A program made the position numbers and the translations under genes. The notes below the pieces were generated by a model. That model made no database searches. It worked only from the letters and a program-made list of their open reading frames with translations, and was not told the DNA's origin. 64,000 nt of DNA from Penicillium oxalicum (Eukaryota; Ascomycota; Eurotiomycetes; Eurotiales; Aspergillaceae), in the NCBI RefSeq assembly GCF_001723175.1, contig NC_064656.1:1054001-1118000 (forward strand), in the 5' to 3' direction. This document shows positions 1 through 64,000 of the stretch, piece by piece (within the stretch, counting starts at the first letter, position 1; the number at the start of each line of letters is the position of its first letter).

Positions 1-70
1 ATTCCGACCAAGCAATCAGATTGGATCATTGCTTCTTTTTTCTTTCGGCGACCGAAGAGCTGTGACCTAC

Positions 71-261
71 CTCGCTGGTGCGGGAGCCGGGGATGACTCC
101 ATCTTCACATCCTGGGCACTAGACGCTGGAAAATCGTCGTCCTCATCGTCAAACATGTCTTCCAATTTCACCCCAGAGACTTCCTTCTCACCCACTGAGG
201 GTGCATCTGGAAGTTCCTCGTCATCACCGCGAGGAGATTTTGGAGATACTGAGTGTGGCAT
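71..261 (-). CDS. 5' exon of a gene leaving the left edge; possibly DNA primase small subunit
   Basis: The first 63 codons start at ATG 259-261 and end at a GTAGGT donor just after position 71, so the rest of the gene lies left of the window. The peptide begins MPHSVSPKSP and is rich in Asp, Glu, Ser and Pro, with an acidic patch (EDMFDDEDDD) near residue 35-44. This resembles the disordered N-terminus of fungal DNA primase small subunits, but no catalytic part is visible, so that name is a guess from general resemblance. What is seen is an acidic N-terminal tail and a good 5' splice site. Confidence 0.4.
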
Positions 262-1835
262 GATTGACTCGATTTGTTGCGAGATTCAATCCGTCGGTGC
301 AGGAGAGTCCCGAACGGGAAAGCACACAAGACGCGTCTTCACGCGTCGCGTTTGGCTGGGTGGGAAGGTCATGTGACTTTGTCCATCTTACCCCATTGGG
401 AATGCCGCTCCAGTGGGATCTCCATCGTACATCTAAACGTGCTAAAGCCTCACGGGCGCTCACCGTGTCGAATCACGGTGGTCGAAAAGTCTGCTGCAAA
501 AAGGTTTCATATCCCAGTGGTCGGTTTGACACACAACTGCCCCCAGGTGGCCGAGCCTACGACGCCTGTGGGGTCATCATCTTGTCGCCGCATGCGTCTC
601 TCTCTACGACTGTTCCTGTGCCTCGCTCCGAGACAGTAGATCTTGGATGACAGCATGACTTTGTATGCCAGGAGCAGCTCCACAGCTCAGGCACAGCAGT
701 CATCATTGATTACCAATAGCTCATCTCCAACCGTATGAGACGACAGCCTGAACTGGCAGACAACTCGTTGCTCGCATGTACTCAACGTTGACTGACCCTC
801 GGCCATGATCGGCCATTGCCAAATCCGGCAACTTGTACTTCCATTGCGACTATGAAGACAGATGAGGGATCGGATATGGCCAAAGATTAACGACTTCACC
901 TGCAACCACATACTACAGATCTGAACTCGCTCCGTGCTACTCATCCGTCGCGGGAGGCCCACATTCTTCTGGTCCTCACGCCCTGTAGAGGATGTGATCC
1001 GTGCCTATACCGAGCCACTTGCATTCTTTTGACTTTGTAAATGGCGAGGTGATTCGTGAAATCCCCCGTTGAGATCCATCCCGCAATTTCGATCTGATCG
1101 CTTTTGTCCACGTTTCCAAGAACCTGGAGGGTGGAGTGATCACCATATTGTGATGCTACGCCCGGACTTGGTCACCTTGACCGACAATTCAGGGTTGAGT
1201 AACCCTTTGGCGAAGGCTCACCCAGCCCAATGAAATGAACACTGAGATAATAGCACATCATGATACTGTGCGATCTCTTGAGTAGCGCACATTAGCCTCC
1301 ATTTCAAGTCATTCGAGTGAACGAATTGATCAAACGTGTCACCCCATGGACTGGTTTGCTATTCAAGGATCAATGACAGTGGTGTGTCCTTTCGACTTGG
1401 TGGCCGCATTGGGACCCTGCGGTGGATCTCGTCCAGACATCTTTTCACCGCAATGGTACTCCAAAATGTCACCTTTCCAGAGCACACTGCCCTTTCTGTG
1501 CCCTGGGTCCGTCATGTCCTTACTGCATTGCACCAAAAATCGCTTTGATTTTGAGGGGCAAGTTGTTGCAACGTCCAATCTTGATGACGGCCAACAATTT
1601 GTGGATCTCAGGACGTCCTTTACGTCTCCTGGACTCTACCATGGCAGCTACTTGTCCACCGTGAGTTACTATTTTTGCTCATCCTGAGAAAAAGCATATA
1701 AACCACCTCTTCGCCATCTCCAAGTTCCTTTTCTCCCAAACATCCTTCTTGAATACATTCGTTCGTTCGTTTCCAATTCTTCAAAATCTTCTTGCTTCTA
1801 AGCACACCCAAAAAAAATCCCACCAATTTTCCAAA
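262..1835. other. Divergent intergenic region
   Basis: About 1.6 kb between two diverging genes. Only short, unsupported reading frames occur. Apart from the TATA-like box near the right end I see no RNA gene or repeat. Confidence 0.6.
1695..1702 (+). promoter_or_regulatory. TATA-like box of the wall-protein gene
   Basis: The sequence CATATAAA lies about 135 nt upstream of the start codon at 1836, followed by a pyrimidine/A-rich leader (CCAAAATGG at the start), as expected for a strongly expressed fungal secretory gene. Confidence 0.45.
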
Positions 1836-3270
1836 ATGGTCAACGCTGTGGCAATCCTGGCACTTGCCAGCCCCGCCCTTGCCGGTGTCATGCAGGCTCG
1901 AGGAGGCGAGTATATTCGTCCATCCTCTGCCGTTCAGTCATGGGGCCATGAAAGCGAAACCTCTTCGTGGACCACCCCGTGTACCACCTCGACCAGCGTG
2001 ACTAGCACTCCGCACTCGACTAGCACTCACTCGACTAGTACTCACTCGACCAGTACTCACTCGACTAGCACCCCGTGCACCACCTCGACCAGCGTGACTA
2101 GCACTCCGCACTCGACTCGCACTCACTCGACTAGTACTCACTCGACTAGCACCCCGTGCACCACCAGCACCAAGGCGACCACCACCCATGCCACTAGCAC
2201 TCACGCTACTAGCACCAAGTCGTCCAGCACTTCTCCGTGCCCGACTTCTACCACCACTGCGAAGCCCTCCACCACCCATGTGAAGCCTGGCCCGAGCACC
2301 ACCGTTGTCACTATTGTGACCACAACCTGCCCTGGTACGTGCTATCGAACGCCCTTTGGACCGAGTCCGTAGCTTGGGCCACTTTAACTAATCATGTGCA
2401 GTCACTTCCTCTGTGGTCACCTCTGGCACGACCACCTACACGATCCCAATCACCCAGACTAGCACTATCACTTTGACCAAGACTAGCATCGTGGACAAAC
2501 AGCCCACTATGGTGTACTCTACCAAGGTTCCTCCCGTCACCGCTAGCGCTTCTGTCGTCCCGCCTGCCAAGCAGCCCTCTGTCGTGCCTGTCGTGCCTGT
2601 CGTGCCCGGCGAGTCCCCATCTGTTCAGCCTGCCCACCCTGCTCCTAGCAAGCCTGCCGAGACCCACCCTGCGCAGCCCGGTGTTTCTGTTGTCCCTGCT
2701 CAGCCCGGTGCCCCTGCTGCTCCCGCTCAACCCGGCGCTCCTGGTGCTCCCGCTGCTCCTGGTGCCCCCGCTGCTCCTGGTGCCCCCGCCGCTCCTGGTG
2801 CCCCCGCCGCTCCTGGTGCCCCCGCCGCTCCTGGTGCCCCCGCCGCTCCTGGTGCCCCCGCCGCTCCTGGTGCCCCCGCCGCTCCTGGTGCTCCTGCTGC
2901 TCCTGGTGCCCCTGCTGCTCCTGGTGCCCCTGCTGCTCCTGGTGCTCCCGCTGCTCCCGGTGCTCCCGCTGCTCCCGGTGCTCCCGCTGCTCCCGGTGCT
3001 CCCGCTGCTCCCGGTGCTCCCGCTGCTCCTGGTGCCCCTGCCGCTCCTGAGGCTCCTGCTCAGCCTGCCCAGCCTGCCCAGCCTGCCCAGCCTGCCCAGC
3101 CTGCCCAGCCTGCCCAGCCCGGTGCTCCTGCTGCGCCCGCTCAGCCCGCTCAGCCCGCCGCGCCTGGTGAGTCGCAGCCCGCTGGTCAGCCCTTCACTGG
3201 TGCTGCTTCCGTTGTCAAGCCCGCTGCTGGTCTTTTGGCCGGTATCATCGGCCTGATGGCTCTGCTGTAA
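1836..3270 (+). CDS. GPI-anchored, repeat-rich mucin-like cell-wall protein
   Basis: Exons 1836-2334 and 2402-3270 give 455 residues. Intron 2335-2401 has a GTACGT donor and an ACTAAT branch region. A signal peptide is evident ([17 protein letters not shown]). Residues about 45-160 are almost all Ser/Thr in imperfect STHST and TPCTTS units, an expected O-mannosylation region. A linker follows, then 17 tandem GAPAAP hexapeptides and an AQP repeat run. The C-terminus has a hydrophobic tail ([15 protein letters not shown]) after a small-residue stretch, as in GPI attachment signals. The likely role is a structural or adhesive wall glycoprotein. There is no catalytic domain. The start was chosen for the signal peptide and the CCAAAATGG context. 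Confidence 0.85.
2743..3048 (+). repeat. 17-unit 18-bp coding tandem repeat (GAPAAP)
   Basis: Exactly seventeen 18-bp units, with neighbouring copies sharing the same synonymous codons in blocks (CCC/GCC early, CCT/GCT in the middle, CCC/GCT late). This block pattern indicates recent stepwise expansion by slippage or unequal crossover inside the wall-protein gene. Confidence 0.9.
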
Positions 3271-4608
3271 ACCAGCACGTGATTGCCGTGGACTCTGCTC
3301 TTTCAATGGAGGGTTCTCCATGACAGAATACGCTTGTCCTGCCTGTGCTGTCTAAGGATTTGTTCTGTTTGATCCTCGTGGTGGGGACAAAAGAGCAAAT
3401 GCAATTTGGAAAATTGGTTGTTTTCGCGTGTGCTTTTTTTTTGGTCAGGGTTGGAATCCGTTTACAGGCCCGCACAGCTATTTTCTCGTTGTGAAGACGA
3501 GGAGATTGTTGGAGATGCTTGGTCGTCACAAGGATATTTCGTTCGCTCTTACCCATACTTAGACCATCAATTAGTAGTAATAATAGTAATACATAGCTCT
3601 TGATTTTTATTGATCTTTGTTTCACAGTTTCACTACTCCCTCTGCGTAGGACCATTTGCCTCTTATAATTGACTCAATCCGAGTCCATTTCAAGACAAAA
3701 GTCCAATTTTAGGTTCTCCTCCACTGCCACTGCCTCAGACGGATTTAGGAAATTTCCCCGTCTTCTGGCATGAAAAAAAGAACGAGGCAATAATCACAAA
3801 CTAGCTAAGGATACCCAACACTGTTCAATATCGAGAAATAATCATCGGATGTCGATACGCACGTATGTTGTCATGTGAATTATCCTTATACGTCAGGTAC
3901 AGTTACGTGTCCAAAAGTACTTTGTCCTCTGGTTTCTGGGTTGTGTTTAACCGGCAATTCCAATTGAAGGTTACCTATCCGTACCTACGTCTACCAGGAA
4001 ATCTCACAGAGTACTAGAGTTAGCAATATCCTTTCCTCCGTTTCCTACTAGTTACCAGCTTGCAATCCTAGTCTATTTGAACTGGATGGATGACAATTTC
4101 AGGCTGGGCCTGAGCTTGATGGATAGTAGCCTTTAGGTAGGTCACTTGGGCAGTTCACATGTGGGTACAAAATTGGAACTCGGTGCCTGACGGTGCTAGC
4201 CGTGTAAGTCATGCCTCGGCGTGTCCGGGGAGTAGATATCAATTAAGGTTGCTGACTGCCAGAGGTTATTCATATACACTAGCTCGGTGGATTCTCGGCA
4301 CGGTGGTCTGGTTTAAATCTATTGATTGCAAGTAGACAATACTGGGTTCCATGGTTTGTTGGTTATGTAGGGAGCACGGACTGGTAGATACAGGAATGAA
4401 TCAACTCGCTGGGAATTTTTGATATGGTTCATGTCCCAAGTTTAGCTCAAATGGGAAAGAAATAATTCAACAATGAATGTAGATCCCGCTGCGACGTTGA
4501 AGGCGTCTACTCTGAGTTCAAGGATATATGTAATTACAAACAGAGCAGAAGAAAGGAAACAAAATCTATACAAACTAATTCAAGAAAAAGGTCCGAGGGG
4601 TCGAATTT
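3271..4608. other. Intergenic, convergent side
   Basis: About 1.3 kb between the 3' ends of the wall-protein gene and threonine synthase. It looks more AT-rich than the genes. It has short palindromic AT stretches but no convincing gene, tRNA or mobile element. Confidence 0.55.
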
Positions 4609-6542
4609 TTAACGTTGACCCTCAAGCTCCTGCTCCACCTCGGCCTTGACAATTTCACGCACGCCCTCCCAGCCTGCACCACGAGGCACCGCCGTGACGC
4701 GACGCTCACGCTGCTCCAGGCCCACAAACTCCTCGGGGAGTACTTCACTGAAGCTGTAACCGTCTTCCTTGCTCAAAGCCAGATCCACTGCGCTCGCGAA
4801 CTTGGCAGGGTGTGCCGTCGACAGCGAAATGTGGCTTTCACCGGGATTTCGCTGAATTGAGCGGCGGGAAGCAGCAACACCAACAGCTGTGTGCGGGTCG
4901 AGAATGTAGCCGCCGGTCTTGGAGCTTCTGGGGCTACCAGCGGGAAGATCCTTGGGAACACAATTCCTGTAGGTTTCCCGGATGGTCTCGATGGTTTCTT
5001 CATTGCTGACTCGCTCGCTCTCGAATTCGGCCTTGGCGGCCTCGATGATGGCGGCGGGGACTTGGAAGCCGCCCTCGGTCTTCAGTTTGTTCAACCAGCT
5101 GCTGACACTTTCGCAGGCGTGCTTACGGCGCTCGTCAGCGGTAGCGGCCTTGTCAGTCTGGAATGCAAAGAACCAGAGAAGACGCTCAAAGTTGCTGCTG
5201 ACGAGAATGTCCATGGCCGGGCTGTGGGTTTCCTTAACGCCCGCGTCCGTGGGCGCGTCAAGAGGCTTCTTGGTGTAGTGACCGTTGGTGCGGAAGAATC
5301 GGTCGAGGATACTACGTCAAACATCATGAGTGAATGATCTCCCAAGAAAATCGTGGAACAAACAAACTGGACTTACTCGTTCTCGTTGGTGGCAACCACC
5401 AGCTTGGAGAAGGGTAGGCCCATCTGCTTGGCGAACCATCCAGCCAGGATATCTCCAAAGTTCCCGGAGGGCACCACAACACGCACACCGGTACCCGGTT
5501 TGTAGTTGGGGGATTTTGTCAGGGAGAGATATGAATAGAAGTAGTAGGTGATCTTTGAAGGAAGCGCAAGTTAGTAAATTTTGAGTGTGGGGATGAGTGA
5601 CATCTCCAAAGGTTGAAAAGAATTTGAGAGAAATCTTGACTGACCTGAGCGAGAATACGGGCCCAATTGATCGAGTTGATGGCACCAATATTGTGGGTCT
5701 TGTTGATATCAGGATCGGCGAATATGGCCTTGACGATGTCCTGGCAGTCATCAAAGGAGCCTTCGACAGTGAGGTTGTGGACATTCGCATCGAGTACGCT
5801 TGTCATCTGCGCCTCCTGAATGGGGCTAACCTTGCCCTTGGGGAAGAGAATGAAGACAGACACATCCTTCTTGCCTCGCAGACCATAGATGGCCGCCGAG
5901 CCAGTATCACCGGATGTTGCGCCCACAATGGTCAAGTGGTGACGGTCCTTGCCAGTCTTTCCCTGATTTTTGCGCACGAGGAAATATTCAAAAAAGTTAC
6001 CCAAGCTCTGGAGCGCAACGTCTTTGAAAGCAAAGGTTGGTCCGTGGAAGAGTTCAAGGAGGTAGAGGTTGTCCTTGGGATCCAATGCGGCGACGGGTGT
6101 ACGCTCCGGGTGACGGAAGGTCGAGTAGGACTTTTCGACGATAGCCTTCAGATCTTCAGAGGGAATTTCAGAAGGAGAGATGTATCTATCAGCGCATACA
6201 TATCAGATTAGCGGCCGCTTCAATTTCAAGTCTTCATCCACAACGCAGTGTCCACTTACAGGGACATGATACGGTGCGCCAATTCGGCGAAGGACAAATC
6301 CCGCCACTCACTCTCCCATGACGGTGGCAGAGAAGGAATCTCCTCAGGAATGAATAGACCACCATCCGAGGCAAGTCCCTTCATGACAACATCCTCAAAA
6401 GACCGCTACCGTGCGAAACAAACAATTAGTCCAGGTGCTTCCCCAAGACACCTCATTGAGGCTCGGAGGATTGCAGATGTGGCGGAGATCTTGTACGTAC
6501 TCCGGACTCGCTTCCACGAGTACTGAGATAACGCTGAGACAT
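4609..6542 (-). CDS. THR4: Threonine synthase
   Basis: PLP enzyme converting O-phosphohomoserine to threonine, the last step of threonine synthesis. Five exons: 6542-6501, 6405-6260, 6185-5645, 5552-5377, 5311-4609, giving 535 residues, close to the fungal norm. The N-terminus MSQRYLSTRGSESG is encoded by a 42-nt first exon. Family landmarks are GLASDGGLFIPEEIP, LFHGPTFAFKDVALQ (the Lys being the PLP-binding residue), VGATSGDTGSAA, INSINWARILAQ and VPSGNFGDILAG. All splice phases fit, including the join that rebuilds NENDILDRF. Nothing looks damaged. The alcohol dehydrogenase gene lies upstream on the same strand but appears unrelated. Confidence 0.96.
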
Positions 6543-7250
6543 GGTGACGACAGCAACCACAGCAATTGACCCAAAATGCCCAAAAAGAAATCAATGGACA
6601 ATGCTGGCGAGGGAGAGAACAATAAGAAGAATCGCGATCTGAATCACAGCGGGGCCCTGTGAATCATTTCAGTCTTTTGCTTATGCGCGCGGGGATGCGC
6701 CGTGAGACGCTGTTCCACCTTGGGACTAGCGTCTCCGAAAGCGGCCTCACGTGGGCGGACTCGATCTGCCCGATGGCCGGCGGCGGGCATTCGCATCCAT
6801 CCACTCAACGTCGAGAAAAAGATCTGGACCCTTGTGGCTGACTGTACATCTACTTGATTTCACCTGCAAATCTTTTGACGAAAGGCAGGGACAGTGCCCT
6901 CGAGAAGCTATTTTACGTGAAATTCCGAATACACGCAAGCAGTGTAGATGGTCAATTGAAGCCATCTAAAGTAGAAAACTGGCAATCATATAACTTGAAT
7001 GATGGTCGTCCTCCGTCTGCCTGCTTGCAGCTGTGATCCATATCACTCCCTCTTATTGAAACCTCAGGCAGAGATTTTCAAGGTCAACGACCAAGGCGCT
7101 TAGATCCTGCAACGACCACAGAGCTGATATAGGTCTATAGTCATGACCAGATAGTAGTATTCTTGCGTCTATCTTGACTGAATATGTACACTTCTTGGTG
7201 ATTACCTCGGCACGGTTTTGGTTCGTTCACTCATCCTCATTTAGCTGAAA
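6543..7250. other. Intergenic
   Basis: About 0.7 kb between two genes on the minus strand, holding the threonine synthase promoter and the 3' region of the dehydrogenase. No further gene is supported. Confidence 0.55.
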
Positions 7251-8478
7251 TCACTGATTGACCAAGACGTAGCGGTAGCGGGCCTTGCCATCCTCCATAT
7301 CCACAATGGCCTTGTTGGCTTCCTTCATAGATACCTCCTCGATCCAGGGTTGAATGCTCTTTTCAGCGACCAGCTCGAACATCTCCCGAATCTCGCCAGG
7401 GCTACCGACCATGGAGCTCTCCACCTTGAGTCGGCGAATCAGATTGCGGACAGGTGCGTAGAGGGTTCCGTCGTCAGGCAGGCCAACCTGCACCAGAGTA
7501 CCGTTGGTGCGCAGCAGACCCAGATACTCGGCCATTGGCATCTAAATTCGAGCGAGCGAAACATCGTCAGTTCCCGGGTGTCATACAGTGAGATTGCCAG
7601 AACCAGGTGGGTCATCCTCGGCTTACCTTGGAGGAAGAAACCGTGCACACAATCAAGTCCAAGGAGCGAGCGTGCTTGGTGGCCCAGTCAGGCTCGTCGT
7701 CTGTGGCAATGTACAGATCCGCACCCATCTTGATCGCATCCTCGCTCTTGGCGGTCTTGCGAGAGATGGCCACGACCTTGTCGGCTCCCATGGCCTTGGC
7801 AAACAGGACACCAAAGTGGCCGAGACCACCGACACCGATAATGCCGACGCGCTTGCCTGGACCACAGTTGTTGTGCTTCAGCGGGCTATACAGAGTCACA
7901 CCACCACACAACATGGGTGCCGCGGCAGCCGACGGGATGCTGTCGGGGATCTTGATGGCAAAGTGAGAGGGCACCCGGTTATAGGTCGCATAACCACCGT
8001 AGGACTTGTCGCCATTGTGGTACTTGCTGTTGTACGTGCCGGTGATGCCCTTGCCACAGTACTGCTCCCATCCCATCGCACATTCTTCGCAGTCGCCCTG
8101 GCGGCCCAGGCAAGAGTCACTCTGCGCGCCAACACCGACTCGGTCACCGACCTTGATCCCGTTGGTTACTTTAGATCCCACGCGAACTGCCGTTCCAACG
8201 ATCTCATGGCCAACGCACACTGGATAAAGACTGGGTCTCTGGCAAATAATTAGAATTGCAAAGTTCACCTGGGAATAAATATTGAGGAGAAGCACACTCA
8301 CCCAGCCACTGCGCAAGGTGTGCAAATCAGAACCACAGATACCACAGTGGGAAATTTTAATGTCGATATCGGTCTCCTCCCAGGTCTTGGGCTGGAATTC
8401 TTGCCAGACCATCTTGCCCTCGACGGAGCTGGAGTCCAGCCCCATCCAGCCCTCGAACTTGTAATCGGTCTCAGCCAT
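7251..8478 (-). CDS. NADP-dependent zinc alcohol dehydrogenase (cinnamyl-alcohol/ADH6 type)
   Basis: Medium-chain dehydrogenase/reductase that interconverts alcohols and aldehydes. Exons 8478-8302, 8238-7627 and 7541-7251 give 359 residues, the usual length for the Adh6/Adh7 group. Catalytic zinc ligands lie in HCGICGSDLHTLRSGW and in the VGHEIVG loop. A Cys-rich segment for the structural zinc follows (SCLGRQGDCEECAMGWEQYC). The nucleotide-binding motif is GVGGLGHFG. The ATG at 8478 was preferred over the in-frame ATG at 8493 because it has CCACCATGG context and gives the standard MAETDYKF start. Intron 8239-8301 is 63 nt and open in frame, so its retention would only insert 21 residues. The substrate cannot be told from sequence. 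Confidence 0.93.
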
Positions 8479-9514
8479 GGTGGTGGTATACAATTTCTAG
8501 CGTGGTCTTTGTGAAAATATCTCCTGGAAGAAAGAAAAAGAGCTGATCGGCTGATTCGCGATCGGTCTATTTATGTCATGCCCACTCCAGTCCTCCCACC
8601 TAGCCCACTTGCCCTGGGGAGACTTCTGGAGCGAGATCCACTGGCTGGTTGGAGACTCGACGGAACCTCGGCACCAGCCGGTCTTCACCAGCGATGGAGG
8701 AAAATTGGTAATCAGTGCGGGTTTTCTGGTGGATCGGGGCATGATACCATCCATCCAACGCCTTTTCACTTCGGGCCCAGCTTGCCCAGTATGAAGCTTT
8801 GGACGTGGCTATCGTCGAAAGTCGACAAGGAGACTATGCAGGGGCGAGCATGACACGGATTGCAGTTCACGACACTATGTAGGTGACAGGGCAATCATAC
8901 TTGGCACTTCACATCTCTAGCTGATGACGTGAACAGGGGTGGTCTAGTCGATGCTTAACTTCTTCGTGGGCTTGATCGGGCTGGGAGATTCCGAGTAGAA
9001 GACGAATGATCTCATCCACGTGCGGTGCCCAGTGACCGGGTGGCTCCACTGCGGGTCACTTCACCACGCCCCAAAATAATATTTCGAGTGTAGGAGCCAT
9101 GTTCCATTGTGACTTGACATCTCCCTGTCGAAAATATTCATATTGGTTGGTCCATGGTTCCAATTCAAGCCACAGACGTGGTAAGTGGTGGCTCGGATTG
9201 TGTACTGATTAAGAAGTCAAATCGGAATTGACTGCGTCTCGTCGATGAAGGGGGATAAAAATGTACATGTATGGAACCCCTGAGATGTCCTATAGAGAAG
9301 AAACGCAGGGACAACCTCGATCAGGAGCGGATATTAAGCACATTAAGAGGCACAGAGAATCAACAGACCCTTCTATCTCATGCTGTCCAGAACGTCCATC
9401 CCTCTCGCGAGCAAAATACTGAATGATAGGGAGATGGAGGAAGGGAGGCCAGGGGCAGATTTGCTCTGCAGGTAACCAATGCAAGATAAGTCAACACGTG
9501 CCAGGCAGTAGGTC
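8479..9514. other. Intergenic
   Basis: About 1.0 kb holding the dehydrogenase promoter and the 3' flank of the adaptin gene. CACGTG-type and TGACGT-type words occur once or twice, not above what chance would give. No gene seen. Confidence 0.5.
8567..8575 (-). promoter_or_regulatory. TATA-like box of the dehydrogenase gene
   Basis: Read on the minus strand this is CATAAATAG, about 90 nt upstream of the start codon at 8478. Position and sequence fit a core promoter, but there is no direct evidence of use. Confidence 0.4.
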
Positions 9515-12155
9515 CTAAATAAGGTCCATCATATCATGACTGCCAGAGTTTTGCGGGGTACTGTGAGAGGCAGAAGCTTGATTTCCAGAGAGATCAAGAC
9601 CGGAGAAACCATTCATCAAGTCACCAGCACCTCCACCAGGGGCGCCCCCGGTTGCTGCTTGTGAGGGACCGGAGTCGCCAAAGACTCCCAGCAAATCGTC
9701 CAGATTGTTGCTCCCCTGAGCCGGAGGTGCACCCGCGGCAGGTGATTGCATCCGAACGGGAGTACCTGCCAGCCCTTCCAAGCCGGACAATTCGCCAGAG
9801 GGTTCTTTTTGGGCGGAGGCGGGGGCACCACCGTCGAAATCGATGTCCAGCAAATTCTCGACGTTGTTTTGTGCCTGCGATGAAGATGTAGTGCCGCTGA
9901 CTGCAGCCGCAGCCGCAGCCGCCAAGGGATTTTCTCGGGCATTCTGAAGTTGTTCCCTGGAGAAAAGAAAAAAGAGAGAAGAAAAGTCAGTACCGGCTAA
10001 AGCTGCGTAGGATATCGGTAGGAAAAGAGGGAGTTGACTTACTCGATAGCGGCCCGTTGGACGGCATCGGCGCCAAAGCGACCCTGCCCGACAAACTGCT
10101 CTGGAGGCTTGTGGTAGACAGAAGACAGAGTGGAGAGTTCCTGCAGAAGCTGGTCAAGAAGCGTCGGCGGTAATGAGCTGATGGTAGTGACGATGGGAGG
10201 CTTTTCTGAAAGGACAATGTTCTTCGTGGCATTCTGATCACTTGTGTTGGAGAGCAAGCGCCAGTAGATGTAAGCACGGTCACGAACGTCTGGGTTGTCG
10301 TTCTCGGCGGTGGCGGCTTGAAGGACTCGCTGAACGAGGCCTTGGGCCTTTTCAGGCCGCTTGAGGAAGAGCTTGACGACAGCAGTCAGAATCTGTAATT
10401 GAGTCTGCGAGAATTCCTCATTGAACCCGTCAACAAACCCGCCTAGGATGTCACCGGCGTTGCTGATCTTTTCGGCATATTCTCCCACAATCCAGATCAG
10501 AGCAGCACGAGCATTGGGCTCGTCGAGTTCATCGATGCACTTGCACAGAGTGGGAATGATGCCCTCGTAGCCAGGGTATTTCCGGAAGATATCCTTGATC
10601 ACGACAATGGCCTCCTGCACGACATAGTTCACCTTCGTGTTGATCAGGTCCAACAAGGTGTTGACACATTTCTCACTGGCGCTCTCAATCTTGATGGCAA
10701 CCTGCCCAATAGCCTTGACGGCACGACGAACAAAGTCCATGTCAACTTCAAGCGCATACTCCTTCAATTCGGCCAAGAGCTGGTCCACGTTGCGGTCGTT
10801 TGCTATCCGGACCATGATTTCCAACTTTTGGAACTTCACATAAGGCGGGTCGTTATACTTGCAGAAGAAAACACGGAGTTCCTTGTTCAGAATGTCGGGC
10901 TGCTTCTGGAGCAGGAGGTCGATGTTTCGCAGGGCGACATACTGAACTTCGGGCGCCGAGGACACCAAGGTCACTAAAAACCGAGTCAGCGGTCCCTTCG
11001 CGTCGCTGCCAAAAGAAAAGGGAAAAAAAAAGCAAAGAGGCAAGAGAAGGAGTTATGCCACGTACCTAAAGGTGGAGCCATCTTTTTCAGATAAGTCTTG
11101 GCCAACTCAGGCCCAACGTACTTCATGTGCAAAAAGACCACCTTCACGGCCGCCAGAACCACGCCGGAGTTGACGTGCTGGAACTGAGGCGACACACGCT
11201 CGCAAATATGCTCCGACTCTTTCACATCCACGGCACGGTATTCAGCCAACGTGGATAGAATCGTCACACGACCCCACTCCGTACACTCGTTGAGAGCCAT
11301 GAGCATCTTTCGCAACGTGTTGGCAGTGACCTGCAGGGCCTTGGTTTCCGGGGCCGTGTGCTGAATCTCCGATAGTGCAGTGACGGAGTTGGCGACCACC
11401 ATCGGATTTGGGTCTCCAATCATCTCCTGCAGCATCTCGAGGAATCCATTCTCAAGACACATCGCTGGGTTCAGATCAAAAAGCTTGGCCACACAGATTG
11501 CAGCCGTCTTGCGTACGTACGGCGACTCGTCGCGGAGTGTCTTGCGTAGAGGCTCTTCCATGTAGTCCACCATCTTGTCCACACGAATGCAGCCCATCGT
11601 GCGGATGGCCAGAGCGCGGATCAGCGGATTCGGGTCTTCAGAGTCTTGGACGAAGGTATTGACGGCGAGAATGCAGAGGTCAGGGTGTGATTTGGCGTAA
11701 TTCCTGAAAACATCAGCCCTATCCGTATCAATGATTGGCAACAATCTCTCACATCAGATATAAGTAGACCAATTTCTTCTGCTCCAAGTCTGCGGTGGCA
11801 ATGTTCTTCAGCACATCAGGGAAGAGAGCTGATACATCTTTGCCCAAGGTCATAGCCATGATCGTCTTTTGGATTGATTCTTTGCTAATCAGACTGTCAG
11901 CATCATCGCCGTGTTCCGAGCGCGGACCTGTTTTGTGACCATGACGGTCAGTCTTCGTGGACACACCGTTCATAGGCATATTGAGATCTGTGCAAAGGGT
12001 CAGCATTGCCAAGTCGCATTCGTAGTTGCGCTACACCGAGCTGCTGTGATTAAGACACGGGGGAGGGAAACTTCGTACACCAGGCCAGCTCGCAACTCAA
12101 AGGTCTCTCCTTTCCGGGGCACCGCAAAGGCACCGCGGATCTTGTTCATTGCCAT
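9515..12155 (-). CDS. APL2: AP-1 adaptor complex beta subunit (beta-adaptin)
   Basis: Large subunit of the clathrin adaptor acting at the trans-Golgi and endosomes. Six exons: 12155-12079, 11987-11967, 11884-11753, 11703-11066, 10973-10043, 9956-9515, giving 746 residues. The second exon is only 21 nt and encodes the conserved SQYAYER segment; the phases on both sides require it. The adaptin trunk of helical repeats fills residues about 10-590 (for example [20 protein letters not shown] and [20 protein letters not shown]). A low-complexity hinge follows with a clathrin box (LLDID) and a second acidic di-leucine stretch (NLDDLLGVF). The protein stops soon after, so the C-terminal ear seen in animal beta-adaptins is missing. 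AP-1 was favoured over AP-2 by overall resemblance. Confidence 0.94.
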
Positions 12156-13113
12156 ATTGAAATGAGAGTTTCAGCAACGACTGGGTCGTGCGTCCACTGG
12201 GAAAGTCGGGGAGGAAAGGGGAGTTCAGTCGGAGCCGTTGAGCGACTGCGGGGGAGTTGCAAGAGCTACCGCGGTCGCGCGACACGGGGAACGGAGAGAT
12301 ACAAGCAGTGATCGGAGACGATCAGTCAGACCATGTCACGACAAGCCCGCGAACAATTCCGACAAGCTCTATGGCGAGTGACACTCAAAGCAGGACGCAG
12401 AGGGGATGACCGGAAGGCGACCGGGGTGTTTTGCGGTGATCAAAAGTTGTCCACAATGGCGGGCTCTAGACCCCCCCCGATTGCTGTCCGCTTTGGTTAC
12501 GGCTCCTGGCTCCAACTTCGTCGCTCCGCAGCTTCTAGTTACCCCCTGACCTTATCCTCGATCTTTGCGTTCGCCTCTATCTGACTAACAACATTGAAGA
12601 GTGACAAGCATCGCTTTCTTCCAGTACAGATGGTCAGTGACTTTAAAAACGCCCAAGACGGGGATTTGTGAGCGGTACAGCGCTGACGATCCGAACAAGG
12701 CCAATTTACCAAATTTGCGCCGTCTCTTTGTCGAGGCTCGGACAGAAGTTGAAGAGAATGAGTACTCTCGAACAGCTGTCAGTGGTTCTTTCCTTGGCGT
12801 GGCTACAAAATAAGGCGTGTGTACTGATGGGGTGAATAGTTCTACAACTTGGTCTTATTCATTTCGTCCGTCGCGATCTTTAGTCTGGCTGCCCAACGAA
12901 TGAGTGGGCCAAAGGCTGCTCGATGAGAGTCAGCCAGTGCGACTCTCTGAGACATACGCCTGATACGCTGCTGTTTGAAGTCGAAAGCGCGCACATGTAA
13001 AATGAGCGGGCATATCGCCGCCTTATCAGACACGCGCAGTGTACGATTGAGTATCCCGGTGGGCGTGTCCGAGCATTCCGATCGGCGCTTGACGACCAAA
13101 AGTGGTGCGGTCG
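12156..13113. other. Intergenic
   Basis: Promoter side of the adaptin gene and 3' side of the next gene. Short open frames on the plus strand between 12333 and 12813 lack codon or family support. Nothing else seen. Confidence 0.5.
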
Positions 13114-14224
13114 TCAGTCAGTCTCTTCTCCATCGCTGTCTAGAAAGGCCAGGGCTTGGCGCCCACGCGCTGCACGGCGAGGCCTTGCTGGCCCATCGTT
13201 GTCCTCTTCATCCTCTTCCTCGTCCTCTGCTCCCCATTGCTTTGCGCCTTGCTGGATTTGCTCGAGATCGGCCTTTAATTCTCGCTCGTCACGGATCTGT
13301 CTGGCTTTCTCGAGAGAGTAGCGACCTTTCATCCCCACATCTTCAAGCATTTGTTTGAGGTGCTTGATCTTGGCCTTGGGGGTCTCGTACGGCTGAAGCT
13401 CTCGCCACCACATCTTTCGGATTCCGCATTTGACCAGCCATCCTTGCAGCCGCTTGATCTCTGCTTGATCCGGGTCCAGGTCTTCATCTTTTCCCTTGGC
13501 AGCGCCTTTCTTGGACACGGGTTTCTTGGAGACGCCCTCACTGCTTTTACTTTTGCGGGTTGGCTTGGGTTTCGGCTCCTCATCGTATACCACCGACATC
13601 TCGCTTTCTGAGTCATATTTGGTAGCATCTGCATGCAGATGGCCAGAGTCTTCTTCCTCATCCATCTCCGACTGGTCAGACAAGGTTTGCTTATCTTTCC
13701 TCGATGAACTTGTTTTCGCCGGTGATGGCTTATCACTCTCGTCGGAAGCTGGCGCTTGTGCCTTTTGGCGCTTCCTGGGCTCTTTCTGAGTATTGGGTCC
13801 TTGCCGCTTGATCTTTGGACTCCTTTTCGGTGGTTGAGCGGGTTCTATCTCATCCGTTGATTCATCGGCTTCTTCGTTCTGCTCCGGTGCGCTTGTGCGA
13901 AGGATTTCCTACGTGGCGGGCTTCCATCAGTCTCCAAGTCCATCCCAAGCTTCTCTTCGTCGTCTGGGGACGTCTCACAAATTCATCCTTGATAATTTCC
14001 TCACTTCGTGTTTTCCATTCACCCGTACCCTTGAAGTAGCCTGGCTCCAGGCCTAATTTCTCTTCAACCGCGTGACGGACGCGTTTGACTGTGAGCTCCT
14101 CGTAATTCTTCGCGCGGTACTTCTCCCCCACTTCTGCCCGCAATGCCTGTTCCAGCACTTTATCCGAGGGCCTCGTATCCTCTTGCTCTGAGTCGGAGTC
14201 TGAAAGTGTGTATTTGGGCGCCAT
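13114..14224 (-). CDS. HIRIP3-like histone-chaperone/transcription regulator candidate
   Basis: Exons 14224-13979 and 13908-13114 give 346 residues. The start was placed at MAPKYTLSD, though an ATG ten codons upstream is in frame. Residues about 18-80 form a DEK_C-like helical segment (TVKRVRHAVEEKLGLEPGYF). The middle is Lys/Ser/Pro-rich and acidic, typical of a disordered nuclear protein. Residues about 245-310 carry the pattern known from the C-terminus of HIRA-interacting protein 3 (IKRLQGWLVKCGIRKMW, then LEDVGMKGRYSLEKARQIRD). HIRIP3 proteins bind H2A/H2B-type histones, so a chromatin role is inferred. The tail has an acidic run and an Arg-rich patch. The intron has a GTGAGA donor and a CTGAT branch point. 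Confidence 0.75.
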
Positions 14225-15090
14225 GATCAGGTCGTCGCGTTGAACGGGGTCCAATTGTCGCGTAAGCTTCGGAATGAGTAGGTCTGAGACGGTCTCAATT
14301 CTGTGCGATAGCGATATTTACAGGCATCGAACAAAGAGAGTGAAGCGATGAGCTGCCCTAAAAGCGAAATCGACCTGGATGAATTTCTTATTCAAATCAA
14401 AGATCCCGACGACGCAGATTGCTTTTGTTGATCCATTGGCCATGCAAAGGCGCCACGATACTTGGGAAGCGTCAGTCCCGAGGCTGGGAAGGCTCACCGC
14501 CCGCGAGTGAACGGGGAGCTTTCTCGAGATGACATGTTTGGCTTGAGATGAACTGCAATACAGGGCACAGACAGCAACAGAGTCTGACCTTTAGGTGGAT
14601 TTCAGAGCCCTCAGCTCTTTTACTCTGGTTGGTATGAGTTCCGACTGTTGGCTCTCCACCGTGGATCTCAGCGGTCTGGGTTTGATCTATATCCCCAAAC
14701 AAAAACCTATTTCTACTTCCGACGCTATTTTCCCAACCGAAAGGCAACTCAGAATGGCCTGAGGTGGTCGACGTTTTCTATGGCAAATTACTTCTTATCT
14801 TAACATATTTTCTTCTGAAGCACACAAACCAAGTCCGGCCCTTCAATAAGAAGTGCCCGTAAGAAATTAGCGTCACAGGGTGGAGTACGTGGTGCCTATA
14901 GCCTTTGCCCGCTACCCCGCCATGCTTCGTGGCGTGGCTGCATTTAAGCCGTCGGACAGCTTTAAGGAGAGAAAAGAATAGAGCAATAAACAAATAAGGA
15001 TCTTGATCGAAGCTAGTATCGGTATCCGATCATCGTGACAAGTGCGACGCGCGATTCCCCAAATAGGTGTGGCCAGCAGAGCGAGGAGAC
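14225..15090. other. Divergent intergenic region
   Basis: About 0.87 kb between the HIRIP3-like gene (minus) and the NLR-like gene (plus). No gene or repeat recognised. Confidence 0.5.
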
Positions 15091-17579
15091 ATGGATCCAA
15101 TCTCGATATTCGGCTTGGTGATCGAGGTTGGCCATGTCCTCGCCAGCGTGATCAACTATGCGCAGACCGTCAAAGATGCCAAATCAGATATTCGCAAATT
15201 GAGCGAAGAGCTCTTTGCCCTCAAAGGGATTCTGGAGCATTTGTCGACTGGAATCGGCGACAACTCTTCTGATCCTGAAAAGCAGACCGAGCTGGAATCA
15301 TCGTCGATGATGATTGACAAGGACGTGATGGCGCGCGTGTTGTATACGACAAATGATTTCTTGCGCACTCTTCTCAGTGAGCTGGAAGAGCCGGCGACCA
15401 AGTTCAAAAAATTGAAGCAGAAGTTGGAATGGCCGTTCACGCAGGATCAATTCAATGCGCACCTGGCTCGATTGGAGAGGGTCAAGTCGTGGTTGATCTT
15501 GGTGATTACGGCAGATGCGGCTGTGGTCGAACGAGATTTGCATCGCGAAGTGACCGATTTGGCGAAGAATTTGAAGGACGACCTGCGCCTTCGAAAGCAA
15601 GAAAGGAGGGAGAGAGATAACTCCGCCCTGCTGAAATGGATCGCACCGATCAGCCCGGCTGATTCGCACATTCGCGCATCAAGCAGTCGACCTCAGAAGA
15701 TTGGGCAGTGGTTTACCAAATCCTATCTGAGAATCTGGATGCGTGATACATCAGATGAAAGACGTGTTTTGTGTCTTGTCGGGAAATGTAAGGATTCTGC
15801 GGAAGTTTAATGTGCCCTTTTTCTTTCTGGTCGGCCTGTGTGTTAATCAAATGTGCTTTTCGCAGCTGGAACCGGGAAAACTACGCTCTTGTAGGTGACT
15901 TCTCAATGAGGATTTCTGACTTGATATGCTGACTGGCAAATAGTGCTCAGACCGTGGAGGATCTGATTGCCATGGCCGCGCATAATCCAACGAGTTGCCT
16001 TGCCTATTTCTACTGTACAATCACCGACACTGCCTCCCAGATCGCCGTCAATGCGCTTGGCTCCATCGCAAGCCAATTAGCTAAGAGTATTCCGGCTCTC
16101 TTGGACGAAATCAGGTCGATATATGAAGGGTTGCCCAAGAACCAAGTCCACAAGCCGCCAATCAGCCTATCTGGTTTGGAAGATGCAATTGTGAAACATT
16201 CAACTGCAATGTCCCAGATTGTCATTCTCGTCGATGCCCTGAACGAGAGCTCGGAAACGGAAAAGATGGAGCAGTCCCTACTCAATCTGGCGCGTAGGGC
16301 TTCAAATGTCAGAGTGATCGTCACAACGATATCGACGAGATTATCTCCCAGAGAGGTCAAGTTTCTGAATATCCGAGCGGACACGATGAAGTATGACATG
16401 AAGGCTGCCATTCAGTACCGTCTCGAGCACGATCATGCACTACGAAATCTAGCTCCAAGCTTTCAAGCTGAGATTACCGAGACCTTACTTAAAAACGCCG
16501 ATGGATCGTAAGTGCGAGGTGCTGGACACAGAATCGAGATAGGATAGTACACTGACCAGATTTGTATTTCAAGATTCCGATGGGTCCAGCTTTCTCTGGA
16601 TAACATTTGTTCCCAGCGAACGGCCAAAGCGATGCGCTTGTCGCTGTCGAACCTTCCGAGCACTCTGCGAGAGATGTATGTGAATGCACTCGAACGTGTC
16701 GATTCCAACGACGTTCCTCTCCTTCGCGACGCGCTATTTTGGCTCAGTTTCGTGAAGCAGCCCCTCAGCCTGCGCAAATTGAATGAGGCCGTGGTCCTCG
16801 AGGATGATTGCACCATCATAGATGAGGACATGATGCTTCACCCGTGGGATATCTTACTTCAGATCGGCCAGGGTCTCATCACGACCGATCAGATCGGCAA
16901 CGTTAATTTGGCCCACTCCTCCGTGAAAGACTTTCTGACTTCGGAGTGGATTCGCAATTCCAAAGTGAGCCAATTTACTCTTGATCCCTCCACCGCAGAC
17001 GCGATCATGATGCGCAAATGTCTGCAATACCTGTGCCTCGACAACTTCAAACACGGCTATCGTGAGTATCGCAAGCACACCAAGGTTCGCGCATTCCTTC
17101 AATACGCAGCTTACTTCTGGCCTGTCCATGCGTCTGCCTGCGTCATGGGAGACGCGGAGCGTGATCTGGTCAATCGCCTCTTTGCATCGAGGGAACTCCC
17201 TCGCCGTGGTCAATACGGCGTCTGGATGGAAACCTTGATTCCCGGCGTGGAGCCTGCAATCGTGGAGAACACTGATCCGCTCTACTACGCTGCCTCGTTC
17301 GGCATGGCATCTGTTGTCAAGGCTATCCTTGCATCTGACTCAACCGTGAATGTCAACGCTCCGGGAGGCCGCGTGGGAGCAACGCCACTGTTCGCTGCCG
17401 CTTGGCGCGAGAATAATGAAGTGGTAGAGATTCTGCTGCAAGCCGGAGCTGACCCCACGATCGTTGACCCTGGGACGAGGATGAATGTGGTCGAGTTGGC
17501 TAACTGGAGACACTATCGCCCTCTTCGAAACATTCTGGCTTGCCATAATGTGGACCTTGATCCGGAAATCACAAAGTAG
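15091..17579 (+). CDS. STAND/NLR-like P-loop NTPase with N-terminal helical domain and short ankyrin tail
   Basis: Exons 15091-15787, 15866-15890, 15944-16507 and 16574-17579 give 763 residues. The N-terminus (MDPISIFGLVIEVGHVLASV, residues 1-230) resembles the helical HeLo-like/SesA-type domains heading fungal NLR proteins. The nucleotide-binding loop GKSGTGKT (residues 231-238) is spread over exons 1 and 2, the second being only 25 nt. A Walker B-like VILVDALNE lies near residue 338. A winged-helix-like region and about two to three ankyrin repeats (residues about 660-745, e.g. GATPLFAAAW) finish the protein. Such proteins act in fungal self/non-self recognition or regulated cell death; that role is inferred. 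The ankyrin array is much shorter than in many relatives. Confidence 0.85.
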
Positions 17580-18413
17580 CCAACTCACTTAAGCAAGGAA
17601 AGGCTATACGTTCAAGGATCCCGTTTGCGTATAGAGATGAAGATTAAGATGAGGATAGAGTACAGGAAACTGGCAAAACTCACGTGCGTTGAGAAAGATA
17701 AAGTAGAATTTGGAAGAGCTTAGTAATATCAAGAGACACCACCTCAGAGCAGAGAAGACTCAAGGAATTTGTAGGGCGTGTGAAGAGTGTAGTAGTCTCT
17801 TCTACTCGACGACCAGAGTAACTCTCTGCTACCACTCCCGCCTTCTCAAGACTTGCCTTACCTGGTGACGATGTTGCTGTCTCGTCCTTATGAATACCTC
17901 ACCCAAGGTCTCTACTTGTGCCCTCTGAACTGTAATCTCCTCTTGCGTTTCTTCTTCTGCATCACATCTCTCCGCCCAAATCCCTTCATCGACATGCTGC
18001 CCCCATCAACGGTGCCCTTCTCCCTCCTGGACAGCACTGAGTCGGCGACGACCACTGGAAGTCCTCAAATCACTTTCATCGGATGAGGCAGCAGCGCGAG
18101 GCTATGGATCGTACCTGACATTCGAAATTCCGGGTGCGGTGATGTTGTAGGCCCCCTCTATTTCAGCCCTCGGGCAAACTACGAGTGATTTCCATCATCA
18201 AATTAACTCCGACCCATCTTATTCGAATTAGTTTGCTATCGCGTAGAACCTGTTCGACAAGTATAGGAGCTTCTCGGTGGAGATCGAAATCCCCTTGATG
18301 TTCCCTACAGGTTGACACTCGATACACAGCACCAGCAAGCAATCATTCGAATCCTGCCCTCGGGAGCTCATGGGCGAGTAACGCGATGATTTTCAAGCAC
18401 ACTTGCTCTCAAA
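17580..18413. other. Intergenic
   Basis: 3' flank of the NLR-like gene; no supported gene. A short open frame at 17853-18086 is hydrophobic but has no start context or relatives that I recognise. Confidence 0.45.
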
Positions 18414-18972
18414 TTGTCCGAAATGGGAATCACTCTGCATCCTTACACTCGCAATGCGGCTACCCGGTATCACGGAGAATCATGCAAGAAAGAAGCTGAC
18501 GAGTCTCTCACTCCATTGAATAACCCTTCGGATGATTGGCCTTCGCTTGTGAAAGTGACCGGTCTGTCTGAATCTGAAGGCACAACTACGGGCCAATGCG
18601 AGCTAGTAGTTCTCAAACCCCAGCTACCAAGTGGGAATGGTCCTACTTATTCTAATACAGAGATCTCCCGAGCGCAGGGTCATCTTGAAGCTCTATAATC
18701 TCAGACCATTCAATCCCAGGATCACTCGTGCACTACAGGCAGAGGTTGAGCGCTCTCTGTTATCCAATAATTCGACCCCTCCAACAGTGTCATGGCCCTA
18801 CCTGGCGGTGGATGAGATTGTCATTACCTCGACAGAGGTCGAGAATGCTCCAATGGAGCTACAATTTAGAGCCTTGATAGGTCGCCCGCCCGCCCTCAAC
18901 ACGAAGGGGAAAAAATGGGTTGCCTTCACGGCCGATGATCTTGCTGAGTGCTGCCGCTTCGCCTTTCAGTGA
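18414..18972 (+). pseudogene. Broken small reading frame, unknown function
   Basis: Two open frames overlap in different registers: 18414-18698 (94 codons, MSEMGITLHPYT) and a second ending at 18972. The second has protein-like composition (RVILKLYNLRPFNPRI, then MELQFRALIGRPPALNTKGK). A single-base shift near 18655-18670 would join them into one protein of about 185 residues. There is no splice pair that does this cleanly. I read it as a decayed or frameshifted gene fragment, or less likely as a gene with an unseen intron. No function is proposed. Confidence 0.3.
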
Positions 18973-19514
18973 GCAAAAGTTTGCTGTGTCCTACTTTATC
19001 ATGTATTCTTATCAATAGCAGAAGATTGCTGCATACTACTTTACAATGCATCATTATCAACAACTTCAACCTTAGTACCCAATCCATTAGACCCCAAATG
19101 CGTCATTGAATCAACAGCACCTAATTCAGTACACAATTTATCACGAAGATTATCAGTCGAGAAGGAGAGACAAGACAGTTTGAGGAGTCACCACACCAAA
19201 ATATCCATTCACGTCGACAGAACTCAATCCAAAAGAGCTGCATGGTATCCATCTACATTTGCTGTCAGAATCAGAGAGAAGGTCGGGCTCCACATAAGAA
19301 AGCCGGTGCTCTTGCGTCGACCTCCCGGAGCTCCGCATGTCAGCCGAACAAGCCGCCCGCCGCATTAGAAATCACAAAATAAGCTTGTTCGCAGGTCTTC
19401 CACGACTCCCAGAAGCATCACCCACCTGCAGATCTTGACATATATTGCTTTTTCACAGCATTTCCTCTTCGTCCGCCATCTGATCCGAGTCTCCCATTCA
19501 AGAACTCCCACAAA
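18973..19514. other. Intergenic with a diverged direct duplication
   Basis: Holds the Erv1 promoter. Segments 18973-19018 and 19019-19064 look like two diverged copies of a 46-bp unit (shared words include TGCTG, CTACTTTA and TTATCAA). Confidence 0.35.
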
Positions 19515-20285
19515 ATGACAGAAGCACAACCGGAGCAATTCAGGGCGCAATCGCACGCCTTCAACCAGGCGCTTCCCAAATCCACCGACGAGTCGCACGG
19601 CACCGACTCCAAAGCACCTTTACCCAAGGGTGTCGTCCTAGACAAGGATGGCAAGCCGTAAGTGTCTCTTCTTTTTCCCCCTCGATTTGAATCTAGCCCT
19701 TCATACGCGATCATCTCATGGGCGAGGGGAAGGGCGAATTCATGTGTTAACTTCTTTCTCTCTTCCCTACACAGTTGTCGGACCTGTACCTCGGTAGCCT
19801 CATGGCGCGCGCTCACAAAACAAGCCCAACAATCCTCCTCCTCCTCCAAAACAGACTCCTCGACATCCTCCGCCACGCAATCAATGCCGGCCACAGCCGC
19901 CAGATCTACACCGCAACCCACAGAGTTGCCGGCGGATTGTCCGCCGGATGTGGAACAACTCGGCCGCTCGACGTGGACGCTCCTCCACACGATGGCGGCC
20001 ACATATCCGGAGAAGGCCTCGGCGCAACACCAAGAGGACATGCAGGGGTTTCTCAAGTTCTTCTCAAAATTATATCCGTGCTGGGTGTGTGCAGATGATT
20101 TCCGAGCGTGGATGGCACACCCGAGTGGTCGGAATCAGCCGAAGCTGAGCGGGCGCAAGGAATTCGGATGGTGGATGTGCGAGGCCCATAACGAGGTGAA
20201 CCGCAAGCTGGGGAAGAAGGAGTTTGATTGTCGATTGTGGGAAGAGAGATGGAGGACGGGTTGGAAGGATGGCCGATGCGACTGA
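19515..20285 (+). CDS. ERV1: FAD-linked sulfhydryl oxidase of the mitochondrial intermembrane space
   Basis: Reoxidises Mia40 in the disulfide relay that imports Cys-rich proteins into the intermembrane space, passing electrons via FAD to cytochrome c or oxygen. Exons 19515-19657 and 19775-20285 give 217 residues. The shuttle pair is CRTC (residues 49-52), followed by a Ser/Thr/Pro linker. The Erv/ALR domain starts near residue 105 (LGRSTWTLLHTMAATYP). Its active-site pair is CWVC in KLYPCWVCADDF. FAD-binding HxxxN is seen in MCEAHNEVNRKLGK, and the closing motif is FDCRLWEERWRTGW. All expected Cys are present. Splicing restores the CRTC context across the intron, which supports the model. 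Confidence 0.95.
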
Positions 20286-20842
20286 AACGGGGACAAACTC
20301 CGCCTGTTGACTTGGTCGTCCATGACGGATGGCACGGATTCTTGTATGATAGCTATGGAGAGGGGCGCCAGGTCGCCGTGTAGGCCTTCTCCCCTCCCTC
20401 TGACTTCCAGTTGACCGTCAACTCGGAACGATGTCCCGGATCAGAATATCTCCCAATATGTATATGTACGCTTACGTCCTGGCCCAAGATACGTGTTTGG
20501 ATTAAACAGGGCATATTGATGGCTGCAAGACCTTCAACCTAGGGGGCAAGGCTGGGACTGAAACATGAAACATTCGCGTACACATTGACACCGCTAAGTA
20601 ATTAGAATTTCCGATACAGGAACGTCTAGAAAGGGAGACGAAGAGCGCCAAACACGCTCGTGATCCTAGGAAGAAACAGGCGCCGCAACAAGGACACGAC
20701 AGCCCCGAGGACCGCGGAAGAGGGGGAGCCACGGGCAACGGAAAGGGAACCTATTTTGGAACCGCACAAGAAAGAGATAGAAGAAAGGGATGGGAAAGAA
20801 CCGTCAAACTTCGTCATGTGGCGTGAGCCCAAGTCCATTGCT
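20286..20842. other. Convergent intergenic region
   Basis: 3' ends of the Erv1 and alpha-COP genes face each other here. No gene recognised. Confidence 0.5.
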
Positions 20843-23800
20843 CTAATATTGAGTCGGAACAAACAGGCGCAGGCCGCTCGCGGGCGCGCCGATTTCGGTC
20901 ACGTCAGATATCCGGCAAACACTACCCTTGTATTGCTCGTGGTACTTGGCGCCCGTGAAGGGATCAATCACGCAGGGAGAACCACTGAAGATCGGGGTAA
21001 AGGAGGCGGCGCAAATATCGAATTCGGCGAACTGGTCGAACTCAATATCGATCGCATCTTGGGGGTTTCGCTCACATTGAGCCTTGATCTTCTTGGCCTG
21101 TTCAAAAAATTAGTCGAGAGATTTCAGGCACAGGCCAGTGGTTCCTGGGTTAATGATCGTCATCAACTTACCTGATCCAGCAGCTTGGCGGATCCACCGT
21201 TGGCAAGCATCCGGTTGGCGAAGCCCAGCGCGGAGTTGTAATTTTTGTTGGCGAACGCGAGCTTCATAGCTGCCATCAGAGCCAACTGGCGGTGAGCAAC
21301 CTCAAGCTTGGGAATCGTAAAGTACGCCGACAACTCCAGGCTACGCTTGAGACCCTCGGGAGTATCGGTAGACAGGGAACGACGTGCCAACTCAATGGAC
21401 ATGGCGAGAATGTACTCTCTGGCAGTGGAGATGATCTTCTTCGCTTGCTCAACCTCACTTTCGGACGAGACGGTATTGACAAGCAGTGTGTGGAGAATGC
21501 GCTTGAATGTCCTCACGCCGTCCTCGAGCTTATTGGAGCGCATGGCGGCGTATCCTTCCTGAAGATCAACACTGGCCACCGTTTCGAGATCGCGGGGAAT
21601 CAGGGGCAGGACCTTGCGGCTGTCCGTTTCCTCGATGGTTCTTCGCACGTAGTTGGCCAGGGGTGGTAGACCACTGGAGGCAGGCAAATAGGTCTTGGAG
21701 CCCTTGTAAATCTCGAGGAATCGCTCCTTGAGAGGAGCAAATTGAACCGCACCGACTTGACGGTTCAATAGCTGCATTGCCGTATCGAACGAACCAGCAG
21801 CGACGTGGTCAGCTGCCAATGGCGAGTTGCGGGCCCACAGATCAGCCTCAGAGCTGCCTGCGCCAGCTTCAGCGCTTTCGACGTTGACAAATTCAACATC
21901 TTCCTCGACGTTGATATCATCTCCCATGTCCCACCCAGAAGCATCTTCCTCCTCTTCTTCCATAGTGTCCTTGGTGACAACTGCCGCTGTCTCATCGTCC
22001 TGAATGTCCAAAGAATCGGCGGCAATTTCTTCCTCATCACCGACCTCCCCCAGGAGGGCCTTCTCGAATGAAGAGTGACCAGCGGCTTTCACAGGCCAAT
22101 TGGACCTGAAGGTGGGAGCAATAGGGTGCGCGATCTTGAGGGGCTCCTGGAGGGACGGCAGGGTGATTTGATCCTCCGTGAGACCACAGGCTTCGAGAAT
22201 GGACTCGGCCTCTTCCGTCAACCCATGAGACTTGGCGGTGAGGTAAGCCAAAGGATCTGTGCAAAGGTTAGCATCGTGGAAGTTTCAAAAAAAGCAGAGT
22301 TAGCGAGCCACCAAATTACATACACTGGTCGACCTCCTTGAACATCTGAATGCGATCCTCAACGTCGCCACGATAAACAGCGTTCTGGAAACGAGAAGTA
22401 AAGTCTCCCCGGTGCTCCGCGATCTTTGCCATGCGAGCAAGCTTCTCTTGATCACCCGTAGCAAGGTAGAGGAAAGAAAGTTTGTCGAAATTGCGCTGCT
22501 TCTGGTAGGTCATCTCCACGGTCTGATGGTTTCCGTGTGCCAATGCTTCGGCCCCCAGTCGACTCCAAATTTGTGGCCGATCAAGTTCACGGGCCATCTC
22601 AGTCGCAACTTCAAGGTTTCCACACTCCAAGGCCAGATCAAATCGAGTCTGTGGATCTTGCACGAATTGAAGAGCAATTTCAGGATAGCCCTTCTTTTGA
22701 AGATAAGAGATGATGCTCTGACCAACCAAGCTTGAAGTCTTAATGATCTGGAGCATCTCGTCATAATTCCGCTTCACAAGGGCCAGCTTGAAACGGTACT
22801 CTGTAGGATCGATTGCGAGAATCTGGGGTTGAGCATTGCGATCAAGGCAGTACACATTCCGTCCCTTAACGCGGACCAAGTAGACCGTCTGATCAAGTGT
22901 TCGAATAATTCCATTGTCGCTGCAAGTCCGTGGTTAGTATATTGGCACATCACTCCATCATCCGCGAGATTACATACCCATTCAGCAGGGAATATTTGAC
23001 GTGGTTAAGGGTTGAATAGATGAGTACTCCAGTGTCGTCCCATGTTGCGCTCTTGATCCGGATAGTCTCGTGCAGGGTGCTGACCTGTTCGAGAGTCTTG
23101 GTAACAATCGTCACATTGTGCTTGCTCAGGAGGGCACAGTAAAGACCATCGTTGGACCAAACAACATATTTCACCCCGCTGACAGCAAGCTCAGCAAGCT
23201 GCTTTTTCTGCTGAATATCGAAAAGCGTGACCGTGGTAGGCGTAATAAAGAGCAGGCAGCCAGTGCCGCCAAAGTAAATATCAGTTGTACCAGCGGGGGG
23301 CTTGATGGTTTTCGTGGTAGAATTGCTAAGATCTTTGATGTCTACCTGCTGGCTTGCAGGATTGAAGACGGCGAATCGGTTTCGCGCAACAAAGACAGCC
23401 GACGTAGCCTGGCCACGCTTCACATCAGTTGGCTCCACAGCGCCCGTTGCATCTCGAGGGAGGTGAATTAACTCGTAGGTGCCGCTGTCGGTGGGAGATG
23501 TGACCAGAATGGCACGCTCAGCGGGGTTGTATGAGAGGGTTCGAGGTGGGACCCAGGGAGAGCCAAGCTTCCGGAGTGACAACATAGGAGGGGATTCGAC
23601 ATTCTTGCCAAAATCGTAAGACTTGACATGCTTCTCCTTGGTGATGTAGAATAGCTGGTTTTGGTACACAGCAGAAGCGGGACGCTCACGCTCCAGTTTG
23701 AAGACCATAACACCAGTGTCGTGACCAGCAGCAAACAGGTTCATCTCCGGATGGGCGGCGATTACCCAGAATCGGTCGAGGTCTCGTTTGAATGACTGCA

Positions 23801-24990
23801 CAGAAGTGCGCTTGTTGAGGTCCCACACACGAATCGTCTTATCTTCACCAACGGAAAGAATGAGATCCTGGTGCGGATGGAAAAGACACGCAGAAGCATT
23901 CTGGTAGTGTCCTCGGCACGTGTCAACCTCCCATGCCTTCGTGTCTGCAGAGAACATGTAATCAGTATTGCTACAAAACGGAGGCAAGTTGGGTGACAAA
24001 ACTCACCACTCATGCGCCACAACTTGATCAGACGGTCATCACCAGCGGACACGATCAAGGGCAGGGTCGGATGGAATGACACCCAGTTCACACCACGATC
24101 ATGGCCTTCTAACACGAATTTTACAATGGCGTCGGTGTTTCCAAACATGTCAGCTTGGTTGGGATTGGCACGAGCCATTTGATCCTCAAAGGACACGGAG
24201 GTAGGAGCAGAGTGCTTCTTTCGCAGGCCGGAAATATCCCAAATGCGGACGGATTGGTCCAGTGACGCGGAGGCGATGAGGTCTTCTGTAGGATGGAATT
24301 GAGCGCACATGACATAGTGGTTGTGTCCAGTCATGGTGCAGACTGAATTTACACGGAATATTAGCAAGTCGCAAAGGATAACCGTGCAGAGTACCGAGCG
24401 CTTCTAACTTACTCAGAGAGCGATTCTGCCAATTCCAAATGCGAATGGTCTGGTCATCGGAGGCAGACAGGATCCATGGCAGCTCAGGGTGGAAGAAAAC
24501 GGTGCGCACATAGTCCAGATGCCCGTTCAATGTGAACAAACACCTCCGTGTCTGGTAATTCCAGACCTTGATCTTGTAGTCATCACCACCGGAGACGAAC
24601 AGGGGCTGCGTGGGGTGAAAATCGATTCCTCGGACAGGGCCATCGTGCTCTTCAAATCGGTCGATGAGAGTTCCCATCCGGTAATCCCATAACTGAATTG
24701 TGGAGGAGTGAAGGGAGACAAGGATCCATGGTCTGGTGAGGCACAAAGACAGGTTAGTGCGACTGCTCCAGCGTGTTGTTGTGTCCCCGCGGACTCGACG
24801 TACCGTTTCGGGTGGAATGCGATTCCCTTTGCTCTGGAAGATTTTGACTCAAACTAAGGAAGACACATTATGTCAGTATAGTCCAATTGTAACCATCACC
24901 CCTATGTACGATCTGGAGAGCTCGTTGTCGAATGTTGAAGTTGATCGAGGGGCGGCGTACCTTAGTGAGCATGTTTGGGGAAGACTGCAT
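20843..24990 (-). CDS. Coatomer (COPI) alpha subunit
   Basis: Scaffold subunit of the COPI vesicle coat acting in Golgi-to-ER retrieval; its WD propeller binds KKxx cargo tails. Eight exons: 24990-24961, 24853-24804, 24732-24413, 24342-24007, 23944-22978, 22919-22324, 22256-21172, 21097-20843, giving 1212 residues, the usual size. The two first exons are only 30 and 50 nt. WD40 repeats fill about residues 1-330 ([42 protein letters not shown]), followed by a second propeller region and an alpha-solenoid. An acidic linker ([15 protein letters not shown]) precedes the C-terminal COPI_C domain that contacts epsilon-COP, ending [11 protein letters not shown]. All phases match. Confidence 0.97.
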
Positions 24991-25711
24991 CTTGAAAGAA
25001 TTGGCCGGAGCCGCACCAAACAGCAGCAAGCTCCGCACACGAGAGAAATTAAGTCAACAGAGAAAGCCCCTGCATTCAACAGAAAGCGTAAAACGTCGAG
25101 ACAAGTAAGTCGCAGTGGTCGTGGAGGTCTATGCTTGAAGAGCAGGGAAGGTAAACTAAACGTGGACACAATTGTGGGTGGGTAAGGCGGTGGCCAATCA
25201 ACCCGTGGGCGGTGAGTGAGCAGGGGTCTTTAGTAGACTATTGCTCGAGCAGTGACCACAATGGATAGCTTGACATTGAATGGGAAATGATCTTTAGCTT
25301 CAATTTTGGCACTATGACTGGCTACGTTCAGTCGCTGGAGCTCGTGCGTGACTGTATATACTCACATCTTGCTTGGTGGATCAAGGTGTTTTAGAAGCCG
25401 TCCACCGCACGCATCGAGGATTGGGGAACCGGAGCTTCCCCTATCCCCACTAGAAGCCTCTGGAAGACTCGCATAATGTGGTATTCCAACGTCTCACAGT
25501 TGAACTCATGCTTCACAGCGAAGTTCTTTCTGGACCTCAATATCCCAGATTGAACCGTCTCAAGGGAGAAGGGGTACTCATTCGCCAGAAAACTCCGTCT
25601 TGTTCGAGCTTTTCCCTCTTTCTTCAATTCTATGACGTGATGTGATCGAAGTACCGTCGGCGCCTTTATACACGGGTACATTGCAGATCCGGCTCAGCAC
25701 CTGGGCTGAGA
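24991..25711. other. Divergent intergenic region
   Basis: Shared upstream DNA of alpha-COP (minus) and an unknown gene (plus). A 96-codon frame on the minus strand at 25391-25681 is unsupported. Confidence 0.45.
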
Positions 25712-26383
25712 ATGGAAAGGAGATTCGTCCGCCAGAGACCAGATATCAAAAGATACTCTTTTTCATCTACAGATTGCTTGCTTACACGGGTGACAGACGG
25801 GAGCGTGCAGACTGACGACAAACCAGTCAAATCGGCTCACGAAGATTCGACAGAGGAGATGGCGACGGAGGGTAATGTCGAAGTCTTGCGGCCCTATGCG
25901 ATCGAGGAGCCTGCCGACGATGCACCGGAGCCTGCATCTTTACCGCGACGACTGGTTTTACCTTGTCCCCCCGACCAGCTTGAGCTGTGGCAGCCCGAGG
26001 TAGTCGAGCGCATTGGCGATACTGTGGAAGGGGACGAAACTCTGCTTGGTGAAGAAGTTCCGTCCGTCTTTACCAAAAGAGGTCAAAAGCGAAAGCCAGC
26101 TGGAGCGGCTAGTACTGGCCCGTGTCATCCAGGCTTTCACCGATCCAAATCAAAGATAAGAGACGGAGATCCTACATTGCCTGGATGGGGTCTTCATCCA
26201 AAAAGGCGTCGCAGGCGTAGTAAAGCGATGGACGATATGCTCAAGGGTCAGCATTCAACCATTCCTCTCCATGAATACCGCATCGCTTGTGCTCAGGAAA
26301 GTTCGAGCTCGGACGTTCCCTCGTCCAGCAACAGGGAAGCTACGAGGGAATTTGCCACGGTCGATGAGATGGACATTGACTGA
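25712..26383 (+). CDS. Unrecognised nuclear-type protein
   Basis: Single open frame of 223 codons from ATG 25712. An internal ATG at codon 50 (MATEGNVEVL) is an alternative start. The protein is acidic in the first half and has two basic patches (KRGQKRKP and PKRRRRRSK), the second like a nuclear localisation signal, then a Ser-rich tail ending DEMDID. No family is recognised. Codon use and length make it more credible than the surrounding random frames, but no splice or family evidence supports it. Confidence 0.55.
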   Translation: MERRFVRQRPDIKRYSFSSTDCLLTRVTDGSVQTDDKPVKSAHEDSTEEMATEGNVEVLRPYAIEEPADDAPEPASLPRRLVLPCPPDQLELWQPEVVERIGDTVEGDETLLGEEVPSVFTKRGQKRKPAGAASTGPCHPGFHRSKSKIRDGDPTLPGWGLHPKRRRRRSKAMDDMLKGQHSTIPLHEYRIACAQESSSSDVPSSSNREATREFATVDEMDID

Positions 26384-26671
26384 GGCTTGCTGATTTACGG
26401 TCAGGAATGGAGGATCCTTGAGGGACAAGAGGTGTTTGTTGAAGGGTCGCTCAGGTTCCAGACTGAAGTATGTACAAAGTATGACGTCATTGATGTCTCA
26501 CGGGTGCGCTCCCAGTCTCCGGCTTCATCTATACGTCAGTTGTCCATGTCCGGCAATCTCCCTTGCAATAAGGCATTCATTATTGCCCACATGGAAACAG
26601 TCAACTTCGCATAATTCATTCCTGAAGACCAACCGCCGAAATCCGCTCTCGGAAGTGATCAAAACTCAGTC

Positions 26672-28147
26672 ATGGTCCGTACGTCGTCGCGCCAAGCGGC
26701 TCAAAAGGCCAACGAAGCTTTGACTAGTCACAAGACAGGTGGAAAAGCGTCAGCGGGTACAAAGAGAAAGGCCTCTCAGACTGCTACTTCCGAGCCTAAG
26801 AAAGAAAAGATCGAGGAGCGACGGCGAAAATCACCGGAGGAATCAGAGAAGGAAGCTGGTGCAGAGCAGCAGAACAGGGTGGATGAGACAAAGACAGACA
26901 AGGAGTCCGATCCTAGTGAGCTGGAGAAAAAGCCAGCACCCGATATGAAGACTCAGCCTCAGCAGCCGGGCAAAGACTTAGTGAAGGAGGAACGAGCAGA
27001 GGAGGGTCCGCAGGAAGCAGCCCCCAGACAGGAGAGTGCAGACAAAGCTGCCTCTGCAAATTCGACCTCTGTGGCCCTCGAAAATGCTGAAACGGACTCC
27101 AAGACTGAGCTGGGCGTCCATAAGTCTGAAGAGCGGGAGAAAAATGTTTCTTCTAATATCCTCGAAAAGGGCATCATCTATTTCTTTTATCGTGCACGTG
27201 TGAATGTCGACGATCCTCACGGGATGAAGGACATTGCGCGCACGTTTTTCGTGCTCAGACCGACCCCAATTGGAGCTGAGCTGGACTCCGTGCAGGGATC
27301 AGTGGACCGAGAAGCCCGATGTCGCCTATTAGTCCTTCCGAAAAAAAAGTTCCCTACGTCTGGTAGCGAGCGCGACATGGCTTTCGTGGAGAAATCGAAT
27401 CAGTCAGTCAAGGACCTCCAAGAACACTTCATTGCCGGTTCGACCTACCAGACGGCCACCCGGGGTGAGCGCCATGTTGAAGAGGCTCAACCGCTCGCAG
27501 AGGGTGTCTATGCTATCACATCCGCAGGTCGGGCCTCCCACTTAGCCTATCTGTTGACGATTCCCTCGGACCCCGGAGACCTTCAAGAAAACTTCGGCCT
27601 GCACAAGCGCGGTAGCTTTATCGTTCAGTCCAAGAATCCTAAATATCCTGGACCCGTCTCCGCTCAACTTCCCGACCAGCCAAAATATCCTGATTCGTGA
27701 GTCTCCATGCGAAAATGGCGCACTGAGTGTCAGATGAGTGGGAGATCAGCAGTGACTGACCTTGAATAACTAGCATTATGGAGCAGTTCCGTGACCTACG
27801 ATGGGCACCTCTCCGACCAGAATTTCTGGATTATCCGAACGCCCAGATCCTGATGATTGGCCAGGCGCATGATTCATTGGGCAAAGCAGCCACCGCCGAG
27901 GTCGAGAAGAAACCGCACGAGAGCCAGCCGGGAGAGGAATTGGAGGAGTTGGAGCATGAAAATGAGCTTCGAGTGCACGCGCTCAGTGGTTAGTCTGCAT
28001 CGGTCAATCACCTCTGACTTTGGCCGGGGGCTAATTCAATTGAACATAGGCGATGACACCATTTTCCAAGATCTTGGCCTCGATGCAAAGAAGCATGACG
28101 GAGTACCTACAACATGGGGAGTGGCAGTGAAACATGAAACAGAGTAA
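26672..28147 (+). CDS. Conserved-looking fungal protein with Lys/Glu-rich N-terminus, function unknown
   Basis: Exons 26672-27696, 27774-27988 and 28050-28147 give 445 residues with matching phases. Residues 1-165 are charged and disordered (KRKASQTATSEPKKEK). A folded-looking domain spans about 165-345, starting ILEKGIIYFFYRARVNVDDPH and including ARTFFVLRPTPIG and GRASHLAYLLTIP. A short conserved C-terminal region follows (FRDLRWAPLRPEFLDYPNAQ). Similar fungal proteins are sometimes named BTB-domain transcription factors, but I see no clear BTB fold here and do not adopt the name. A nuclear location is suggested only by composition. Confidence 0.75.
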
Positions 28148-29128
28148 AAGTCACTACAAAACTCCGACATCGGCCGCCGTGAACGGTTCTGCTTGGCCGT
28201 AATGCACCTGAAATCGTTTCCCGAGGGCTCCGCGTCCCTTGATAGGAACTTTTTTTTTGCAATTGTGTGGGATTGGGAATGCAAGCAAGTCATTCATATG
28301 AAGGAAGATTGCAAGTGCGAGCGAGGAGAAGTATTGTTCTTCAGTTCTGTTGGGCATTCACGCAACTCAGAGCTACGAGCTACTGTTATATAACAGACAA
28401 CATTCGGCAATTATCTCGAAGTGATCTTTCGCTGGGAGAGATTCCTTGACCTTTGAGTTCAGATGGACGTTTTCGATGGGAGTACCTGCCTCAATGGGTC
28501 ATTGAGAGCCTTGTAGGAAGAAAACTACGTAAATGGTGAAAGACATAGCTTTTGAGGCGGCAGCCTCCACCCTGTGAGTCCGCAACACACTTCCAGTGTA
28601 GGTCAGGACGTCCAAGATTTGGCCCCATCTGATAGGTACATACTTCCTCCAATGTACTGGGCAGCCATGATGGTATGTGCCTATTGGCGGGTCCATCTAA
28701 ATCACTGCCAAACGCACCTGTCGAACATGTTAAATACGCCATGGCCCTAGAGCTCGGCATTTGGCAAGTCCACAGCTCATGTCCTCGAAGTATGATGGGC
28801 GACAATGCGGATTTCCAAGTCAACGACTTGTAAGCAACGCAGTTCCCTTCGAAATTTATTGGGGAAACTGCGGCTCAGACGCTTGAGAAACTCGATTGGC
28901 GATGTGCCACGCTTACTCTTGGCGAAGTCAATCTCGTCTGGCGAATAACGATCGCCATTTATTGCACGTTGGGATGTGGAAATCCTAGTTCCCGTCTAGC
29001 GTCGCGTGCGACTCGGAGCATACAACTTTTGATGCAAATTCCAACATCCAGATAAATAAGATGAATTTCTCTCACTTTCCGCCCATGAATGAGTTTTTCT
29101 TCGGTGTATCCCGACACTCGCAGTGACT
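28148..29128. other. Intergenic
   Basis: About 1 kb without supported genes; holds the promoter of the secreted phytase-type protein. Confidence 0.5.
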
Positions 29129-30818
29129 ATGAGGACGACATTCACCATTGCACTCCTGGCTTCGGTCGCAAATGCAGCCCATGTGATAAACCAAACCACT
29201 TGCGCGGGTACTACTCATAAATATACTGGCCTGGCGGGTTATGGTTTCATCCCATCCGACGCAACAGACAAATACGGTGATACCATTGGGGGTATTGGCA
29301 GTTCAATTGCGATTGACCAGTCGACATGGCGTAAGTTGAACGGTGAGCAATACTCCGGGACAGTTTACGCAATTCCGGATCGTGGCTGGTGAGTCTCACC
29401 TGCTGAGCGTTTGCAGGGGCACACGCACCTTCTTATTAACTTGAGAGGGGAACTCACCATCCATTTGTTCAGGAATACCAATGGTACATTGAACTACCAA
29501 GGGCGGATTCACAAATTTGATTTGACCCTCAAATTGGCCCACAAGGCCTCGGCAAGACATCCATCTGAGCCTAATCTCCGGTTGAAATATCTTGACACGA
29601 TTCTCCTGACCGGTCCGGACGGTCAGCCCACCACAGGCTTGGATGCCGATGCGCTTGGGGCGGCCTCTTACCCCGGGTTTCCGCCTTTGCCAGTGGCAAC
29701 CTACACTGGCGACGGCTTTGGAGGTTCGGGCAAGGGAGGCAAAAGGATTGCGATAGACGCAGAGGGATTAGCGCTGGCTCAGGACGGCGGCTTCTGGATC
29801 TCTGACGAGTATGGTCCGTACGTCTACAAGTTCAGTGCCTCTGGGCGCATGGAGCTCGCAATTCAGCCTCCCCAGGCCTATTTGCCTCGCCGTAACGGTA
29901 CAGTCAGCTTCAGCGCCGACTCTCCTCCTTTGTATAATCCCTCTGAGAAACCGGATCCCGAAGAGACCCAGTCTGGGCGAAACAATAACCAGGGCTTCGA
30001 GGGTCTCACCGTCTCACCGGATGGAAAGACACTTTACACGTTGATACAAAGCTCGCTTGATCAGGAAGGTGGTCCGGAAAAGCAGAATCGCGAGCCTGCT
30101 CGCATGCTGGCGTACGATATCTCCAGCAAAACGCCTCGTTTTATTCATGAATGGGTCGTGATGCTGCCGAGATACATCGACTATACTTCCAAACACGCCA
30201 GCAAGGCCAACAAAGTTGCTTCACAGTCAGAGATTCATCAATTGCCCACGGGCGATTTCTTGATCCTTTCACGAGACTCAGGCTTCGGACACGGGCAAGA
30301 TGAGTCGCGCTCCGTCTACCGTCAGGCAGACATATTTTCCGTACTGAACAACCGTTCAGTCACCGATTTCAGAGATCAAAGTGACTATGACACTGCCACG
30401 GGTGCCATTGCTTCATCAAATGGTGTCTTGAAAGCCGGCATCACTCCGGCCGAGTACTGCCCTTTCCTCGATTTCAATGTGGATTCCGAATTGGCCAAAT
30501 TCCGTCTGCATAATGGTGGACCACAGGATCGCTACTTGTTGAACGAGAAATGGGAAAGCCTGGCAATCGTGCCTGTACATCCATCCAAAGAGGAACATCA
30601 TTACAAGCAACGCGAGCCGCAGGAATATTTCTTGTTCAGCCTCAGTGACAATGATTTTATCACTCAAAATGGTACGCAAACCATCCACTATCTTTCATAT
30701 GGAGCATTCTCACTGACAGTGCCGTCTAGGTCATATGAATTCGGGAAAGTTCTCATACAAAGACGGATCCGGATACAACATCGACACACAGGCCTTGGTA
30801 TTCCGAATAAAGTTCTAG
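29129..30818 (+). CDS. Secreted esterase-like protein of the phytase family
   Basis: Exons 29129-29388, 29473-30671 and 30730-30818 give 515 residues. The ATG at 29129 opens a signal peptide (MRTTFTIALLASVANA). The body matches the phytase-type esterase-like family: a beta-propeller-like protein with YAIPDRGWN, DAEGLALAQDGGFWISDEYG, GFEGLTVSPDGKTLY and EKWESLAIVP. The last exon closes with TQALVFRIKF. Activity is poorly known for this family, which is named for similarity to a phytase-linked domain. Secretion is likely. Several N-glycosylation sites (e.g. NGT, NRS) are visible. No damage seen. Confidence 0.88.
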
Positions 30819-31783
30819 AAGGCATGCGAGCCCGATGAGTGGACTCTGTCGTTACTCGAGCCAATTCTCCAAATTCTCAATTAGCGTGAACGTCGCTGCG
30901 GCACACGAGGTACTCAATCTAGTTTCGAGTCGCCACTCGGATTGTGGGCTTCTGACAGATTACGGCCACTCTCCACTGGCCGGGATGTCAAGAATCACTG
31001 AAGGGCAAATGACTAGCATTCACTTGCAAGGCCGTCCTTGTTAATACCAGAATTAATTACGGTTTCCACTCTCGTACCATTCCCACTTTCTTGTAAAAAA
31101 GACTCAAGGACTCCTGACTCCAACCCTCTAGGTTTGATTGTGATAGCTATGCACACCGCATGACTCATGAGTTGGACTGTGGTGGAAATCCCGAAACTAT
31201 CGTCATGACTCGGCACATGCTTGGAACCATATTCAACTATTAAACGAGTCTCTGAATGTTACTTAGACGATTTTGCAAAAGGCGGACTATGACTCTGTCT
31301 TGCAGATCTCTAGGTATCTACCTTTATTTTACCGGAAATTTTCAAGGAAGCAGGAAAGACTCTCTTTTGAAAGATGCCGTCCAATGGGTTTGTTCCCTTG
31401 GCTGTGATTGCCAAGATTTCATGCGCCGGCGGACAAGCACAACCCACATCGCGACTGGGCCCGGCTATCGCATGGATCAGCGGTTCATCCATGTCCTTCG
31501 TTCTCTGGACAAAAGTAAATAAGATCACGTATTCCACTCTGGTGGAAGAAATGGAGGAATCTAATCCAGAATCGGTAATGTTCACACTACACGGAATGAC
31601 CTGTTGGCCCAGACCAGAGCCTCCCTTGGCGATCCTCACATTGCGGCAAGTGGTCCCGAGTGGGGATGGGTTCAAGTATTCGGAGTAAATGCGGGCACGA
31701 GTAGTTTATCACGATGAAATCCTGGGGTAAATTTGCTCTAGAGACTATTTTCTTCTGTCTCACCTAGCCTCAGAGAGCACATC
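30819..31783. other. Intergenic
   Basis: About 1 kb. Long frames overlap on both strands at 31310-31688, but neither has a recognised relative, so none is called. The right end carries the transporter promoter. Confidence 0.45.
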
Positions 31784-33472
31784 ATGGCAGATACAATGAA
31801 GCCTTCGACGCAGGACAAAGTTGTCGTGGAAGGGACGGCTGCTGTGGAAGATGTTGAGCGCCTTGACACTCACGCATCCACCTTTGAGCCTCCTCCAATG
31901 CGCCCATGGCAGCGACGAGTTTTAATTTTATCGCTCTGCCTGTCTCTTTTCTTAGGTGCGCTTGACATGACCATCATCGCCACTGCACTACCGACCATCG
32001 CGAATCATCTCAATGTCACCTCCCGAGAGTACGCTTGGATAGGAAGCAGCTATACCTTGGCAACAACCGCTTCAACGCCAGTCTGGGTCAAGATCTCAGA
32101 CATCTTTGGGAGAAAGTCTAGTATCCTGGTGGCTGTATCGATCTTCATGGTCGGAAGCCTCGTGAGTGCTTTGGCCAATTCGAGTGTCTCACTCCTTGCT
32201 GGGAGAGTCGTGCAGGGACTGGGAGGTGGCGGCTCGATTGTTCTCGTGACGGTCATTATTGGCGATGTATTTGCACTTGCAGATCGACCCAAGTACTATG
32301 GTCTCACTGGGATTGCTTTTGCATTGGCAAGTGCCATTGGCCCTGTGCTGGGTGGTGCTTTTACTGACGGGATCGGATGGAGATGGTGCTGTGAGTTGTC
32401 TTTCTCCTCAGATCATTTTGAAGTACTGTATCCCTGCTAGAGAAGGATAGCTTGCTAACATTCTGAAAACATGACAGTCTATATCAATCTTCCATTCGAC
32501 GGAGTCGTCTTGGTCCTACTTTTTTTTACGCTGAATGTGGCCATCGAAAAGGAGTCCCTCGCCAATGGAATACGAAGTATAGATTGGACGGGCTTCCTAT
32601 TGATCATCGGCGGAACCATCTGTTTCTTATACGGACTCGAGACGGGCTCGAGTGGGCTATTACCATGGAAATCTGCGACGGTTATTCTGCTTGTCGTTTT
32701 TGGCGCGACCATCCTGGTGCTTTTCATGGTTTGGGAGGCCAAATTCGCCAAGAACCCTCTCATCCCATTTCGCATTTTCCAAAAGCGAACTTCTGTGGCC
32801 TCATTTGTGGTCGCTTGTTTCCACTCCTTCGTCTTCATATCTTTCGACTTCTTCCTGCCCTTATATTACCAGGTGGTCCTTGAATTCAGTCCCTTGATAT
32901 CCGGTATCACCCTCTTTGCCCTGATCATCCCGATGTCGATATCAACCTTCTTTGGTGGCTTCTATGTCCGGAAAACTGGCGACTATCGGGCCTTAATATT
33001 CATGGGAACTATTCTTTTGACGCTGGGTACGGGCCTCTTTATTGATTTGGGGGTGAGTAAATCGTGGGTCCGCATCATCATCTTTGAAGTTGTGGCGGGC
33101 GTTGGAGCTGGAGTCTTGTTCCAAAGCCCCATGATTGCATTGCAGAGTCACCTTCGTCAGTCAGATATTGCAGCAGCAATGTCGGCGTTCTCATTCCTGC
33201 GGAATCTATCTACTTCTGTTTCAATCGTGATTGGAACTGTTCTGATCCAACAGACCCTCCACTCCGACAGCCTGACCACGGCGATTGACAACAGTAGTAC
33301 GGCCGTCGAGGACAAAAAACTATACGTGCATGGTCTGCGTAACATGTGGATCTTCTACACATGCATGGCATCTCTCACCATCGCCGCCACATGCTTCATC
33401 AAGCCGAAGGTGCTGAAGAAGAAGGAGTCTCAGGAGGAAGTCACAGATGTCGAGGCGAGCACGGAAAAATGA
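31784..33472 (+). CDS. MFS drug:H+ antiporter, DHA2 (14-helix) type
   Basis: Membrane exporter of small molecules driven by protons. Exons 31784-32390 and 32478-33472 give 533 residues. A cytosolic N-terminus of about 45 residues precedes the helices. Helix 1 carries the DHA2 pattern LGALDMTIIATALPTI. The loop motif is KISDIFGRKSS. An antiporter-type motif occurs in ASAIGPVLGGAF, and the junction rebuilds the common GWRWCFYINLP. The C-terminus is charged and cytosolic. It could export a toxic metabolite, but two housekeeping genes separate it from the terpenoid cluster, so membership there is not supported. Confidence 0.93.
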
Positions 33473-33942
33473 GCAATGGTAGTACTCACATAGATGGATA
33501 TAATTTGAATGAATTGAATTTCATCGAAACTTGTTTTTATTAATACTAGCGAAGGAAATAAATCTCCCCGGGCCCTTTCTACGCCTTCTCGAGCTTGCCA
33601 TTCAAACGTAGAAAAGGTGGAAACTGTCTACTTTTGACTCAAGCATGTCTCGCAGTACCACAAATTCAAGGGAATTGAAAAACAATTACGAAATTTACTA
33701 TCATCAGGTCAACATAGTAGTAAGCAAGCACATGCATCCATCGAGTGAAAAGACATGGGCGATGATACTTGAGGAGATTAGACCAAAATAAGCTTCCCCG
33801 CAGTGCAGGCCTGCCAAACCCCAAAATCTCCAATTTCTTATCAGCTCTGACATCACCTGAGCCGCCCGAGTTGAATTCCAACCTCAATCTCCACGATGTC
33901 GACGCGCCACGACGCGTTGCACCAGCCTCTGTGATTGATCAA
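33473..33942. other. Intergenic
   Basis: About 0.47 kb, no supported gene. Confidence 0.5.
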
Positions 33943-35431
33943 ATGCCTCCGCCGGTGGTGCGTTAGTTAGTCCCCTTATTTCGGTCGGTCTGGAATTCTG
34001 TACTCATCTCAAGGACTCCAGACCCCGTCCCCCTTCCGCCCCTCCCGCCGGTATCCTCCGTCACGACGCAGCGGGCCACAGTTTGCCAACTCGCCGCGGT
34101 TCTTGTTATCGCAGTCAACACCACACAGGGGCGATATAGACATAGTCGACGATGAAACTGCTCTGCTGTCCACAGCTTCACCTACGAATGATGTAGTCGT
34201 GCAGCTTATATCAAGCACTACCCAGTCCCGCCGACAGAGGGAGTCGATCGATGATTCGGAGGACGACAAATGGTTGGACAATGTAGACCCCCGAGAAAAG
34301 GGAGAGTCGGGACTTGCAACCGATCAGATCGAAAGCTCTCCACCTTTAAATTCCCAAACACCTGGATATGATGATGCCAGAGATGCCGGCACACGCTTCG
34401 CCTCAGCCGGAGACGGCAACAAGAGAGTACGTCTCTCCATGCAGGGTGTCCCACCCCCAGCGAGCGTGGGTGATGATCTAGACGGGGCACTCTCGCCCTT
34501 GCCAGAGGTACAAGTCCCAATACCGCATGCGATGCGAACGCCAGGTCCGCGAATACCTCAACGGCCCGCTGTTACGCAGGATGGGAGCGTGGGCGGCCTC
34601 CGGGCAACTCCCGACACGCACGGAAGACCACGGCCACCGGTTGTCGAGACACCTGGTAATAACACACAAACACCATTTCGAAACAGGCCGCGATTTATGC
34701 TGTCGTCGCAAAAGCCACGAAGCAGTCAGCCTGTACTCCTTGCTGAAAGTCCCTCGGCGACACAGTCCAGCTCACTAGAGAGGCGCAAGCCTACCTTTGT
34801 GCTTCCGCGTTCGCCATCCCCAAAACATACAGAAGACGACATCCCTGCCCCGTTCTCACCATCTTCGAAGTCGCTACATCGACGTGGGAAGAATCGGTCA
34901 GGATTGATGGGCTATGTGCCCGGGGGGATGGCAGCTGAGGTGCGGAGCTGGATTCTTGAGACAGGATCCAGGCATGAGCAGGTCGGTTCGAATCAGAGTC
35001 TTGACATGTCGAGCAGGCAATCTGCCGAATTGCATTGCTTCCTTGTAGCTGCTCGTGTCCTTGAAGTGAGACCCGCAGTTCTTAGTGGCTCGGGTGCACT
35101 ATCATTCATTCGAGCTGAGAAGGTCGCTGTCTTATCAAATGAAGATACGCTGAACAACGAGTATTTCAATATCGTTCTCATGGGACCCCCTCGGTCGAAA
35201 AAAAGAGTTGTACAGCCGCCATCGCGAGATGGCGAGTCCTCAGACACAATCTCTCCGGGGGATTTGCTGGGAGTCCAGAGAGGTCTCTCGTGGTATGTCA
35301 CCTTGGCTGAATACCAAGCGCTATACGCTGCCAGTGGCGTCCTAGACCCAATGGCTCAAGTCCGCAGACCTACCGAATCCGAAGAGTGGCTAGTTTCCAT
35401 GCAGTGGGAGCTTGTCCAGAGGGCCACCTAG
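33943..35431 (+). CDS. Unknown fungal protein with disordered N-terminus and small C-terminal domain
   Basis: A 19-nt first exon (33943-33961) encodes MPPPVV plus one base; a GTTAGT donor and the AAG acceptor at 34013 join it to 34014-35431, giving 478 residues. The joined start reads MPPPVVRLQTPSPFRPSRR, then a phrase FANSPRFLLSQSTP that looks conserved. The middle is Ser/Pro-rich with many phosphorylatable SP/TP sites. From about residue 300 a folded domain follows (GMAAEVRSWILETG, FLVAARVLEVRP, YFNIVLMGPPRSKKR, GLSWYVTLAEYQALY). Its beta-rich pattern could be an OB-like fold, which is a guess. No function is known to me. The very small first exon is the weakest part of the model. Confidence 0.65.
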
Positions 35432-35576
35432 TTCACACCAGATACGACATCATAATTGGGAAGCAAGATTAATGCGTGGCGGCTAAAGCCATGAGTTTGG
35501 TGCTTATTCTCTATAGCAAGGGGTATATTGTTTTGAGCAGAACATGATATCACAAATGGCTCCCATCCTGACATAA

Positions 35577-38248
35577 TCATTCCTTGACGGCTTTCAGTGC
35601 ATCAACCGCCACGTTGCAGCCCCAGCGAACCAGCTTTTCCTCCTTTTCAGTAACAAGATCGGTCTTCGCAACAACCTTGCGGATGAAATAGATCAGGCCT
35701 TTGGCAGCCTGGGGAGTCTCCTGAACTCGCAAAAAGATTTGCATAAGAGTCTCCTCGTCTCTTGTGTCGGTAAAGTCGGACTTTGCCTGCTTCTTTTTCG
35801 AGCTCTTTTTCTGCTTTTGCGACTGCTGGATGACACTGATGATCAAGAGCTCCACAAAAGTCTTGGTCTTGGGCTGGAGGTAGGCAAAATTGAGGTTCTT
35901 CAACACGCTGAGAGTGAGCGTTCCATCGGCAATGAGCATACCAAACATCTTGGCCAGATTCACCACGGCTTTCATGCTCACACCTGTCTCCTCATCGTCG
36001 GCGTCAAACTCCGCTTCATCCTCGTCGTCGTTCTGCTCACCCATTCGCTTGAAGACATTCCACAGAGCGAACATGAACGACATCTTAAGCCGACGGCCAG
36101 ACTCTCCGCAGAGACGTCGCGCGATCAATGCGTAATAAGGATTGTGTGCTTCCTCCTCCATGGCGCAATGCAACAAAACGCGGGGAATCTCGAATTCCTG
36201 CGCACGCTTCAGGCGCAGCTTCGTCAAACGCACTTGCGCATCCTGGTAATCTGTTGCGGACATGATTGCCACAAAGATCGACCGGCGAACGTCTGTGTTC
36301 ATACGGTGGGCTCTGGCGATTTCGCCCAAGTCCGGCTCGGCTTCGCTATCATCTTCCACCGCATCGGCACGCTTAGCCTGAAGGTCAGATAGTTCCTGGC
36401 GAGCAGAGACCAGAGGGTCCTCTCTCCAGCTTGCACCAACAAGCCACCACTTGCCCTTCTTGGAAGAATCATGGATATCCGCCCGGGTGATGTTGATTGG
36501 CTCTGAGGCGCGAATGACACGGGAGTTGTTCAAAGAACCCAAGATCTTGCGCATCTTGGTAATGTGCTCCGAGGTCACCCCGGCACCAATTCCAGACTTG
36601 ACTCGGTTGTTCTTCAGATCGGTAATCGTATCGATCATGAACTTTGTCCGCACTGACAGATTACCCTCGCCAATCTTGGCGACAGCAGGCTGAATGAGGA
36701 GAACAATATCTTTGAGAGCAGAGGGATCGTCTTGGCGCAATTGGGGACCAGCGTCTATGACTGCGTGAGCAAACCGATTTCCCCAAGTCATCAAGGATTG
36801 TACTTACTCCGAATGATCTTGAGCAGAAGCTCCGTGTTTGTCTCATTGATCTCCTCCAGAAACAGCCGGATGTAATCAAACATCAAAGGATGTCCAATCA
36901 CATGGAAGTTGTAGAGTTGGCACAAGAGGGAGACGAGGTTGATGTACTCTTTCCCCTCCCACTTGCCACGTTCGTCACCACCAGCATCCATAGATTCGAC
37001 AATCTTCTGAACAATCTCAGCACCAAAGTCCATGCCCATGATTTTGTAGACCGCGGCAATGAAACCTGCATGGAGCACAATGAAAGTGTCATTCAAAGCC
37101 GACCTTTCGGCAATCAAAGTCATCAGCAGAGTGATCAACGTGGAGGTCACATGTTGGCGGGGATAGTCTCGGTAGAGCTTCTCAAACTCTCCCAGGATGG
37201 AAACTAGATTCGCCTCAGAAAGCTTGTTGAGGTGTCCCTGAGCTTGACGGCGCAGTCGAGTGAGCGCTTCACTCTCTGGATCTCCACGAGCGCGTAACGA
37301 TGGCGGGATGTACTTCTGGGCAGCTGCAGGCTCGACTTTCGAAACAGGCGCCACATATGGGTTTTCCCGTTGTCTGGGCTGCTCCTTCTCATTCTCGTCA
37401 AACCCGTCAAAGTCGCTGTCGTCTGCGTACTCTTCATCCTCATCATCCTCCGATCCAAAGATTTCCTTGTCCAGATCATCCATCTGGTCATCGCTATCGT
37501 CTTCATCCTCATCTTCATCTTCGTCCGTCTCCGGACCTGGTGCCTGACGCTGCAGAGCCTTTTGTCTTTTGCTTTGAAGCCACTCATCAGCTTCACGCTT
37601 CCGCTTCTTGCCATCATCATCGGAAATCTCAGCCAAATCTCCCATCAGCTCCTCAAGACCATCTTCAGCAAAGGCTTTGGGGAGCTTCTTCCCCTTTTTC
37701 AGACCAAGCTTCTTCTCCAAAGCAGCGATTTCGGCATCATCTTGGGCGATCTTAGATCTGACCGTTTCCGAGATATGACTTGCCCGTGGGACGTTTGCGT
37801 CTGCCTCGTCAGAGTCCTCAATGTCATTCTCATCGTCATCGAAGTTCCCTTCGTCATCGTCGTCCTCGTCCTCTTCTTCTTCTACCACTACGAGTGGCCT
37901 ATGTTGTTCAGTCTTCGAGGCTGGTAATTGCTGTGGTTTCGCTGAAGTTTTCTTGCCTTTCCGCCTGTCGTTTGTGTCTTCTTCGCTAAGAGAGTCTTCG
38001 TTCAGGTCTCCACGGTAATCCTCGTTTTTGCGGTATCCATTGGAACCAGAACTCCAGTGGGTGTTCCTCCTGGCAGGCGCGGCTGCTGGTTTGCCGGGTT
38101 TCTTATTGTTTCGTTCTTCTCGGCGGCGCTCTTTTCGACTTGCCGGGCCATTTCGCTTCTGCTTCTTGTCACCGTATGTATCTCTGATACCGAGCTCATC
38201 ACGTAAGCCCCGAGGGAGGGAAGTGGTATTATGCTGAGGCCGTGGCAT
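35577..38248 (-). CDS. Nucleolar MIF4G/MA3 protein, Sgd1/NOM1 family
   Basis: Nucleolar factor of 40S ribosome biogenesis that recruits a DEAD-box helicase through its MIF4G domain. Exons 38248-36808 and 36760-35577 (intron of 47 nt) give 874 residues. The N-terminus is basic (RKERRREERNNKK). Long Asp/Glu runs occupy residues about 120-150 and 240-290. MIF4G spans about 328-530 (LTRLRRQAQGHLNKLSEANL, TKFMIDTITDLKNN) and MA3 about 636-750 (DVRRSIFVAIMSATDYQDA). Its start codon lies only 264 nt from that of SRP14 on the other strand, so the two share a promoter region. Confidence 0.95.
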
Positions 38249-38512
38249 CGTGGTTGAGTGTTAGGTTGAACCCATTCTTCGGTCTCAGAAGGCTCCGATA
38301 GCATGGCGGTCAGTGAACTTTTTTTTCGACTGCCACATTTTCTGCCCGTCAAAAGCCCGAGGCGGGCGGCGGGCCTGCACACAGCGGAGGATCCCGCCCC
38401 CCCCGCGATTGATGCCACCGCTGATCGATGGTCGTGAACCACCACCTCTGATTTCTAGAAATCCAACAGCTACCGATAATCTTGCACATCCGCTCAAACT
38501 TTCAATTCCACA

Positions 38513-39013
38513 ATGGCTCCTCACTTGAGCAATGACGAAGTCTGTCAGCCCTGAATGAGTCGAAAATCAGGCCTCGGCTGGGGTTCCAATGCCAGGTGAT
38601 CATTTGCCATTGCGCAGCACACCGCTAACCTGGCTTCTGTTTCCAGTTCTTCACGTCCCTTGCGGGTCTACTCACAAGACCTCTCAAAGATCTCGTGGCT
38701 CCGTGTTTCTCTCTCAAAGCCCCTGGTTGACGGCGTCTCCAACTCACCACCATCGATTTTGATCCGGGCTACGGACGGCAACACCAGCGCTCCTAACCCT
38801 AAATCGACCGGCAAGGAATCCAGCATTGCCAAGAAGCCATCTTCAACAAACAAAGTCAAGTTCTCTACAGTTGTGAAGCCGGAGGATCTTGAGGCTTTCT
38901 ACACACGATATGCGGACGTTTGCAAAGCTGGAATGACTGGGTTGAAGAAGCGAGACCGCAGCAAGCGCAAGGCGAAGGGCAAAGGTGGCGCGGCCAAGGC
39001 GACAAAAGCATGA
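38513..39013 (+). CDS. SRP14: SRP14, signal recognition particle Alu-domain subunit, with interrupted reading frame
   Basis: SRP14 binds the Alu part of SRP RNA and takes part in elongation arrest. Exon 1 is 38513-38539 (MAPHLSNDE); intron 38540-38646; exon 2 38647-39013. Conserved pieces are all present but in three frames: FFTSLAGLLT, then TSQRSRGSVFLSQ, then KPLVDGVSNS to the end (FSTVVKPEDLEAFYTRYADV, GLKKRDRSKRK). Joining them needs one missing base near 38672-38679 and another near 38715-38719. Without that, translation stops early. No intron with GT-AG borders fixes it. Either the assembly lost two bases or this copy is a recent pseudogene. The intact length would be about 131 residues. 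The 5' splice site (GTCTGT) is also weak. Confidence 0.75.
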
Positions 39014-39344
39014 GGGGCTCGAGATGGATCTCCGTCATTTTTGTTTATAATAATCGATGGTTGCATGCAGCGCGCCATATCTCAGGGGACTTGTTCATAT
39101 TTGCATTTTCTGGCGTTCATTCGGCGGGTACTTGTCCTGAACCGGACGTGGTGTTGGATTGATCACAAGCTTCATCTTTAGGAGGCAGATGCCTGATAGT
39201 GCGTTGATGTGTTCTTCGGCTCCTGGGCTGGCTCTTTCTTAACCATCTAGCTAATTTTCTGATAAAAAAACGGCGTTGATGATGATCATTTGAAACTTTT
39301 CCCCCGCCCTGATTTCTGCATACACGTTCCGAACGAGTTCACGA
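39014..39344. other. Convergent intergenic region
   Basis: About 330 nt between the 3' ends of SRP14 and the P450 gene; left border of the terpenoid cluster. No gene. Confidence 0.5.
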
Positions 39345-41034
39345 CTATCCAATAGCCAAGGGAAATTGACCCTTGCCTTCCTCCACGTGGAAGCCCCATT
39401 TTACTCCGGCGTACTTTTCACGCAGCGTTGGCTTGACCGGGAACTTTCCTTTGACTGGGCCCGTGATGGAGACCATGCTCGTCTTGACCTTGGGGGGCTC
39501 TTTCCACACTCCCCCTACAGGCTCGAGATCGTACCGGAGCATGACCATGGCTACGAGAAGCAGGATTTCTGAGCTGGCAAAGTGTCGACCGGGACACACC
39601 GTTGGTGAGACGCCAAAGGTCATGAAGCCACCGGTGCGTCTCCCATCTTGTTTATCGCCCGTGCTCATGAACCGCCGCTCGTCAAAGACGGCTTGGCTCT
39701 CCCCCCACACATCAGGGTGTTGTGCGAGTGGGATGGAAGGCATATTCACAGAGTTGCCAGCCTTGAGAAGATATTTGTCCGCAAGAAGAGTGTCCTTTAT
39801 CACGATCCGCATGGGTGACGAGTTGGACCGGAATCGGAGAACCTCCTGGAATGCGGAGAGCAAAAGTGGACATTTCTCTCGAATGGAGGTCAGGTCGATG
39901 CTATGCGAGCCGTCGTCGGCCACCCTGAGCGCGTTGAGCTCGATCTCTTGGCGAAGTTCCTCCAGAAGTTGGGGCCGGGAATGGAAATCAAACATGCACC
40001 AGAACATGGCGGGGACCGTGTTGGAAACGAACGCCAAGAGCATGCTGACTTCCAGTAAGCAGTATTCTTCGAGTGAGAGGCCACTTCCCATGGTTGCCTT
40101 GAAGCGCACATTAGCCAGCTCAGAAGCTTGCTTGTGGCCATCTGCTTGGGTGTATTTGTAGACTGCATCTGCAACCTGTTGACGAGCGTAGTATGGCTTG
40201 CGCGCCAGGAGTGACGGCCAGATATTAGGCAGGAGGAGGCCGAGGCCACCTTCAAAATCCCTGCGAGAGCCGTTAGATATACAGCACCAGTTGACTGGGG
40301 GGCCTACTCGCCCGCGGGTGATTCTTCACTTACCACCAGAGGTCCTGGATCTTCTTGTCGGCGTACGGGTTCAAAGGGCCATAAGTGGCTTCAGTGCTGG
40401 CAGCCATGGTGGCATCTTTGCACCATCCGTATAGGTCGAAAGTGGAAGTCTGACTGAGTTGCTCAATAAATGGCTGAATCAACCGAATCATATGAATATT
40501 CAATTTATCCAACGGTTTCCCAACTAAAGTCGGGATCATGGAATGCATAATTCGCAGGCCCAGACCCTCACCACCCGCGTCTTTATCTCTGAGGATGTGC
40601 AAGGATTTAGGATTCTTGATCCCGGAGATGGACTTTGCACTGAACAAGAGCAGCGGACTAAAAGTGAGTGTCTTTGAATTGCGCTGAACCGCCTGAACCA
40701 GGTCGGGCGAAGTCACAACGTAGAACTTGTTGACCAGCATGTCCAAGCCGATGATGGGCTTGTCGCGGTGCTTTTTGCTAAGTGGACGAGTCAATTCGGG
40801 TGTCATATTTCCTGGGGGGAGGCAACTTCTACTTTGACCAGTTCGGCACAACACTTACGCTTGATCACCCCAATGTCCGACTCCATTCCACAAAAGGCCG
40901 AATGCGTGTCCCACGATCGGGATGCCGTTGGTCACCATGGGCGGTTCGCGAGGATCATAACGACGGCCATGGAGGAGAATCAACCCCAGCGCCACCACGG
41001 CACCGAGGATCAAAAGGTGCGTCGTCTCGATCAT
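39345..41034 (-). CDS. Cytochrome P450 with CYP7/CYP8-like features (terpenoid cluster)
   Basis: Haem-thiolate enzyme, membrane-anchored, probably oxidising the cluster terpenoid. Exons 41034-40859, 40777-40334 and 40260-39345 give 511 residues. An N-terminal anchor (LLILGAVVALGLILL) is followed by a Pro-rich hinge (DPREPP). The K-helix ExxR is E346-VL-R349. The haem ligand is Cys429 in TFGVSPTVCPGRHFA. That loop lacks the usual Gly and Arg of FGxGxRxCxG. The I-helix reads AFVSNTVPA (283-291), where most P450s have A-G-x-D/E-T-T. This N-T pattern is known from CYP7/CYP8 types such as prostacyclin synthase. The acceptor at 40778 was chosen because it restores DQAKKHRDKP in phase. Confidence 0.92.
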
Positions 41035-41107
41035 ACCGATATGGGGTTGTAAACTGGAATCACCCGATTGTCATGGCAGCCTTTGGCAATTGGCCTCTCT
41101 TTGTTAG

Positions 41108-41142
41108 AAAAAAAAGGGGGGGGGGGGGGGGGGGGGGGGGGG
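41108..41142 (+). repeat. A8-G27 homopolymer tract
   Basis: Eight A residues are followed directly by 27 G residues (41116-41142), about 75 nt upstream of the P450 start codon. It is either a true slippage-prone tract or an assembly-sensitive length. Confidence 0.85.
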
Positions 41143-42434
41143 AACGGCCAGATAATGAATGTCCGACGCGGCTGCGCATGGAGCTAACCAAACTATGGGC
41201 TGTCTACTCTCCTCGAGTACACCGCATAGTGCGTAATGCGTGCAGTTTGGAGCCGCGAGCAGCCATTAGTCAGACCAGAGTCGGTTCGAGTCAACTCCTC
41301 TTGAGGTAATGGAACTTGGTCAGTACCGAGATGTCTCAACTCCCAACGGGACCTCTCGTTGGCACCGGAGAAAGCTTAGACCATCCACTCTCCACACTTC
41401 GCTTACAGTGTTCGTTTCCGCGTTTTCTATCATCCACCATGTACTGTCTGTGCCAGTATATACTTCCAGGTAGTATATAAATTAATTTCCGGCGGGTAGA
41501 TCTTTCCTGTCTAGGCTGCCACAGCTTTTCTGAGGACGCTCAGCTTCCACAGATTCACTGAGGAAATGTCATCACCGGCTCAACTCCTGTGATCGTTGCC
41601 ACAATTGAACTCGCGCGAAGTGTTCCACACGACGGCAGGTCAGCGGACATCTCTGTGCCTAACTACCTACAGTACAGTACTGCCCTCCAAATGCATCTCA
41701 CCGCCTGTCCTATACTCACGTCACATTGAAGTGCTCCTATCGCAGATCACGACTAAAGTTCTGTTTTATGCAGTAGTCTGGAGCGTTCTTCCTCTCGTCT
41801 TTCATCGATCATTATCTAGCTTCTCTACCCAGTTCCACCTCCCCTGTCCTTACACATCCCCCATTTGACCAACATATTTTGTTGGTTCTCATCAGTAGTA
41901 TTCTCCTCATCCCACAAGACCAAGGCCGTCGAGTCGGCGAAGACCATCGGTAGTCCCGAGTCACACTCACTCGTCGTCGAGCCAGTGAGGCTGAGGGACT
42001 GTGATTCGTACCTACCATTTGAAATCTCAAATGCTGCGGTATTATTGGACCCCCTTCCTTTCTTTTCTTCGGGCAACCGCAAACGATGTCTACTGTCATA
42101 TCAGATCCGACAAGGTTGACTCCTATTCGAACCTGTTCTTTGCCGTGTCAAACATATCCCAGCCTCTCCAGGAACAACTAAATGAAGATCAAAGCCCTCT
42201 TGATGCTTCCTGTAGATTGACCTTTGCTCGTTGTCGAAACGGGTGTTTTCCGAGTGAAGCACCACGAGCTAGGTCACGTCTATCAACCAAATCAGACATC
42301 TCAGGGTCGGCAAGGGGATGAGGACGGGACTACCACGGAAGTAACAGAAATGGAGCGCCAAGAGTTGGCGAATATTATCCGGTATATGCATGCAAGGCTG
42401 AGGTTTGACTCGATTTGCCAATTGGCCATCGCTT

Positions 42435-42450
42435 GGGGGGGGGGGGGGGG
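42435..42450 (+). repeat. G16 homopolymer tract
   Basis: Sixteen consecutive G residues in gene-free DNA of the cluster. Confidence 0.85.
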
Positions 42451-42563
42451 AAAGCCCGAAATGGGTAGTTCATCCAATTAGTTGAACCATCCTTGTCCCT
42501 GGTCGAAAAAGTTTCATCTGCACCCTACTACTCTCCTTTCCTGTTCCGCCCCACTATGCCGCA

Positions 42564-42586
42564 AATAGTATTGACTCAATACTATT
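42564..42586. repeat. Perfect 23-bp palindrome
   Basis: Two 11-bp arms (AATAGTATTGA and its complement) around a single C. A second, shorter inverted repeat (ATTGA...TCAAT) overlaps its right side. It could be a dimer-type regulator site or a chance AT-rich hairpin. Confidence 0.5.
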
Positions 42587-43564
42587 GAGTACTGTCAATT
42601 TTTAGTGTACTGGCTGCCTGCTATGCCATCATTGATGTACACGCCATTAGCGTTGAAGCGCTGTTACAAAGGGAGATCGAGGATCGGAGGAATCTGGCCT
42701 CTCATCTTGTTTGGATGATCCTGTAGGTTCGTAATGTATTCTAACCGATTTGGTATTTCCCATTTCCAGAAATACGCCTCCAGCTCAGGATGGAGCAATG
42801 AGAAAGAGCGGGATAGGTGCTTGAGCAGTATGTTATTCTCAGGGCGAATGGTCCGGGTCGCTTGGGAGGTCAAGACCCAGTCGTATCCACTTAGGTACTC
42901 CTTCCGCGAGGCACATGTGTCCACAGCGGATTCTCTGAAAATTGGAATCGGTGAAACAGGCTAGCCGATTGAGCTTATACAACAGGCCTCCAATCTTACT
43001 GGGTAGCTATAGTGGCTGACCAGCAGATCGTGATGATGAAGGATTCCATCTGTGAGTGGCAAAGGAAGAACCATTTATTCCAACCTAGTAGGAGTGGAGA
43101 CTGGGTCATCTCCTGCACTGATGCGTCGGACTAGATCGCTGCCGGTCTGTCCGATCACGTGCAAGGGCTTTTCGTCAATTGAGATCAAACACAACATGTA
43201 GACGGAACAGCACACTGGCACAGATCACAATATGGCCTATGTACTGAGTACATGATCTCGAGAAGGCTCTCCACTACACTTAGAAAGTTAAGTATAAGAC
43301 AAGGTGTGCGGTCGCTCTGGATGGTGGGATCGTTCTTCCTCCTCGGAGCCCAGTGGTCTCTGTCATTGGAATGAATAACTGATCGAATGACGACGATCGC
43401 ATTCAGCAGCAGACAGTATTGATCCAAATCTGCAGCCTATCCGTTCCATGAAGCACATTCCAAGCTTTACCAGCGCTGAGTAAGAGAGGAGGGAGTCAAG
43501 AAAGGAAAGTTCAAGTCAATCTCTAGCTTTGGAAGATTTCTGGTGTTAAAGTGCTATACCGAGT

Positions 43565-44677
43565 CTATTTATCTCGCCGCGATATTTTCTTGAGAGTTGA
43601 CCGGAGGGCGACTTTGAGGTCTTCATGCTCACCTCCAATTTGATCAATCTGTGCCTCAAGATCACGTTCCTCGGCAATTTCCACCCTCCGAAAGCAATTC
43701 TCAATATCGACCTCGCAAAAGAGCTGTTTCGCCCGGTCCTCTGCTTGAACGCTGGGTCTTCCGTAGCAGAGACTGAGCAAGGCCTTCTGTTCAGAATTGC
43801 AAAGCTCAAAAGCCTTGATAGCGACCCATGAGCACTTGTTATCCCGTATGTCTGTCCCAACCTTGCCAGTAGTGTTCGGATCCCCGAACACGTCAAGATA
43901 ATCATCCTGGACTTGAAAATACCATCCCATTCGAAGAAGAACCCTTTGCACAATCTCCACGGTCTTCGGATCCGCAAGTTGAAGATAATACAGGGCCAGC
44001 ATCACGGGAAGACAGAAACTGTAGAATGCAGTTTTGTTCTCTGCGATAAATGTGTAGCGCTCCATGGTCATATCAGCGAGGTGACATTGGTCGCTGGTCG
44101 TCATGTCGGCAAGCTGACCGAGCTCTGTCCGAAATGCGGCTTCATGGAAAAGCGCCTCTAACTGGCTATAGCACGGATGATCGAGGAAGTAATGCCGTAG
44201 GAGTGCCCTAATTGATGATTTGATCAAGCACGCATCGTTCACGGCACTGAGCCCAACCCCATCTCGGCGATACCAGCAAGGTTGACCGCGACGGTACTCT
44301 GAGGCGTCCATTATGTCGTCCCAAATCAGGTATGCAGCCTGAAAGAACTCGGTGAGCCAGCCCAGGATGCTGAGATGCCGAGTCTTTCGTGGGCTCAGAG
44401 GTTGAGATGACATGAGCCGACCAGTGCTCAGGACAATGCAACCGCGGTTGAGTTTTCCGCCTTGGACGTTGTACTTCACACACTGCACCGTCCCGGATGA
44501 TCATGTTTCATAGCGTTAGTTTGGACTGTGAGACGAACAATAGAAGGGTTGGCGAAAAGCGCATACACTGAGGAATTGAGCTGAAAGTGCATCAGGAACG
44601 CCATTACGAATGAACTCATTCTCTAAATCTGTCAGGACAGACGGTAGGACAGCCTGTAGGGTGTCTCTCTCCGCCAT
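43565..44677 (-). CDS. Farnesyl/polyprenyl diphosphate synthase paralogue (terpenoid cluster)
   Basis: Condenses isopentenyl diphosphate with allylic diphosphates to give the linear precursor for the cyclase. Exons 44677-44567 and 44482-43565 give 342 residues, near the FPP synthase norm. The ATG at 44677 (MAERDTLQ) was chosen because no upstream in-frame ATG exists and the context GAGATGG is good. The intron joins AQFLS to CVKYNVQGGKLNRG, the normal FPP synthase sequence. The first Asp motif is DDIMD (92-96) and the second DDYLD (230-234); QxxxDD and KVGTDI patterns are kept. Residue -5 before the first motif is Ala (87) instead of the usual Phe. Its position next to a sesquiterpene-type cyclase indicates a dedicated, duplicated supply enzyme. 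Confidence 0.92.
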
Positions 44678-46503
44678 CTCTAAATGCGATCGATATGCCT
44701 CGGTTGCAAAAAGGCCAGGAAATTCCAACTGCCGCCAGCTTTCGGCAGTCAAAAGGAACGTATAATGAGACAAGAAGATAGACCACAGTCTTGATGAGAA
44801 GAAAAATTCTAACTAAATAATGAAGGGGTCTAGGAAATCAATCACTCCCAAGCTCCTTCCGCATAGAGAATGATGCAGAGCGGTCTTGGTAATTCCACTC
44901 CGTTTAAGGTTATTCACCACCGAGGCAAAAGAATTAGCGGGAGACCACGCTATTGAGGATCGGTCATAGTACGTAGAGATTAGTATAGAAAATAGAAGAT
45001 AAAAATAATTTTGCCGTTCTGGGAAGGTCGGAATCCTTAACAGGACACATGAGGACATAGCGGGTCAGAAGCTGTCTTCCTAACCATGAGGCGACAAATC
45101 ATTTGCTTGATTCCACCACGTTTTGTTTTGAGTATAATGTGGATCGGGGGCTGGCAGGTTGTTCATGCGAACTTGTGAATTTCTCTGCTACAGATGGCTC
45201 CTGCAATTGAGCTCGAGCCTCCGGTGTATGTAGCCACCATTATGCTGTGTAACTCAGTCTCTCAGGGTGCTGTACATGGTCACGAGGGGTTGATTGGCTC
45301 TTCCATTTTATGCGGGAGATGATCATTCACCGACCCGTCATACTAGCACAAATCATGCGTCGAGTCTACACAGTCGACCTCCATCTTCAGGATTCAGGAT
45401 GGGGGTGCAGGAAGGGTGCTTGAGAAAGTCAGGGTGTGCTGGGGATGTAAGCCACCATATGCATTCTATCATCATCGCCCTCTAGCAGATTGATCCACTT
45501 CTGTCCCAGCATGGAAAGATGGAAAAATTCCACACTACCAGATTGGCATAATGACATACCACCTGCATATGATAAACAAACTGTGTAGCGGATCGGCATC
45601 CTGGACATTCTATGCCTCTAAGTGGGTTCCTCGTGATCTATGCATTGGGTCACTGCAGGTTCTACCGTCATCCATGGGTACCTAGTAGTAATTAAATACT
45701 GCGTCTCGTTCCTATGAGTGTCTTCCAAAGAAGCTTGCCGGTTTCTGCCTCATGCAGTCAAAAGTCTTGTGCGACCTAGAAACTTTAGGCCTACAAAGAA
45801 ACATCTAGCCGTATTCAATCAATAGGTATGAGGATTTCAGCCAAGTTTTGACGTAGCTCATTATGAGTCCGAGCCAGTAAAAAATCCCTCAAGGCGACCC
45901 AGGAGGAACTCTGGTACTTCCCGTCTACATATTAGAGACAGGCCGAGTCTGTCCACCTGCATCTATTTTTTTCGAAGGCCGTGCGATCGGACCCTGCCGC
46001 TATGTATGGGTGTGACTGATTCAAGGAGCAATTCCGAGCTCCTATGACTTTCAACCGAAAATTGATAGCCCAATCTATCACGTTTTCAGGGCCTACGTGG
46101 CGGGGATCCCGAGGCATATGCCCTTGTCAGTGGCCACGGTGCTAAGATAGACTCTGTATCCAACGCCACGCACTCCCGATGGCCATGCTTTCCTACAGAC
46201 TGGAGGGACCTATACGGACAAGGGTTGGGTCTCAAAACCAGATTTTACAGATAGGGCGAAAAGCGGATAGACGCCTTAGGTTCAATATCCGAGGTTCCAG
46301 CAATAGGAACTTGATTTGATCATCTCAGTGCGTGAACAGTGGGCCAGGTCAACTGTGGAACTAAGCTGGCCGTTTGACCAAGTGACAATTTTCCGTTTCC
46401 TTTTCGAACGCAGACGAGACGGCTCACTTTAGTTGAAAGCTGATGTGAATTGATTTGTATAGGTACAATATGAAGAATGAGAGATGCTTCACCCCTCAAA
46501 CTG
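44678..46503. other. Intergenic within the cluster
   Basis: About 1.8 kb between the prenyl synthase start and the cyclase stop. Only short random frames are seen. No transporter or regulator gene is present here. Confidence 0.5.
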
Positions 46504-47570
46504 TTAATCACAGTAGGGTGGCAGATAGCCCTCGTCTTCAAATAACTCGAAAAGGTGGTAGCGGCGGTGGGAGGTACACAGAAGAATCCAACCATTGATG
46601 TAATCTCGCACTACTCTCTTCATGTCCTCTCGACTTCCCAGGATCTCATACACTGAGTGTACAACTTGCGGGGCGTAACTTGTCAAGTGTTTGAGGACGT
46701 CCAGATGGGATAGTCCGTGCGTCTCCGAGAAATTGGCCACAAAATTACCTGTTTCCTGTTCGATGATAAACTCTTTGTAGTAAGAGAGAATATCGTTCGT
46801 AAAATCAGTGAACAGGACAAGCTCTTGCACGACGGGGAAGAATCGGATCAGGTTCTCTTGTTCCGGGTAGGACGCCTTAGGCCATAGCAATGAGATGAGA
46901 ATCTCAGCTGCCCCAACTTTGGTGCGTAGAAACATCGGCATCAGTCGAGTCTTGGCTGAGAACTTAAAGTCGGACTGTTCCATCTCATATTCAATGATAC
47001 GGCCGTTGACGTAGTCGAAAGCGGACTTGATGATTGTCGAATGGCAATAAGGTCCGTAAAACCGGCCAAGATATCGAAGGTGTTTATCGAAGCCGTTAAG
47101 TAGCGGGTGATGATGATCGTTGTTGAGCGCAAAACTGACAGAAAGTTAGTTCAAAGTGCTTCTCATCTTGAACGCTCTTTATCGAGCTCCACTGACTTTT
47201 GACAAAAGGAGCGAAGTTCGTCAAGGAATGATAACGCAATATCATCCACTAGGAACATGTAGAGAAATTGAATGGCGCAAAGAACTTTGTTCTCGAATGG
47301 CAGGGATTTATAGGCGTTGAGAGTGAGGGTCACCGATAGCTTCAGAACGCGATGGACAGCTTTTTCAATCTTCGGTCCCAGATTCTGGGATTTGAAATAT
47401 GCCCAGACGGCGACTTCAAGCTCCGAATCCTTGACAAGTGGTGCGTGGCGGTCAAAGTCGACTCCCTCGAGAAACGATTTGATCAACGACTTGATCACAT
47501 CTTTATCGGTAGATTCACCAGTATCGAGGCCATGGTAGACGAAAGCACTTTCTGGACGAACAGAAGACAT
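46504..47570 (-). CDS. Terpene cyclase of the trichodiene-synthase (TRI5) family
   Basis: Class I terpene cyclase that ionises farnesyl diphosphate with Mg2+ and closes a ring system. Exons 47570-47197 and 47134-46504 give 334 residues; an in-frame ATG at 47618 would add 16. The intron has a GTCAGT donor and an ACTAAC branch point. The Asp-rich region is VDDIALSFLDEL (D109, D110, D117). The NSE triad is NDILSYYKE (N238, S242, E246). A basic RRY motif lies near residue 315. These match the TRI5 family, whose members make trichodiene and other sesquiterpenes. The exact product cannot be told. At 334-350 residues it is somewhat shorter than better-known members. The upstream 0.94 kb is shared with the divergent fusion gene. 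Confidence 0.9.
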
Positions 47571-48511
47571 TTTCACTGGGCGAATATGTTTCTCGAAAAG
47601 AATAGACGAGGTCGGCATCTCCTCGCTCCTTGTCCCGGGACGAGACTTAATTATAGCATACCTTGGTAGCTATACCAGCCTCCAGACTATGACTAAAACA
47701 AAAAGTTGTATCGCGATAGGTGCAAAGAAATTTCATTGTTGTCATTACTTTGGCCTCCTGAGCCATGCCTCTCGCCCTGAGAGCAATCTTTGCTTGCGTC
47801 ATTCGATATCCACATCTTGGAGACAAAGTGTCTTGATCCATACCTGGATTTTGACTTGCTCGCTTCCGTGCGATACATCATATGCCGCATTTCAGGAGAG
47901 CTAAAGGGGGAACTGGTGGAGCTGATGCATCATGCAGTTGGGCCTCATGGATCCCATTCATGACATTCTTGCCTCGCAGAGGAGTGAGAAAAGGTTGCCT
48001 GACGTGGTGATGCAGCTACATGCATGGACTTCTGCATCTCTAAAAACTTAAAATTGCGCACGTAGAGTGAATACCGATCATTTATTTCCAATGCAGCAAA
48101 CTACTTACATGGAGTACGACGATCAGCTTGGCAGGAATTATTCAATAGTTCTTCCAGAGTCCGGACGTGCGGTATCACTTGTGTCGGTCAATCATGCCCG
48201 AATATCTCCGTCGTATACTTTTTATGCATGACCTAGACCTCAATGAAGTACGATGACTTCATGGCGGATGATACAAACCTCCGAGTATGATTTGGCAAGC
48301 CAAAATTAGTGGATTTTCGGGTCAGCTTGCTCACAAGAGGCGCCTTGGTGTTCCGAAAAACCGCACAGGCAGAGATGACGGTTAATTTTAAGGAACAGGA
48401 GAATGATAAGAATGCGTCTTTCACCGCTGGAAACCCACGATTGACAACAGACTACAAGAATCCCCGCCCTTTTCCATAGCGAGACAACCTCGCCAAACAT
48501 TGGGCACCGAG
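47571..48511. promoter_or_regulatory. Bidirectional promoter region of cyclase and fusion gene
   Basis: About 0.94 kb between two divergent start codons, so cyclase and fusion enzyme are probably co-regulated from here. A TGACGT word lies near 48000. No operator could be assigned with confidence. Confidence 0.5.
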
Positions 48512-51500
48512 ATGACCATCTTCCGACAGATCAAACGGAAGGACAATCCGGCCCCAGCCCGTTCCTCCAACATCACCATCCCCGAGACGTCCGTCCGGTA
48601 AATGAAGATAAAAGATCGATTTACTTTTATAGACCCAGCTAATGACATCGATAGACAGCAACCGTCTGTACCTCCTACACACGACCAGAATGATTACAAG
48701 AACCTCTATCGACGATCCATTGATCAGCCCGAAGATTTTTGGTCTTCGATGGCCACAGATCATCTGCAATGGGACAGTCCATTTCGTAGCGTCTATTTGA
48801 ATGGTGCTGACGCCAGCACCCATTCTTGGTTTGCGGGAGGGAAACTGAACGCTTGTTTCAACTGTGTCGATCGACATGCATCGCACAACCCCCACAAAAT
48901 GGCTATTCTCTATGAACGAGATGAGCCCACTAGTACGCCGGAAGGAATGACGTTCGCGGAGCTACTCAGAGACGTATCGAAGTTGTCCTGGGTGTTGAAA
49001 GACCTTGGCGTTCAACAGGGTGAAGTAGTAACCGTGTACATGCCGAATATTCCGGAAGCAATTGTGGGTATGCTGGCATGTGCCCGCATTGGCGCAGTTC
49101 ATTCGGTTGTGTTTGCTGGTTTCTCATCTCAGTCGCTCCGAGGACGATTGGACGACGCCAAATCAAAAGTCATCCTCACGGTCGATGAAGGTGTCCGGGG
49201 TGGCAAGGTCATTCCCATGAAAAACCTGGTTGAAGACGCACTTGTTGAATATGAAGGTCCCAGAGTGAAATGTCTTGTTCTCAGGAGGACCAAGAATCCG
49301 GTCCCATGGTGCCATAGAAGTACCGACTTCAATTGGCATGAAGAATGTGCCAAGTGGCCGTCCTACTTTGCACCGGTGTCAATGGGGGCGGAAGACCCTT
49401 TGTACCTGCTCTATACTTCAGGGTCGACGGGGAAGCCCAAGGGCCTGATGCATTCCACTGCAGGATATCTCCTAAGCTGCGCTGTCTCGGGCAAATACGC
49501 GCTGGACCTCAAACCAGCCGACGTCATGTTTTGCGCCGGCGACGTCGGCTGGATCACTGGTCACAATTATCTCGTTTACAGCCCGCTATTACTTGGAATT
49601 ACGACCGTGATATTCGAGGGAACGCCAGCATACCCTGATTTTGATCGATTCTGGCAGATTCTCAGTCGATGCAAAGCTTCTCACTTCTATGCAGCACCCA
49701 CAACTCTGCGAATGATCAAAAAGGCTCGTCCCGATGGTAATAAAATGGCCTTGAAAGATTTGAGAGTCATTGCATCAATCGGCGAGCCTCTAGCTCCCAA
49801 TGTTTGGGAGTGGTGTTTCGAGATACTTGGACGTAAAAGGGCCTGTGTCTTGGACGTGAGTTTTGACGAGAATAAGAAAAATTGCAGTGCATCGAAGCTA
49901 ACATTTTACATCAGACATATTTTCAAACTGAGACTGGATGCCACGCGTTTACACCACTGGCCGGTGTTACTCCTATTAAACCCGGTTCCGTTGCTTTGCC
50001 ATTCTTTGGATTCAATCCAGCATTGATTGATCCCGACTCGGGTAAAGAAGTAGACGAAGATGAAGGTCAAGGGTTGCTCGTATTCAAGCGGTCATGGCCG
50101 GGCATTGCGCGTACGGTATGGAGAGACCATGCCAGATACATAAAGACCTATTTCAACGACTCAAGAGGATACTTTGTAAGCAAATTGTTCCTTCTCCCTC
50201 GTTGAGTACTTGCTGAAACTCCGATGAGATCACTGGTGACGGCGCCAGTCGAGATCGGGACGGCTACTACACCATTCTGGGTAGGGTGGACGATGTGGTT
50301 AACATTTCGGGTCACCGTCTGTCAACCGGGGAGATCGAATCTGCTCTTTTGAATCAAGGTAACGCCTACCCAGCGTAGAGAAGTGGAGATTCGGATCTAT
50401 TACTGACTATACACAGGTCCTTTCGCCGAGGTTGCCGTTGTCGGCGTGCAGGACCAAATCACTGGCCAGGCGCTGAATGTCTTTGCCGTCCTCAAAAGGC
50501 CAGGGACTGAAGACAGCAGGGAAATGAGTACATCGGCGCAAGAGCATGTCGGAAAGGCGATCGGGCGGTTTGCTGTTCCCAAAAATGTTTTCATTGTGAA
50601 TGATCTTCCGAAAACGCGATCAGGAAAAATCATGCGACGGATACTCAGGAAAATATTGGAGGGTGAAACCGATCAATTTGGTGATACTTCTACTGTGAGT
50701 CCTCAGAATTCACAAGGGAACGAGGTGTCGGTGGCTAATGAACAAACCGCAGCTGATCCATCCTGATGTCATCTCACACATCGTTGAGCAAGTGAAAGGC
50801 CAGAATGCACCGAGCTCAGGAACCTCGAGGGTAATTGATACGCCTGGCTCAACAGCAGGAAGTGCCTCTTCAATTACAGACTATCCTTACCAATTCTCGG
50901 ATTACGAGCTCACTTTGCTTGATCACATTCTGCCACCTTGCCACATGTTCATGTTCCTCTCATTTGGCGCAGCTTCCATCGAAGGCATCGACGCCCTCCG
51001 CCATGGTGTTGCCCGGTTGAGTGACTCTCTTCCGTTTCTTACTGGTGTAGTGGTGCCATCAAGGCATTGTCAGGATAAAAAGGATGCATTCGAGGTCCAA
51101 CCAGCAGAGAAGGCGTTCCTGCAAAAGTATCCCATGCTCAAGGTGGCATTCAGCCCAAAGATGGATCAAATTACACCAGACGACTTCATCCAACAAGATT
51201 ATTTGCCTATTCCATTCATGATGCCCCCAACAGAGCCCATGCCGCTGGTGCGGTTTCAAGCCAATGTTACAACCCGACGAATCGTGCTATGCGTGGCATA
51301 TAACCATCGGGCATTAGATAGCACGGGCGTCTCGGTCGTTCTCAAGACTCTGGCAAGACTTTGCAGCAGTCCAAAAGACCAAGCCGAGAGCCTGCCTACC
51401 AGTGACGATATTGAGACTTCTACTCGCCAGCGCATCAGGAGCTCTGCATCGAAGGAGCCAGTGCCGCTAGGATGGACACCGGTTCCCCTATCTCTTGATG

Positions 51501-52261
51501 CGGGTGCGACTGAAGATTCCTCACACGAGGCTGTCAGCCGCAAGTTCAGTCTCAGTGCCAGAAAGATCGCGCTGTTGAAAGAAGTTTGCAACTCTGCCTC
51601 GACTGCCGAAGACCACGATGGTTCTGGAAAAAGGCGCCATTGCACGTCCAACGACGTGATCTCGGCCTTGGTTGGAGTTTGCGGCAATGCAGCACGCCGT
51701 GACATCGTGCCGGACTGTGTCTCGCCACCCAGAGTGATCATCGCAGCAAACGTGCGGAAACAGTGCCAACTGCCTCCCAATTACATTGGAAATGTACTTG
51801 TTGCGGCCGAGGCCACAGATCCAATCTCATTAATTTCTTCCCACATGAAGATCCCAGATGATCTCAGAAGTCTGCGCCAGGAAGATCTCACCCAGATATG
51901 TGGCTATGCTCTCGCTCTGCGGGATCAAATTGCTTCTATCTCGGAGAGCTATCTGCGCGGCATTCTGCATACGATCTCGGAAGCTTCCAGCTTTTCGTCC
52001 ATTACCCCTGCTTATGGGAAGAGCATCATTGTGTCAAGCTTGCGCTGGATGGACTTTTATTTGGATTTTGGCCCATTAGGCAAAGTTGAAAGATACGATA
52101 TTCCGGAGACGAAAGTCAAAGGAGTTTGCTGGGTCCTGCCGCTGCATGAGTTGGAGGGCGGATCCGAATCAGAACCGTTTGAGCTCCGATTTGTTCTCGA
52201 GCGCGCCGCCATGGAACGTTTGCAGAAGAATGAATTCTTCAGATGGGTGACCTCGGATTAA
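48512..52261 (+). CDS. Fusion of acetyl-CoA synthetase and BAHD/TRI101-like acyltransferase
   Basis: Six exons: 48512-48597, 48655-49855, 49915-50175, 50229-50358, 50417-50694, 50753-52261, giving 1154 residues. Residues 1-670 are an AMP-forming acetyl-CoA synthetase: [13 protein letters not shown]-loop [11 protein letters not shown] (282-292), QTETG (433-437), catalytic Lys630 in RSGKIMRR. The last exon starts with its C-terminal end ([15 protein letters not shown]) and continues without a stop, through a Gly/Ser-rich linker, into an acyltransferase with HRALD (HxxxD, His837) and a DFGPLG near the end, as in BAHD/TRI101-type enzymes. The start at 48512 gives a 57-nt first intron with the same GCTAATG branch as the last intron. 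I infer that the enzyme makes an acyl-CoA and passes it to the cluster terpenoid. Confidence 0.88.
50695..50752 (+). other. Last intron of the fusion gene, frame switch
   Basis: GTGAGT donor, GCTAATG branch region and GCAG acceptor. If spliced, the synthetase continues into the acyltransferase. If retained, the synthetase frame ends at TGA 50764-50766 with a 23-residue tail, and an ATG at 50738 opens the acyltransferase frame in the same message. Confidence 0.7.
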
Positions 52262-52830
52262 TACTTAACACTTCGCTCGAAGAAATTTGGCCCAGGAACG
52301 AACGCTCTCGCTTTTTTTCAATTCCCTGGCGGGATTAGGGTCTTTGAAAAAACCTACTGCAGAGTAAATGTTGGAAATCACTTACACGCACTATCACGGT
52401 GATGATTGCCATGAGACTGAATGTGCGTATTAAACTCATTATCATATTGAAGACTCATCATAGTTTCCAACGACCGGCTGCTGTAGGCGCAACTAATTCT
52501 ACACACTGCAAGGCAGTGCGGAACACCACCTATCATACATCAATTAAACCTATACAGAATCAAATCCGCGCTCCGAACGTGTCCCCTCCAGTAAACAGGC
52601 ATGCAAATCCGAACAAAATCATGAAAGCCGGGAATGGCAGGAAAGAAATATAAAAAAAACAAGAGAGATCACAGTGTCGCATGCACGTTGGGGATAAAAT
52701 CAGAGAAGGGAATCATTAAATCGGGGAAAGTATCGAAATCGTAATATTGAAAAAGTGAAGGGTAAAGGAGGAAGGAATGGTCAGCAGACCAAGTGGACAG
52801 ATCTCTTGAGCGTAGGAGATACAGCCAATG
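52262..52830. other. Convergent intergenic region
   Basis: About 0.57 kb between the 3' ends of the fusion gene and Inp1; right border of the cluster. No gene seen. Confidence 0.5.
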
Positions 52831-54936
52831 TTAGTCAAGATCCCAAGGATCAAGCTTCCTTGTGATCCGTGCGTCTTCGTACTCCGAAGAACTCTCACGC
52901 TCCAGCGGAAAGCTAAAGTCATCCTCTGTGGATGAATTGTAAGGCAATGCTTTCGAACCTGAGGTGAAGCCTTCTTGAGCAGAGCCGATGGCGGGGCTGA
53001 TGACAATCCGAGCAGCCACATGCAGGAGAATGATAAATAGATGAATAGGCGGCACCAAGACTAATGAGAGTGCCTTACTGAGAAGAGAGGATGCCTGCTC
53101 ATTCGGAGGAGGCTGGTAAAGGGCAGATTGCGGAGGCATAGGCGACACATCGCGCTGCCTTGTCGCCTGCGCCCGCCGACGAAATTCGGAGCTCATGTGG
53201 TCCATATCGGGACTCAGGAATGACGCACTCGTGTCATGCAGAGAAACGCTTGAAGACGAGCGGGAGGCCGGTTGCTTGGGAGGTTCCTCTCGTACAACGT
53301 AATGAGGCATTTTAAGCGGCGGGCTCGATTCTTCGCTACTCAGTGCCTGTGCAGAGGTATTTGCAGCCTGATCTTGTGAGGCCAAATGAGTCCCTGAAGA
53401 CACAGCTGCGGTGCGTTCCTGTGAAGTGGCTTCAATGTTTGAAGCAACATCACTGTTTGGTGAGGAATCACCATTGCTACTCGTTGAATCCCTCATCGAT
53501 GAAGATGAATGATGTAGCAACAATTGATCCGCATCGTGGTTGACGGACTTGGGAGTTGGCAACCCATCTTCATGGTCGGGCACCGCGCATTCGTGCGTTG
53601 GAAGCACGGACAAAGAAGTCTTTTGCGCTGGGGATTCCAGTCGATTTTCGCTAGTCGTCGGTACGCGATCAAGTTCAGGCGTTGCCGACAGGTGGTCGTA
53701 TCGCTCAATGTATCTGTCATCGGCGACTGCACCCAGGGCAGGATGGGTTTTCAAGCCCACAGAAGTATTGGAGGGACTCTCCAGCCCTTTCAGCATCTCC
53801 GAGACCGAAGTAGGTTCCAACACTTGTCCGTATGGTGTTTGAGAGTTCTCATCGTGGGTAAAATTCTTCATACCGCTTGTTTGACTTCCTTGAACGGCCG
53901 TTGAAACGCTCATATTTTGCTTGTCACTGATGAGAGGATCAGCAACGGGAATAGTGGACGTTTGGCCCGGGAGTGAGACATCGTCGAGGGCCATGGTCGC
54001 TGGCATTTGTTCGTTTTCTTCTTGATCATGAGAGACTTGCGATACCGGGGTGGCATCGAACTTCTCGCGCAAATTCGTAAATGTCTGCTTTGTTTCCGGT
54101 AGTGAGCTTCGACCCATTGGTAAGCTGGGAGTCGCCGTGCTGGTATTGTCCGTGGGAATAGCTTCGTTGTCCAAGATTGTCTCCGAGGTTGTACTGTTCG
54201 TCCTTTCAGAGGTCAAGCCACTGTCATCTGTGGTGGCTCCATCAGTGTCATCACCAGTGCTGACAGAATCAGGCCAGTCCACTTTGGCGTCGATCGAAGG
54301 CCTTTGGCTGACCGGCGCCGCAACAGATAACCCATCTTTGATTTCTTTCGGTTTCCACGCTTTCTTGCGTCGGGGTGCTATGGCCTCTTCGGGCAATTCG
54401 ACGCTGAATGCGCGCTTAAATGGGCATGGCGTGACCTCGTACCGGAGAATGTTTGGCAAGGCGGCTTTGAGATCCTCCACTAATGCCTTGTCCTCTGCGG
54501 TTTCATACGGCAACTCGATGCGATAGTATGTGAGAGGGCGGATGCGCAACACAAATTTGGAGACCCCGTCAACACACCAACACTGAGAGTTTCTCAAAAT
54601 TGCGCGGACCACATTTCCGCATTTCAGAAAGACTGTCAGGCCTCTTTCTAATCTCAGGGGCGCGGTTGCGACCGTTCTTTCGGTGGCCGAGCGCCAAGGG
54701 AGAGTCTCGATCGTGTCAACGGGATAGTCGAAATCAGAGGGCGTGGAGCTGGAAGGGATCGGAACGAGTGCTCGAGGCGCAAAATGAACGATTTTTGCAA
54801 AAGGGTGGTAAAAGATGACGTTCTCTGAAAGGTTCCCCTTGGAGCGCTGCGCATGCGGATTTAACTTCGTGGGGAGAGTAACCGCACGGCGGATGGAGTG
54901 TACTGGACCCGAGGTGTTGCTCTGAGGCTCCGGCAT
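52831..54936 (-). CDS. INP1: Inheritance of peroxisomes protein 1 (Inp1)
   Basis: Peroxisomal peripheral protein that tethers peroxisomes to the cell cortex. Intronless, 701 residues from ATG 54936 (MPEPQSNTSGPV). The N-terminal conserved part (residues about 20-190) has the Inp1 pattern with ENVIFYHPFAKIVHFAP and LRIRPLTYYRIELPYE. A long Ser/Thr/Pro-rich disordered middle follows. Near the C-terminus a hydrophobic stretch (SLVLVPPIHLFIILLHVAARI) precedes an acidic tail ending RKLDPWDLD. The family name rests on the N-terminal pattern and overall layout. The start lies 317 nt from the start of the next gene on the other strand. Confidence 0.85.
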   Translation of the reverse strand: MPEPQSNTSGPVHSIRRAVTLPTKLNPHAQRSKGNLSENVIFYHPFAKIVHFAPRALVPIPSSSTPSDFDYPVDTIETLPWRSATERTVATAPLRLERGLTVFLKCGNVVRAILRNSQCWCVDGVSKFVLRIRPLTYYRIELPYETAEDKALVEDLKAALPNILRYEVTPCPFKRAFSVELPEEAIAPRRKKAWKPKEIKDGLSVAAPVSQRPSIDAKVDWPDSVSTGDDTDGATTDDSGLTSERTNSTTSETILDNEAIPTDNTSTATPSLPMGRSSLPETKQTFTNLREKFDATPVSQVSHDQEENEQMPATMALDDVSLPGQTSTIPVADPLISDKQNMSVSTAVQGSQTSGMKNFTHDENSQTPYGQVLEPTSVSEMLKGLESPSNTSVGLKTHPALGAVADDRYIERYDHLSATPELDRVPTTSENRLESPAQKTSLSVLPTHECAVPDHEDGLPTPKSVNHDADQLLLHHSSSSMRDSTSSNGDSSPNSDVASNIEATSQERTAAVSSGTHLASQDQAANTSAQALSSEESSPPLKMPHYVVREEPPKQPASRSSSSVSLHDTSASFLSPDMDHMSSEFRRRAQATRQRDVSPMPPQSALYQPPPNEQASSLLSKALSLVLVPPIHLFIILLHVAARIVISPAIGSAQEGFTSGSKALPYNSSTEDDFSFPLERESSSEYEDARITRKLDPWDLD

Positions 54937-55253
54937 GGTCAAGACAAAGGGCTGAGACGCAGTATGAAGATGGTGCGTTTTTCACATGGGGGCGCGATCA
55001 CTGCAAGACCATCATGCTCGAAAGAATCATCGCCCAAAGCAAAAGCCAGGTGACGCGATTTACACTTGCCTAGAGTTTCTCGTCGCTTTGCGCCCGCGGG
55101 GGCATGTACTGTCTGCCTCAGGCTAATAGAGTCAGGTGATCGCCAATGACGCAGTCGTACAGGGCTCACCAAGTGGTATAAATGGTTGCCTTGTACCTGC
55201 ATTGACCTCCACTCGTTCTGAACGCCATCAAACCCATCAGACGAATTCGAAAT
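54937..55253. promoter_or_regulatory. Short shared promoter of INP1 and the UsgS-like gene
   Basis: Only 317 nt separate two divergent start codons, so both promoters must lie here. No distinct TATA box is evident. Confidence 0.5.
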
Positions 55254-56771
55254 ATGAGCTCCTTTAAGGACCCTCCTAGTACGGGGGCGACCTTGACCAT
55301 GGCCAATTTTGAGCCCAATGCGGTCATTCGCGGGTTCCAGCTTACTATAGTTGGTAGTATGTTTTCCAGCCTTGTTCTTTGTCGCAGTTTGATTCTCGCT
55401 GAGGGCGCCCATGTTCATGGAATCGGTGTGCTCGAGCAATGAGACCGAGGTCTTTGCTCGTATGAAATCTTCATGATTCATACAAACCCAGGCTTCGAAA
55501 CGCAGGCCTTCAGCGGAGCTCGGGTGTAGGGACACCAAACGTGAGACTGACGCGACGAAACAGCTGTGCGAGCTTTGAAGAATCCTGATCTCTTCAAGTA
55601 CGAGCATTTCCGGCAGGCAGCTCTTGCTGTTGGTGTCGGAGTCATCATTCAGCTCATCATCCAGATCCCGGTACGCATACAATTTGGTGCCAGTAGATTG
55701 CATTGATTACTCACACGTTGACAAAGATGATTATTCTGAAACTTGCCATTTACTTGTCCTCTTGGATTGTAAATTTGGATCAGGCAACTTGGGACGAGAA
55801 GCTTCTCGGTGGCATGGATTTTATGTCCAAATCAGTGCTGCAAGTCCCGTTCCTGTTAATGACCTTGATGGGTTACATCACTCCGACCCTGGATGAAATG
55901 TTGGTCAACCCCGCCCAAGCACGCTTATTACAACCCGGTGCTTACTGTTGCCATAGCTTCATGCAATCTGTTGAATGGGTTGATTCAACGTACATTCAAA
56001 AGCACCAGTCCGAGAACCCCGACACTCTGAGGGCCATGTACTACCCCAGCCTGGTGATGTTTCCGACAAAGACTGGTCCGCGATCCTCACGGCCAAAGTC
56101 CGAGGCCATCAAGATGTTTGTTCAACGATATGCAAAGAGAATGGGAACGCTTCTTGGCGTGTATCTTCTCTCTCTCACTCCCGTCATTGGCCGCTTCGTG
56201 ATGCCTGCTGCGAGTTTCTATACATTCCGCAGTCATGTGGGCACAGCTCCAGCCGCAGTCATCTTTGGCGCTGGTCTGGTGCTTCCCAAAGCGATGATCG
56301 TCAAATTCCTCCACACCTATTTTGCGTCAAGAAGTCTGATGCGTGAACTTGTACGTGCATGCTGTTTTACATTGAATTCCCTGCCCCCGCCACGACTGAC
56401 CATGTCAACAGCTTGAGCCATATTTCCGCCGCATCAAATTTACCCCCGATCAGAAGCGCCGCTGGTTCCGTGATCGAGAAGGTGTTCTTTTCGGATTTGC
56501 ATTTGCCTTTACCATTGTGTTGAAGACCCCTTTTATTGGAGTGCTCATGTACGGAGTTGCCGAAGCGTCCACAGCCTACCTGATCACCAAGATTACCGAT
56601 CCACCTCCCACACCAGCCGAGAGTGAGGGTTTCGCCGAAAGTCAAGTGACGTGGAAGAACAAGCATGACTTTCTGCGGTTGTCGCTCGAAAATATTGACA
56701 GGCTCAATGTGGTTACAGACCAGAATGGCGCTCAAGGCTCTACCACGGTACCTAAAAAGGAATTCTCTTGA
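55254..56771 (+). CDS. UsgS-like fungal transmembrane protein
   Basis: Exons 55254-55353, 55564-55670, 55727-55899, 55957-56350 and 56412-56771 give 377 residues with consistent phases. The N-terminus reads MSSFKDPPSTGATLTMANFE; splicing then gives VGAVRALKNPDLFKYEHF. Four or more hydrophobic segments follow (VGVGVIIQLIIQ, LKLAIYLSSWIV, LLGVYLLSLTPVIG, VLFGFAFAFTIVL). The C-terminus is polar. Aspergillus relatives are called UsgS; the molecular role is unknown to me. The first intron is unusually long at 210 nt. The third intron (55900-55956) is 57 nt without a stop, so retention would insert 19 residues rather than break the protein. A long frame on the opposite strand is a shadow. Confidence 0.85.
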
Positions 56772-57110
56772 AAGAGGACGAAAGGCAATCTATCGCGCTA
56801 GACTGAACTTTATGGGCATACTGGAGAATCTCACACTCTCTAAGGTCGTTGGCGTCTGTCAGCAGCCTTTTGTGCTAGAAGTTCGGCGCAGTCGGGCGAC
56901 ATGTTACAATACATTGAGCTGGTGCTTGTAGAAATTAAGCGATGAATGCAATATCACTGTTTCCCTGCTTATCGAAGCCGAGGCTTTCATTATGCCCCAG
57001 AGACAATTGATAATTTTTCTAGGCTAATGCTCCAATCTGTCGCTGCCCTCTCCTCCAGTCTCCCGAATATATCCAAACTCAGCGGGTGCAATCTCGTTCA
57101 ATGTAGATGA

Positions 57111-57206
57111 TGATAGGCTTATCTGACAAGAAGCCGATCATTACAAATGTCCCCGCGGACCCGTTACTCAGCGGAAACACTGAAGATAAAGCATCATCGG
57201 AGATAG
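57111..57206. promoter_or_regulatory. Cluster of four HGATAR (AreA-type) sites
   Basis: TGATAG at 57111, AGATAA on the minus strand at 57119-57124, AGATAA at 57184 and AGATAG at 57201. About 0.3 such sites are expected in 96 bp at even base composition. They lie 270-365 nt upstream of the formamidase start. AreA, the nitrogen regulator, binds HGATAR, and formamidase genes of Aspergillus are nitrogen-regulated. Confidence 0.6.
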
Positions 57207-57298
57207 TCGGTTCTGAACTGGTCATCGAACGCCAACACCAGCGCGATCGCCCAATTGGAGCCTGTCGTCCGCTGCGGGGAGAAGCGCCTGAAGAGAGC

Positions 57299-57300
<2 letters not shown>

Positions 57301-57347
<47 letters not shown>
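57301..57347 (+). repeat. C47 homopolymer tract
   Basis: Forty-seven consecutive C residues lying 128 nt upstream of the formamidase start codon, between the GATA sites and the gene. Confidence 0.9.
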
Positions 57348-57350
<3 letters not shown>

Positions 57351-57475
57351 CGATCTTCGGGTATTCATCAACCCCTCATTCCTTTCTCCAAATATGAATG
57401 TACATCGTCATCACTTGTTATTCTCCAAGAACTGCTTTCTTTTCATTGTTCAGTCCCAATCCACTCATCGTCAAA

Positions 57476-58979
57476 ATGGGGGTCAAAGGGATTCGAACCG
57501 CTCTGAAGGTTGATCTCAACAAGCACGCTCGCGACCAGCCAGGTCTTCATGTAGGTCAAGTTATCAAGGCCTATGGCTTTCATGCCGAATGCTGGCGCAA
57601 TAGCTGACTGTCACTTGTAGAATCGATGGCATCCTGATAGTAGGTCACAGAGAGAATGCAGTGTTGCAATTCAAGTCTGACTCGGTGTGCCACTTCTCCT
57701 CTAGTTCCGGCATGTGGCAAGATCGCCAATAATGAAGTCGTCAAGATTGAATGTCTGGACTGGACGGGTGGGCAGATCAAGAACGATGATTCCGCGGAGG
57801 ATGTCAGAACAGTCGATCTGACCGAGATCCATTATCTATCGGGTCCGTTTGACGTTGAGACCGCCGAGCCCGGTGATGTTCTGCTGGTGGAGATTCAGGA
57901 TGTGCAGCCCTTCCAAGATCAGCCATGGGGGTTTACTGGTGTCTTTGCCAAAGAAAACGGGGGAGGCTTCTTGGACGAGATCTATCCCAAGGCGTTCGTG
58001 CATTCTGCCTGTCCCTCTTCTCCGTGGCTACGCTCTTTCTAACCGCAAGCATTGCAGTGCCAAAGCAATCTGGGACTTTGAAGGTATCTTCTGCTCCAGT
58101 CGACACATTCCCGGCGTACGATTCGCAGGCTTGATTCATCCCGGGATTCTTGGATGTGCTCCTTCGGCCGAGGTGCTTGCTGAATGGAATCGGCGTGAAG
58201 GAGAGCTGATCGCAGCAAACACGGTCGAGGGTCGCATCGTGGCTCAGCCGCCGCAACCGCAGAACGCCCATGCTGGAAACGCCACCGAGGACATCAAGGA
58301 GAAGATCGCCAAAGAAGGAGCGAGAACCATTCCGGTAAGCCTCTACATAGCACACCTGTCCAAGACTATGGAGTCATTCTGACCGAAACGGCGTGTCCAG
58401 GGTCGTCCTGAACATGGTGGCAATTGCGACATCAAAAATTTGTCGCGCGGATCCAAAGTCTATCTCCCGGTTCACGTCCCGGGCGCCAAATTCTCGGTCG
58501 GTGACTTGCACTTTTCCCAGGGAGATGGAGAAATCTCCTTTTGTGGCGCCATTGAGATGGCGGGTGTCATCACACTCAAGTTCTCGGTGATCAAGAACGG
58601 CATGGCCAAGATGGGCATGAAGTCTCCCATCTTCCTCCCTGGTCCGGTCGAACCTCAATTCGGACCTGGACGGTACCTGACCTTTGAGGGCTTTTCGGTT
58701 GATGAGAATGGAAAACAGCACTACCTTGACGCCACGGTCGCGTATAGACAGACTTGTCTCCGCGTGATAGAGTATTTGAGACGCTATGGGTACTCGGACT
58801 ACCAGATTTATCTGCTTCTTTCATGTGCACCTATTCAAGGGCACATTGCTGGGATTGTCGATATTCCCAATGCCTGTACCACACTCGGGGTCCCCATGGA
58901 TATCTTCGACTTTGACATTAGGCCCGAGGCGGAGGTGGTGAAGCGAGACTTGGGAAGCTGTGCATTTGCAAACCAGTGA
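57476..58979 (+). CDS. fmdS: Formamidase
   Basis: Hydrolyses formamide to formate and ammonia, letting the fungus use formamide as nitrogen source. Five exons: 57476-57550, 57621-57639, 57705-57993, 58058-58334, 58401-58979, giving 412 residues as expected for FmdS. Exon 2 is only 19 nt and encodes most of NRWHPD, which is needed for the family sequence. Landmarks include WTGGQIKNDDSAEDV, EPGDVLLVEIQDVQP, SRHIPGVRFAGLIHPG, HGGNCDIKNLSRG, FSQGDGEISFCGAIEMAG and LLLSCAPIQGHIAGIVD. The donor of intron 3 is GTTCGT, slightly unusual, but the phase and the rebuilt YPKAAKAIWDFEG support it. GATA sites upstream fit nitrogen control. Confidence 0.95.
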
Positions 58980-59093
58980 ATGCCTACGATACGTATAATG
59001 AATGCCAATTCTTTCTGTTTTCTTAATTATCATTCCTGTGGGGGCTTCTTTTTTTTTCATTGGGGCGGGCAAAACTGCTTCGACGATCGTTGT

Positions 59094-60531
59094 TCACTTG
59101 TTGATGCAGGTCCACTCGTCCTCCTTAATCTCTTGCAAATTCATGACCTTGTGCAGACCCCCATGCCGATTCTGCGTAGAATGCCAATCCCGATCAATGG
59201 CCATCTCCGGCCGCCACCGCACCACGTTGCTCAATTCATCCTGCAACTTCCCTTCGAGTGCGTCGACGATAAATCCACCAATGGCCGGCATCTGCATGGC
59301 TCCATTCCCAGACCCTCCCACGGCCACCACAAGGGAGGCATATCGAGGATGTCGATCTATCAAGAACGCTCGATCGACCGTGTCGGTGTCCCAGCAGATT
59401 CTCGCGAATGCGAGTGGCCGATCCGCCAGATGAGGCATGGTTTCCTGCAAGAAACTTCTCGCCCGGGCTTCCGCTTCCAGTGGAATTTGTTCTCTGGCAA
59501 ATGGGACACTTCTCTCTTCCCCTGGTCGTCGGAAATCTTCCACGAAATTGCAGTATCCCGGATGCTCGTCACAAATTTTCAGCTCGTGGTGGTCCTCGTC
59601 CGGTTCAATGAAGAAGCCCTTTCCAGGATTAAATAGCACCGGTAAGTTCCGATACTGCTGCGCCTCTTCGGGGGACATGCGAATATGGGAGATCGTCCAA
59701 GCCGTTGGGCGGAGCTGCTTCTCAAAGTCCAGAAGCTGATCAGATCCAGCACCGGCCGCCAGAATTGTATAGTCAGTCATGTGTCGCTTGCCATCCGCTG
59801 TCGAGGCGCCCTTGACGTCCCCGTTCTCGTAAATCAGCTCCACCACTTGGCCCTCGGGACTCCCAGTGATGAACTGAACCCCGAGTCTTTTGGCTTCCGT
59901 GGCAGCCGACACGATGGCCTTGCGCGCATGAATCCATCCGGTATCTTTGCGGCTCAGCCATCCTTTCCAGCCGGGGAAATCCCCCGTCAACACGCCCGGA
60001 GGCATGGTATTGCGAAAGTCCGCCGGCGTCTGCAGATCCTCAAAATCAGCTTGCATGGGATCGATCTCTTGCTTCTTGAGATGTGCGATGAGCTCGGGGG
60101 TGCTTGCGGCAACGATGAATCCAGTCTCGTGGAAATATGGAGCAAAGACGGGGTCTGTTTGCCATCCCTTCAAAGCTGCTCGGGTACAGGTGACGAACGC
60201 CACACTTTTGGGATCGCGATGGTTTTCTAATTAGGCAAAAAAAAAACAGAGAATTTGAGTCAATACGGGGGCGCATAGTTCGTCGAATGTGTCTGCGTGG
60301 GCAGATGGATTGTATTTGGGGTGAGTGAAGAACGATACCTTTGAGCTCCTTATGCTCCATGATCTTGTTGATATCATTACCTGCGGCAATGGGCGATGGA
60401 ACGGCGAATGGATCGAGAACTCGAACATTCCGATATCCTCGACGGGCGAGATGAAGGGCCGTTGAGCAACCCCATGTTCCGGCGCCGATGATCAAAATCG
60501 AGGACTCGAGGGTGAGCGGCGGTCGAGTCAT
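59094..60531 (-). CDS. Amadoriase (fructosyl amino acid oxidase family flavoenzyme)
   Basis: FAD enzyme that oxidises Amadori products (fructosyl amino acids), releasing glucosone, amine and H2O2. Exons 60531-60339 and 60226-59094 give 441 residues, the family length. The dinucleotide-binding motif is GAGTWGCSTALHLARRG (residues about 17-33), followed by SAGNDINKI-like AAGNDINKIM. Further patterns are LTGDFPGWKGW, FFIEPDEDHHELKICDEHPGY and FARICWDTDTVDRAFLIDRHP, all typical of amadoriase II. The usual covalent flavin Cys region near the C-terminus reads VAVGGSGNGAMQMP, where Cys is not obvious, so flavin linkage may differ. No C-terminal SKL peroxisome signal is present (ends CINK). Confidence 0.87.
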
Positions 60532-61855
60532 TTGATTTTCTTGACGTGGTGAAGACGAATGATGTGTATGAAACTAGAGAGAGCAGAACAGCGGGGCAAA
60601 TTGAGAATATCCTGAAGACTAGGTAGTAGTCAGATGGAAACTCAGATTTGATTCTGAAGGATAGTCTTACAATGAGCATTTCATACTCGTGATTTATAGG
60701 TATTTGCTTACAAGGTTGTGCAACTTTAGTACCTTAGTAGTCAACTAGATCGGGACATCCTCCGCCAGTCACAATGCCGCCTGGAACCTACTGTCCAGCC
60801 GAAATAGGTGCCTACAGCCATGAATTGCCAAAGGCGAAATCTCATGGACGTATTTCGGGTCCATTATTGATATTATTGCATAAGAGAGGTGTGTCTAGCG
60901 GTATCCATTCACTCGCAGCAACTGGACCTTCCAGGAGCATCTTCCATCGCGTGGACCTTCCTACTCCCAGCCTCCACCCCCAGACTCGACCTCGAGGTTA
61001 CCTCTCTAACCATCTTCCGGCTTCCAATCCGTTCTACTTGTTCACCATCTGTCGAGTGGCCTATCGGGTAAAACCAAGTGCAAGCTAGTCGGTTCATCCC
61101 GCTCGGGGGAGGATCCTTTTTGGGGAGAGGTCCAGAGGGCCGTTTAGTGTAGTGCACATGCAGGATCATTAATGTCCTGCGAAGGGTCTACTATAAGCAT
61201 TACTTTTCTAAGTAAACTGGAAGAGAGAGCTACAGTAAGTTAGGAGATAACAAACTGGTCTCATTCAACCAGATGAAAGTAGCGGAATATTTCCAGAGGT
61301 TGCGCAGCATCCCTGTCGGGGCGTGGCTGTTGGAGGGATGTTTCACAGAGTACAAACACGAGTCTCCGTTCTTCAATGACGACCACCTCAGGGTACAACT
61401 AGGACTTTGTACGATTGGAGACTCACGAAGTATCGGAACAAAGATCTGCAGACAGAGACCTCCTCTCTTATCGGACAATTTAGCACATGGAGCTATGACT
61501 CCAAAAGAAACCATTTGGGCCGGTCGGATGACGAGCCTTTTGGCCTCAAATTCGTCGAATGTATTCAGCAACATGTAGAACTCAAGCAATATTCAAGTGA
61601 TTAAAGCAAAACTTAATATATCTCACAAAACGGTGTAAAGATTGCTTAGTTGGTATTTTAGCCGGAAATACAAAAGCGCTCTGTTACAAAAGCAAAGCGT
61701 TCCGTGAGCTTCGAGCTGAGCTGTGGACGTCAAGGTGAAAGCTGGTTTGATCTGGGAAAATCTGGGTTGAGATTTCAGTGATGTAGTAGTGGTACATCGG
61801 CGGGGGCAAAAAAAAGCGGGCAGAATCACTTCGTGAATCATTAAATGCGAGCTCC
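60532..61855. other. Intergenic
   Basis: About 1.3 kb. Two frames of about 100 codons overlap on opposite strands at 61230-61589, but neither is supported. Otherwise nothing recognised. Confidence 0.5.
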
Positions 61856-63275
61856 TCAGGAGAAGAACTTGCGGGCGGCAGCCTTGTCCTTGGCATCACG
61901 GTCCTTCATGGCCTTCTTGACCTTGGCAATCTCGTTGGTGATACCAGCATCGGTAGGGGCCAGCTTCGCAGCCTCCTGGAGGTCCTTCAGCGCCTCGTCT
62001 TCCTCCTTGAGTCCCTCGTGCGCGAGCGCACGGCGGAAGTAGACCTTGGCCAGATCAGCATCCTTGGCCTTGGCGGCCTCGGCAACCTGGAGAGCGTACG
62101 AAGCCCAGCTTTGAGCTTGCCGGTATTGCTGGAGCTTGTTGGCAAGCAAGGAGGAGTTGGAGTGAAGAGTGAAGCGGAGGGCCTTCATCTGCTCGCCCAG
62201 CTCCTTGGGGTCAGACTCGGCGGGCTCGGGAAACTCATTCAGGTACCGCAGACCCTTCTGGTACTTCTCAAGACCCAGGTTCAGCTCGCCCTTCTTGAAT
62301 GCAGTGTTACCGAAACCCTTGAGCTCGGTAGCGATCTTCAAAGCAAGAGTGGACGTTAACTCTTCACCCTGGTGGTCCTCGGGAAAATCCTCGTAAGGAT
62401 CTCCTGTGGCATCCTGCACCCGCTTGTCGGCGTTGTCGTACTCTTCTCCGGTGAGCTCACCGCAGTCCACCACCGTCACATCAACCTTGGGCTTGTCGGA
62501 TTGGGTGGGCATGTTCTCGATCTTGCGGATGATGCTCTTGCCGTTGAGTACCTCTCCGAAGACGACGTGCTTGCCATCGAGATGGGGAGTAGGGACGGTG
62601 GTCACGAAGAATTGACTACCGTTGGTACCGGGGCCCGAGTTGGCCATGGAAAGGAGGAAGGGACGTTCGTGCTTGAGGTCGAAGTTCTCATCATCAAACT
62701 TTTCGCCGTAGATGGACTCGCCGCCGGTGCCGTTGAACGCAGTAAAGTCACCACCTTGGATCATAAATTGCTTGATCACACGGTGGAAAATGGACCCTAA
62801 AATGGGAGCTGGTCAGATGAAGACTCGGGGCGCAATGGAAACGCAGGCGAGTAACGTACCCTTGTAGGTCAATGGCTTGCCCTGCTTGCCCGTGCCCTTC
62901 TCACCGGTGCAAAGGGCACGGAAGTTCTCGGCAGTCTTGGGAACAACTATCGCAGGTCAAATAAATTAGTCTCCAGTTTGCGATCGCGATCGATCATTTC
63001 TCCGCCAATGCGCTCGCACGTACCATCGTTGAACTGGACAAAAGGTGTTAGCGTCTTGGGTTCCTGTCCGAGTCTGCGCAGGAAGAGGGCGGTAACTCAC
63101 GAGCTCAAAGTTCACCCGGCCAACCTTTTGGTCGCCAATCTGGATATCGAAGAAAACACGCGGGCGCTCTATTCATCGCAATTAGCCGCTGTAAAATCTC
63201 ACTCGGAGAGCGCGGGGCCGAGCCATTGAACCCCGCACTGAGACTAGGAGAAAAGGACGTACTGGACTCGGCCAT
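61856..63275 (-). CDS. Cyclophilin 40: peptidyl-prolyl isomerase with TPR domain
   Basis: Hsp90 co-chaperone (Cpr6/Cyp40 type). Five exons: 63275-63263, 63168-63101, 63033-63024, 62946-62860, 62796-61856, giving 372 residues, the family length. The first exon is 13 nt and the third only 10 nt (encoding FND plus one base), yet both are needed to rebuild [16 protein letters not shown] and [18 protein letters not shown]. The isomerase domain spans about 8-175 ([35 protein letters not shown]). Three TPR units lie at about 215-355 ([38 protein letters not shown]). The C-terminus is basic. No damage seen. Confidence 0.96.
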
Positions 63276-63631
63276 AGTGTTGGATAGATGCGGAGAAAGA
63301 GCGCAAGGGAGGTAGAGCAACGAGTGAGGTGGGCGCTGGAAAATTTCAGAGAGCAGGGAATCTCGGGGTTGACGAGGAAGAAATTGAAGAAGTTGAAGAA
63401 GTGGAAATGACAACGTTGACGTGGGGACTCTCTGGGCGGCTTTCCTGCGGTTGATCTTCAAGAAGCTTCCATGCTCAACCCTAAAAATACACTCCGGCGC
63501 TTTGCGTCGCAAGGATAGTGATCCACGTTAGTATTGCCAGAACGCCCATGAAATTGAACACCATTCTAGGGTATATACGAATGAACTATGTACACCAACG
63601 CCGGTCCACCAATGTAAATGCTAACCCCTTT
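63276..63631. other. Intergenic
   Basis: About 0.36 kb holding the cyclophilin promoter; no gene. Confidence 0.5.
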
Positions 63632-64000
63632 TTATGCCAGTAATTCGGGTGGGATTTGAAACTCGAAAGTACTCCCCGTCTTGTCGTCGTCCTTTGCATC
63701 TTTCCCCTTGGCGCTGCCGTCGTTTTTCGGCGCTTGAGGCTCCTTTTTGGGGAGATTAGTATCAATCTCAATGGTCACCTAGGAAAAGAAGGTACAGTTC
63801 ATCAGTCACAAGTTCAACAGCGGCGCAAAGGTGTCAAGCCAGACAGGCATTATGTACCGCCGCATCTTCACTGCGGTAGTCGACACCCACCGGCCCGTCG
63901 TTCTTCAATTCGACATCCATCATGGCTTGAAAGACGCCATTTTTCACTCGGTCTGGGACATAGCTCTCTCTCATCTTGTTATAGAAATGGTCATAGAGTC
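63632..64000 (-). CDS. D-aminoacyl-tRNA deacylase (DTD), 3' part
   Basis: Removes D-amino acids mischarged on tRNA. The last exon 63778-63632 and the 3' end of an exon from the right edge to 63891 are visible; the rest lies outside. The visible protein includes LYDHFYNKMRESYVPDRV and GVFQAMMDVELKNDGPVTIE, the characteristic C-terminal DTD pattern (NDGPVTI). The donor GTGGGT at 63890 was chosen over a later one because it rebuilds that motif exactly. A fungus-type charged tail follows (KNDGSAKGKDAKDDDK). Confidence 0.85.

What the first reader, a model, noticed from the sequence alone, without database searches (positions are those of the whole stretch)
48512..52261. Acetyl-CoA synthetase fused to a BAHD/TRI101-like acyltransferase in a terpenoid cluster
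One exon (50753-52261) carries both the C-terminal end of an acetyl-CoA synthetase ([15 protein letters not shown] follows GDTST, as in ordinary synthetases) and a complete acyltransferase with HRALD and DFGPLG, with no stop or intron between them. The fusion therefore does not depend on guessed splicing after 50753. I know of no described enzyme with this layout. It would let one protein activate the acid and transfer it to an alcohol on the cluster terpenoid, bypassing the cellular acetyl-CoA pool.
Basis: partly seen in the sequence, partly recalled or inferred. Interest (0 to 1): 0.92.

Follow-up and report, generated by a model that had tools for sequence, protein, structure and literature searches.

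The report
Acid-activating enzyme fused to acyl-transferring enzyme
In a mould's terpene gene cluster, one gene joins an enzyme that activates a short acid to an enzyme that attaches it to an alcohol, a pairing shared by several Penicillium species and a more distant fungus but not found described in the papers searched.

Summary
The fusion is real at sequence level. The spliced six-exon model (48512-52261) gives 1154 residues, identical to a deposited Penicillium oxalicum protein named only 'Acetyl-coenzyme A synthetase'. Both halves occur together in six other species (five Penicillium, one Arachnomyces; two known only from cut models). In eight rows, P. oxalicum included, the junction is 53-55 residues long between fixed motifs although the linker is only 11-27% identical: strong indirect evidence that it is translated. 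Four of five introns match the genome's ordinary synthetase gene, whose last exon here runs on into a TRI101-like transferase.

The synthetase half is not ordinary: the acetate-pocket tryptophan (Trp414 in Salmonella) is phenylalanine in 7 of 7 readable rows, and a CoA-contacting arginine (Arg584) is glycine or glutamate in 8 of 8.

Most likely it makes a short acyl-CoA (acetyl or slightly larger) and esterifies the cluster's hydroxylated terpenoid. 'Bypassing the acetyl-CoA pool' is not supported. Substrate, product, transcript and activity are untested.

The parts
48512..48597 (+). fusion gene exon 1
   Evidence: model; whole protein identical to P0001
48655..49855 (+). exon 2: ACAS_N and most of the AMP-binding domain; P-loop [11 protein letters not shown]
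49915..50175 (+). exon 3: begins TYFQTETG; the F replaces the acetate-pocket Trp
50229..50358 (+). exon 4: [23 protein letters not shown]
50417..50694 (+). exon 5: AMP-binding_C up to GDTST; catalytic Lys in PKTRSGK; Arg584 position is Gly605
50695..50752 (+). intron 5, 58 nt, same column and phase as the intron before the last exon of the ordinary synthetase gene (L017)
50753..50800 (+). exon 6, synthetase C-terminal tail [16 protein letters not shown]... (residues 653-668)
50801..50884 (+). linker, residues 669-696, low identity but near-constant length in relatives
50885..52261 (+). TRI101-like acyltransferase domain (residues 697-1154) with HRALD (837-841) and DFGPLG, plus stop codon
46504..47570 (-). 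TRI5-like terpene cyclase, two exons (47570-47197, 47134-46504), 334 aa, identical to POX_g08923 (P0022)
43565..44677 (-). FPP-synthase-like prenyl diphosphate synthase, two exons (44677-44567, 44482-43565), 342 aa model, not checked against a deposited protein
39345..41034 (-). cytochrome P450, three exons (41034-40859, 40777-40334, 40260-39345), 511 aa model, not checked against a deposited protein

Best explanation
One protein with two working enzymes on a flexible tether. Step 1 (inferred from family): the N-terminal synthetase adenylates a short carboxylic acid with ATP and transfers it to CoA, giving acetyl-CoA or a slightly larger acyl-CoA. Step 2 (inferred): the C-terminal TRI101-like domain uses that acyl-CoA, through the His of HRALD, to esterify a hydroxyl that the neighbouring P450 puts on the terpene made by the TRI5-like cyclase. 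The fusion fixes 1:1 co-expression and puts the thioester source within about 27 linker residues of its consumer, hung on the C-terminal lid that moves between the two half-reactions. Shown here: the single reading frame, its conservation, the intact catalytic motifs, the altered acyl and CoA contacts, and linkage to a cyclase. Not shown: activity, acid, acceptor, or any channelling. Origin (inferred): a copy of the ordinary synthetase gene, or of a close relative of it, whose last exon became joined to a transferase gene.
For: Open junction exon. Eight of eight hits (P. oxalicum itself included) keep synthetase sequence and transferase in one chain; five of the eight are full length (1129-1154 aa). 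That search admits only proteins of about 635-2020 aa, so standalone transferases could not appear in it, with the transferase alone, covers about 253-805 aa. The distance from GDxST to the transferase motif is 53-55 residues in 8 of 8 while the linker is 11-27% identical to that of P. oxalicum in the other seven. Of the 15 hits (two of them shared), eight carry synthetase-tail residues upstream, one starts in the linker, six start at a Met inside the domain, and none shows an N-terminus of its own. P-loop, catalytic Lys and two of three CoA arginines are conserved. TIGR02188 acetate-CoA ligase equivalog, 808.8 bits over a cut-off of 724.95. HXXXD is present in 7 of 8 rows; the eighth model lacks the stretch. 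A transferase profile finds TRI101 structures (2zba, E 5.1e-8). Four of five introns sit at the same columns as in the genome's ordinary synthetase.
Against: No transcript, protein or product data. Loss of the Arg584 equivalent (8 of 8 rows) could cripple the thioester step: in Methanothermobacter Acs the Arg586 changes cost 34- to 680-fold in kcat, whereas work on the Salmonella enzyme found only about 2-fold, with a 7- to 8-fold higher Km for CoA (PMC10455477, passages). The P. egyptiacum row (P0005) lacks 18 aligned synthetase positions including GWITGH, by a poor gene model or by decay. The transferase scores only weakly against Pfam Transferase, and P0002 does not reach E 0.01 for it. Four of the eight fusion rows have no cyclase row of equal contig length. 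The structure prediction failed (mean pLDDT 36), so nothing is known about domain placement.
Confidence: 0.6

Rival explanations
1. The synthetase half makes strictly acetyl-CoA, and the fusion simply secures acetyl-CoA for acetylation when cytosolic acetyl-CoA is low. The pocket changes are drift.
For: Equivalog-level score for acetate-CoA ligase while the two propionate-CoA ligase models are far below their cut-offs; nearest kin in the genome is the ordinary synthetase, 52.8% identity over 665 aligned positions; Phe is still bulky.
Against: The pocket Trp is described as almost completely conserved in Acs and as controlling acyl range (PMC10455477, passage), and as 100% conserved in the short-chain group of another study (PMC6122825, passage), yet it is Phe in 7 of 7 readable rows, with a neighbouring Val (Val386, pocket role recalled) changed to Ile in 6 of 6. 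Drift would hardly be so uniform when the full-length relatives share only 66-80% identity in this domain.
Confidence: 0.35
2. The gene is transcribed as one but works as two proteins: intron 5 retention stops the synthetase shortly after GDTST, and the transferase is translated separately, for example from an ATG inside the intron or at residue 717.
For: In this genome intron 5 retention reads [11 protein letters not shown]...DPS and stops by 50766. An ATG in the intron is in frame with exon 6 (520-aa frame). Six database models start at a Met inside the transferase.
Against: Linker length and frame are conserved in 8 of 8 rows, which separate proteins would not need. In P0009 the same intron appears to be read in frame without a stop, so a stop-by-retention switch is not conserved. 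A start at residue 717 would lack the LDHILPPCH segment, whose counterpart the standalone paralogue has.
Confidence: 0.12
3. The synthetase half is catalytically weak or dead and serves as a regulatory or targeting part; only the transferase works, on ordinary acyl-CoA.
For: Arg584 equivalent lost in 8 of 8 rows; pocket residues changed; 40 otherwise invariant positions altered; the P. egyptiacum row lacks GWITGH.
Against: P-loop, TGD, GHR and the PKTRSGK lysine are kept in the fusion rows that cover them; one P. nalgiovense model (P0004) reads SAK there and has one further change at GRVDD. In the four full-length relatives the synthetase domain is the better conserved half (66-80% against 57-75%), which argues for purifying selection on it.
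Confidence: 0.15
4. Gene-prediction or assembly artefact joining two neighbours.
For: Several relatives in the database are broken models (P0004, P0006, P0008, P0012).
Against: Both halves in one chain in seven species; the joint is inside one exon here and its length is kept.
Confidence: 0.02

Closest known systems
Acetyl-CoA synthetase (AMP-forming; fungal type, TIGR02188; PDB 7kdn, 7kcp, 7kds)
   Same: Full-length domain order, motifs, C-terminal tail, four intron positions shared with the genome's own copy.
   Different: Pocket Trp to Phe, Val to Ile, CoA-contact Arg to Gly/Glu, Pro to Arg close by; C-terminus runs on into a transferase.
TRI101-like acyltransferases (Pfam TRI-like_N, Transferase; PDB 2zba, 2rkv)
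   Same: HXXXD in the aligned place; profile match E 5.1e-8 to 2zba.
   Different: Very remote in sequence (single-sequence E 0.022 at best); DFGPLG at the position of the BAHD DFGWG motif (motif name recalled); fused to its presumed acyl-CoA source; no reason to expect a trichothecene acceptor.
4-coumarate-CoA ligase::resveratrol synthase fusion protein (PDB 3tsy)
   Same: A CoA ligase joined to the enzyme that consumes its thioester (entry name).
   Different: Man-made, with a polyketide synthase-type partner (recalled; the paper was not held).
NRPS adenylation plus condensation domains
   Same: An adenylating ANL domain and an HXXXD acyl-transfer domain in one chain (fold kinship recalled).
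   Different: No carrier domain among the five Pfam families of P0001, and a CoA-type ligase, so the intermediate would be a free CoA ester.

Membership tests
AMP-forming acetyl-CoA synthetase | ACAS_N + AMP-binding + AMP-binding_C over curated cut-offs, TIGR02188 equivalog | tested here: met
AMP-forming acetyl-CoA synthetase | Adenylation P-loop, GHR and catalytic Lys | tested here: met
   P-loop in 6 of 6 covering rows, GHR in 8 of 8, the Lys of PKTRSGK in 8 of 8 (one row reads SAK)
AMP-forming acetyl-CoA synthetase | Acetate-pocket Trp (Trp414 Salmonella / Trp416 Methanothermobacter) | tested here: not met
   Phe in 7 of 7 covering rows; Trp in 5 of 5 canonical fungal enzymes; importance of Trp: PMC10455477, PMC6122825 passages
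AMP-forming acetyl-CoA synthetase | CoA-contact arginines 191, 526, 584 (Salmonella numbering) | tested here: not met
   191-equivalent kept 6 of 6, 526-equivalent kept 8 of 8, 584-equivalent Gly/Glu in 8 of 8; assignment by counting from the catalytic Lys and by motif, Salmonella sequence recalled
AMP-forming acetyl-CoA synthetase | Acetate-dependent acetyl-CoA formation | not testable with these tools
   needs enzyme assay
TRI101-like / BAHD acyltransferase | HXXXD catalytic motif | tested here: met
   HRALD in 7 of 8 rows, aligned with HGAMD of 2zba; the eighth model lacks the stretch
TRI101-like / BAHD acyltransferase | Pfam Transferase / TRI-like_N over cut-off | tested here: met
   P0001: TRI-like_N 38.4 bits over 27, Transferase 31.9 over 22.7; P0002 only TRI-like_N
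TRI101-like / BAHD acyltransferase | DFGWG structural motif | tested here: inconclusive
   DFG kept in 8 of 8 rows, but followed by PLG, PMG, PIG or ALG
TRI101-like / BAHD acyltransferase | Two-domain BAHD fold | tested here: inconclusive
   fusion model mean pLDDT 36; separate transferase job never accepted
NRPS module | Carrier (T/PCP) domain | tested here: not met
   no such family on P0001 at E 0.001
Terpenoid gene cluster | Terpene cyclase beside tailoring genes | tested here: met
   TRI5 90.1 bits, polyprenyl_synt 228.7, p450 80

The most novel reading that the evidence does not exclude
A carrier-free assembly unit: a synthetase retuned to a non-acetyl short acid and to looser CoA holding (Trp to Phe, Arg584 to Gly/Glu with a new Arg five residues on) hands its fresh acyl-CoA to a transferase tethered to its own moving lid, so that the acyl group reaches the terpenoid largely before mixing with the cell's CoA-ester pool. 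It would work like an NRPS adenylation-condensation pair, with CoA in place of the carrier arm.
Probability: 0.12. Interest if true: 0.85.

Novelty: new variant of a known kind. Interest (0 to 1): 0.62.

Why it matters
Both halves are familiar families, but this order in one chain was not found described in the searches made, and the database names hide the second half. If active, it would be a natural counterpart of engineered ligase-consumer fusions, useful for studying proximity effects in thioester metabolism. It may also be a ready-made module for putting an uncommon short acyl group on terpenoids. The uniform changes at two functional synthetase positions give a direct test of whether fusion and substrate change went together.

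Tried and rejected
Artefact of assembly or annotation: set aside because both halves occur together in six other species and the junction length is kept. Separate start for the transferase: not supported. Splicing switch at intron 5: possible here, but the intron appears open in P0009, so not conserved. NRPS relative: no carrier domain. Prokaryotic relatives of the transferase: the genome-contig scan, with two short peptide patterns, gave 38 matches, none a relative; its reach is limited. Identifying the cluster product through PgfB of P. griseofulvum (69% cyclase relative): three searches found no paper on it, so the product stays unknown. Structure of the fusion: model unusable, so no fold search was run. 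Repeats in the cyclase-fusion intergenic stretch: one short palindrome, nothing more. Six aimed at the fusion or its cluster (1, 0, 2, 0, 18 and 7 papers) and listed no such enzyme; three aimed at PgfB (29, 30, 32) and one at the synthetase pocket (42). I saw listings with abstract openings, plus passages of PMC10455477 and PMC6122825; no paper was read whole.
Full report
What is there. Exon 50753-52261 is a single open frame of 502 codons plus stop. Its first 16 codons are the end of an acetyl-CoA synthetase, the next 28 a linker, and its last 458 a TRI101-like acyltransferase. Splicing six exons gives 1154 residues, letter-identical to a deposited protein of Penicillium oxalicum (P0001), so the window is very probably from that species. 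Pfam finds ACAS_N, AMP-binding, AMP-binding_C, TRI-like_N and Transferase, all over cut-off. A frame of this length and composition would be open by chance with probability about 2e-10.

Is it one protein? I searched about 5.8 billion proteins with the C-terminal 502 residues, under the length limits of the whole chain, about 635-2020 aa. Of 7989 scored candidates, eight passed E 0.001 (P. oxalicum itself among them), and all eight carry both halves, at least in part. Short standalone transferases could not appear in that search. Five rows are full length: P. oxalicum, P. ucsense, P. frequentans, P. egyptiacum and Arachnomyces sp. One P. canescens and two P. nalgiovense models are cut at the N-terminus, and the P. 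egyptiacum row lacks 18 aligned synthetase positions including GWITGH. Between the synthetase motif GDxST and the transferase motif LDHILPPCH (LDNILPPCH in one row) there are 53, 54 or 55 residues in 8 of 8, although the linker of the other seven is only 11-27% identical to that of P. oxalicum. A junction that keeps frame and length while its letters drift is what a translated tether looks like. A second search with the transferase alone (7996 scored, 15 hits, two shared; about 253-805 aa) found no relative with an N-terminus of its own: eight carry synthetase-tail residues, one starts in the linker, and six start at a Met inside the domain, so nothing can be said about what lies upstream in those six. 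A distant standalone paralogue in the same genome begins a few residues before the equivalent motif (28% identity), which places the domain border near residue 697.

Where it came from. The genome's ordinary synthetase (L017, 666 aa) is 52.8% identical over 665 aligned positions, and four of its five introns fall in the same alignment columns as in the fusion, including the one just before the last exon; the first intron does not. In the ordinary gene that last exon ends after 20 residues; in the fusion it runs on into the transferase. So the fusion arose from a synthetase gene with this exon pattern, by joining a transferase to its last exon (inference).

The synthetase half has changed. Comparing eight fusion rows with five canonical fungal enzymes (the genome's own, PDB 7kcp, 7kdn, 7kds, 8rwj), 40 positions are invariant in the canonical set and never that residue in the fusion set, among columns covered by at least five fusion rows. 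Five canonical enzymes are few, so the number 40 is soft. Two positions have known roles. The pocket Trp (Trp414 in Salmonella, Trp416 in Methanothermobacter), said to be almost completely conserved in Acs and to set acyl range (PMC10455477, passage; PMC6122825, passages), is Phe in 7 of 7. The arginine that contacts the CoA 3'-phosphate (Arg584) is Gly in seven and Glu in one of 8, with a new Arg five residues on in 8 of 8. Mutating the Methanothermobacter equivalent cost 34- to 680-fold in kcat, whereas a Salmonella study found about 2-fold (PMC10455477, passages). Other catalytic features are kept: the P-loop in 6 of 6, GHR in 8 of 8, and the catalytic Lys in 8 of 8 (one row reads SAK for SGK); the Arg191 equivalent is Arg in 6 of 6. 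Residue numbering was transferred by motif and by counting from the catalytic Lys, with the Salmonella sequence recalled. The domain still passes the acetate-CoA ligase equivalog cut-off (808.8 against 724.95 bits) and is far below the cut-offs of the two propionate-CoA ligase models. It is also the better conserved half in the four full-length relatives (66-80% against 57-75%), which argues against a dead domain.

The neighbourhood. Divergently transcribed beside the fusion is a TRI5-like cyclase (46504-47570, minus; identical to POX_g08923), then an FPP-synthase-like gene (43565-44677) and a P450 (39345-41034). Beyond these lie SRP14 and a MIF4G protein and, on the other side, Inp1, which mark the cluster's likely limits. 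The cyclase search (43 hits) gives contig lengths equal to those of the fusion rows for P. oxalicum, P. ucsense, P. frequentans and Arachnomyces, and to the transferase piece P0019 for Aspergillus glaucus. I take this to mean the same contigs; gene distances could not be read. The other four fusion rows (P. nalgiovense twice, P. egyptiacum, P. canescens) have no cyclase row of equal contig length. In a tree of 26 of the 43 cyclases the fusion-linked ones fall in three separate places, so the association is old or repeated. Many close cyclases showed no fusion in these searches, but clustering of the database at 90% identity can hide species. One cyclase, PgfB of P. griseofulvum, carries a given name, but I could not find its paper.

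How it most likely works. The synthetase makes a short acyl-CoA, and the tethered transferase uses it to esterify the hydroxylated terpenoid. Both steps are inferred from family membership. The tether hangs on the C-terminal lid, which swings between the two half-reactions in this family (PMC10455477, passage). Whether the acid is acetate is open: the equivalog score says acetate, the pocket change says perhaps something a little larger. There is no carrier domain among the Pfam matches, the product would be a diffusible CoA ester, and the one structure prediction was unusable (mean pLDDT 36), so nothing can be said about the distance between active sites.

Known or new. Six paper searches aimed at the fusion or its cluster (listings and abstract openings seen) listed no such enzyme; the library lacks most subscription journals. 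The proteins are deposited, but the names shown mention at most the synthetase. The nearest analogue met was a 4-coumarate-CoA ligase::resveratrol synthase fusion (PDB 3tsy; that it is man-made is recalled). I file it as a new arrangement of two known families, with a synthetase half that fails two tested features of ordinary acetyl-CoA synthetases.

Noticed in passing
window 43565-44677: The cluster's FPP-synthase-like protein has A and Y where the genome's ordinary FPP synthase (L020) has F and F, five and four residues before the first DDxxD motif. From recall, changes there can lengthen the product, so it might make something longer than FPP.
   Followed up: partly
window 50695-50752: Intron 5 retention would end the synthetase shortly after its normal C-terminus, and an ATG inside the intron is in frame with the transferase exon; in relative P0009 the same intron appears to be open.
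   Followed up: partly
L018 (G000:C5:3803500-3810000): A standalone acyltransferase paralogue (28% identity) lies next to a 562-residue frame that by eye looks like an FAD-dependent (Baeyer-Villiger type) monooxygenase, at a contig end; possibly another small cluster.
   Followed up: no
window 41050-43560 and 44680-46500: Long stretches between cluster genes in which no gene was recognised; a 98-residue frame at 42664-42960 (minus) has no Pfam match and could be a gene relic.
   Followed up: partly
window 32459-33472: Major-facilitator transporter that also matches Pfam TRI12 (efflux pump, 35.1 bits over a cut-off of 23.2), separated from the cluster by other genes including a MIF4G gene; probably not part of it.
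   Followed up: no
P0004, P0006, P0008, P0012 (P. nalgiovense, P. canescens) and P0005 (P. egyptiacum): Several relatives exist only as cut or oddly spliced gene models; two (P0008, P0012) lack the HXXXD stretch and P0005 lacks GWITGH. They need re-annotation.
   Followed up: no
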